Assembly: GCA_001802795.1 (NCBI GenBank)
Contig: MGZZ01000114.1
Location: 1-43,622, forward strand
Reading direction: 5' to 3'
DNA from: Ignavibacteria bacterium GWC2_36_12
Lineage (GTDB): Bacteria > Bacteroidota > Ignavibacteria > Ignavibacteriales > Ignavibacteriaceae
Length of the DNA: 43,622 bases
Shown: positions 1 to 43,622 of the stretch, piece by piece
How the letters are laid out: every line of letters begins with the position of its first letter
Position numbering within the stretch: the first letter of the stretch is position 1
Program-made: the position numbers and the translations under genes
Notes under the pieces: model-generated
Database searches by the model: none
Seen by the model: only the letters and a program-made list of their open reading frames with translations
What the model was told of the DNA's origin: nothing

Positions 1-68
1 AATAAGTATCAATAAAAAGTAGATATAACTTATAAGTACAATAAAAACAAAAATCAAAGGAGTTAACA

Positions 69-473
69 ATGTCAAAAATGAATCCAGTAGTACATTTTGA
101 AATGCCGGCAGAAAACAGGAAACGCATGGCAGAATTTTACACAAAAGCATTTGGCTGGCAAACCCAGCAGCTTGGATCGGAAATGGGAGAGTACATTCTT
201 GTAACTACTTCCGAAGTTGGCGATAATGGTTTTCCTAAACAGCCGGGCACAATCAACGGCGGATTCTACCAAAAGACTGATGACCCGCTTTCAAATCATC
301 CATCTGTTGTAATTGCCGTAGATGATATTAATGAATCTATAGGAAAGATAAAAAACGGCGGAGGGAAAATTTTAGGTGAAATACAGGAAATACCCGGGAT
401 AGGTAAATATGTTTCTTTTTTAGATACCGAAGGTAACCGTGTAGGGATGCTACAGCCTTCACCAATGATGTAA
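69..473 (+). CDS. VOC (glyoxalase/bleomycin-resistance) family protein
   Basis: 134-aa ORF; 'NPVVHFEMPAENRKRMAEFYTKAFGW' is a typical VOC N-terminus; upstream aaaggagt RBS. Confidence 0.85.
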   Translation: MSKMNPVVHFEMPAENRKRMAEFYTKAFGWQTQQLGSEMGEYILVTTSEVGDNGFPKQPGTINGGFYQKTDDPLSNHPSVVIAVDDINESIGKIKNGGGKILGEIQEIPGIGKYVSFLDTEGNRVGMLQPSPMM

Positions 474-504
474 ACAGGTGCAATACTGATTTAAGATATT
501 TTTT

Positions 505-561
505 TGTCACACTGAGCCCGTTGAAATATGACAGTCAGTCTTCGACGGGCTCAGACCGACA
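505..561. repeat. Intergenic inverted repeat, arms 505-525 / 541-561
   Basis: TGTCACACTGAGCCCGTTGAA versus reverse complement TGTCGGTCTGAGCCCGTCGAA (17/21 identical by hand). Confidence 0.8.
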
Positions 562-601
562 ATTTTCTCTAAAACTTCTTTAATCATCGAAAGGAAATAT
601 T

Positions 602-1048
602 ATGGAAAAACTTCATTTTAAAATCGATATCAATTCGCCAAAAGAAAATGTATGGAATACTATGCTTGATGATAAAACATACCGTGCCTGGACTGAAGCA
701 TTTGCGCCTGGTTCTTATTACAAAGGTGATTGGAATAAAGATAGCAAAATTCTTTTTCTTGCACCCGGTGAAAAAGGAGAAATGGGAATGGTTAGCAGGA
801 TAAAAGAAAATCGAAAGTATGAGTTTATCTCCATTGAGCACCTTGGAGTCGTAAACGAAGGAAAAGAAGATACGACAAGTGATGAAGTAAAAGGCTGGGC
901 AGGTGCACTTGAAAATTATACATTTAAAGAAAAAGATGGTTTAACTGAAGTACTGGTTGATATGGATATCAATGATGAATACAAAGATATGTTTGAAGGT
1001 ATGTGGCCTAAAGCGCTTCAAAAGTTAAAAGAACTTTCGGAAAAATAA
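602..1048 (+). CDS. SRPBCC / AHSA1-like domain protein
   Basis: 148-aa ORF; 'FKIDINSPKENVWNTMLDDKTYRAWT' START/SRPBCC-like N-terminus. Confidence 0.8.
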   Translation: MEKLHFKIDINSPKENVWNTMLDDKTYRAWTEAFAPGSYYKGDWNKDSKILFLAPGEKGEMGMVSRIKENRKYEFISIEHLGVVNEGKEDTTSDEVKGWAGALENYTFKEKDGLTEVLVDMDINDEYKDMFEGMWPKALQKLKELSEK

Positions 1049-1058
1049 TCCTATTTTT

Positions 1059-1113
1059 AACCACATAGAAACATAAGGACACATAGTAAAAAAACTAATA
1101 TGCCTATGTGGTT
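1059..1113. repeat. Inverted repeat AACCACATAG ... CTATGTGGTT
   Basis: Perfect 10-bp arms at 1059-1068 and 1104-1113; the intervening 'acataaggacacatag' repeats the CATAG word. Confidence 0.75.
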
Positions 1114-1129
1114 TCATAAATTCCTGATT

Positions 1130-1501
1130 ATGGCAAAAACAAACTATCAAACAATTGATGAATACATCAGCTCTTTACCGGATGATGTTCAAAATGTATT
1201 GAATATGATCAGGAAGGCAATCAGGGAAGTAATTCCTGATGCTGAAGAAACTATTAGTTATCAGATCCCAACATTTAAACCAAATGGAAAATACATTATA
1301 TATTTTGCAGGTTGGAAAAATCATATTTCTGTTTATCCTAAACCCAGGGGAAATAATGCATTAAAAAAAGAACTATCAAAATACAAAGGCGGAAAAGGTA
1401 CTGTTCAGTTTCCTTTAAAGAAGCCAATTCCTGTATCATTAATTAAAAAAATTGTTAAATATCGGATCAAAGAGAATTCAGCTATGATTAAAAAGAAATA
1501 A
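1130..1501 (+). CDS. DUF1801 / iron-chaperone-like (YdhG-type) protein; start probably 1130 rather than the listed 1100
   Basis: 'YQTIDEYISSLPDDVQNVLNMIRKAIREVIPDAEETISYQIPTFK' is typical DUF1801; the ATG at 1130 is in frame with 1100 and lies downstream of the repeat. Confidence 0.8.
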   Translation: MAKTNYQTIDEYISSLPDDVQNVLNMIRKAIREVIPDAEETISYQIPTFKPNGKYIIYFAGWKNHISVYPKPRGNNALKKELSKYKGGKGTVQFPLKKPIPVSLIKKIVKYRIKENSAMIKKK

Positions 1502-1545
1502 TTGTATCTTAACCAACTTTATAATTAATATTTTATTTTTTAGGG

Positions 1546-1567
1546 GCGTTCTGGTGAACGCTTTTTT
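1546..1567 (+). terminator. Rho-independent terminator
   Basis: GCGTTC-TGGT-GAACGC followed by TTTTTTT. Confidence 0.7.
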
Positions 1568-1582
1568 TATTAATCAGGATAA

Positions 1583-3025
1583 ATGATGAGTGAAGATAAT
1601 CTGGAAATAATGGTAGATAAAAATATGAAACAATCGTCGCGTAATTCTCTCTGGCAGGAATTGAAAAATGCAATCCGCGGAAGTGATGCCGATTATACAC
1701 AAATAAATTTAGGCAAAGCAGTTTTCTTACTTGCCGTTCCGATGATACTTGAATTGATAATGGAATCAACTTTTGCAGTCGTTGATATTTATTTTGTCGG
1801 GACACTCGGTGCTTCGGCAGTAGCGACTGTCGGTTTAACGGAAACATATTTATTCCTTCTCTATTCAATCGGAATGGGATTGTCAATGGCTGTTACTGCC
1901 ATCATTGCGAGGCGTATAGGTGAAAAGGAAAAAGAAAAAGCCGGTATCACTGCAGTCCAGGCTATATTTATTGCTGTGCTAATTTCAGTGCCATTTGCTG
2001 TTGCAGGAATTTTCTTTTCAAAAGAACTACTTGCATTGATGGGCGCGGATGCATGGACACTCGAACATGGTTATCGTTACACTCAATGGATGTTAGGTGG
2101 TAATGCTGTGATTATGCTTCTGTTTATTATTAATGCAATCTTCCGCGGTGCAGGTGATGCCGCAATTGCAATGCGTGTTCTCTGGATTGCAAACGGATTT
2201 AACATAATTCTGGATCCCGTTCTAATTCTTGGTTTAGGTCCCTTCCCTGAATTGGGCATTGAAGGAGCTGCAATTGCAACTAATATAGGAAGGGGTATTG
2301 GAGTGCTTACTCAGTTGTATCTTCTATTTAAAGGAGGCAAGCACATTCGTGTTCTTCGTTCTTATCTTCATCTGAACCGGGAAATTATCTCCAGGATACT
2401 ACGCACTTCATTAGGCGGAGTCGGGCAAATGATTGTTGCGATGACATCATGGATATTTATTATGAGAATCATTGCGGAGTTTGGAAGCCAGGCAGTTGCA
2501 GGTACGACAATCGCTTTACGTATCATGATGTTCACAATGATGCCTGCATGGGGAATGTCGAATGCTGTGGCAACACTTGTCGGACAAAATCTCGGTGCAA
2601 AACAACCAGATAGAGCAGAACGCTCGGTATGGATAACAGGTTTTTGGAATATGGCATACCTGATTGGAGTAGCAGTTGTCTATTTCATTTTTAGTGAATC
2701 TTTAGTCAGTATTTTTACTGATGAAACCGAAGTCATTTCAATTGGAGCGTTATGGCTCAGGATTGTTTCTTATTCTTATTTCGTATATGGCTGGTGGATG
2801 GTAGCCACACAAGCCTTTAACGGAGCAGGTGATACAGTAACTCCGACTAAAATTAATCTCGTTTTTTTCTGGCTTATAGAAATCCCGCTTTCATATATTA
2901 TGGCAAAGACACTTGGAATGGATGTACCCGGAGTTTTCTGGGCAATTTTTATTGCAGAGACTTCTGTAGGATTATTTACACTGTGGTTGTTTCGGAAGGG
3001 CAAGTGGAAAAAGGTACAAGTGTAA
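1583..3025 (+). CDS. MATE family efflux transporter
   Basis: 480-aa polytopic protein; 'LAVPMILELIMESTFAVVDIYFVGTLGASAVATVGLTE' MATE signature. Confidence 0.93.
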   Translation: MMSEDNLEIMVDKNMKQSSRNSLWQELKNAIRGSDADYTQINLGKAVFLLAVPMILELIMESTFAVVDIYFVGTLGASAVATVGLTETYLFLLYSIGMGLSMAVTAIIARRIGEKEKEKAGITAVQAIFIAVLISVPFAVAGIFFSKELLALMGADAWTLEHGYRYTQWMLGGNAVIMLLFIINAIFRGAGDAAIAMRVLWIANGFNIILDPVLILGLGPFPELGIEGAAIATNIGRGIGVLTQLYLLFKGGKHIRVLRSYLHLNREIISRILRTSLGGVGQMIVAMTSWIFIMRIIAEFGSQAVAGTTIALRIMMFTMMPAWGMSNAVATLVGQNLGAKQPDRAERSVWITGFWNMAYLIGVAVVYFIFSESLVSIFTDETEVISIGALWLRIVSYSYFVYGWWMVATQAFNGAGDTVTPTKINLVFFWLIEIPLSYIMAKTLGMDVPGVFWAIFIAETSVGLFTLWLFRKGKWKKVQV

Positions 3026-3109
3026 ATTCTTTCGATTTCCGACTCATCCTATTGTTAGCTAAAGTTGTGAGCATCCCACCTTTTAAAGGATTTATTGGAG
3101 GGAATTAAT

Positions 3110-3412
3110 TAAGAATCTGGTTTTTCCAAAGGGATGGATTCCCATAAATTCTTTCGGGCTCATACCTACTTCTTTTTTGAACAGCCGGGAAAAGTATGGT
3201 GGATTTTCCTCCGTAGGAGTCCCTTTGGGAAAAGCCAAGCTGGTATGCAATTTCAGAAATGCTTCTCTCATCTGCAACGAGCATGTTTTTGGCTTCGGAG
3301 ATCACATAGAGATGAATCAGCTCCAAGGCAGTTTTTCCTGTTTCCAGCTTCAATATTCTTGAAAGAATGCTCAGGTGTAATACTTAATTCTTTGGCATAA
3401 AACCAAATGCTG
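3110..3412 (-). pseudogene. Decayed AraC-family transcriptional regulator C-terminus
   Basis: HTH pieces split between frames: 'GKTALELIHLYVISEAKNMLVADERSISEIAYQLGF' and 'PYFSRLFKKEVGMSPKEF', plus upstream 'FYAKELSITPEH' in a third stretch; at least two frame breaks. Confidence 0.8.
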
Positions 3413-3543
3413 GGTCTTACAATTTTTCATTAATGACGAAATGAAGTGATAGATAAAAACAAACTTTTTTTATCGATTAGGAATGAAGTATCCTTCTTAT
3501 CATAAACATCAATCTTACTTATCTTTATTTAATTACATAACTA

Positions 3544-6500
3544 TTATGATCTAATATGCTTCTCAACATACTTTGATGGACTAACTCCAAAATATTCAGT
3601 AAAAGAAGTTGAGAAATATGTTTGTGAACCGAACCCAATTTCATAGGCTACCTCAGTAATATTCATTTCTGAAGTAACAAGCAACTCAGCAGCTTTTTTC
3701 AAGCGGATAATTCTTATGAATTCTTTTACAGTTTGCCCGGCTAATGCATTTATTTTCCTGTATAACTGTGTCCGGCTCATTCCAATTTCATATGCAAAAT
3801 CACTAACCTCAAAATCCGGATTACTTAAGTTCTTTTCAACAATGGCATATGCTTTTTTTAATAATGCTTCATCGGTTTTGGAAGGTGAGAAATCTTTAAT
3901 TGCAGCGAAAGGATCCTTAATAAATTTTTTGCGGAGTAATTCTCTTGAGTCAATCAGACTTTTAATTCTAACCTTCAATATTGCTGAACTGAACGGTTTT
4001 GCTACATAATCATCCGCACCGCTTTCAAAACCCTCAATTGTATGCTGCTCTGAGCTTTTCGCAGTAAGCATTAGTATTGGGATGTGACTTGTCTTTTCAT
4101 CAAGTTTTAATTTTCTGCAGACTTCATAACCGTCAATTCCGGGCATCATAACATCGCAAATAATTGCATCAGGAATTTCTTCCAAAGCTTTTTCGATTCC
4201 GGTTGCTCCATTGTGTGCTTCCGTTATCGTGTAAATATTCTTAAATTCATCTTTAATATATAACCTCATATCTGGGTTATCTTCTATTATTAATAGATGA
4301 GGTAAATTCTTTTCATTCTTATTTTCATTAACAGTTTGTGTTATAAGCTCTGGAGTACTTTCCTTTGATATTTTTAGTCCGTCTCCTTTATCTACTCTCT
4401 TATAAGTTGAGGATGATGACGGAAGCTCACTTTCTTCAGTCCATAAAGGAAGTATGACTGTAAATGTTGCACCCGTATTCGGTTCACTTTCCAAAAAAAT
4501 ATTTCCTTGATGAAGCCTGACCAGTTCGTAAGTTAAAGATAAACCAATTCCGGTACCTGGTGTATTCAGATAGTTTTTTACCTGGTAAAATCTATCGAAA
4601 ATTTTTGATTGAGATTCCTTGGGAATGCCTATCCCTGAATCTTTAACAATAATTTCTATAGTTCTTTTAGCATCAACACCGGAATAATTTGCAGATGCTT
4701 CATCAACAATAATTGAAAGACTTATCGAACCCCCATCCTGTGTGAATTTAAAAGCATTTGAAAGCAGATTGTATGTAATTTTATCGAGCTTATCATGATC
4801 GAACCAAACTTCAAGAGAAGAACAAGCTTGGATGAGTGAATAATTTATTCTTCGTTCTTTAGCTTCATGGTTGAATGAATCAAAAATATCTTTAATAAAA
4901 TGAACTAAATCATTTTTTTCAAAATTCATTTCCAGTTTTGCTTCTTCTATTTTTCTGAAATCCATGAGCTGATTAATTAATCTCATAAGCCTGCTTGCAT
5001 TACGCTTAATTAAATTGAGCTGTATTTTTTGAGATTCATCTTTAATGTCTTTTATAAGTTTTTCAAGCGGACCAGCAATTAGAGTTAAAGGAGTTCTGAA
5101 TTCGTGTGATACGTTGGAGAAGAAGCGCATTTTTAATGTATCCATTTCCTGCAGCTTTTTAATCTCGAGTTCTTCAACTTCGAGTTTATTTTTAATTTCA
5201 GCTTCATGCAATATCAATTTTCTGAAAGCATAGAGTAAAAGAAGAATAATTAATAAATAAAAAGCATATGCCCATCCTGTCCTCCAGAACGGGGGATTAA
5301 CAATAATTTTTAAAGATGCCCCTTCAGCATTCCAAATTCCATCATCGTTAGAAGCGATAACCCTGAATGTGTATTCACCCGGGTGAAGATTTGTGTAAGT
5401 TACAAAACGAATATATCCCGGCAAATTCCATTCTTCTTCAAATCCTTCAAGCTTATACTTATATTGATTTTTTTCAAGATTGTGAAAATTTAATGCAACA
5501 AATTCAATTGTGATTACATTCTGATGATAATCGAGAGTAATTTCATCGCAAAAATTTATCTGTTTTGGTAATGAAAAACCCTCTGAAGAATTATCCTTTT
5601 TTACATACACAGATTGATTAAATAACTTGAAATCTGTTATATAAACAGGAGGCTTGAAGTTATTAATTTTAATTTCATCCGGATTAAACCTGTTTACTCC
5701 TTCACGCCCACCGAAATACATCTCCCCAGAGGTTGATTTAAAAGATGCAAATACATTAAACTCATCTGTTACAAGTCCATCCTGAACAGAATAATTTTTA
5801 AATGTTTTTTGATCGGGTGAGAATTTTGAAAGTCCTTTGGCTGTACTTATCCAGAGATTATAATTATCATCTTCTAGAATATCCATTATTATTGAATTAG
5901 ACAGTCCATCTTTAGCAAAATATTTTTGTATAGTGTTGTCTTCTGGATTTATTTTATTCAATCCATCAATTGTACCAACCCATACGTAATTTTTTGAATC
6001 AATAAAAATTACTCTCGAAATCCTGTTTGAAAGATTATAACCCTCATCATAATTATATAAATAATGCTTTATATTAAAAGTTTTTTCTGAAATGACTGAA
6101 ACACCCATAGTAGTTCCAATCCAGATATTATCATCTTTATCACAAACTACTGTATATGTCCAGTCACTTATAATAGTTGTTGAGGGGTTATTCTCATCAT
6201 GTTTATAATGTACAAAGCTTTCAGTTACCGGGTTAAATTTATCTACACCGGCGCCATGAATTGCAATCCACAAATTACCTTTGCTATCTTCAGTTAAATA
6301 TCTTATATCGTTGCCAGCTATTGATTTTTTGTCACTTTCTATATGATGATAAGAGGTAAAAGTTTTTGTTTTTTCATTAAATTTTTTTAAACCATCCAGA
6401 TATTTTCCAACCCAAATAGTTCCGTTTTTGCTTTCATAAATATAAATTATTGTTCCGGGTCCAAGTCCTGCTGTATTATCTCCTTTAATATGAATTTTAG

Positions 6501-7716
6501 GCAGCCTGTTTTTAGAATCAAGAATATCAATTCCTCCATCCTGATATCCAACCCAGATTCTTCCTTTTGAATCTTCAATGACTGCAGTTACCAGATTATT
6601 TGTCAAACCATGCGCAGAATTTGGATTTTTAAACCATGTAGTAAACGGGTTGTCAAGAATTGCATAATTCAAATCTCCCTGTCTGCTTGCTAACCATAAA
6701 TTCTCTTGTTTATCCTGGAACATTGCAGCAAGTGAATTAGAAGAGAGACTATAATTATCGTAATCATCAAACTGATAGATATTTTTTTCACTTCCATTTA
6801 ACAGCACTAATCCTTTATGCTCAGGGCTGTACCATATTTTACCTCTGCTGTCCTTATAGATAAAATTTATATACCTGTTATTCTCTTTTTCATAAGGGTT
6901 ACATTTACCTGTTGCTTTATCAAATATCCAGATTCCTTGACTCCATGTACTTATCCAGATTTTATTGTCATCAGAAACAAGTGAAGTGACTAAGAAATCA
7001 GCAGTAAACCAGCTTGGGATGTCGAAAAGCTTATAGTGTTTAAAAGTCATATCTGAAGTATTCAGAGCGCTTAAAATCCCTGTTTTATATGCGATCCATG
7101 AAATTTCATTATCTACAAGAATTGTTACAATATGATTGTGGGCTATTGAAGTTAGATCAATAGGGCTGCCTGCTTGTGTAAAACGTAAAAAACCATTTGT
7201 TTTGGGATCAAATAAATGTAAGCCTTCAACAGTACCGACCCATAAGTGATGAAATTTATCCTCTGCAATTGTGGTTATATCATTATTTAACAGAGCAGTT
7301 GAATCATTAATATTCATAGTAAAATTATAAAAATTATCTTTTTCCTTATCATACCGGCTCAAACCGCCGGAGATTGTCCCTACCCAGAGAATTCCTTTGC
7401 TGTCTATAAAAAGACAATTAATTATGTTACTCCTCAAACTTGAGGAATCTTCGGGATTTCTTCTGTAAACTTTAAAATTATAACCATCAAAACGGTTTAA
7501 TCCATCATCAGTACCAATCCAAATAAATCCTTCGTTATCCTGAACTATACATCGCTGAGCATTTGAAGATAAACCAAGAGATACAGGGTATTTTACAAAT
7601 TTAAGATTATTACCTTCCTGTATTTTCAGTTTGCTTCCAGGATTCGAATATACTTCTATTGTTGATAAAAATGATAATAAAAAAATTGCTAAGAAAATGG
7701 AGTCTTTTTTTATCAT
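3544..7716 (-). CDS. Hybrid two-component system sensor/regulator (HTCS): beta-propeller sensor, Y_Y_Y, HisKA, HATPase, receiver, AraC-type HTH
   Basis: 1390 aa; repeated 'IWVGT..GLNRFD' propeller units, 'FFSNVSHEFRTPLTLIAGPLEKL', 'DSGIGIPKE', 'ICDVMMPGIDGYEVCRKLK', C-terminal 'TEVAYEIGFGSQTYFSTSFTEYFGVSPSKY'. Confidence 0.95.
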   Translation of the reverse strand: MIKKDSIFLAIFLLSFLSTIEVYSNPGSKLKIQEGNNLKFVKYPVSLGLSSNAQRCIVQDNEGFIWIGTDDGLNRFDGYNFKVYRRNPEDSSSLRSNIINCLFIDSKGILWVGTISGGLSRYDKEKDNFYNFTMNINDSTALLNNDITTIAEDKFHHLWVGTVEGLHLFDPKTNGFLRFTQAGSPIDLTSIAHNHIVTILVDNEISWIAYKTGILSALNTSDMTFKHYKLFDIPSWFTADFLVTSLVSDDNKIWISTWSQGIWIFDKATGKCNPYEKENNRYINFIYKDSRGKIWYSPEHKGLVLLNGSEKNIYQFDDYDNYSLSSNSLAAMFQDKQENLWLASRQGDLNYAILDNPFTTWFKNPNSAHGLTNNLVTAVIEDSKGRIWVGYQDGGIDILDSKNRLPKIHIKGDNTAGLGPGTIIYIYESKNGTIWVGKYLDGLKKFNEKTKTFTSYHHIESDKKSIAGNDIRYLTEDSKGNLWIAIHGAGVDKFNPVTESFVHYKHDENNPSTTIISDWTYTVVCDKDDNIWIGTTMGVSVISEKTFNIKHYLYNYDEGYNLSNRISRVIFIDSKNYVWVGTIDGLNKINPEDNTIQKYFAKDGLSNSIIMDILEDDNYNLWISTAKGLSKFSPDQKTFKNYSVQDGLVTDEFNVFASFKSTSGEMYFGGREGVNRFNPDEIKINNFKPPVYITDFKLFNQSVYVKKDNSSEGFSLPKQINFCDEITLDYHQNVITIEFVALNFHNLEKNQYKYKLEGFEEEWNLPGYIRFVTYTNLHPGEYTFRVIASNDDGIWNAEGASLKIIVNPPFWRTGWAYAFYLLIILLLLYAFRKLILHEAEIKNKLEVEELEIKKLQEMDTLKMRFFSNVSHEFRTPLTLIAGPLEKLIKDIKDESQKIQLNLIKRNASRLMRLINQLMDFRKIEEAKLEMNFEKNDLVHFIKDIFDSFNHEAKERRINYSLIQACSSLEVWFDHDKLDKITYNLLSNAFKFTQDGGSISLSIIVDEASANYSGVDAKRTIEIIVKDSGIGIPKESQSKIFDRFYQVKNYLNTPGTGIGLSLTYELVRLHQGNIFLESEPNTGATFTVILPLWTEESELPSSSSTYKRVDKGDGLKISKESTPELITQTVNENKNEKNLPHLLIIEDNPDMRLYIKDEFKNIYTITEAHNGATGIEKALEEIPDAIICDVMMPGIDGYEVCRKLKLDEKTSHIPILMLTAKSSEQHTIEGFESGADDYVAKPFSSAILKVRIKSLIDSRELLRKKFIKDPFAAIKDFSPSKTDEALLKKAYAIVEKNLSNPDFEVSDFAYEIGMSRTQLYRKINALAGQTVKEFIRIIRLKKAAELLVTSEMNITEVAYEIGFGSQTYFSTSFTEYFGVSPSKYVEKHIRS

Positions 7717-7882
7717 AAAACATTGAATTGGAATTCCATTTAAAATATATCCTGAATATTATTGCTAATATTTTGAAATGCCTTTAACTATTTTTAGTTA
7801 AAAATAATATAATTTATTAAAACAGGAAACAGAATAAACAGATTTTTCCCCCAAAATTATTTGTTTATAAAACTATTATAAG

Positions 7883-7922
7883 ATTGGTACAAAAACTAAT
7901 ATAATTGGTACATTATTTAACT
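7883..7922. promoter_or_regulatory. Candidate regulator-binding direct repeat ATTGGTACA x2, 31 bp apart
   Basis: ATTGGTACA at 7883-7891 and 7914-7922 in the divergent HTCS/GH31 intergenic region. Confidence 0.5.
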
Positions 7923-8108
7923 ACCTCTTGGAATTCAATTCTTTATTTTTCACCTCCTTAGATTACATAAAATGGCAAGATTTATTCCAAAATTGCAAAC
8001 TTTTGCAATAATAAAAGAAAATAAAAATAGCAACCAGTTTATAGTAAGACAAAGGTCAGGTGTAACTTAAAATTAAGTTTAACAATAGAAAATGATCTTA
8101 AAATACTG

Positions 8109-11027
8109 ATGAAAATATCAAGACCTGTTTTTTTTCTAGTGTTTGTGGTTGCTTATTTCCCCTTAAGCCATTCAACCAGTACAGCTTATGAAATGCTGGA
8201 AGATGGAATTATTTTAAAAATTAATAAACAAAATGACACAGATCCACAGTTAATAAAAGTCCAGGTCTATGCTGAAAACATTATACGTATAATAGCGGCT
8301 CCTGGTAATTCTTTTTCGGAACGGCAGAGCCTGATGCTGGATGAAGAAGCTCAAAAATTATTAGACAAGAAAGATTTTTCAGGTGCAAGTCTTCCTCCGA
8401 ATAATGATTTCATTCCTAAAGTAATAAAAGTAGAATGGAATTTAAAAGAATATGAAAAACATCTTGAAATTTCAACATCGAAAATAACAGTAAAAATAAA
8501 TAGCGAAAGCGGCGCTATTGCATTCTATGATTCAAATGGTGAATTACTTCTGAAAGAAAAGGCTCAGGGCGGAAAAATTATAACATCTGCTGAAGTAATG
8601 GGGGAACAAACATTTAACATTCAACAGGTCTTTAACTCACCAAATGATGAAGCTTTCTACGGACTTGGTGGGCATCAGAATGGGGTAATAAATTATAAGA
8701 GACATGATGTTGATCTCTGGCAGTATAATATTGTAGATATAATTCCTTTCCTTGTTTCAAGCAAAAATTATGGAATCCTGTGGGATAACAACTCACGTAC
8801 AAAATTTGGCGATATCAGACATTATCAATCATTATCTGATTTAAAATTATACGGGAAAGATAATCAACCCGGGGGATTAACAGCAGAATATTTTAGAGAC
8901 ACTCTCTTCAGATCAGTTTTTACAATTCAAAAAGAAGAAAGAATTGAGCATGAATATCTTGATTTAAATGATGAATACCCGGAAGGTTTTAAAGAAAATG
9001 TTAAAGCGGTAAGATGGAGCGGTCACATAGAAAGTTCTGAAACCGGTGAACATAAATTCAGATTGTTTAGCTCCGGTTACACTAAAATGTGGATAAATAA
9101 TGAACTGGTTGTTGACTCATGGAGGCAAAATTGGCTTCCATGGACACATTTAATCAGATTAAATATGGAGGCTGGAAAAAGTTATCCTGTTGAGATTGAG
9201 TGGATTCATTCTGGCGGATATATCGGCTTGAAATATCTTACTCCTGAAGAAGACTTTTATAAAACCAGCTTATCACTTTACTCCGAAGTTGCCGATCAGA
9301 TTGATTATTATTTCATAAAAGGAAATAACCTCGATGAGGTGATAAAGGGCTACAGGAAGATTACTGGAAAAGCTACGATGATGCCTAAATGGGCAATGGG
9401 ATTCTGGCAGTGTCGCGAACGCTACAGAACTCAGGAAGAATTAATATCGGTTGTTGAAGAATTCAGAAAACGCAAGATTCCTTTAGATAATATTGTACAG
9501 GATTGGTTTTACTGGGAAGAAGATAAATGGGGGAGCCATGATTTTGATAAAAAAAGATTCCCTGATCCTGAAGGGATGATAAGAACACTTCATAATGATC
9601 TCAACACGCAAATAATGATTTCTGTATGGCCTAAATTTTATGTTGGCACCAGGCATTATGAAGAGTTTAAAAAGAACGGCTGGCTTTATATTCGGAATGT
9701 CGAGAAAGGGCAAAGAGATTGGGTGGGTCCCGGTTATCTCTCAACTTTTTATGATCCGTATTCAGAAGAAGCACGTGAGTTATACTGGAGCCAGATTAAT
9801 AAGAAATTATTTTCATTAGGAATTGATGCATGGTGGCTTGACTGCACTGAACCAGATATTCAATCTAACCTTTCTTTTGAGGAATGGAGACTGCGTATTG
9901 GACCAACAGCTCTGGGAACATCTGCACGTTATCTTAATACGTATTCACTCGTTAACACTAAAGTGGTTTATGAAGGTCAGAGGAAAGTTAAGCCGGATCG
10001 GCGGGTATTTATCTTAACCCGATCTTCTTTTGCAGGGCAGCAACGTTATGCAGCTGCAACGTGGAGTGGTGATGTTGCCTCACGCTGGGAGGATTTAAAA
10101 AATCAAATTCCGGCAGGTTTAAATTTCTCTTTATCCGGTATTCCCTACTGGACAACCGATATTGGAGGTTTTGCTGTTGAACCTCGTTATGAAAGTCCAA
10201 ATAAAGATGATTTGGAAGAATGGCGCGAATTAAATACTAGATGGTTTCAGTTCGGTACTTTTTGTCCATTGTTTCGTTCACATGGTCAGTTTCCTTACAG
10301 AGAAATGTTCAACATTGCCTCTGATGGCCATCCTGCTTTCCAGGCAATGTTAGCCTATGATAAACTTCGTTACAGATTAATGCCATATATCTATTCTCTA
10401 ACAGGTATGGTAACTCACAATGATTATACTATTATGCGTGCACTTGTGATGGATTTTAATAATGATGAAAATGTATTGAACATTGGGGATCAGTTTATGT
10501 TTGGACCATCGCTGCTTGTCAATCCTGTAACTGAATATAAAGCACGTTCCCGAAAAGTTTATCTTCCTTCAGGAACAAACTGGTACGAATTTAAAACAGG
10601 AAAATTTTATGAAGGAGGAAAGACTATAAATGCTGATGCACCTTACGAAGAGATACCATTATTTGTAAAAGGAGGTTCAATCATACCTTGCGGTCCTGAA
10701 ATTCAATATACAGATGAGAAACCCGCAGATCCTATACGTTTGCTTATTTATGCTGGAAAAGATGCCTATTTCGAATTGTATGAAGATGAAAACATAAACT
10801 ATAATTATGAGAAAGGTAAATTCTCTGTAATACCATTTAGCTATAGTGAAAAAGAGAATATTTTAACAATCGGGGAACGGCAGGGTGAATTCGATGGGAT
10901 GCTTATGGAAAGAACTTTTGAGATCATCTGGATAAATAAAAATAATATCAGAGGAATTGATTTTGAATCAAAACCGGATCTGGTTGTAATATATAACGGC
11001 AGCGAGCAAAAAATAAATGCAGAGTAA
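8109..11027 (+). CDS. Glycoside hydrolase family 31 (alpha-xylosidase/alpha-glucosidase-like) with inserted PA14 domain
   Basis: 'DAWWLDCTEPDIQ' nucleophile region, 'AATWSGDVASRWEDLKNQIPAGLNFSLSGIPYWTTDIGGF'; PA14-like 'AEYFRDTLF...HKFRLFSSGYTKMWINNELVVDSW...YPVEIEW'. Confidence 0.92.
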   Translation: MKISRPVFFLVFVVAYFPLSHSTSTAYEMLEDGIILKINKQNDTDPQLIKVQVYAENIIRIIAAPGNSFSERQSLMLDEEAQKLLDKKDFSGASLPPNNDFIPKVIKVEWNLKEYEKHLEISTSKITVKINSESGAIAFYDSNGELLLKEKAQGGKIITSAEVMGEQTFNIQQVFNSPNDEAFYGLGGHQNGVINYKRHDVDLWQYNIVDIIPFLVSSKNYGILWDNNSRTKFGDIRHYQSLSDLKLYGKDNQPGGLTAEYFRDTLFRSVFTIQKEERIEHEYLDLNDEYPEGFKENVKAVRWSGHIESSETGEHKFRLFSSGYTKMWINNELVVDSWRQNWLPWTHLIRLNMEAGKSYPVEIEWIHSGGYIGLKYLTPEEDFYKTSLSLYSEVADQIDYYFIKGNNLDEVIKGYRKITGKATMMPKWAMGFWQCRERYRTQEELISVVEEFRKRKIPLDNIVQDWFYWEEDKWGSHDFDKKRFPDPEGMIRTLHNDLNTQIMISVWPKFYVGTRHYEEFKKNGWLYIRNVEKGQRDWVGPGYLSTFYDPYSEEARELYWSQINKKLFSLGIDAWWLDCTEPDIQSNLSFEEWRLRIGPTALGTSARYLNTYSLVNTKVVYEGQRKVKPDRRVFILTRSSFAGQQRYAAATWSGDVASRWEDLKNQIPAGLNFSLSGIPYWTTDIGGFAVEPRYESPNKDDLEEWRELNTRWFQFGTFCPLFRSHGQFPYREMFNIASDGHPAFQAMLAYDKLRYRLMPYIYSLTGMVTHNDYTIMRALVMDFNNDENVLNIGDQFMFGPSLLVNPVTEYKARSRKVYLPSGTNWYEFKTGKFYEGGKTINADAPYEEIPLFVKGGSIIPCGPEIQYTDEKPADPIRLLIYAGKDAYFELYEDENINYNYEKGKFSVIPFSYSEKENILTIGERQGEFDGMLMERTFEIIWINKNNIRGIDFESKPDLVVIYNGSEQKINAE

Positions 11028-11164
11028 TGATGACGATGTTGGTAATAATGAGATTGTAAATGAGGAAAAACCGGCAGGCTATTTATTTAAAAAAATACAG
11101 ATTCTTTATAAACATTTTAGAGAAAGTTTTAATAAGAAAATAAAAATTATTCAGGAGGAAAAAT

Positions 11165-14134
11165 ATGGGCAAAACTACCATTTATAATAAAAGAATTTTT
11201 GCGTCTGCTTTTATTTTTCTTTTATTAACACTTCCCTCTATATGTCTTGCGCAAACCGGCACTGTAAAAGGTCGAGTATTAGATAAATCTACCAAAGAAA
11301 CACTTGTCGGAGCAAACGTAATCATTAAAGGTACAAGTTTAGGTGCCGCAACTGATTTATATGGTAATTTTATAATTCGTAATATTCCTGCTGGTCAGCA
11401 CTCATTAACTATTTCATACATAGGTTATAATTCTATAACTGTTGATATCAACATTCCGGAAGGAAAAACATTAGAGCAGGATTTTTCTCTGGAACCAAAA
11501 ACAATAGAAGGGGAAACAGTTACTGTTACTGCTCAAGCACAGGGGCAATTGCAAGCAATAAATCAACAACTCTCATCGACCGGAATTACAAGTGTAGTTT
11601 CAAAAGAACGCATACAAGAAGTACCGGATGCCAATGCAGCAGAATCAGTAGGACGTTTACCGGGAATATCATTAAAAAGATCATCAGGGGAAGGCAATGA
11701 AATAGTAATCAGAGGAATACAACCCAGATTGAATCTTATAACAATCAATAATATCAGAATGCCATCAACAAATGAAAATAATACAGCCGTAGGCTTAGCG
11801 GGTATATCCCAGTATCTGTTGGATGGCATAGAAGTGAGAAAATCACTTAGGGCAGAAGATGATGCAGATGTAATAGGCGGAATAGTAGACCTAAAGCTTG
11901 CGACTGCACCTGAAGGCTTAAGAGGAGATGCAATATTTGAAGGTGTGTATAATGGACTAACCAGCGATGCTGGCTCATATAGAAGCTCAGTCCATTTAAG
12001 CAACCGTTTCTTTGATGATAAATTAGGAGTGATAGGACAGCTTAATCTCGAGAAAGCAGACCGAACAAATCATGCATTATCGGCAGGATTCAATAGGGAT
12101 ACACGAATAACGGATAATAGGGGAGTGTTTCTTACCAATGGAAATTTTCAAATGAACGATATAATACGAGACCGTTTTGGAGCAACAGTTTTGTTGGACT
12201 ATAAGCTGCCTCAAGGGAAGATACAGGTTAATTCAATATATAATAACTTTGATGAAGATCGTTGGGAGAGAAACTCAGTATTCAATGTAGCTGCGGGAGC
12301 GGTAAGCTTGAATAAGGATATGAGAGCAGTGATTGAAAATAATTATTCATTAATCAACGGATTCAGTTTAGAAACAGATATATTTGGATCTGCGTTTTTA
12401 GATGTTGGAGCTGCATTTACTACCGGACAAAGAGATGGAAACACCAAAATGCTTCAATTCTTTTATGATTCCAGCGTAGAAGAACCCATTGCTCCGCAAT
12501 TTACTCAAAATCCATATGGTAAAATAGCTTATGATATAGTTCCATTTATGCGGGATATAGATTCAAACTATCAGATATCAAGGTTAAATAGACAAGATAG
12601 AACATTTAAGCAAAATGAAAGTACATTCCAAACTAATTTTAAGGTACCTTTTAATTTAAGCGATCAATTATCGGGATATATAAAATTAGGCGGAAAGATG
12701 CGATTCAAGGATCGAAATTATGATTTTGAGGAAGATGGAGATTTAGGAGGGATCTATGGAGGAGACGTTGATATCAACAGGCAAATGATCAGAGATAATC
12801 CGGAAATTGCATGGCCCTGGACGTGGGCTAATCGTCCGCCAAATAAAACAGCCTTACCGGCATATGTGTTATTTGCAAATAGATCGGATAACATATTGGA
12901 GGACCGGGTTACATTGCAAAATTTTGCAGACAGAAAATTAGTAGAACAATTGGTTGACCGGGCTAAAGCATCAAATTGGGCAAACCTGTCTTTGTGGTAT
13001 CAACCGCGTGCTCAAGATTTGTCAAATGATTATGATGGAGACGAGAAGTTATATGCCGGATATTTTATGACAGATTTAAATTGGGGAAAAATTTTAACAC
13101 TTAATGCGGGATTACGTTATGAAAAAGAAGAAACAATGTATAAAGGTTACGGTGTTCAAGATATAGCGAGTGCATCTGATAATTTATTTCCACTTGATCC
13201 AGTAAAACGAACTAATGAGTATTTTCTGCCAAGTGCAACATTGCGATTTAATTATACTGATTGGGGAGATGTAAGAGTGGCATATTCTAAATCTCTGGCA
13301 AGACCAGAATATTATGCATTTATACCACATTTCAGCGCAGATTTAAGGAATACTTTCACTTCTGCAGCCGGCAACACCCATCTGGAACCGGCAGTATCCA
13401 ATAACTTTGACCTTATATTTTCATTCTACGGTAATTACATAGGTTTATTTACTGTAGGCGGTTTTTACAAGGAAATTGAAAAGTTCTTTTATCAAGCCAA
13501 TTTTGAAGTAATTGACGCGGCAATAGACAATAAAATGCATGACTATAATTTCGTTGTTCCAAAAGGACAATATATAAATGTATGGAGAAATCTTGATAGA
13601 ACATCATATTTAAAAGGGTTAGAATTTGATTTGCAGACAAATTTCTGGTATTTCCCTTCTCCGTTTAATGGAATTGTACTGGGTGTAAATTATACAAAGA
13701 TTTCATCAAAAGCATTTTATTATACTCCACGCAAGGAAAAGATATTCTACGGTCCTAAACCGTTTGAATTTTATGAAGTACTTATAGATAGTTTCCAGAC
13801 CCAACAATTGATAGACCAGCCGAATGATATATTTAATTTATCAGTGGGATATGATTATAAAGATTTTTCGATGAGAGTTGCATATTATTTCCAGGGTAAA
13901 ACATTAGCATTTGTAACAAATTATATAGAAACAGACGGATTTAGACATGATTATTCAAGATTGGATTTATCAGTGCGACAGAGACTACCACTAGGAGGAC
14001 TATCGGTACAATTTTTATTAAATAATATTACTCAAGTAGCAGATAAGGCATACACCTATACAAAGCAATATAATAATAATGAACAGTATTACGGTATGAC
14101 AGGCTCGCTAGGACTTAGGTATGAATTTAAATAA
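11165..14134 (+). CDS. TonB-dependent receptor with N-terminal carboxypeptidase-regulatory-like domain (TonB-Xanth-Caul-like rather than SusC-like)
   Basis: 'GTVKGRVLDKSTKETLVGANVIIKGTSLGAATDLYGNF', plug 'DANAAESVGRLPGISLKRSSGEGNEIVIRGIQPRLNLITINN', C-terminal beta-strand 'GSLGLRYEFK'. Confidence 0.92.
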   Translation: MGKTTIYNKRIFASAFIFLLLTLPSICLAQTGTVKGRVLDKSTKETLVGANVIIKGTSLGAATDLYGNFIIRNIPAGQHSLTISYIGYNSITVDINIPEGKTLEQDFSLEPKTIEGETVTVTAQAQGQLQAINQQLSSTGITSVVSKERIQEVPDANAAESVGRLPGISLKRSSGEGNEIVIRGIQPRLNLITINNIRMPSTNENNTAVGLAGISQYLLDGIEVRKSLRAEDDADVIGGIVDLKLATAPEGLRGDAIFEGVYNGLTSDAGSYRSSVHLSNRFFDDKLGVIGQLNLEKADRTNHALSAGFNRDTRITDNRGVFLTNGNFQMNDIIRDRFGATVLLDYKLPQGKIQVNSIYNNFDEDRWERNSVFNVAAGAVSLNKDMRAVIENNYSLINGFSLETDIFGSAFLDVGAAFTTGQRDGNTKMLQFFYDSSVEEPIAPQFTQNPYGKIAYDIVPFMRDIDSNYQISRLNRQDRTFKQNESTFQTNFKVPFNLSDQLSGYIKLGGKMRFKDRNYDFEEDGDLGGIYGGDVDINRQMIRDNPEIAWPWTWANRPPNKTALPAYVLFANRSDNILEDRVTLQNFADRKLVEQLVDRAKASNWANLSLWYQPRAQDLSNDYDGDEKLYAGYFMTDLNWGKILTLNAGLRYEKEETMYKGYGVQDIASASDNLFPLDPVKRTNEYFLPSATLRFNYTDWGDVRVAYSKSLARPEYYAFIPHFSADLRNTFTSAAGNTHLEPAVSNNFDLIFSFYGNYIGLFTVGGFYKEIEKFFYQANFEVIDAAIDNKMHDYNFVVPKGQYINVWRNLDRTSYLKGLEFDLQTNFWYFPSPFNGIVLGVNYTKISSKAFYYTPRKEKIFYGPKPFEFYEVLIDSFQTQQLIDQPNDIFNLSVGYDYKDFSMRVAYYFQGKTLAFVTNYIETDGFRHDYSRLDLSVRQRLPLGGLSVQFLLNNITQVADKAYTYTKQYNNNEQYYGMTGSLGLRYEFK

Positions 14135-14228
14135 GGAGGTTTTTATTAAAGTAGATGAAAAATTACAAAAAAAACAAACAGTTACTGTAATCATAATAAC
14201 TAATAACTCAACTAAATAGGAGGTCATA

Positions 14229-15929
14229 ATGACTAGACAATTACTGTTCGTAACAACATTAGTTTTACTAGTTGCTGTCTTTTTTAATAATCCTGCATAT
14301 GCTACTACGGAGCATGGTGATACTTTAGTTATTCATCAGGAAGATCAGGATGCAATGCCCTGGAATGAAATTATTGCTGCTGATACAAATGAAGACGGTT
14401 CCCGCAAACATTTGATTTATGAACTTGATCCGGATGGCTGGTATCCATTATCCGGAACACTTACGGCTGCTACTTATGATTTGCATATTGTAGGTGGAAA
14501 AAGAACTGCAGGTCAATCAAGACCAATTATTCTTACTCAGGATCCGTTCGGCGGATGGTTTATGTTAAGCGGCGGCCAAAATGTAACTTTCAAAGGTCTT
14601 CATATAATGCAAGCCGCTGAAACCATAGGTGGTAATATCGGTCCGTGGGCAAGATCCGGTTTGGAACTTACTGGTGTAAACAGCAAAGTTGTTTTTCATG
14701 ATTGTATCTGGGATTTTACTACCGGATTTACTGCTTTAATGAATAAGGAGGGTCTCAATCTTAAAGCAACCAATTCCCTTTTCCGTTTTAGCAAACCGCT
14801 TGATAACAGTGTATGGGCCGGACAGGGACTTGATATTAGTGCAGCACCATTAGATACTGTAATTATACAGAATTGTACATGGTATGGCGGCGGTCCTTTC
14901 ATGCTCAAAACATGGGAATCAACCGAGACATTTTTCAAAATGGACCATGTAACTATTGTCGACTTTGTTCAATGGCCAATTCATGGGGTACACTGGGTAA
15001 ATTCTGAGTTTACAAATAATTTGTTTTACAATGCATATACTATGGGAGAGGATTCTGCTCAGATAAAAGGACAGGACCCGGATTTGTTGCCGTTCGCTGT
15101 AATAAATGTTGATACAATTTTCTTTACTGAGTCAGGAATGGTGGACAACACGAGAGAAGCAGCCCGTAATTTAATTGTTAAAAATAACAACAATTTTCTA
15201 AGTCAAAGTATTAAAGATTACTGGGCAGTTGCTTCATCAGACCCTGCGACATATCACGAATTTAGCGCTCCGGATCCTGCAGTCAATGATGGTTTCATGA
15301 ATTCACGTACAGCAGCCATGTTCGCGGATAATACAACTTGGCCCGGTTTTGTACTTGAAAATACTACAAGTCTGGACCCACAATTTCAAGATTACTTTGA
15401 TTATTCTGACACATTAGTGAACTATTCCAAGTTTTATTATGTCTATGCCTGGCCGGATGCACAACCGACTACATTTATGACGGATCCGGATGGTGAACCA
15501 CTCATGCCTACTGATCCAATGGTTTATAATTTGAAGGTTACTAATGCTGCATTAAGAACAGCAAGTACAACAGGCGGACCAATTGGCGATTTAACATGGG
15601 AATTACCAGAGGGATATAACACTCCTGAAATAGTAACAGATGTAAAAGAAATCCATTCATTGCCAATAGAATTTGCTCTTAAACAAAACTATCCCAATCC
15701 GTTCAATCCGACTACTACCATCAACTTCTCAATCGGAAAGGCATCAAACGTTAAGTTGACGGTTTATAACACCCTGGGTCAGAAAGTTGCAAAGCTGGTT
15801 GATAACTTTATGAATGCCGGTGCTTACGAAGTTAAATTCAATGCAAGCCGCCTGGCTTCCGGTGTTTACTTATATCGTCTTGAGGCTGATAATTTTAAGC
15901 TGGATAAGAAGATGATGCTGCTAAAGTAA
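14229..15929 (+). CDS. T9SS type A sorting-domain protein with probable right-handed beta-helix N-terminal region
   Basis: Signal peptide; 'GGQNVTFKGLHIMQA', 'SLFRFSKPLD', 'VIIQNCTWYGG' helix-like repeats; tail 'LKQNYPNPFNPTTTINFSIGKASNVKLTVYNTLGQKV...LASGVYLYRLEADNFKLDKKMMLLK'. Confidence 0.85.
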   Translation: MTRQLLFVTTLVLLVAVFFNNPAYATTEHGDTLVIHQEDQDAMPWNEIIAADTNEDGSRKHLIYELDPDGWYPLSGTLTAATYDLHIVGGKRTAGQSRPIILTQDPFGGWFMLSGGQNVTFKGLHIMQAAETIGGNIGPWARSGLELTGVNSKVVFHDCIWDFTTGFTALMNKEGLNLKATNSLFRFSKPLDNSVWAGQGLDISAAPLDTVIIQNCTWYGGGPFMLKTWESTETFFKMDHVTIVDFVQWPIHGVHWVNSEFTNNLFYNAYTMGEDSAQIKGQDPDLLPFAVINVDTIFFTESGMVDNTREAARNLIVKNNNNFLSQSIKDYWAVASSDPATYHEFSAPDPAVNDGFMNSRTAAMFADNTTWPGFVLENTTSLDPQFQDYFDYSDTLVNYSKFYYVYAWPDAQPTTFMTDPDGEPLMPTDPMVYNLKVTNAALRTASTTGGPIGDLTWELPEGYNTPEIVTDVKEIHSLPIEFALKQNYPNPFNPTTTINFSIGKASNVKLTVYNTLGQKVAKLVDNFMNAGAYEVKFNASRLASGVYLYRLEADNFKLDKKMMLLK

Positions 15930-15952
15930 TTCCTTCCACCTCCTCACTTGAA

Positions 15953-15987
15953 GTGCACCTCCGGTTATACTGGGGGTGTGCTTTTCT
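15953..15987 (+). terminator. Probable terminator hairpin after the T9SS gene
   Basis: GTGCACCTCC-ggttatact-GGGGGTGTGC followed by TTTTCT; imperfect stem. Confidence 0.5.
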
Positions 15988-16115
15988 CAGCATCATGATT
16001 TAACGCTTGCAGGTCTTGAGATTTTTGCAAACCCACAAAGCGTTGTTATGCAGGAGAGGAGTAGAGGAAAGTACTTTCAAAAGAAAGATAAAAAGTAATT
16101 TTAACAGGAGATACT

Positions 16116-16598
16116 ATGATGAAAAAGATGTATACAATTTTACAATTGGTCTTTCTTACGGATAGATTATGGGGCCGCTGGTTCTATAAGTGGTAAAATT
16201 ACTGATGTAGTTACAGGAGAGCCGCTTTTTGGTGCTAATGTATTTTTGGAGGCACTAGTATTGGTGCTGCAACTGATAATGAAGGGAAATATATAATAGG
16301 CAATCTTTCAGCGGGGTCGTATACATTAAAAATTTCATATATCGGTTATGAATCAAAAGCAATTCAGATAGATTTAAAAGAAAATGAACGCATCGAAGAG
16401 AACATACAACTTGAAACAGAAGCCGTAGCAACGGGTGAGGTATTCAAACAAGCTGGAAAATATTATTCCCGGCTTACAATTGACAAACTTCAAATTACAA
16501 GCGGTATATATTTTTATACATTAAGAGTAAGGAATTCTTCTCCCGATAAATTGGGATCAGAATTTTATGAAACAAAGAAGATGTTACTGCTTAAATAG
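16116..16598 (+). pseudogene. Chimeric relic: TonB-receptor N-terminal domain joined to a T9SS C-terminal tail, with frameshifts near the 5' end
   Basis: Frame-corrected reading 'AGSISGKITDVVTGEPLFGANVFLE//GTSIGAATDNEGKYIIGNLSAGSYTLKISYIGYESKAIQIDLKENERIEENIQLETEAVATGEVFKQAGKYYSRLTIDKLQITSGIYFYTLRVRNSS...FYETKKMLLLK*'. Confidence 0.8.
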
Positions 16599-16708
16599 TC
16601 GTAAAGGAGTTTCCTGAAGTGATGGCTTCGCCAAAACTAAAGAACACACAAGCGCATTGAGGGTGTTTTTAAAGACATTTATGGCAATGTCATAATGCCT
16701 CACTCCTA

Positions 16709-16741
16709 TCCCTCTCCTTTGTTGCTCCTTTAGGAGAGGGA
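16709..16741. repeat. Inverted repeat TCCCTCTCCT ... AGGAGAGGGA
   Basis: Perfect 10-bp arms at 16709-16718 and 16732-16741; weaker outer complementarity (CCTA / TTAGG). Confidence 0.7.
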
Positions 16742-16873
16742 TTAGGTGGTAAGTATGAATATATGGAAGACAATTGTACAGCAATTTTTATATCTGGTAC
16801 CAAATTGCATACTAGTAAATAATAATATTGTTTTTAGCGGTTTTTTAGAAATTCTCAACCTGCTATTTCGGAA

Positions 16874-16902
16874 GAGCGAGCAGTAATCTATTCTGCTCGC
16901 TC
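16874..16902. terminator. Strong hairpin GAGCGAGCAG-N9-CTGCTCGCTC
   Basis: Perfect 10-bp stem; only a weak T-tract follows. Confidence 0.5.
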
Positions 16903-17262
16903 GTTATTAATCATAAAATTTATCGTTCATCCTACAAGAGACCGAGTGAGTCTATAACTCTATTTATAATTGTTGGGGATTCCGCTCGGTTAATTTACCG
17001 GATTATTGTTTTTGTAAAAGAAAGTTAAACTGATATGAGATTTAATTTAGCATAATTTGAATTGCACAATAAATTCTGACTATAGTAATCAATATTGGAA
17101 CATGAATTTTTTAATTCCCTTAGCGCTTAGTTTATAAAAAGATTGTGGTTTATATACTGATACATTTTCTTAACCCTTCGTTGGGTTCCAAATGTCTAAT
17201 GTATACTAGTTGCATTAATATTTTTTTTACTACTAACCGATAAAAAAATAGATATAAAAAAT

Positions 17263-18597
17263 ATGAAGAGAATTTACTTATCCATAGTTTTTTTAGCTCT
17301 CACAATATTAATGTCCGTATTTGGCTCTGAAAAAAATAAAACTGCTCCGCAACAATTTAATTATAAAGTCGATTTTGTGGAGGTAGGTACCAGTGATGAA
17401 GAAATTGCAGGGATGGATTCAGTACTCCAATCATTTGTTGACCAAAAGAAAGTGAGCAGTGTTGTTGGCTTTGTTGCCAAAGGCGGTAATATTGTTTATA
17501 ACAAGGCTTTTGGCTGGAAAGATATGGAGAATCAAATTCCTGCAAGTGTTGATGACTATTATATCCTCTTTTCACAAACCAAAGCAGTTGTAACTGTTGC
17601 ATTTATGACGCTTGTTGAGAAGGGTTTGGTAGCCATTTATGATCCTGTTTCAAAATATTTTCCCGAAATTCCTAACCAGGTTGTTACAACTATAAATGAG
17701 GACGGAACATATGAGACTCGTCCAGTTTCGTCTCCTATGACTTTTGTGCATCTGATGTCCCATACTTCGGGGCTCGGTGCAGGACTTGTTAGGGAAATTC
17801 GTCGTGCTGAAAATCAAAAATCTGATAGACCAGGCAGTTTCGACGGAACGATGCCGGCAACCACACCGAACGGACAGCACAGCTTTGGGGGCAACTACAA
17901 TGCAAAATATCTTGAAGAAGAGATGCTTGCTCTGGTAAAATATCCGCTCGGCTTTGATCCTGGAACCGAGTGGAACTACCATGTCAGTACAAATATGTTG
18001 GGCTATATGATTGAGCGTATTTCTGGCAAAACGTTGCAGGAATATGTTAAGGAGACGGTGTTTGAACCACTCGGCATGGATAATACTGATTGGTATTATG
18101 AGCCCGGCGCACTCACCCGTTTCGTAAAAGCTTACAGTTTTGTTGACGGGAAACTAGTGCCCGCATCCAATATGTTTAGCGAAGCAACCATTAGTAAAGA
18201 GCAGACCTATTGCGAAGGTGCCATTGGGTTGAATGGTCCCATTGAAGACTATGCCAAATTCTGCCAGATGATGCTCAACAAAGGAACTTTCAACGGAAAC
18301 CGTATTTTAAAACCCGAAACCATAGAACTGATGACAACTGTCAACCGGTTACCGGAAGATAATGCCGGTGGAAAGGGATTCCAATTCGGACTGGGATTCG
18401 AGTTATATAATGAGAATAAGAAACCGGTTCTTAAAGTATCTAATACAGCGTACGCCTGGGGCGGGTTGTATGGAACGCAATACATCATTGATCCGGAAAA
18501 TGACATGATTGCATTGTTCTATCTGAATATGCCCCGTCATGAGTTACTGTATCCGATTTTCCTTATCAAGACCTATCAACTTTTTAAAAAACAATAA
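17263..18597 (+). CDS. Serine hydrolase, beta-lactamase/class C PBP family
   Basis: Signal peptide; 'LFSQTKAVVTVAFMTLVEKG' SxxK motif; 'MTFVHLMSHTSGLG'; 'FDPGTEWNYHVSTNMLGYMIERISGKTLQEYV'. Confidence 0.92.
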   Translation: MKRIYLSIVFLALTILMSVFGSEKNKTAPQQFNYKVDFVEVGTSDEEIAGMDSVLQSFVDQKKVSSVVGFVAKGGNIVYNKAFGWKDMENQIPASVDDYYILFSQTKAVVTVAFMTLVEKGLVAIYDPVSKYFPEIPNQVVTTINEDGTYETRPVSSPMTFVHLMSHTSGLGAGLVREIRRAENQKSDRPGSFDGTMPATTPNGQHSFGGNYNAKYLEEEMLALVKYPLGFDPGTEWNYHVSTNMLGYMIERISGKTLQEYVKETVFEPLGMDNTDWYYEPGALTRFVKAYSFVDGKLVPASNMFSEATISKEQTYCEGAIGLNGPIEDYAKFCQMMLNKGTFNGNRILKPETIELMTTVNRLPEDNAGGKGFQFGLGFELYNENKKPVLKVSNTAYAWGGLYGTQYIIDPENDMIALFYLNMPRHELLYPIFLIKTYQLFKKQ

Positions 18598-18606
18598 GGA
18601 GTATCA

Positions 18607-20268
18607 ATGAAAGTAGAAATATCAATGCGTCATCAAATCCTGGTTTTTATCATAGTCATTTTCTCTATAGTTTCACTCTATGCGCAATCGACCGATCCAT
18701 CGCTGCCGCATCTTGTGCACAAAAATGGTCGTCATGCATTGATTGTCGACGGACAGCCATTCTTTATGCTGGGAGGACAGGCACACAACTCAAGCGCCTG
18801 GCCAGGACTGTTAACGCAGGTATGGTCTACCATCGAAGCTATGCACGCCAATACACTCGAAATACCGATATATTGGCAGCAGATCGAGCCTGAGGAAGGC
18901 ACGTTCGACTTTTCCATATTAGATACAATCATCAAGCAGGCAAGGGAGCGCGATGTGCGTCTTGTTCTCTTGTGGTTCGCTACATGGAAGAACGGCAACA
19001 CAGATTACACGCCCAATTGGGTGAAATTGAACCCTAAGAAATATCCACATATTGTTGGTCGTGACGGCGAGATAGTGATTTCGCCTTCGCCTCATGCGAA
19101 GACAACAATGGAAGCGGATGCTAAAGCGTTCACAGCGGTGATGAAGCATTTGAAGGACTTTGACCCGCAACACACGGTCATTATGGTCCAGGTGGAGAAT
19201 GAACCTGGAACTTATGGTAGCACACGTGATTTCTCGGAGGAAGCTGAAAAACTGTTTCAAGGACCTGTCTCTGCCGCGCTGCTCAAGCCCGAAGTGCTTA
19301 AGGCTCTGAACAAACCAACCGATGCAAAAGGGACATGGTTGCAGGTGTTCGGAAGCGACGCCGATGAGTTTTTCCATGCGTGGTCGGTAGCCAGCTATAT
19401 CAACTATGTTGCAGCAGCAGGTAAAGCGGTGAACCCGCTGCCGATGTATGTTAATGTGGCGCTTGAGGGTGAGCCTGGCGGTGCCATGCACAACGTCATC
19501 CCAATATACAAAGTAGCTGCGCCGGCTATTAGCGTGCTTGCACCGGACATCTACCAGCCAATGGAGAAGGCGATGAAGTTTATGGAATACTACGACCGTC
19601 CCGATAACCCGCTGTTTGTCCCGGAAACCTTTCCCAGCGTAGATTACCTCTACGAGGTCATCCGGCGCGGTGGAATCGGTTTCTCACCTTTCGGAGTAGA
19701 CCGCATTCCTGCAAATCCAAGTGCTGAAGTGGGAGCCGGATCCCGAGTGTCACCTCTTGCCACGCAGTATGACTTGCTTCAACTTGGTGACAGAGAACTG
19801 GCAAAATGGATATTCGAAGATCGGATACATGTGGTGAAAGTTACCGAACAAAACGCTCAGAAAGAAGTAGACCTGGGCGACTGGAAAGCCAGGATCTATT
19901 TCAGCACCGGAAGAGGCTGGGGCCCGCCACCGGCTTTTCAACCCGAAGCGGCAGATGGAAGTGAAGGCGAAACCGAAGAAGAAACCGGCTTCTCTTTCGG
20001 AGCCCCGCCTAAGCCGAGTGGCAGAGTATTGATTGCTCAGCTTGGGCAAAATGAGTTCGTCGTGATGGCTACGCAATGCCGTGTTGCTTTCCAATCCAGC
20101 GGCGCTAACAAAGGCAAGTCCTGGCAATTCCTGAAGGTTGAAGAAGGACTCTATGAAGATGGAACGTTCAAGCTCTTACGACTTCGCAACGGCGACGAAG
20201 TGGGTTGGGCAACCATGTCTTTCGACACCGAACCGGCTCTCTTGCGCATTTCGATGACCGCATGGTAA
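18607..20268 (+). CDS. GH35/GH42-like beta-galactosidase family protein with DUF5597-type C-terminus
   Basis: 'FMLGGQAHNSSAWP', 'YWQQIEPEEGTFDFSILD', acid/base region 'VQVENEPGTYG', nucleophile region 'LFVPETFPS'; higher GC than neighbours. Confidence 0.85.
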   Translation: MKVEISMRHQILVFIIVIFSIVSLYAQSTDPSLPHLVHKNGRHALIVDGQPFFMLGGQAHNSSAWPGLLTQVWSTIEAMHANTLEIPIYWQQIEPEEGTFDFSILDTIIKQARERDVRLVLLWFATWKNGNTDYTPNWVKLNPKKYPHIVGRDGEIVISPSPHAKTTMEADAKAFTAVMKHLKDFDPQHTVIMVQVENEPGTYGSTRDFSEEAEKLFQGPVSAALLKPEVLKALNKPTDAKGTWLQVFGSDADEFFHAWSVASYINYVAAAGKAVNPLPMYVNVALEGEPGGAMHNVIPIYKVAAPAISVLAPDIYQPMEKAMKFMEYYDRPDNPLFVPETFPSVDYLYEVIRRGGIGFSPFGVDRIPANPSAEVGAGSRVSPLATQYDLLQLGDRELAKWIFEDRIHVVKVTEQNAQKEVDLGDWKARIYFSTGRGWGPPPAFQPEAADGSEGETEEETGFSFGAPPKPSGRVLIAQLGQNEFVVMATQCRVAFQSSGANKGKSWQFLKVEEGLYEDGTFKLLRLRNGDEVGWATMSFDTEPALLRISMTAW

Positions 20269-20355
20269 AGAAGCTAAGTCTCGGCAATTGAATAACTATT
20301 TGAGAATTTTAGGTCAAGTTAGAATCGAGTAAATCATGAAATATTATATAAATAC

Positions 20356-20664
20356 GTGCTATTCTTTGCGTTGAGCATGATAGCAGTTTGTGCGGCTCAA
20401 ACTCAGCAACTGTCTGCCATACCTTTGTGGCCTAACGGTGCACCCGGGGCTAACCTTAATGGCGGTGAAGAGATTGTTAGGATTTATGAACCAACCGGAG
20501 ATCATTTGGCTGAGCTCTATTTAAAATTAAAAAAATTGAATATACCTGTTGAGCTTCATATATATGCAAATGCAGGCCACGGTTTTGGCATTCGGAAGGG
20601 AGACACCGGACCCAGCTCAAGATGGCCGGAAGTATTGGTTGCCTGGCTTCATGATATTAAATAA
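20356..20664 (+). pseudogene. Internally deleted alpha/beta hydrolase (carbohydrate esterase-like) relic
   Basis: N-terminal 'IPLWPNGAPGANLNGGEEIVRIYEPTGDH' joins directly to C-terminal 'AELYLKLKKLNIPVELHIYANAGHGFGIRKGDTGPSSRWPEVLVAWLHDI'; no nucleophile-elbow region. Confidence 0.8.
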
Positions 20665-20695
20665 TACAGTCATAACTATTTAGAGGAGGATAACT

Positions 20696-22318
20696 GTGAA
20701 AATAATTTTAAATTCCATAGGTTACAGATTGTTTTACTTTACTGTTTTAGCTCTGGTTGCAATGCCCTCAGTAATTTTGGTCGCCCAGACATTTACACGC
20801 TCCGTACTTCCTGGGAACCTGGACACGCCGTGGGAAATAATCTACGGACCAGATGATTTTCTCTGGATATCTGAAAGCGGAGGAAAAATATCACGGGTGA
20901 ATCCACAAAGCGGAGAACGGACGATCATATTCACAGCAAAAGATTATTATCCCGGTTCCATCCTCGAAAGACCTGATTGCGGAGCAAATATTGGAGCCGC
21001 AACCTATGGAATGGCTCTCCACCCGGATTTTGTTAACGAAGACAGCTCATACATATTTTTATTCTATTCATATAATAACGGAACAGATCAAAATCCCGAA
21101 ACCCTTTTTAAAATTGCACGGCTTAAGTGGGACGCTGAAAACGAAACCATAACAGACACCACAGATATTGTTACCGGTATATCCAATGGGTATGACCACT
21201 GGGGCGGGCGTATGATTGCCATAAAACAGAAAAGCAAGAATTACCTGTATTATTCGGTCGGTGATCATGGTTCCAATAACCCGGATTGTTATGAAGATTC
21301 ATTAGCCAATCCGAACAACTATACACAGGATACTGAAACAGATAACGGGAAAATACACCGGGTCTATCTTAATGGCAGCATACCTGAAGACAACCCAATA
21401 AGTGGAAATTCTTTTTTCACACGCGGACATCGCAATCCGCAGGGACTGGTATACAATTCTGTTCAGGATGTAATCTATGAAATAGAACACGGCCATAAAT
21501 CGGATGACGAAGTAAATATCCTGAAAAAAGGAATGAATTATGGCTGGAAGAATGTACATGGATACCATGACGGCAATATTGAAGGTGAATTAGACTACAT
21601 CAACAATTACACGCCAAATCCGGAAATTGAAGGTGATTCTTTAATAGAAGCTTTTTATTCCTGGGGTACAGAGGTTGTGAATAGCAGCAACAATTCGTTA
21701 TGGCCAACTGTTGCGCCGTCAGATGGTTTTTACTATGCGGACAGCACCATTCCTGAGTGGACAAACAGTCTGCTGGTTGTCACCTTGAAGAATGGAAACG
21801 TCACAGATCAGGAACTATACCAATTTAAACTTACAGAAGATGGTAAGGGACTGGCAGATTCCACCGAAGAAAATCCCAACCCCAGGAAGTTTTTTGCCGG
21901 GGATCAGAATAATAACGGACGGCTGCGCGATTTAACATTCTCCCCGGATGGTTCCACTCTTTACCTGATAACCAATAACTGGAACGGCGTTAACCCGATT
22001 ATTGTTTATAAATACGATGCACCAGTTTCCATATCTGAAAAAGAATACCATCCTGCAGTATTTGGGCTAAGCCAAAACTATCCAAATCCATTCAACCCGT
22101 CAACAACAATTACGTTTAGTTTGCCGGAAAAAGAAAACGTGAGATTGTTTGTTTATGATATACTTGGAAGAGAAATAATAAAACTTGCCGACGGCATATA
22201 TGAAGCCGGCGAACATAAGATAGTATTAAACGGAAGTAATTTACCAAGCGGAATATATTTCTATAGAATAGAAGCCAGGAATTTTTCAAAGACTAAAAAA
22301 TTAGTATTAACTAAATAA
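20696..22318 (+). CDS. PQQ-dependent sugar dehydrogenase (glucose/sorbosone dehydrogenase-like) with T9SS type A sorting domain
   Basis: 'LDTPWEIIYGPDDFLWISESGGKISRVNPQSGE', 'FTRGHRNPQGLVYN', 'YEIEHGHKSDDEVNILKKGMNYGW'; tail 'LSQNYPNPFNPSTTITFSL...SGIYFYRIEARNFSKTKKLVLTK'. Confidence 0.92.
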   Translation: MKIILNSIGYRLFYFTVLALVAMPSVILVAQTFTRSVLPGNLDTPWEIIYGPDDFLWISESGGKISRVNPQSGERTIIFTAKDYYPGSILERPDCGANIGAATYGMALHPDFVNEDSSYIFLFYSYNNGTDQNPETLFKIARLKWDAENETITDTTDIVTGISNGYDHWGGRMIAIKQKSKNYLYYSVGDHGSNNPDCYEDSLANPNNYTQDTETDNGKIHRVYLNGSIPEDNPISGNSFFTRGHRNPQGLVYNSVQDVIYEIEHGHKSDDEVNILKKGMNYGWKNVHGYHDGNIEGELDYINNYTPNPEIEGDSLIEAFYSWGTEVVNSSNNSLWPTVAPSDGFYYADSTIPEWTNSLLVVTLKNGNVTDQELYQFKLTEDGKGLADSTEENPNPRKFFAGDQNNNGRLRDLTFSPDGSTLYLITNNWNGVNPIIVYKYDAPVSISEKEYHPAVFGLSQNYPNPFNPSTTITFSLPEKENVRLFVYDILGREIIKLADGIYEAGEHKIVLNGSNLPSGIYFYRIEARNFSKTKKLVLTK

Positions 22319-22328
22319 GAAAAATAAT

Positions 22329-22795
22329 AGAGAAGGCTAAGAAAAGATTTTATTGTAGAGCAACATGAAAATTCAGTCTTATCAAACAATACACGCAAAT
22401 GGGAAGTTATTAGTAAGAAAAATATTCAAGCTCGTGAATATTTTTTAATAGAAAGTACATACAATGCATCAGTAACAGATACTATTTATTACAGAAAAGA
22501 AAAAAATAAAATAATTGAGTTATTAATTGGTAAAAGCAAATCCGAATATTATATAGAAAACATCTTTGCTGATTTCGATATTAAGGAAAATGAATTCTTC
22601 CAATCTTATGCAATGGCTTTTAATGGTAAAGATTATTATTACAATGTCACATTAAAGAATAAAGATGAAAAAAGAATATTGGAAGCAAGAGATGAAGAAC
22701 ATTCAATCACTTTTGAAATTGGGAAAGGAATTATTGAAACTACTCATTATGGGTGGGGCCCTGATAATTATTTAATTCATTATGAGCTAAAATAA
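22329..22795 (+). pseudogene. 5'-truncated hypothetical protein relic
   Basis: Open frame from 22329 with no start codon until 22613: '...VEQHENSVLSNNTRKWEVISKKNIQAREYFLIESTYNASVTDTIYYRKEKNKIIELLIGKS...'. Confidence 0.6.
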
Positions 22796-22831
22796 ACGCT
22801 AGTGAAAAACTAAATGTAAAGAGGAGTTATT

Positions 22832-23806
22832 ATGCAATTACGAAAATTAGGCTTTCTAATTCTTTTTTTATCGACATCTATTTTTGCTGCCGATCCACCG
22901 GGGATACCGGATGGGTGGTCGGACGGTTACGTCTATGCTAATGGAATTCGCATTCACTATTACCATGCTGTTCCGGCGCCGGGAAAACCGGTAATAGTGA
23001 TGATCCATGGAGTTACAGATATTGGGCTTTCTTGGACTACTCTGACCTGGAAGCTGCAGGACTTCTATGATATATACATGCTTGATACCAGAGGGCACGG
23101 CTTGTCGGATCCATTCACTTCTGCCGACGATAGCAGCACTTTGGTAAAAGACGTTGTGGAGTTCGTGAATGCAATGCATTTCCAAAAGCCCATCCTAATG
23201 GGGCATTCGATGGGGGCCGCCACGGTCATGCGGCTTGGCGCGGAGTACCCGGGCCTGGCAAAGGCAATCATCATGTTGGATCCTTTTCTAGGGCGCAGAG
23301 GTCCCAATAGGCAGGATACGGGAGAGCGTCGTGAAGGTGAGCGTAAGGTCGATAGCGAAGCTCCGCCCGGCGCTGGGCAACAAGAAAAGGCACCTGACCG
23401 CCTTTCCGTGAGCATGCACGGGACTCCCGAAACGCTGGTGGCGCAAAATAACTATAACTTCGATGATCTGGTGGCGACTTGCCGCCGACAAACCCCCAAG
23501 TGGGATATTGTAGATTGCCAGTATTGGGCGCTATCGAAAAAACAATATCACGGGGCTTATACAAACGAAGCCTGGCAGGTGATGTCTGGAGTAATGAGGA
23601 CCGGGGATGCGTTGGCGAAGATCACTGTGCCTGCCCTTATCCTCAAAGCTGATGCCCCGCCCGAAGTCCGCAAAGCAAACGAGGTGGCTGCCAGTGTAAT
23701 GCAGAAAGGCAAGCTTGTGCACATTGATGAAGCAGGTCATAATTTGCACCACGATGAACTGGAACGTACTGTTGAAGTGTTAACTGAGTTTCTATCGGCT
23801 TTGTAA
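22832..23806 (+). CDS. Alpha/beta hydrolase
   Basis: 'VIMIHGVTDIGLSW', 'GHGLSDPF', 'ILMGHSMGAATVMRLGAEYP', C-terminal 'DEAGHNLHHDE'; signal peptide; relatively GC-rich. Confidence 0.92.
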   Translation: MQLRKLGFLILFLSTSIFAADPPGIPDGWSDGYVYANGIRIHYYHAVPAPGKPVIVMIHGVTDIGLSWTTLTWKLQDFYDIYMLDTRGHGLSDPFTSADDSSTLVKDVVEFVNAMHFQKPILMGHSMGAATVMRLGAEYPGLAKAIIMLDPFLGRRGPNRQDTGERREGERKVDSEAPPGAGQQEKAPDRLSVSMHGTPETLVAQNNYNFDDLVATCRRQTPKWDIVDCQYWALSKKQYHGAYTNEAWQVMSGVMRTGDALAKITVPALILKADAPPEVRKANEVAASVMQKGKLVHIDEAGHNLHHDELERTVEVLTEFLSAL

Positions 23807-23866
23807 CACCAAGACGAGTGGAATTCGGGGACTTGTATCAGTATGTTTTCTGCTTGAATTAGCCAA

Positions 23867-24172
23867 GTGCCTGATGATGATTTGAATTATTTGGTCCCAC
23901 ATAACATCCGCACTGTTCTGGAGAAAGCAAAGAAAGATGCAGGAAACAAAGACGTGAGAATTTCCGGCGGGGCATCAGTTATACAGCAATATCTTAACGC
24001 TGGATTGGTTGATGAACTTACGCTTCACACTGCACCGATAATTCTCGGAAAAGGTGTCGGCTTGTTTGAAAAAATTGAAAGAGAAAAATTCTCTTTGGAA
24101 GTTACAAATGTAGTTAATTCTCCTTCTGTTACACATTTGTTTTACAAGGTTATAAATTATAACAAAAAATAG
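23867..24172 (+). pseudogene. C-terminal fragment of a dihydrofolate reductase/RibD C-terminal-like protein
   Basis: 'ISGGASVIQQYLNAGLVDELTLHTAPIILGKGVGLFEKI' is the second half of the family; N-terminal half absent; in-frame TGA just upstream. Confidence 0.8.
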
Positions 24173-24179
24173 CCAGACA

Positions 24180-25691
24180 TTATTTTACTAACAACGCCAC
24201 ATTCTCTATATGAAAGGTATGCGGGAACATATCGACAGGTCTCATCTTAATTAATTTATAGCCTGCCTTGCCGGTAGGCAGGCCAGCTTCTGAAAATAAT
24301 TTAATATCTCTTGCCTGCGTAGCGGGGTTGCAGCTTACATAAACAATTTTTTCAGGATTAATTTTGATTACATCTTCAACTGTGTTTTTGTGTAAGCCGC
24401 TTCTCGGCGGATCGAGAATAATTAAAGATGGTTTGGGGATTTTACCTGCCTTGCCTGCCTTGTCGGCAGACAGGCCGGTAGGCAGGTTCTCTTCAATTAG
24501 CGGGAGAAATGATTTGTAAAGATCGGCGTTAAAGAAGTGAACATTATTAATATCATTTAATTCAGCATTTACTTTTGAATCTTCAATTGCAGATTCAACC
24601 GACTCGAAAGCATAAACCTCTTTTACATTTTTGGAAATATAAATTGCAATTGTTCCCGCACCTGAATAAAGGTCATAAACTATTTCATCACCCTTAAATT
24701 CGGCAAAGTCTAAAGCGGTTTTGTAAAGATTTTCTGCCTGTAAAGTATTAGTCTGGAAAAATGAATTTGCGCTTATCTGAAAGGTATATTCGCCTATCAT
24801 ATCTGTAATAAATCCTTCTCCATAAAGGAGATTTTCATAATCTCCTACTGCAACAGAGGATTTCTTTTCATTAATATTATTTACAATTGTTGTTATTTCA
24901 GGAAAAGATTTTATCAGTTCATTAGCATAACTTTTTATTAAAGCGCTATCTTCATTAGCCGTAACTATGTTTACCATTAAATCTTTAGTATGATAAGCCT
25001 GCCGTATTACAAGATTGCGCAGAAATCCCGAATGAGTTACGGTAGAATAAGGCTGGATATTTCTTTCTTTGAAAAAATTCCTTGTGAAGTTTAATATCCT
25101 GTAACTCAATTCAGATTGAAGATAACAAATGTCAATATCGAGAACCTTATCATAAATATTCGGAACATGCAGTCCCAAAGCAAAATTCATATCTGTTTTT
25201 TCTTTAGATATTTCATCTTCAGTGAGCCATCTTTTATCAGAAAAAGAGAACTCCATCTTATTCCTGTAAAAGAAAGTATTCTTTGACGGGATAATCGAAA
25301 GCATTTCAAAACCCGCTTTACCTGTCTTGTCGGCAGACAGGTCTGAAAAGCCACCAAGCTTTTTGAAAATTTCCTCAACCTGCTGCTGTTTATATTTAAT
25401 TTGTGCTTCGTAAGAAAGATCCTGCTGTTTGCATCCCCCGCAGGTTCCAAAGTATTTGCATCTTGCTTCAACTCTTTCTGATGATGGAAAAATAATCTCT
25501 GTTGTTTTAGCTTCGGCAAAGGATTTCTTAATCTTTATAAGTTTTGCCTTTACTTTATCGCCGGGATAAGAATTTTGCACGAATACGACAAAGTTTTTTT
25601 CATCTCCACTTTCTCTCCCTATCCTGGAAATACCTTTCCCTTCAAAAGCGTAGCCTTCAATATCAAGTTCTAATAAATCGCCTTTTTTCAT
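24180..25691 (-). CDS. rlmD: 23S rRNA (uracil-5-)-methyltransferase RlmD/RumA-like
   Basis: TRAM-like N-terminus; 'CKYFGTCGGCKQQDLSYEAQIKYK'; 'DLYSGAGTIAIYIS'; 'LIILDPPRSGLHKNTV'; 'IVYVSCNPATQARDI'; 'MFPHTFHIENVALLVK'. Confidence 0.93.
   Translation of the reverse strand: MKKGDLLELDIEGYAFEGKGISRIGRESGDEKNFVVFVQNSYPGDKVKAKLIKIKKSFAEAKTTEIIFPSSERVEARCKYFGTCGGCKQQDLSYEAQIKYKQQQVEEIFKKLGGFSDLSADKTGKAGFEMLSIIPSKNTFFYRNKMEFSFSDKRWLTEDEISKEKTDMNFALGLHVPNIYDKVLDIDICYLQSELSYRILNFTRNFFKERNIQPYSTVTHSGFLRNLVIRQAYHTKDLMVNIVTANEDSALIKSYANELIKSFPEITTIVNNINEKKSSVAVGDYENLLYGEGFITDMIGEYTFQISANSFFQTNTLQAENLYKTALDFAEFKGDEIVYDLYSGAGTIAIYISKNVKEVYAFESVESAIEDSKVNAELNDINNVHFFNADLYKSFLPLIEENLPTGLSADKAGKAGKIPKPSLIILDPPRSGLHKNTVEDVIKINPEKIVYVSCNPATQARDIKLFSEAGLPTGKAGYKLIKMRPVDMFPHTFHIENVALLVK
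24261..24284. repeat. GC-rich palindromic element copy A, in frame inside the rlmD-like gene
   Basis: GCCTGCCTTGCCGGTAGGCAGGCC; 8-bp arms GCCTGCCT/AGGCAGGC; encodes 'GLPTGKAG' on the minus strand. Confidence 0.85.
24444..24487. repeat. GC-rich palindromic element copy B, nested (element inside element), in frame inside the rlmD-like gene
   Basis: ACCTGCCTTG[CCTGCCTTGTCGGCAGACAGG]CCGGTAGGCAGGT; removing the bracketed 21 bp restores the copy-A sequence; encodes 'LPTG[LSADKAG]KAG'. Confidence 0.85.
25320..25342. repeat. GC-rich palindromic element copy C, in frame inside the rlmD-like gene
   Basis: ACCTGTCTTGTCGGCAGACAGGT; perfect 8-bp arms; encodes 'DLSADKTG' on the minus strand. Confidence 0.85.
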
Positions 25692-25716
25692 TGTGCTCTC
25701 TCTACAGTTTTGTCAA

Positions 25717-25744
25717 ACGGCAAATGGCAGAAGGCAAATGTGAG
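25717..25744. repeat. Heptameric tandem-like repeat
   Basis: acggcaa atggcag aaggcaa atgtgag: four imperfect 7-bp units. Confidence 0.55.
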
Positions 25745-25754
25745 TGATAAATAA

Positions 25755-26489
25755 TTAACCATTTGAGATTTGAGTTTTGAGATTTGATCTGAGCACCAGC
25801 ATTTCGTAGCCAATATATTTATCGCCGCCAAGCTTTAAATAAGCATTTGCTTCATGACTGTATGTCTTCAGCAGTTTCCTGAGGCTTCCTGATCCTTTAC
25901 CGGAAAATTCTTTTGATGATTCTTCCAGAAGTCTTTTGCTAATTGAATAAAAATCTTTAAGAGTATCAGATAAATCTTCCTCAACTATAAGTTCAAATCC
26001 TTTGGATAAATAAAATTCCTTAAAGCTTTCATTAAATAAAGACGCGAGATCATTTTTCTCCCAGATATCCTTTACAAACTGCGGCGGTATTTGGGATAAA
26101 CCAACAATCTCGCCAACGCAGAAATATCCTCCGGGTTTTAAAATCTTTTTCATTTCTTTAATTATCTTATTTCTTTTCTTCGTTCCTGTCGAGCCTTGAG
26201 AATAAATTATATCGAATCTTTCCGCTTTAAAGTCTGTGTTTTCATAATCCATCATGCGCACATTTATTTCTTTTATTGCTGATAGAGCAAGCCTCGCCTG
26301 GAAAAGAGAATCTTCATTATCATTTATAAGATAAACTTCGCCGGCATCATTCTGATGAAAAATCTCAGCTATTTCTTCGCATCCGGAACCCAGTATCAGC
26401 ACAGATTTATTTTTTATTTCGACTGTTTTTAGGAAAACCGAAATTTGTTTATCCGTTCCCGGGAGAAATAATTTGTTGTTTATCTTCAA
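25755..26489 (-). CDS. Class I SAM-dependent methyltransferase
   Basis: 'SVLILGSGCEEIAEIFHQNDAGEVYLINDNEDSL', 'FDIIYSQGSTGTKKRNKIIKEMKKILKPGGYFCVGEIV'. Confidence 0.8.
   Translation of the reverse strand: MKINNKLFLPGTDKQISVFLKTVEIKNKSVLILGSGCEEIAEIFHQNDAGEVYLINDNEDSLFQARLALSAIKEINVRMMDYENTDFKAERFDIIYSQGSTGTKKRNKIIKEMKKILKPGGYFCVGEIVGLSQIPPQFVKDIWEKNDLASLFNESFKEFYLSKGFELIVEEDLSDTLKDFYSISKRLLEESSKEFSGKGSGSLRKLLKTYSHEANAYLKLGGDKYIGYEMLVLRSNLKTQISNG
25761..25788. repeat. Heptameric tandem repeat ATTTGAG x4 (imperfect)
   Basis: atttgag atttgag ttttgag atttgat; overlaps the 3' end of the methyltransferase gene. Confidence 0.75.
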
Positions 26490-26626
26490 TTTTTAAGGTT
26501 TTTTTTAGGGCTAAAAAATCAGGTTGTAAATTAATTAAAAGTTAGTTAAATATTTTCTGGTAAGGGGTTGCTTTAATTAAATATTAATTTATTAAGTTTC
26601 CTCCGTGTTTTTTGAGGAGGTTTAAT

Positions 26627-27085
26627 ATGAATCTGATCCGTGTTGCTTTAATTCCGGTATTTTTTGTCTTTGCAGCTTGTTCTTCTCTGGTTTTGAAGCC
26701 TGTCGACTTTGCATGGCCTGTCGAGTCTGTTTTGCATGTTAATGATGAAGGCTTTGTAAAAGAAGATAGACACACCTTATTTTTCAATGCCAAAGTTCTT
26801 TTTCTTGAAGAAACCGGGGATTCAACTGCATATTTAGACAAAGATCTAAGGATTATCCGGGATACCGAAGGTTATTATTTTGTTACTTCACAGAATTTCA
26901 AGAATGTTTATGTCTTCATTGGTATAGATGGAGAGTTGAATCTTGATAATAAAATTGAGATATCAGAAGAAGAAGGTATGAGCAATCCTGCTTTTAACCA
27001 GAGATTGCCGTACGTCGAATTGGTTGATAACGGAAAGAAAACTCTCTTGTCGAATGAAGGAATAGAGAACGAGGTGCAACAATGA
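26627..27085 (+). CDS. Hypothetical lipoprotein
   Basis: 'MNLIRVALIPVFFVFAACSS' lipobox-like; gaggagg RBS before ATG at 26627 (the ORF track starts at TTG 26612). Confidence 0.7.
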   Translation: MNLIRVALIPVFFVFAACSSLVLKPVDFAWPVESVLHVNDEGFVKEDRHTLFFNAKVLFLEETGDSTAYLDKDLRIIRDTEGYYFVTSQNFKNVYVFIGIDGELNLDNKIEISEEEGMSNPAFNQRLPYVELVDNGKKTLLSNEGIENEVQQ

Positions 27086-28323
27086 AAAATAAAATATTAT
27101 CAATCGCATTAGTTTTTATGATATTGCCCGCATTAACACCGGCAATTCAGGCACAATCCGACTATGAGATTGTGCAAAGCTTTAAGGAGAAATATCGTCA
27201 GTTAGAAGAAGATATTAAAAACCCGCAATCTCTTGAAGAACTTGACGGGATTTATGATAGAATAAATTCCTTTAGAGAAGAATATACCGTTCACCGTGAA
27301 TTGCTTGACAGAAGTTTATACCCGGATAATTTCAACACATCTTTTGAAAAGCTGACGAACGCATATAATGTTAAAAAAAATGATTTTACGCAGATAGATA
27401 TTTTGCAGGTCGAAGTTACGGGTTTGAGAGAACAGCTCGATACCCTTAACCGGCATAATGAAGTGTTACTTAACCGGGTAGAAATTCTTGAGAAGCAGAG
27501 CAAGAGTGATAAGTCCCGTTTGGCGCAGTTGGAAAGAACAATTGGTGAACTGAGGGTATCGCTTCAAAAAAGAGACGAAATGGTTATGAACATGATTGAC
27601 TCTTTATTGCCGCAGCCATACAGGGAGAGAGAGTTGAGTCCGCAGGAAAAACAGGAAATATACAGCAAGCTGGGAAAAGAGAATGTCCTTTACAACGTTA
27701 AACGTTTATTGAGCGATAACATCAGGTTTATCGAGATAACAAAATTATATCCCGAAGATGTAGACGAAATTAAAGAACAGCAGGAAGATTTTGCACGCCT
27801 GTGGAGAAGCATAGGTCCAAAGATGGTTGAAATTTATTCCGGGAAGGGGGATGCTAATTATCTTAAAGATATAGATTTAACTTTTACACAATGGAAAGAT
27901 GCACTCAACCAGGGAATTTGGGATGCGGTTAATTCTGAGTTTTCAAAGTACGACATCAAGCTCAGCAAATTTTCTTCCGGTAAGAATTTTACAGAGGCTG
28001 TAACTTCTTTTATAAATGATGAAATAAAAAACGCCGATGTTAAAAGTAAAGATGCAGCGATAGCTACCTACAAGGATTTTGCCGATAGTGCCTGGTACGG
28101 AGGTGTCAAACCCGAGTGGGTTTCAAATCTTATAGATTATAATATGCTGTCTGAAGCACAGAAAGACACTATTGAAAAGAAGATTTCGGAATGGAATGAA
28201 AAAGTTTCTCCTGCCGGCATGAATTATCTTTATATAATAATTGCGGTTGTTGTTATAGTAGCAATTTTATTCTTCTTCTTTAGAAAACGGTCAGGACCAA
28301 AGACTGAAACTAACGAGGTATAA
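27082..28323 (+). CDS. Hypothetical exported coiled-coil protein with C-terminal transmembrane helix
   Basis: Signal peptide; 'VEVTGLREQLDTLNRHNEVLLNRVEILEKQSKSDKSRLAQLERTIGELR' coiled coil; 'YLYIIIAVVVIVAILFFFFRKR'; overlaps the upstream stop by 4 nt. Confidence 0.75.
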   Translation: MKNKILSIALVFMILPALTPAIQAQSDYEIVQSFKEKYRQLEEDIKNPQSLEELDGIYDRINSFREEYTVHRELLDRSLYPDNFNTSFEKLTNAYNVKKNDFTQIDILQVEVTGLREQLDTLNRHNEVLLNRVEILEKQSKSDKSRLAQLERTIGELRVSLQKRDEMVMNMIDSLLPQPYRERELSPQEKQEIYSKLGKENVLYNVKRLLSDNIRFIEITKLYPEDVDEIKEQQEDFARLWRSIGPKMVEIYSGKGDANYLKDIDLTFTQWKDALNQGIWDAVNSEFSKYDIKLSKFSSGKNFTEAVTSFINDEIKNADVKSKDAAIATYKDFADSAWYGGVKPEWVSNLIDYNMLSEAQKDTIEKKISEWNEKVSPAGMNYLYIIIAVVVIVAILFFFFRKRSGPKTETNEV

Positions 28324-28330
28324 TTTTATT

Positions 28331-28353
28331 GCCCCTTCTTTCAAGGAAGGGGC
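28331..28353 (+). terminator. Probable terminator hairpin GCCCCTTC / GAAGGGGC
   Basis: Perfect 8-bp stem just after stop 28323; T-tract weak. Confidence 0.45.
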
Positions 28354-28455
28354 ATCCTATACTTTAATTGCCTTTCTTTATCCCTTCTGCTATTTTTGAA
28401 ATAATATTATGTACATATAAATTGTTTCGGCTTCCATAAAACTGAAAGGATTTTG

Positions 28456-30528
28456 ATGAAAGAACTTTCCCTTATTTTATTCTTGTTTCCTTTATTATTA
28501 ATAGCGCAGGATAAAAGAGCGCTTACTGTTGAAGACCTCTGGGCGATGAAGAGAATTAATAGCTTTGATGTTTCTACAGATGGTAAGATGATAGTTTTTG
28601 CAGCAACTTCTTACAGCATTGAGGAGAATAAGGGAAATTCAGATATATATCTGGTTAATTCTGATGGAAGTAATCTTAAAAGCCTGAAAAATTCCGATAA
28701 GAATGAATCGAGTCCGCTTTTTGTTCCTGGCTCAAATAGGATTAGTTATTTGTTAGATGGACAAATATGGACTTGCAACCCCGATGGTTCAGGTGAGGAA
28801 AAGCTTACGGATGTTTATACAAAAGTGACGGAATATGAATGGTCGCCGTCCGGCGATAAAATTCTTTTTACATCTTCCGTTTATTCTGATTGTAAAACAC
28901 AGGAATGCAATAAGCAAAAAGATGAGGAGAAAGAAGCGAGCAAAGTTAAAGCGAGCATCTTTACAGAATTAATGTACAGGCATTGGGATGAATGGAGAAA
29001 CGGTAAAGTAAGCCAGCTTTTTTTATTCGATGTAAAAGAAAAATCTTTTGCCGATGTAACTTCTGATGGTAAGTTTGACATTCCCCCAATTGCATTGGGA
29101 AGTTCAAACGATTATAACTTTTCTCCCGATGAAAACCAAATCGCTTTTACAATGAATATAGATTTGTTTATTTCGTCAAGCACTAATAATGATATATTTA
29201 TTTATGATTTGAATAAAATCGGTGCGGATGAAAAAAGTCTAAACAGGTCCGCCGTAAACCCCCCTGTTACTGAAGGGAAAATCTCCCAAAGCAACGGTAA
29301 TGATAATCAACCTGTATATTCACCAGATGGAAAGTATATAACCTTCTCTTCTATGAAGAGAGCAGGATTTGAAGCTGATAAACAGGATTTGGTTCTGTTC
29401 GATAGAGAAAAGAAAACTCTCACAACCCTAACTGATAATTTCAATCTTTCAGTTGGAGAAATTATATGGTCGAACGATTCCAAAACATTATACTTTACCG
29501 CCGAGACTGAAACAAATAATTCAATTTATAAAATTGATATTCAAACTGCCGAAATTGAACTTTTACACAAAGAGAATACAAATACAAAAATTCAGCTTTC
29601 AGAAGATGGCAAAACACTTTTCTTCCTTAAGCAGCGATCAGATCTTCCAGATGAAATTTTTTCTCTCAGCACAGATGGTAAAAATATTCTGAAGCAAATA
29701 ACTTTTTTAAATAAAGATCTTCTTTCTCAAGTCGAGTTTGAGCCGCTTGAGACTTTCTGGTGCGAAGGTGCAAATGGAGACAAAGTCCAATCAATTTTGA
29801 TCAAACCACCTTTCTTCGATCCGAATAAAAAATACCCGATGATATTTTTAATTCACGGCGGTCCGCAAGGGCACTGGGCTGATGATTTTCACTACAGGTG
29901 GGACATACAATTATTTGCATCCAAAGGTTATGTTGTTGTTGCACCTAATCCAAGGGGCAGCACAGGCTATGGACAAAAGTTTACTGATGAAATTTCTCTC
30001 GACTGGGGAGGAAAAGTTTATACGGATCTTATGAATGCTTATGATTATGCTCTTAAGAATTATAATTTCATAGATTCCCGGAATACTTTTGCCGCAGGTG
30101 CATCTTACGGTGGATATATGATTAACTGGATAGAAGTGCACACAGACAGGTTTAACGCTTTGGTTAATCACGATGGTGTATTTAATCTTGAAAGCGAATA
30201 TGGAACAACAGAGGAACTTTGGTTTCCCGAATGGGAATTTGGTGGAACACCATGGCAAAATAGGGAACTGTATCAAAAATGGTCGCCGCACATGTACATT
30301 CAAAATGCAAAAACACCGATGCTTATAATTCACGGAGCTAATGATTTTCGTGTACCCGAAGAGCAGGCATTTCAGCTTTTTACTTCACTTCAAAAATTAG
30401 GAATAGAAAGTAAGCTTCTCTATTTCCCGGATGAAAGTCATTGGGTAACTAAATCGCAGAATTCAGTGCTCTGGTGGAATACTGTTTTTGATTGGTTTAA
30501 CGAACATAAGAAAAGGGAGGATTTATGA
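28456..30528 (+). CDS. S9 family prolyl oligopeptidase-type peptidase
   Basis: WD40-like TolB propeller; 'GASYGGYM' catalytic serine; 'DESHWVTK' histidine region. Confidence 0.93.
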   Translation: MKELSLILFLFPLLLIAQDKRALTVEDLWAMKRINSFDVSTDGKMIVFAATSYSIEENKGNSDIYLVNSDGSNLKSLKNSDKNESSPLFVPGSNRISYLLDGQIWTCNPDGSGEEKLTDVYTKVTEYEWSPSGDKILFTSSVYSDCKTQECNKQKDEEKEASKVKASIFTELMYRHWDEWRNGKVSQLFLFDVKEKSFADVTSDGKFDIPPIALGSSNDYNFSPDENQIAFTMNIDLFISSSTNNDIFIYDLNKIGADEKSLNRSAVNPPVTEGKISQSNGNDNQPVYSPDGKYITFSSMKRAGFEADKQDLVLFDREKKTLTTLTDNFNLSVGEIIWSNDSKTLYFTAETETNNSIYKIDIQTAEIELLHKENTNTKIQLSEDGKTLFFLKQRSDLPDEIFSLSTDGKNILKQITFLNKDLLSQVEFEPLETFWCEGANGDKVQSILIKPPFFDPNKKYPMIFLIHGGPQGHWADDFHYRWDIQLFASKGYVVVAPNPRGSTGYGQKFTDEISLDWGGKVYTDLMNAYDYALKNYNFIDSRNTFAAGASYGGYMINWIEVHTDRFNALVNHDGVFNLESEYGTTEELWFPEWEFGGTPWQNRELYQKWSPHMYIQNAKTPMLIIHGANDFRVPEEQAFQLFTSLQKLGIESKLLYFPDESHWVTKSQNSVLWWNTVFDWFNEHKKREDL

Positions 30529-30917
30529 AAGATAAATTTGAAGAAAAAGATTTAGACATTAGTGATTTTGACGACCTGACCGATCTTGATTTTGGTGGAA
30601 AAAGCAAGGAAGATACTTCCGAAAAAATAGAATTTGTGGAAAACAATTTATGGACAAAACTCGAATCGGTTGGAAGGAAGATTTCTTTTGCAAAAGATAT
30701 TCTTGCTCTGGTAAATTATATGAGAGATTCTTACGTGTCCTGGCACCGCAAAGCAATTGTTGTAGCTGCGCTTATCTATTTTATTTCTCCTATAGATACA
30801 ATTCCTGACCTTACACCTTTGTTCGGGTATCTTGATGATCTTGGTGTAATTACTGCACTATTGAAATTTCTCGGCAGCGAATTAATTCCTTACTACAAAC
30901 CGGGGTACCGCGAATAA
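30525..30917 (+). CDS. DUF1232 / YkvA family protein
   Basis: 'VVAALIYFISPIDTIPDLTPLFGYLDDLGVI' DUF1232 motif; overlaps the upstream stop. Confidence 0.9.
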   Translation: MKDKFEEKDLDISDFDDLTDLDFGGKSKEDTSEKIEFVENNLWTKLESVGRKISFAKDILALVNYMRDSYVSWHRKAIVVAALIYFISPIDTIPDLTPLFGYLDDLGVITALLKFLGSELIPYYKPGYRE

Positions 30918-30952
30918 GTAAAGCAATTAAATTTTCTGAAGAAGAGTTTAGA

Positions 30953-31486
30953 ATGAATTATAAGGTTGATAAGAGTGAAATAATATATAGAGGAAGAGTA
31001 TTTGATCTCCAGGTTGATGAAATAACCTATGACAGTGGAAATAAAGGTATAAGAGAAATTGCTCTTCACGACGGGGGTGCGGTTGTTCTTCCCTTAAAGG
31101 AAGATGGAAAAATTGTAATGATTAAACAGTTCAGGTATCCCTTCGAAAAGTTTATGCTTGAACTTCCTGCCGGAAAACTTGATAAAGGAGAAGATCCGCT
31201 AAACTGCGCTTACAGGGAATTGGAGGAAGAAACAGGTTATAAATCTGAAAACTTTACAAAGCTTGGAGCAATTTGTACAACTCCCGGCTTCTGTTCTGAA
31301 ATTCTTCATTTGTACCTGGCAAAGGATTTAATTGCCGGTGAACATAATCGTGAAGAAGGCGAGGCAGGCATGGAAGTTTTTGAGTTTTCTGTGGAAGAGG
31401 TCGAAATGAAAATTAAGAGTGGAGATATAACAGACGCAAAAACAATTTGTGCAATGCACCTGGGCAAAAACTATTTTAATCAATAA
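30953..31486 (+). CDS. NUDIX hydrolase (ADP-ribose pyrophosphatase-like)
   Basis: 'ELPAGKLDKGEDPLNCAYRELEEETGYKSENF' Nudix box. Confidence 0.93.
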   Translation: MNYKVDKSEIIYRGRVFDLQVDEITYDSGNKGIREIALHDGGAVVLPLKEDGKIVMIKQFRYPFEKFMLELPAGKLDKGEDPLNCAYRELEEETGYKSENFTKLGAICTTPGFCSEILHLYLAKDLIAGEHNREEGEAGMEVFEFSVEEVEMKIKSGDITDAKTICAMHLGKNYFNQ

Positions 31487-31489
31487 ACA

Positions 31490-31544
31490 ATCGTTCATTC
31501 ATACAATCATTCATTCATTTTGTATGTTTAAATAACCGAACGAT
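31490..31544. repeat. Intergenic repeat-like element: ATCGTTC/GAACGAT inverted ends with internal TTCA repeats
   Basis: atcgttcattcatacaatcattcattcattttgt...ccgaacgat. Confidence 0.5.
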
Positions 31545-31566
31545 CCACTTGTACTTTTTTTAGATT

Positions 31567-33270
31567 ATGTTAAAAACACTTCATGTTAAAGATTATGCTC
31601 TTATTGAAGAAATCGATGTTGAATTCGGCATTGGGCTTAATATTATAACCGGTGAAACGGGTGCCGGTAAAACAATTCTTATAGATGCTTTAAGCTTACT
31701 CCTCGGTGAGCGCGCTTCAACTGAGGTTGTAAGAAAAGATGCAGATAAATCAATTGTAGAAGGTGTATTTAATGTTAAAGGAAACAAAAAAGTAGAATCT
31801 CTTCTTGAGCAAAATGAAATTGATTTTTCTCCTCAACTAATAATCCGCCGGGAGATTTCTCTTAAAGGTACAAACAGATGTTTCGTTAATGATACGCCTG
31901 TTCAATTATCCCTGGTTAAAGAACTTGGCGATTTGCTTGTCGATCTGCATGGTCAGCATGAACATCAGTCCTTATTAAGAACGGAAACACATATTGAATA
32001 CCTCGATAGCTGCGATGATACTGAAGACCTTCTAAGAACTTACAGGTGGCTGTATAAATCCTTAAATAATCTTACAGGTGAATTAAAGGAGCTTAAAGAA
32101 AAGGAATCATCTTTAAAAGAGAGGAAAGATTTGTATGAATTCCAGATAAAAGAAATTGATAGTGTTTCACCAGAGGAAGATGAAGAAGAAAAACTAAATA
32201 ATGAATTAACTATACTGGAAAATTCAGAAAAGCTTCAGCAGCTAACCTCGCAGCTTTACCAGGGTTTGTATGAATCTGAAGGTTCCGTATATGATTCGTT
32301 AATGAAAATAAAAAACGAAATTAGTGAGCTTATAAAAATTGATAAAACTTTTAGTGAGACGAATAAGGAATATGAATCTGCTGTGGCTATTATAAATGAA
32401 ATGGCAAGCAACTTAAGAAGCTACAGCAGCAAAGTTGAGTTCGACCAGGGAAAATTAGAAACGATCAGGGAAAGACTCGGAGCAATCAGCCTTCTAAAAA
32501 AGAAGTATGGTGGTTCAATAAAATCTGTTTTTGACCATAGAAAGAAGATCGGTGAAGAGTATAATATTGCTGAAAATTATTCAAATAGAATTGCAGAGCT
32601 TGAATCTAAAATAAAAACTGTAAGAGAAAACTGCGGTACGACAGCTGAAAAGCTTTCTTTAAAAAGAAAAGAAACAGCAAAAAAGATAACAAAGGATATA
32701 GTTGAACTATTAAGACAGGTAGGTATTCCCAATTCTAAATTTGAAGCGAGGATTTCTAATACATTAGCACAGGGCTCAGATGATTTTATTTTAGTAAAAG
32801 GAAATAAGTATAAGTTTAATTCCTCCGGATATGACAATGTACAATTTTTTATTTCAACAAATCTTGGAGAGGACGTTAAGCCTTTGGCTAAAGTTGCATC
32901 GGGCGGAGAAATATCGAGGATTATGCTTTCATTAAAAACAGTTCTTGCAAAAAAAGATAAGCTCCCTTTATTAATTTTTGATGAAATTGATACAGGGGTT
33001 AGTGGACACATTGCACAAAAAGTAGGACAGACTCTTAAACTCCTTGCCATTCCTCACCAGATAATTGCAATAACACATCTCCCGCAAATTTCCGGATTAG
33101 CCGATCATCATTATGCTGTTGAAAAAATTGAAACTAATAAACGTGTTATAAGCAGAATAAGAAAACTTAATAATACTGAACGAATTAACGAGGTTGCCAA
33201 ACTTATGAGTGGGGAAAACATAACAGAGGCAAGTATTAAAGGCGCTAAGGAACTAATGGGGTTGAATTAA
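31567..33270 (+). CDS. recN: DNA repair protein RecN
   Basis: 'ITGETGAGKTILIDALSLLLGERAS' Walker A; 'LVDLHGQHEHQSLL'; 'ASGGEISRIMLSLKTVLA'; 'LLIFDEIDTGVSG'. Confidence 0.97.
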   Translation: MLKTLHVKDYALIEEIDVEFGIGLNIITGETGAGKTILIDALSLLLGERASTEVVRKDADKSIVEGVFNVKGNKKVESLLEQNEIDFSPQLIIRREISLKGTNRCFVNDTPVQLSLVKELGDLLVDLHGQHEHQSLLRTETHIEYLDSCDDTEDLLRTYRWLYKSLNNLTGELKELKEKESSLKERKDLYEFQIKEIDSVSPEEDEEEKLNNELTILENSEKLQQLTSQLYQGLYESEGSVYDSLMKIKNEISELIKIDKTFSETNKEYESAVAIINEMASNLRSYSSKVEFDQGKLETIRERLGAISLLKKKYGGSIKSVFDHRKKIGEEYNIAENYSNRIAELESKIKTVRENCGTTAEKLSLKRKETAKKITKDIVELLRQVGIPNSKFEARISNTLAQGSDDFILVKGNKYKFNSSGYDNVQFFISTNLGEDVKPLAKVASGGEISRIMLSLKTVLAKKDKLPLLIFDEIDTGVSGHIAQKVGQTLKLLAIPHQIIAITHLPQISGLADHHYAVEKIETNKRVISRIRKLNNTERINEVAKLMSGENITEASIKGAKELMGLN

Positions 33271-33428
33271 ATTTTAATCACCACTTTGGTATTTTTTTGA
33301 TACACTGAATTATATGTATTCCCCGGCGAAAAAAATTCGTTTATAATTGTATTAGCATATTTGCTTTGTAAGAATTAAATTAGGAAATTCGAAAGCCGAA
33401 ATAAATTTTTAATTTAAGGGAGGAATAT

Positions 33429-34310
33429 ATGAAAAGTGCTCCTTTTGTATTGGTTATTTCACTCTTCCTGTCGGTGCAGGTTTTCTCCCAGGTTGAGGAT
33501 AGATTCGGTTTCCTTAACGAATCTGAGATAACAGAATACGCAAAACCATTCGGTACATCTCTTGGCATGGCGTTTAATTCAGCTTCTTATCACTCTGCAA
33601 AAGTTGCAGATTTCTTTGGATTTTCACTTAGTTTCAAGGGGATGTTGATACTTATCCCTGATGATGAGAAGACTTTTACTCCTTCACTACCGGAAGGCTA
33701 TACTGCAGATCAGCCGGCACAAACAATTTACGGCAGCAATCATAGCACGTCTTATTATGGTCCGGATGGTTATAGGATTTATCCTCCCGGAATTGACCAA
33801 TCATCACTACCGGCAGTGTTACCACAAATTTCTGCAAGTTTTATGGGTAGCGAAGTTATGATTCGTTATTTGCCGAGTATTTCTTTAGGGGATGACGAAG
33901 ATTTGAGCATGTTTGGTATTGGTTTGAAACATAATATCAGTCGTTATATACCACTTTCTCCTGTTGATATATCGGTACAGTTCTTGTATAATAACTTGAA
34001 AATTACCGGTGTAATGGATATAACTGCTTATGCCTTTAATGCACACGCAAGCAGATCTTTTGGATTATTAACTCTGTACGGCGGGTTGCAGTATGAATCA
34101 AGCACATTCGATCTTGATTATACTTTCACAGACCCTAGTAATTTGGACCCTGTAAAGGCAGGGCAAAAAATAAAGGTAAGCATTGACGGAGATAATACAT
34201 TCAGAGCTACGATCGGTACATCGTTAAAGCTGGCTGTTATAGTGTTGAATGTTGATTATAGCCTCGGAGTCCAATCGGTTCTTTGCGGCGGCTTAACATT
34301 TGAATTTTAA
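33429..34310 (+). CDS. DUF6588-like outer membrane beta-barrel protein
   Basis: Signal peptide, Gly/aromatic-rich alternating strands, C-terminal 'GVQSVLCGGLTFEF'. Confidence 0.6.
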   Translation: MKSAPFVLVISLFLSVQVFSQVEDRFGFLNESEITEYAKPFGTSLGMAFNSASYHSAKVADFFGFSLSFKGMLILIPDDEKTFTPSLPEGYTADQPAQTIYGSNHSTSYYGPDGYRIYPPGIDQSSLPAVLPQISASFMGSEVMIRYLPSISLGDDEDLSMFGIGLKHNISRYIPLSPVDISVQFLYNNLKITGVMDITAYAFNAHASRSFGLLTLYGGLQYESSTFDLDYTFTDPSNLDPVKAGQKIKVSIDGDNTFRATIGTSLKLAVIVLNVDYSLGVQSVLCGGLTFEF

Positions 34311-34326
34311 TAGGAGAAAAAAGAAG

Positions 34327-34863
34327 ATGAACAAAATTATAAAATCATCAATATTATTGTTTACAATGCTTATTGCGGTTGTAATGAGTGGTTGTGATGC
34401 TTTCGAAAACTTTTTATTTGATTTGCCAATATCTTTTACGATCGATGCCAGGGGAATAACTAATGCTTCCGGTTCTGAAAGTTATTGTCTTACAGATAAT
34501 GAAACATATCAGGATTATGCTGACAAGATAAATAGTATAACTTATGCAGATGCTTATTTCGTAACACGTGAGGTAAATCCAGAAACAATTAGCGGTACTC
34601 TTACGTTCCAACTATTAGACGGCAATAGTAATACGATTCTTACCTATACTGACAATAATATTACCCCAGCTGATCATGATAGTACAAATGCTTATCATTT
34701 ATCATTGGATCAATCTCAAATTGATGACGTAAATGCTTCACTTGCCGGTGGAAACAGATGTTTTACAGGCACTTACAATTTTGCTGTCACTTCAGGTAGT
34801 TTGGTTGATAACCACATAATAGTTGATATTGAAATTTTATTTACAATTGATACTAGTCTATAG
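34327..34863 (+). CDS. Hypothetical lipoprotein
   Basis: 'MNKIIKSSILLFTMLIAVVMSGCDAF' lipobox (start at ATG 34327). Confidence 0.7.
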   Translation: MNKIIKSSILLFTMLIAVVMSGCDAFENFLFDLPISFTIDARGITNASGSESYCLTDNETYQDYADKINSITYADAYFVTREVNPETISGTLTFQLLDGNSNTILTYTDNNITPADHDSTNAYHLSLDQSQIDDVNASLAGGNRCFTGTYNFAVTSGSLVDNHIIVDIEILFTIDTSL

Positions 34864-34883
34864 TTTTCAAAAGTAACTTTTGT

Positions 34884-34920
34884 AAATCCTTACAGAATAA
34901 TTCTCTGTAAGGATTTTTTA
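34884..34920 (+). terminator. Rho-independent terminator
   Basis: AAATCCTTACAGA-N7-TCTGTAAGGATTT followed by TTT; perfect 13-bp stem. Confidence 0.9.
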
Positions 34921-35010
34921 TTTTAAAAAGTTTCAATAATTAATAAATACAAATTTTTAGTTTCTTTTTGTATCTTAAATATGTTTTCAAATTAAGTTAT
35001 AATAAATCTT

Positions 35011-36141
35011 TTGAAGAATTCGGCACTATATATTCACATTCCGTTTTGCGATCATAAATGTATTTATTGTGATTTCTATTCAATTATTACCAAAGACAAT
35101 ATTCCGTCTTTTTTAGCTTCATTAAAAAAAGAAATAGAATACTATTCCCGTCTTTATTCAAAAGACCGTTACTTCACATCAATATATTTTGGTGGAGGAA
35201 CACCGTCACTGATGGATGCCTCGTATATTTTGGAAATAATCGATTGCCTCCATAAGAATTTTTCTGTTTCTGAAAATGTCGAGATAACTTTGGAAACAAA
35301 TCCGGGAACAGTAAACAGAGGGAAGCTCAGGGATTTTTTTGCAGCAGGAATAAACAGGGTAAGCATTGGCGTCCAATCTTTTCTTGAAGAAGATTTAAAA
35401 TTTTTAACAAGGATACATAACAGGACGACAGCTATTGATACAGTCTACAATGCTTTGTATGCCGGATTTGAAAACATAAGTGCGGATCTTATTTTTAATC
35501 TTTCTGGTCAGACAAAAACAAAATGGCTGTATAACCTGGAAACAGTTGTGGAATTGCCGGTAAAGCATATATCGGCATACAGTTTAATTCTTGAGAGAGG
35601 AACTATTCTCAATAAAATGGTTATTGACGGCAAAGTTAAAATTCAGGATGCGGATTATGATGCTGAGCTATATGAGCTCACTATGGATTTTCTCGATTCA
35701 AAAGGTTTTTTTCAGTATGAAGTCTCTAATTTTTCCAAAGAAGGTTTTGAATGCGTTCATAATAAAGCTTACTGGGAATATAGAGATTATCTTAGTTTTG
35801 GTCCCTCCTCGCATTCATTTGTGGATGGAAAGAGATGGTGGAATTTTTCCGGCTTAAAAAAATATATAAGTGAAATAGAAAAAAATAATCACGCTGTTGC
35901 CGGTTCAGAGATTGTTACAGACGAACAATTTTTCGATGAATATGTTATGCTTGCCTTAAGAAGCAACGGAATAAATGTTACAGAGTTACAGTTGAGATTC
36001 GGTGATACGTGGTTAAAAAATAAATCCAAATATTTTTCCGATCTTCAGCAGCATAATCTTTTAACAGTTACTAAAGAGAGTATCCGGCTTACTAAAAGCG
36101 GTTATGCCGTATGCGATGAAATTTTATCTAATATACTTTAG
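35011..36141 (+). CDS. hemW: Radical SAM family heme chaperone HemW
   Basis: 'LYIHIPFCDHKCIYCDFYS' CxxxCxxC, 'YFGGGTPSLM', 'RVSIGVQSF'; TTG start. Confidence 0.93.
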   Translation: MKNSALYIHIPFCDHKCIYCDFYSIITKDNIPSFLASLKKEIEYYSRLYSKDRYFTSIYFGGGTPSLMDASYILEIIDCLHKNFSVSENVEITLETNPGTVNRGKLRDFFAAGINRVSIGVQSFLEEDLKFLTRIHNRTTAIDTVYNALYAGFENISADLIFNLSGQTKTKWLYNLETVVELPVKHISAYSLILERGTILNKMVIDGKVKIQDADYDAELYELTMDFLDSKGFFQYEVSNFSKEGFECVHNKAYWEYRDYLSFGPSSHSFVDGKRWWNFSGLKKYISEIEKNNHAVAGSEIVTDEQFFDEYVMLALRSNGINVTELQLRFGDTWLKNKSKYFSDLQQHNLLTVTKESIRLTKSGYAVCDEILSNIL

Positions 36142-36149
36142 AAAGCGTG

Positions 36150-37364
36150 ATGCTTAAGTTAAAACTTCATTGGCAAATACTAATTGCATTGGGTCTGGGG
36201 ATATTGTACGGTCTGTTTTTTACCGGAGCCGTCGAATATGTCAGCTGGATGGGGGATCTTTTTTTACGCGCACTCAAGATGATAATTATTCCGCTTATAA
36301 TTACGTCAATTGTGTCTGGCGTTTCTAATATTGGGAGTGCCCAAAACTTAGGAAAACTGGGCTTGAAAACGATATCTTATTACATCCTCACAAGTTTAAT
36401 GGCAATTTTTGTGGGTCTGATACTTGTAAATATTCTTCAACCCGGTGTTGGCGCTGATTTAGGTTTCCGGAAAGATGTTGAGGGTTTAAATGTGGTCTCC
36501 GATAGTTTAGGTAACATCTTGTTAAGAATGATACCTTCCAATATTTTTGAAGCTCTTGTTTCTGCAGATATGCTTGCTATAATTTTTTTCTCTATAATCG
36601 TTGGCTTTTTTCTTACGCGTGTTGATGATTATTACAAAACAAAACTTATCGACCTTTTTAACGGTGGTTTTGAGCTAATGATGAAAATCACGGTTTTTAT
36701 TATTCACTTTGCACCTGTTGGCATCTTCGGGATTGTGGCAGGAGTTGTTGCAGAGCAAAAAACAGGATTGCTCGATATTGCCGGAAGAATTGGAATTTAT
36801 ATGGCTGCTGTTTTATTGGGATTAATTTTTCATGGTATGATAACATTACCTCTTTTACTAAAGCTTATTGGAAGAGTCAATCCCTGGCTGCATTTTAAAG
36901 GAATGACAACGCCTTTAATTACAGCTTTCTCAACTTCATCTTCTTCGGCAACTCTACCTCTAACTATGGAATCCGTAGAGCACAATTCCGGTGTATCTAA
37001 TAAAATTACAAGTTTTGTTCTTCCTTTAGGTGCTACTGTAAATATGGATGGAACAGCTTTATATGAATGTGTGGCAGCTATGTTTATTGCACAGGCTTAC
37101 GGTATTGAGCTAAGCTTTCTGCAGCAGATGATAGTTGTCATTACTGCTCTTCTTGCTTCAATAGGTGCTGCTGGAATACCAATGGCAGGATTAGTAATGA
37201 TAAGCGTTGTTCTCTCTGCTGTTGGGTTACCTTTGGAAGGAGTGGGCTTAATTCTTGCGGTAGATAGAATACTCGATATGTGCCGAACAACGGTAAATGT
37301 TTGGAGTGATTCCTGCGGTGCTGCTATTATTGCAAAGTCCGAAGGAGAAATTTTAAAGATATAA
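36150..37364 (+). CDS. Dicarboxylate/amino acid:cation symporter (SDF family)
   Basis: 'AFSTSSSSATLPLTMESVEHNSGVSNKITSFVLPLGATVNMDGTALYECVAAMFIAQAYG'. Confidence 0.95.
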   Translation: MLKLKLHWQILIALGLGILYGLFFTGAVEYVSWMGDLFLRALKMIIIPLIITSIVSGVSNIGSAQNLGKLGLKTISYYILTSLMAIFVGLILVNILQPGVGADLGFRKDVEGLNVVSDSLGNILLRMIPSNIFEALVSADMLAIIFFSIIVGFFLTRVDDYYKTKLIDLFNGGFELMMKITVFIIHFAPVGIFGIVAGVVAEQKTGLLDIAGRIGIYMAAVLLGLIFHGMITLPLLLKLIGRVNPWLHFKGMTTPLITAFSTSSSSATLPLTMESVEHNSGVSNKITSFVLPLGATVNMDGTALYECVAAMFIAQAYGIELSFLQQMIVVITALLASIGAAGIPMAGLVMISVVLSAVGLPLEGVGLILAVDRILDMCRTTVNVWSDSCGAAIIAKSEGEILKI

Positions 37365-37411
37365 TCATATTCCAGAAATAAAATACAAACTCAAAAAAAT
37401 ATGGAGACCCG

Positions 37412-40126
37412 ATGAAGTTTTTATTTACTGTTTTTTTCTCATTCCTTTTATTATTTCCTGCTTATTCTCAGAATTATAAGCAGGTTAAAATATACGTTCA
37501 GGATAAGGAAGATATTAATTCGCTTTACGAATTGGGCATTGAGTTCGATCACGCCGAATACACTAAAGATAATGCCGTTATCATCTTTATCAGTGATAAT
37601 GAATTTTCTATTCTTAAAACTTACGGCTACAAGTATGAAATTATTATCGATGACTGGTTTGAATATTATAATAAGCTGCCGAAGCTGACTAAAAGCCAGA
37701 AGAAAAATTATTCCGAGCAAAGCCAAAAAAGTTATAACGTCACAGGTTTCGGTTTCGGTTCAATGGGAGGATTTTATACTTTAGGCGAGGTTATTGCCGA
37801 ACTTGATACGATGAGAATGCTATATCCAAACCTTATAACACAGAAGGATTCTATAGGAACTACAATAGAAGATCGTCCGGTTTATGTTGTAAAAATCTCG
37901 GATAATCCTGAAACAGACGAGAGCGAGCCGGGAGTTTTGTACACTGCGCTTCATCATGCCCGTGAGCCGGAGAGCATGATGCAATTGATATATTTTATGT
38001 ATTACCTGTTGGAGAATTATAATACCGATCCCTCCGTTCAATTCTTAGTTGATAACAGGGAACTATACTTTATTCCTATTGTTAATCCCGATGGCTATGA
38101 ATATAACAGGCAGACTAACCCTGATGGCGGAGGCTTCTGGAGAAAGAACAGGAGAAAAATCGGGAGTGATTTTGGAGTAGATTTAAACCGGAATTACGGT
38201 CCAACGACATATTGGAATGCAACAAACGGCGGCTCAAGTTTAAGCTCCAACAGTGAAACGTATCGGGGCACCGCTCCGTTCTCTGAACCGGAAACTCAAA
38301 ACATCAGAGATTTTCTGACTGGCAAAGGTATTAAGAATGCGCTTAATTATCATACTTATGGAAATTACCTGATATATCCTTACGGTGCGTTAGAAATAGA
38401 AACTCCCGATTCTCTTATTTACAGGGAACTTGCATCCGATATGACCAGATACAATAATTATACACATGGGACAGACCAGCAAACCGTCGGTTATTCTACC
38501 AGGGGAAACAGTGATGATTATTTTTATGACGGCGATGTTTCTTTAAACGGCGGAAAAATCTTTGCTATGACTCCTGAAGTCGGTTCTTCTTCGGATGGAT
38601 TCTGGCCTTTGCAAAGCCGTATTTTTCCTCTTGCCGAGGAGAATCTCGCTCCAAATATTTATTATGCATGGGTTGCAGGCGATTATGTTGCATTAGAAAA
38701 CACAAATTTTTCTCAACAGTTTTTTCTCCCGGGAGATGTTGTTGAATTTAATGTTTCAATAAAGAATAAAGGTTTGGCTTCGGCTTATAATGTTTCCGTG
38801 GAATTAAATTCTCTTAATACTTTTGCAGTTGTTGATGCAAATCTTACTGTAATAGACTCAATTCCAGCCCGGGAATCTGTTGATATATCTACACCGTTTT
38901 CATTTACAATATCGAATGATGCGCTTGCCGATGAGAAAATAAAGTTATTGCTTATTTCCAGGACAGAAGGTATAGAAATGTCAAAAGATACGATAGAAAT
39001 TATCGTGGGCATACCTGAATATGCTTTTCAGGATACTGCGGATAATCCTTTGGAGAACTGGATTGTAACAAGTACTCCATCAAATCCTAAATGGGAAGCA
39101 ACTACATCTACATATTTTTCCAGCCCCACTTCTTATACGGATAGTAAATCGGGAAATTATGTTGATAATGCAACAGTTACTATGACAATGAAAAACCAGG
39201 TTGATTTATCGGGATTTCACAATCCCCGGCTCAGATTCTGGACCAGGTATGACATTGAAGGTGATTGGGATTACGGGCAGGTTAAAATTTCAACCGATGA
39301 TGGAGTAACCTGGATTCCTCTCGCGGGTCAGTACACTGAACAGGGCACCGGAAGTTTTCAGCCGGATGGTCAACCTGTTTATGATGGTAACAGGCTTGAC
39401 TGGGTCTATGAAGATATAAACCTTGCAAGTTATTCTTCTAACCAGATTAAATTAAGATTTGAATTGAAAAGCGATGACTATGTTAATCGCGATGGCTGGT
39501 ATATAGATGATATCGCCATAGTTAGGTACGACATATTACCTGTAGAGTTAAACTCGTTCACAGCAAATCTTTCAGAAGATAAAGTTTATCTTAGCTGGTC
39601 TACGGCAACGGAGTTAAACAATAATGGTTTTGAAATTGAGCATGCGTTGTTGAAAGAAAAAGGGAAAGAAAATCTTCTGTACAGAACCATTGGTTTTGTT
39701 AAAGGGCAAGGTAACAGCCAGGAAACTTCGAATTATAGTTTTGTAGATAAATTTCCCGAGAGAGGAATATCTTATTACAGGCTTAAGCAAATTGATTTTA
39801 ACGGTGATACTAAATTTTTCGGACCGGTTTCGGTCGAGTATTCCGGGGTTCTTGATTATGAACTATCTCAAAACTTTCCCAATCCATTTAATCCGTCTAC
39901 TAAAATAAGCTTTTCTATTCCTAAAACCGGTCACGTAACGCTTAAGGTTTACAACGTTCTTGGGATTGAAATTGCAAGGTTATTAAATAATTATATTGAA
40001 GCCGGCAAACACTCAGTTGATTTTTCAACGGAATCATTGGAAAATAAAATCGGGGCAGGTGTCTATTTTTACACTTTAACTGCTGGCAATTTTACTCAAA
40101 CAAAAAAGATGATAATTTTAAAATAA
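37412..40126 (+). CDS. M14 family zinc carboxypeptidase with T9SS type A sorting domain
   Basis: 'YTALHHAREPESM' HxxE, 'GVDLNRNYG', 'TPEVG'; tail 'LSQNFPNPFNPSTKISFSI...GVYFYTLTAGNFTQTKKMIILK'. Confidence 0.94.
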   Translation: MKFLFTVFFSFLLLFPAYSQNYKQVKIYVQDKEDINSLYELGIEFDHAEYTKDNAVIIFISDNEFSILKTYGYKYEIIIDDWFEYYNKLPKLTKSQKKNYSEQSQKSYNVTGFGFGSMGGFYTLGEVIAELDTMRMLYPNLITQKDSIGTTIEDRPVYVVKISDNPETDESEPGVLYTALHHAREPESMMQLIYFMYYLLENYNTDPSVQFLVDNRELYFIPIVNPDGYEYNRQTNPDGGGFWRKNRRKIGSDFGVDLNRNYGPTTYWNATNGGSSLSSNSETYRGTAPFSEPETQNIRDFLTGKGIKNALNYHTYGNYLIYPYGALEIETPDSLIYRELASDMTRYNNYTHGTDQQTVGYSTRGNSDDYFYDGDVSLNGGKIFAMTPEVGSSSDGFWPLQSRIFPLAEENLAPNIYYAWVAGDYVALENTNFSQQFFLPGDVVEFNVSIKNKGLASAYNVSVELNSLNTFAVVDANLTVIDSIPARESVDISTPFSFTISNDALADEKIKLLLISRTEGIEMSKDTIEIIVGIPEYAFQDTADNPLENWIVTSTPSNPKWEATTSTYFSSPTSYTDSKSGNYVDNATVTMTMKNQVDLSGFHNPRLRFWTRYDIEGDWDYGQVKISTDDGVTWIPLAGQYTEQGTGSFQPDGQPVYDGNRLDWVYEDINLASYSSNQIKLRFELKSDDYVNRDGWYIDDIAIVRYDILPVELNSFTANLSEDKVYLSWSTATELNNNGFEIEHALLKEKGKENLLYRTIGFVKGQGNSQETSNYSFVDKFPERGISYYRLKQIDFNGDTKFFGPVSVEYSGVLDYELSQNFPNPFNPSTKISFSIPKTGHVTLKVYNVLGIEIARLLNNYIEAGKHSVDFSTESLENKIGAGVYFYTLTAGNFTQTKKMIILK

Positions 40127-40143
40127 AGAACCAATAAGATATT

Positions 40144-40791
40144 TTATTTAATTATGCTCTCCAGTTCACGAAAAGAGTTTATATAATAATCAGCCTTTTC
40201 GTTCATTAATATTTTTTTACTTCTGTAGCCGTATAATGCAGCGCAGGTTAAAGAACCGGCATTTTTACCACAGGTAATGTCAAGCTCAGTATCTCCAACC
40301 ATTAAAGTTTCGCCTGATTTTATTCCAAGATATTTACAGATTTTCAACAAAGGTTCCGGGTTTGGTTTAACAAGAATATTTGGGCGGCGTCCCATTATTT
40401 CATCAAAGTAATTTTTTAAGTTGAAATGCCCGATAATTTTTTCTGCCTGGTCCTGTGTTTTTGTTGTTAAAAGAGAAATGTAAAAATTGTCCCGTTTCAG
40501 TGATGATAAGGTTTCTTCAACAAACGGGTAAAGTTTAGAGTGATCAATAAAATCGAAATAATGTCCCTTATAAATTTTAATAAAATGTTCCATGTCGGTA
40601 ACATTAATTTTCAAATCTCTGAAGATGTCGATAAAATGATGACCAATCCTGGTTTTGAAATCATTTTCCGATACCGCGTTATTAATATTTAGCTGTCGTA
40701 GAGTTTTTAAAGTTGAATTAAATATTGTGCGGAATGAATCAACGAGGGTTCCATCAAGATCGAAGCAAATATGCCTGATGATTTTAATCAC
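40144..40791 (-). CDS. HAD family hydrolase (phosphoglycolate phosphatase-like)
   Basis: 'ICFDLDGTLVDSFRTIFNS', 'LLTTKTQDQAEKII', 'MVGDTELDITCGKNAG'. Confidence 0.92.
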   Translation of the reverse strand: MIKIIRHICFDLDGTLVDSFRTIFNSTLKTLRQLNINNAVSENDFKTRIGHHFIDIFRDLKINVTDMEHFIKIYKGHYFDFIDHSKLYPFVEETLSSLKRDNFYISLLTTKTQDQAEKIIGHFNLKNYFDEIMGRRPNILVKPNPEPLLKICKYLGIKSGETLMVGDTELDITCGKNAGSLTCAALYGYRSKKILMNEKADYYINSFRELESIIK

Positions 40792-41051
40792 ACTTTTCCT
40801 TTCCGATATAAACCAAATTTTTTATTGCATTATAATATTTTATCAATTACTATTGATTCCTCGAATTTTTTTTATGTATTTTTTATCTGCCTTTAGAACT
40901 TTCTTACACCTTCTTTTGTTTTTGAGGTACCCGGGTTATCAGTAGTGTTATTTTTTATCTTTAATAAAGGGCGTTTCTAAAAAATATCACTGGTATACTT
41001 TTAGCAATGGCAACTAAAAAACTTATAACCACATAAAGGAGTAACAAAAAT

Positions 41052-41471
41052 ATGAAAAATCTGATCTATACTTTTTCTCTTTTTTTCTTAATTGCTACCG
41101 GGTATGTAGATTTAACCCGGGCACAATCCGAGCCAGTACTTTACTTTTGCGAGAGCTACGACAGTGATCTTGGAGAAGTTGGGGTTGCCGACAGGTTTAC
41201 TACCGGTTATTTAACAGTTATGGTTAAATCGGATTACGCACTCGACCTTGACGAGGTTTCAGTTCAGTTTGATAAATACAACTTCCGAACTGGAAAATTC
41301 GAGTATTATAAAAAATTCAGCTATAACGTAGACAGAGATATGAAGTACGTATACTTTGCAAAAAATGAGGATAGCGATTTGAAATTTGAAGAAGCCGGAT
41401 TTTACAGAGTATTCCTGCTTGACCATAGAGATAAAACTGTTGCCAGTGCTTTAATAGAAATTATAGACTAA
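41052..41471 (+). CDS. Hypothetical exported protein
   Basis: 139 aa with signal peptide and good RBS (aaaggagt); no family recognised. Confidence 0.65.
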   Translation: MKNLIYTFSLFFLIATGYVDLTRAQSEPVLYFCESYDSDLGEVGVADRFTTGYLTVMVKSDYALDLDEVSVQFDKYNFRTGKFEYYKKFSYNVDRDMKYVYFAKNEDSDLKFEEAGFYRVFLLDHRDKTVASALIEIID

Positions 41472-41483
41472 AAAGAGCTTTTG

Positions 41484-41516
41484 AAGCGGTATAATAATAT
41501 TGTTGTACCGCTTTTT
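41484..41516 (+). terminator. Rho-independent terminator
   Basis: AAGCGGTA-N14-TACCGCTT followed by TTT. Confidence 0.8.
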
Positions 41517-41606
41517 AATTTACCCCCTTTTCACTTCCAACTAATTTCAATTTCTTTAAATTTAGGATTGAGTTCAAAATAATTTATTGTAATAAATTTT
41601 AATAAG

Positions 41607-42581
41607 ATGAATACATACTATGATGTTATAATTGTTGGCGGCGGTCCTATCGGTTTAAACTGTGGCATCGAGGCAGTAAAGAGAAATTTAAGTTATCTCA
41701 TTATTGAAAAAGGATGCCTTGTAAATTCTATCTTTAATTATCCAACCAACATGACTTTCTTCTCAACATCGGAAAGACTTGAGATAGGAGACGTTCCATT
41801 CGTATCTCATGGAGATAAGCCAACGCGAAGAGAAGCCCTTGAGTATTACAGACGTGTGAAATCTTCATGGAATCTCAATATAAACACTTATGAAACGGTT
41901 TATGAAATAAATGATTCTGCCAAAGGTTTTTTAGTAATGACAAGCAAAGAAAGTTATGAATGTAAGAATGTAATTATTTCAACAGGCTACTACGATAATC
42001 CAAACCTTCTTAATGTTCCGGGTGAAAACCTTTCTAAGGTTAAACATTTTTTTGATGAAGCTCATCCCTATGCATATCACAAAGTTATAGTTGCCGGGGC
42101 AGGGAATTCGGCAGTTGATGTAGCATTGGAAACATACAGGAGGGGTGCCGAAGTAACTATGGTTGTGCGAGAAATGAAGCTCAAAGACTCGATAAAATAC
42201 TGGGTAAAACCGGATATTGAAAACCGGATTAAAGAGGGATCAATAAAAGCTTTCTTCAATACCAGTATAACTGGAATCAGGGAAAAGGAAGTCGATTTGA
42301 ATACCCCTATAGGTAAGCTGACAATTAAGAATGATTTTGTCCTTGCTATGACCGGCTACCATCCTGATTTTGAATTTCTTAAGAAGAATGGAATTGAGTT
42401 AACTGGTGAAGATAACTACCAGCCTGTTTTCAATCCTGAAACTTTTGAAACAAATAAAAAGGGGATCTTTTTAGCGGGGGTCGTTTGCGGAGGGATGGAT
42501 ACGGGGAAATGGTTCATAGAAAATTCTCTTTCTCATTCAAAAGATATTTTTGATTATCTTGAAAGAGAAAAAGGGGACTGA
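41607..42581 (+). CDS. ypdA: YpdA-family FAD-dependent (putative bacillithiol disulfide) reductase
   Basis: 'DVIIVGGGPIGLNCGIEAVKRNLSYLIIEKG', 'VNSIFNYPTNMTFFSTSERLEIG', second Rossmann 'KVIVAGAGNSAVDVALE'. Confidence 0.88.
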   Translation: MNTYYDVIIVGGGPIGLNCGIEAVKRNLSYLIIEKGCLVNSIFNYPTNMTFFSTSERLEIGDVPFVSHGDKPTRREALEYYRRVKSSWNLNINTYETVYEINDSAKGFLVMTSKESYECKNVIISTGYYDNPNLLNVPGENLSKVKHFFDEAHPYAYHKVIVAGAGNSAVDVALETYRRGAEVTMVVREMKLKDSIKYWVKPDIENRIKEGSIKAFFNTSITGIREKEVDLNTPIGKLTIKNDFVLAMTGYHPDFEFLKKNGIELTGEDNYQPVFNPETFETNKKGIFLAGVVCGGMDTGKWFIENSLSHSKDIFDYLEREKGD

Positions 42582-42592
42582 ACCTCTTTCGT

Positions 42593-42670
42593 TTGGAATA
42601 TTGAAAGAATGGAAAAATGGAATATTGGAGGTAAAATTATTCCGCTTATTCCAAAATTCCATTATTCCAA
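42593..42670. repeat. Intergenic inverted repeat built from GGAATA/ATTCC-rich ~8-bp units
   Basis: Outer arms TTGGAATA (42593-42600) and TATTCCAA (42663-42670); inside, attgaaag aatggaaa aatggaat attggagg, mirrored by ATTCC units. Confidence 0.65.
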
Positions 42671-42899
42671 CATATGAGCGATTGAATCACACATTATTTA
42701 ACTTTATTTTAGTATAGTAAGTTGAGAGTTTTTTAAAACTGCGAAAACGGTTTAAAAATTAGATACTCCTCTCGTTAACCCCCTCTGCCAAAAGCGGATT
42801 AAGTCAGGGTTTATAACAAAGAACAAGATGGTGCGGTTTCAACAGTTCAAACAATCAACTTTAGTAAACATTAAAACTTAAAATTATGGAGCCTAAGTT

Positions 42900-43622
42900 A
42901 TGATAGATAAAATTAAAGAATTGCTTGGCAGTGAAGCGGATTCATTGCTTAGCTATAAAGCAAAATTTCCGAAAGAAAAATTACATCTTCCCGGATCTGA
43001 TTTTGTGGACAGGATTTTTTCCGATTCAGATAGGAATATTAATGTTCTGAAAAACTTGCAGTGGATTTTCCAGACCGGGAGACTTGCCGGAACAGGTTAT
43101 GTTTCAATTCTTCCTGTTGACCAGGGAATAGAGCATTCCGCTGGAGCTTCTTTTGCACCAAACCCGGAATATTTTGATCCTGAAAATATTGTTAAGCTTG
43201 CAATAGAGGGGGGCTGTAATGCAGTTGCTTCAACTGTCGGCGTGCTTGGAATGATTTCAAGAAAATATGCTCATAAAATTCCTTTCATAGTAAAATTAAA
43301 TCATAACGAGCTGCTTACTTATCCCAACAAATTTGACCAGATTATGTTTGCTGGAGTAAGGCAGTCGTGGGATCTTGGAGCTGCTGCCGTTGGTGCAACA
43401 ATTTATTTTGGCTCAGATGAAAGTGCAAGACAGATCGTTGAAGTCAGCGAAGCATTTCAGTATGCGCACGAGCTTGGTCTGGCTACAATTCTCTGGTGTT
43501 ATTTAAGAAACCCGGAGTTTAAGAAAGATAAAGATTATCATGTTTCAGCCGATCTTACAGGACAGGCTAATCATCTCGGTGTAACTATACAAGCCGATAT
43601 TATAAAGCAAAAGCTTCCTGAA
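42900..43622 (+). CDS. Class I fructose-bisphosphate aldolase (FbaB/DhnA-type), 3' end beyond window
   Basis: Open frame to the window edge: '[54 protein letters not shown]...[11 protein letters not shown]...[13 protein letters not shown]'; not in the supplied ORF list. Confidence 0.88.

Follow-up and report, generated by a model that had tools for sequence, protein, structure and literature searches.

A 21-bp mobile hairpin as the probable source of three in-frame peptide insertions in an Ignavibacteria rRNA methyltransferase

How does a single conserved rRNA methyltransferase gene come to carry three copies of a G/C-rich palindrome, all of them lying in frame with its reading? The gene in question lies on the minus strand (24180..25691) of the analysed window, by which we mean the whole stretch of 43,622 nucleotides on contig C114 of the 3.83-Mb draft genome (194 contigs) of Ignavibacteria bacterium GWC2_36_12. 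It is an intact ORF of 503 aa and was assigned to rlmD, encoding the 23S rRNA uracil-1939 C5-methyltransferase, by its profile match (TIGR00479, 323.9 bits against a cutoff of 183.6) and by a structure model whose fold matches the RlmCD and RumA structures. The catalytic and iron-sulphur motifs are retained, and a dN/dS value of 0.08 against a congener indicates strong purifying selection. The initial annotation had described three in-frame copies of a palindrome in this gene. This is borne out, as the RlmD ORF is intact and all three insertions share one codon phase. The sites had been placed correctly, with limits drawn one to three bases too wide. Insertion A (24262..24282, minus strand) is a single 21-mer read as LPTGKAG (aa 471-477). 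Insertion B (24445..24486, minus strand) had been taken for a single element; it is a palindromic insert, but it consists of two nested 21-mers that together form a 42-bp composite encoding LPTGLSADKAGKAG (aa 403-416). The outer 21-mer (CCTGCCTTG/CCGGTAGGCAGG) is split after base 9 by an inner 21-mer of the LSADKAG subtype (24454..24474, minus strand), recognised by palindrome pattern match and by the nested-copy reading. Insertion C (25321..25341, minus strand), identified by pattern match and comparison with congener DNA, is a single 21-mer read as LSADKTG (aa 118-124). The peptide originally assigned to this site is indeed an insert, but its three KAG codons probably belong to the host sequence. 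With up to two mismatches allowed, the palindrome pattern had no match in the window beyond sites A, B and C and none in 100 shuffles of the window. Three sites within one gene would be rare if insertion were uniform, with a probability of 0.00035 in a simulation based on approximate gene lengths.

All three peptides are specific to the source genome: in the alignment they are missing from 28 homologues in relatives, and the RlmD of the congener (G001), with 84% identity, lacks all of them. At site B the empty site can be read directly, with GAGAA-(42 bp)-TAAA in the source genome against GAGAATAAA in congener DNA. At site A the join GCTGG-(21 bp)-CTAT corresponds to GCTGGCTAT in the DNA of a relative. 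Site C was set at 21 bp because its removal restores the congener length; a first protein alignment had given a 10-aa insertion here, which the congener DNA comparison ruled out in favour of 7 aa. DNA comparison revealed no target-site duplication at the rlmD sites with a readable empty site, which speaks against a MITE with terminal inverted repeats. Structural data agree with the homologue alignment at site A, where a 7-aa gap appears in the alignment against PDB 5xj1, and the residues are missing from Streptococcus RlmCD too. In the RlmD model, pLDDT values below 50 over at least three residues occur only at 119-126, 403-415 and 470-474, that is, at the three inserts, and each insert falls between secondary-structure elements. 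The inserts add short loops that are apparently harmless to RlmD. Such differences in insertion between species suggest that the palindrome is, or has been, mobile.

The element is a 21-bp near-palindrome with the stem CCTGCCT/AGGCAGG and a 7-nt loop. Folded as DNA, the 21-mer of copy A gives a 7-bp stem and a 7-nt loop and beats shuffled sequences (z about -3); the LSADKAG subtype has unequal arms and folds differently from copy A. Further copies, which the initial annotation had expected, are abundant in the source genome: 28 exact half-site matches, and about 77 matches per strand at two mismatches, a loose-pattern count that is partial beyond contig C68 and in which the near symmetry of the element causes many matches to be scored twice, once per strand. 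The reversed controls gave none in either search. A relative assembled into a single contig (G003) carries 68-69 copies. The source genome and one relative each hold roughly 50-110, and in most other genera of the family copies are few or absent. The zero-mismatch form was found in 39 of 399 genomes of a phylum sample, and the exact 21-mer in at least 113 stretches of GTDB genomes belonging to Bacteroidota, Ignavibacteria, Marinimicrobia, Patescibacteria and others, isolates included. As judged from these genome sequences, the element is multicopy and patchily distributed across FCB and other phyla. A phage or plasmid vehicle was considered and rejected, given that 2.9 million viral contigs yielded 10 stretches and that phage and plasmid records give partial, weak matches only. 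Several copies, some of them head to head, were noted in IMGVR_UViG_3300025106_000007 (L332, L336) and IMGVR_UViG_3300009430_000201 (L335), which are labelled viral and may be bacterial DNA.

Nesting is not confined to insertion B. Composites of 42 bp, with an inner 21-mer in the loop of the outer one and splits of 9/12, 12/9 and 13/8, were found at several loci, including one in the congener. The LPD-LSADKAG-GKAG composite is identical in two unrelated genes, those for Lgt and a GH43 enzyme, and hence composites may move as units. Other hairpins seem to be entered as well: a stricter stem count at the junction places 13 of 103 intergenic copies on the tip of a different hairpin as compared with 9 of 625 random sites. 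The hairpin-loop signal rests on this minority of copies and on the second of two measures; by the first, the base pairs across the joined flanks in an MFE fold were no different between intergenic copies and random sites. Copy A and the outer part of B are the sole two members of their subtype among the copies read, which suggests local copying. We also noted that a Gottesmanbacteria locus (L203, Patescibacteria) and a locus of the source genome (L001) carry the 21-mer at the identical point, GATGCTGAAA^...TTCAGCAT, of an identical outer hairpin, which suggests shared targets or transfer of a composite.

We consider it very probable that the RlmD peptides are insertions of a 21-bp mobile REP-like hairpin. 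Comparison shows that the element inserts in 21-bp units, without target duplication where the empty site is readable, and that copies lie in the loops of other copies, giving 42-bp composites, and, above chance, in the loops of other hairpins. According to our proposal, landing would occur in all phases and orientations. Purifying selection would then keep those copies that encode Cys-free, short and flexible peptides in surface loops and that split the host codon after its second base, so that the inserts would be tolerated passengers without a host function. New copies may arise locally, as the subtype shared by A and the outer part of B illustrates. In the least certain step, the element would move as single-stranded hairpin DNA, and a Y1/HUH transposase of the RAYT (TnpA-REP) type, acting in trans, would do the cutting and joining.

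Such enzymes are at hand, as the source genome contains eight Y1_Tnp genes. It also contains a second repeat of the GTAG type, AACCTCTACGAGGTT, of which five copies have the 21-mer inserted at a single fixed point (G000 contigs C45, C96, C105 and C123; L143, L153, L154 and L132); two of these five flank a RAYT gene. One of the eight RAYT genes is flanked on both sides by its own GTAG repeat with the element, and a second has copies nearby. Overall, proximity of the element to Y1_Tnp genes is marginal (p about 0.03), most Y1_Tnp genes, whether of the source genome or of related ones, lack a copy in their vicinity, and copies are few or absent in relatives that possess RAYTs. A GTAG within 9 nt of a copy was found in 5/66, 2/49 and 2/120 cases, which is near or below the control except for the five G000 composites, and a CGTC tag on the copies occurs at chance level. 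A RAYT-type single-strand transposase acting in trans is our best guess for the mobilising enzyme, though a weakly supported one; the single-strand chemistry of Y1 enzymes would fit both the absent target duplication and the preference for loops. It is conceivable, if rather unlikely, that no transposase is involved and that the hairpin DNA itself prompts the copying, through replication slippage, template switching or gene conversion. The nested and local sister copies would be expected from such processes, no dedicated enzyme was found, and the missing target duplication would agree with them as well. However, copies are spread over many contigs and unrelated genes, and an identical 21-mer occurs across phyla, which goes beyond what local copying alone would produce.

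We counted codon phases for copies located 20 aa or more within an ORF of at least 250 aa, using long ORFs as gene proxies. The first base of the element falls on codon position 3 in 19 of 23 cases in the source genome, 15/18 in G003 and 11/17 in other organisms; 33 further loci gave 4 of 9. The favoured phase thus accounts for 34/41 copies in the source genome and G003 (p=9e-11) and for 49/67 overall (p=3e-11), the wide set taken alone being weaker (15/26). G003 includes duplicated paralogues that share one insert, so events are fewer than copies. Some long ORFs in high-GC genomes are spurious, which would dilute the phase bias and not produce it. Copies that lie in no ORF of at least 120 aa are uniform in phase (35/111 in the favoured one). 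The predicted reading in the favoured phase is LPxxxAG or LSADKAG, and copies within genes are read in this way because a length of 21 bp is divisible by three and no stop interrupts the favoured reading. Readings that contain cysteine are rare (10/58 against an expected 62%), and within the favoured phase the asymmetric type shows a ratio of 23:1 for the Cys-free orientation. Copies are depleted about twofold in ORFs, where about half of them still reside. Could the phase bias instead reflect a target-site preference, and not selection on the protein? We regard this as improbable. The flanks of intergenic copies do favour a purine at -1, but when these flanks were applied to the codons of the window they predicted a fraction of 0.319 (32%) in the favoured phase, where 78% was observed; a target preference also leaves the 23:1 orientation and the avoidance of cysteine unexplained. 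Phase bias, unphased intergenic copies and cysteine avoidance together point to a mobile hairpin filtered by protein tolerance, and random landing followed by loss of harmful readings is the simplest account.

Besides rlmD, copies were found within genes for UvrA, Mfd, ProRS, ribulokinase, Lgt, MazG, an ABC transporter and several glycoside hydrolases. Compared with eight relatives and with mycobacterial Mfd, the Mfd protein is longer by exactly 14 residues (42 bp), and Lgt exceeds three relatives by 14 (42 bp). The 7-aa insert of ProRS was seen against a PDB homologue; in comparison with relatives, the sequence also diverges somewhat in this part. Copies upstream of likely start codons (GlyRS, C49; NADH dehydrogenase, C47) were left out of the protein inserts, and two copies in signal-peptide regions (C33, C158) fall outside the 20-aa margin or right on its border. 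At two further loci (L161, L163) an N-terminal copy directly precedes a hydrophobic stretch, KSRLSADKAGFAGK, that resembles a signal peptide. The recurrence of one peptide type in many proteins might be taken to mean that the peptides are useful, as a selected loop, a regulatory mRNA hairpin or a binding motif, and a hairpin is formed by the DNA and presumably by the mRNA. We consider this even less probable than a target preference, as the proteins and sites are unrelated, close relatives lack the peptides, copies are depleted in ORFs and the inserts are disordered in the structure model. An assembly artefact or chance G/C-rich sequence can practically be dismissed: the window does come from a draft assembly, but the single-contig genome G003 behaves alike with its 15/18 copies in phase, exact copies occur in isolate genomes, and shuffled and reversed controls gave none.

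The initial annotation had compared the palindrome to Rickettsia palindromic elements (RPEs) and had proposed to check for insertions specific to the lineage, a frame bias and a location in surface loops. The lineage specificity, the frame bias and the location in loops of the structure model all hold, as does a codon-compatible length. Neither of the findings it had named as refuting was made: the residues are missing from relatives and from distant PDB homologues, and the genome contains many further copies. The likeness to RPEs is one of behaviour and not of membership, because length, tag and apparently sequence differ. RPEs are palindromic repeats of 105-146 bp in obligate intracellular Rickettsia that occur between genes and in frame within protein genes, whose products still work (PMC2229807). 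Our element likewise sits in frame in conserved genes; by description, however, it is five to seven times shorter (21 bp, composites 42 bp), apparently has another sequence, inserts into its own loop and is found in different phyla. RPE-4 and RPE-6 are members of CGTC REP families (PMC3733652), whereas the 21-bp element is without this tag. REPs tagged with GTAG or CGTC are palindromes of 20-40 bp with many copies, some in genes, many of which serve repair and which also include tRNA synthetase genes (Di Nocera 2013, PMC3733652). Our element is also a short, dispersed, multicopy palindrome and is found in the repair genes uvrA and mfd too, but most of its copies lack GTAG/CGTC, about half of them lie in ORFs and no RAYT is a consistent neighbour. 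The Y1 transposases of TnpA-REP/RAYT and IS200/IS605 systems cut single-stranded hairpins, with the GTAG tetranucleotide involved in recognition or site choice (PMC8266576). Insertion without target duplication is shared with IS200/IS605, whereas the element lacks the GTAG important for REP cutting. PARCELs are palindromic DNA that adds an in-frame peptide, with a patchiness that suggests transfer (PMC2996958); they form tandem arrays of 25 residues, unlike the 21-bp element. The palindromes of Wolbachia (WPE) and Methanocaldococcus, likened here by description, provide in-frame peptide segments as well. A full-text literature search, with most subscription papers outside its reach, returned no match to the DNA or the peptides.

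In the papers covered, protein-coding palindromes are described mainly from intracellular Rickettsia and Wolbachia and from one archaeon, and here we find a far smaller unit in several other phyla. With somewhat less than even confidence we put forward a broader picture: an extremely small mobile hairpin that would insert as single-stranded DNA into loops, its own included, and cross phyla, leaving LPxxxAG/LSADKAG loop peptides in essential proteins, and this in bacteria other than intracellular symbionts; selection against cysteine readings would have determined codon phase and orientation. The element leaves readable records: its empty sites are clean, its copies can be nested, and its codon-phase bias can serve as a gauge of protein tolerance. 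It thus offers a natural experiment on where proteins accept insertions of seven residues and poses the testable question which enzyme moves a 21-mer. For annotation, LPxGKAG/LSADKAG stretches in proteins of these phyla should be treated as inserts and not as conserved motifs.

Other features of the window were noted in passing. A truncated dihydrofolate-reductase-like ORF (23867-24172, plus strand), placed in this family by eye, terminates just short of the rlmD stop codon and looks like a gene remnant. At 504-562 lies a REP-like hairpin, TTGTCACACTGAGCCCG.../...CGGGCTCAGACCGACAA, that is unrelated to the 21-mer. Finally, a repeat common to three gene ends (15668-15721, 22057-22110 and 39853-39906) appears to encode a YPNPFNPST-like C-terminal sorting signal.
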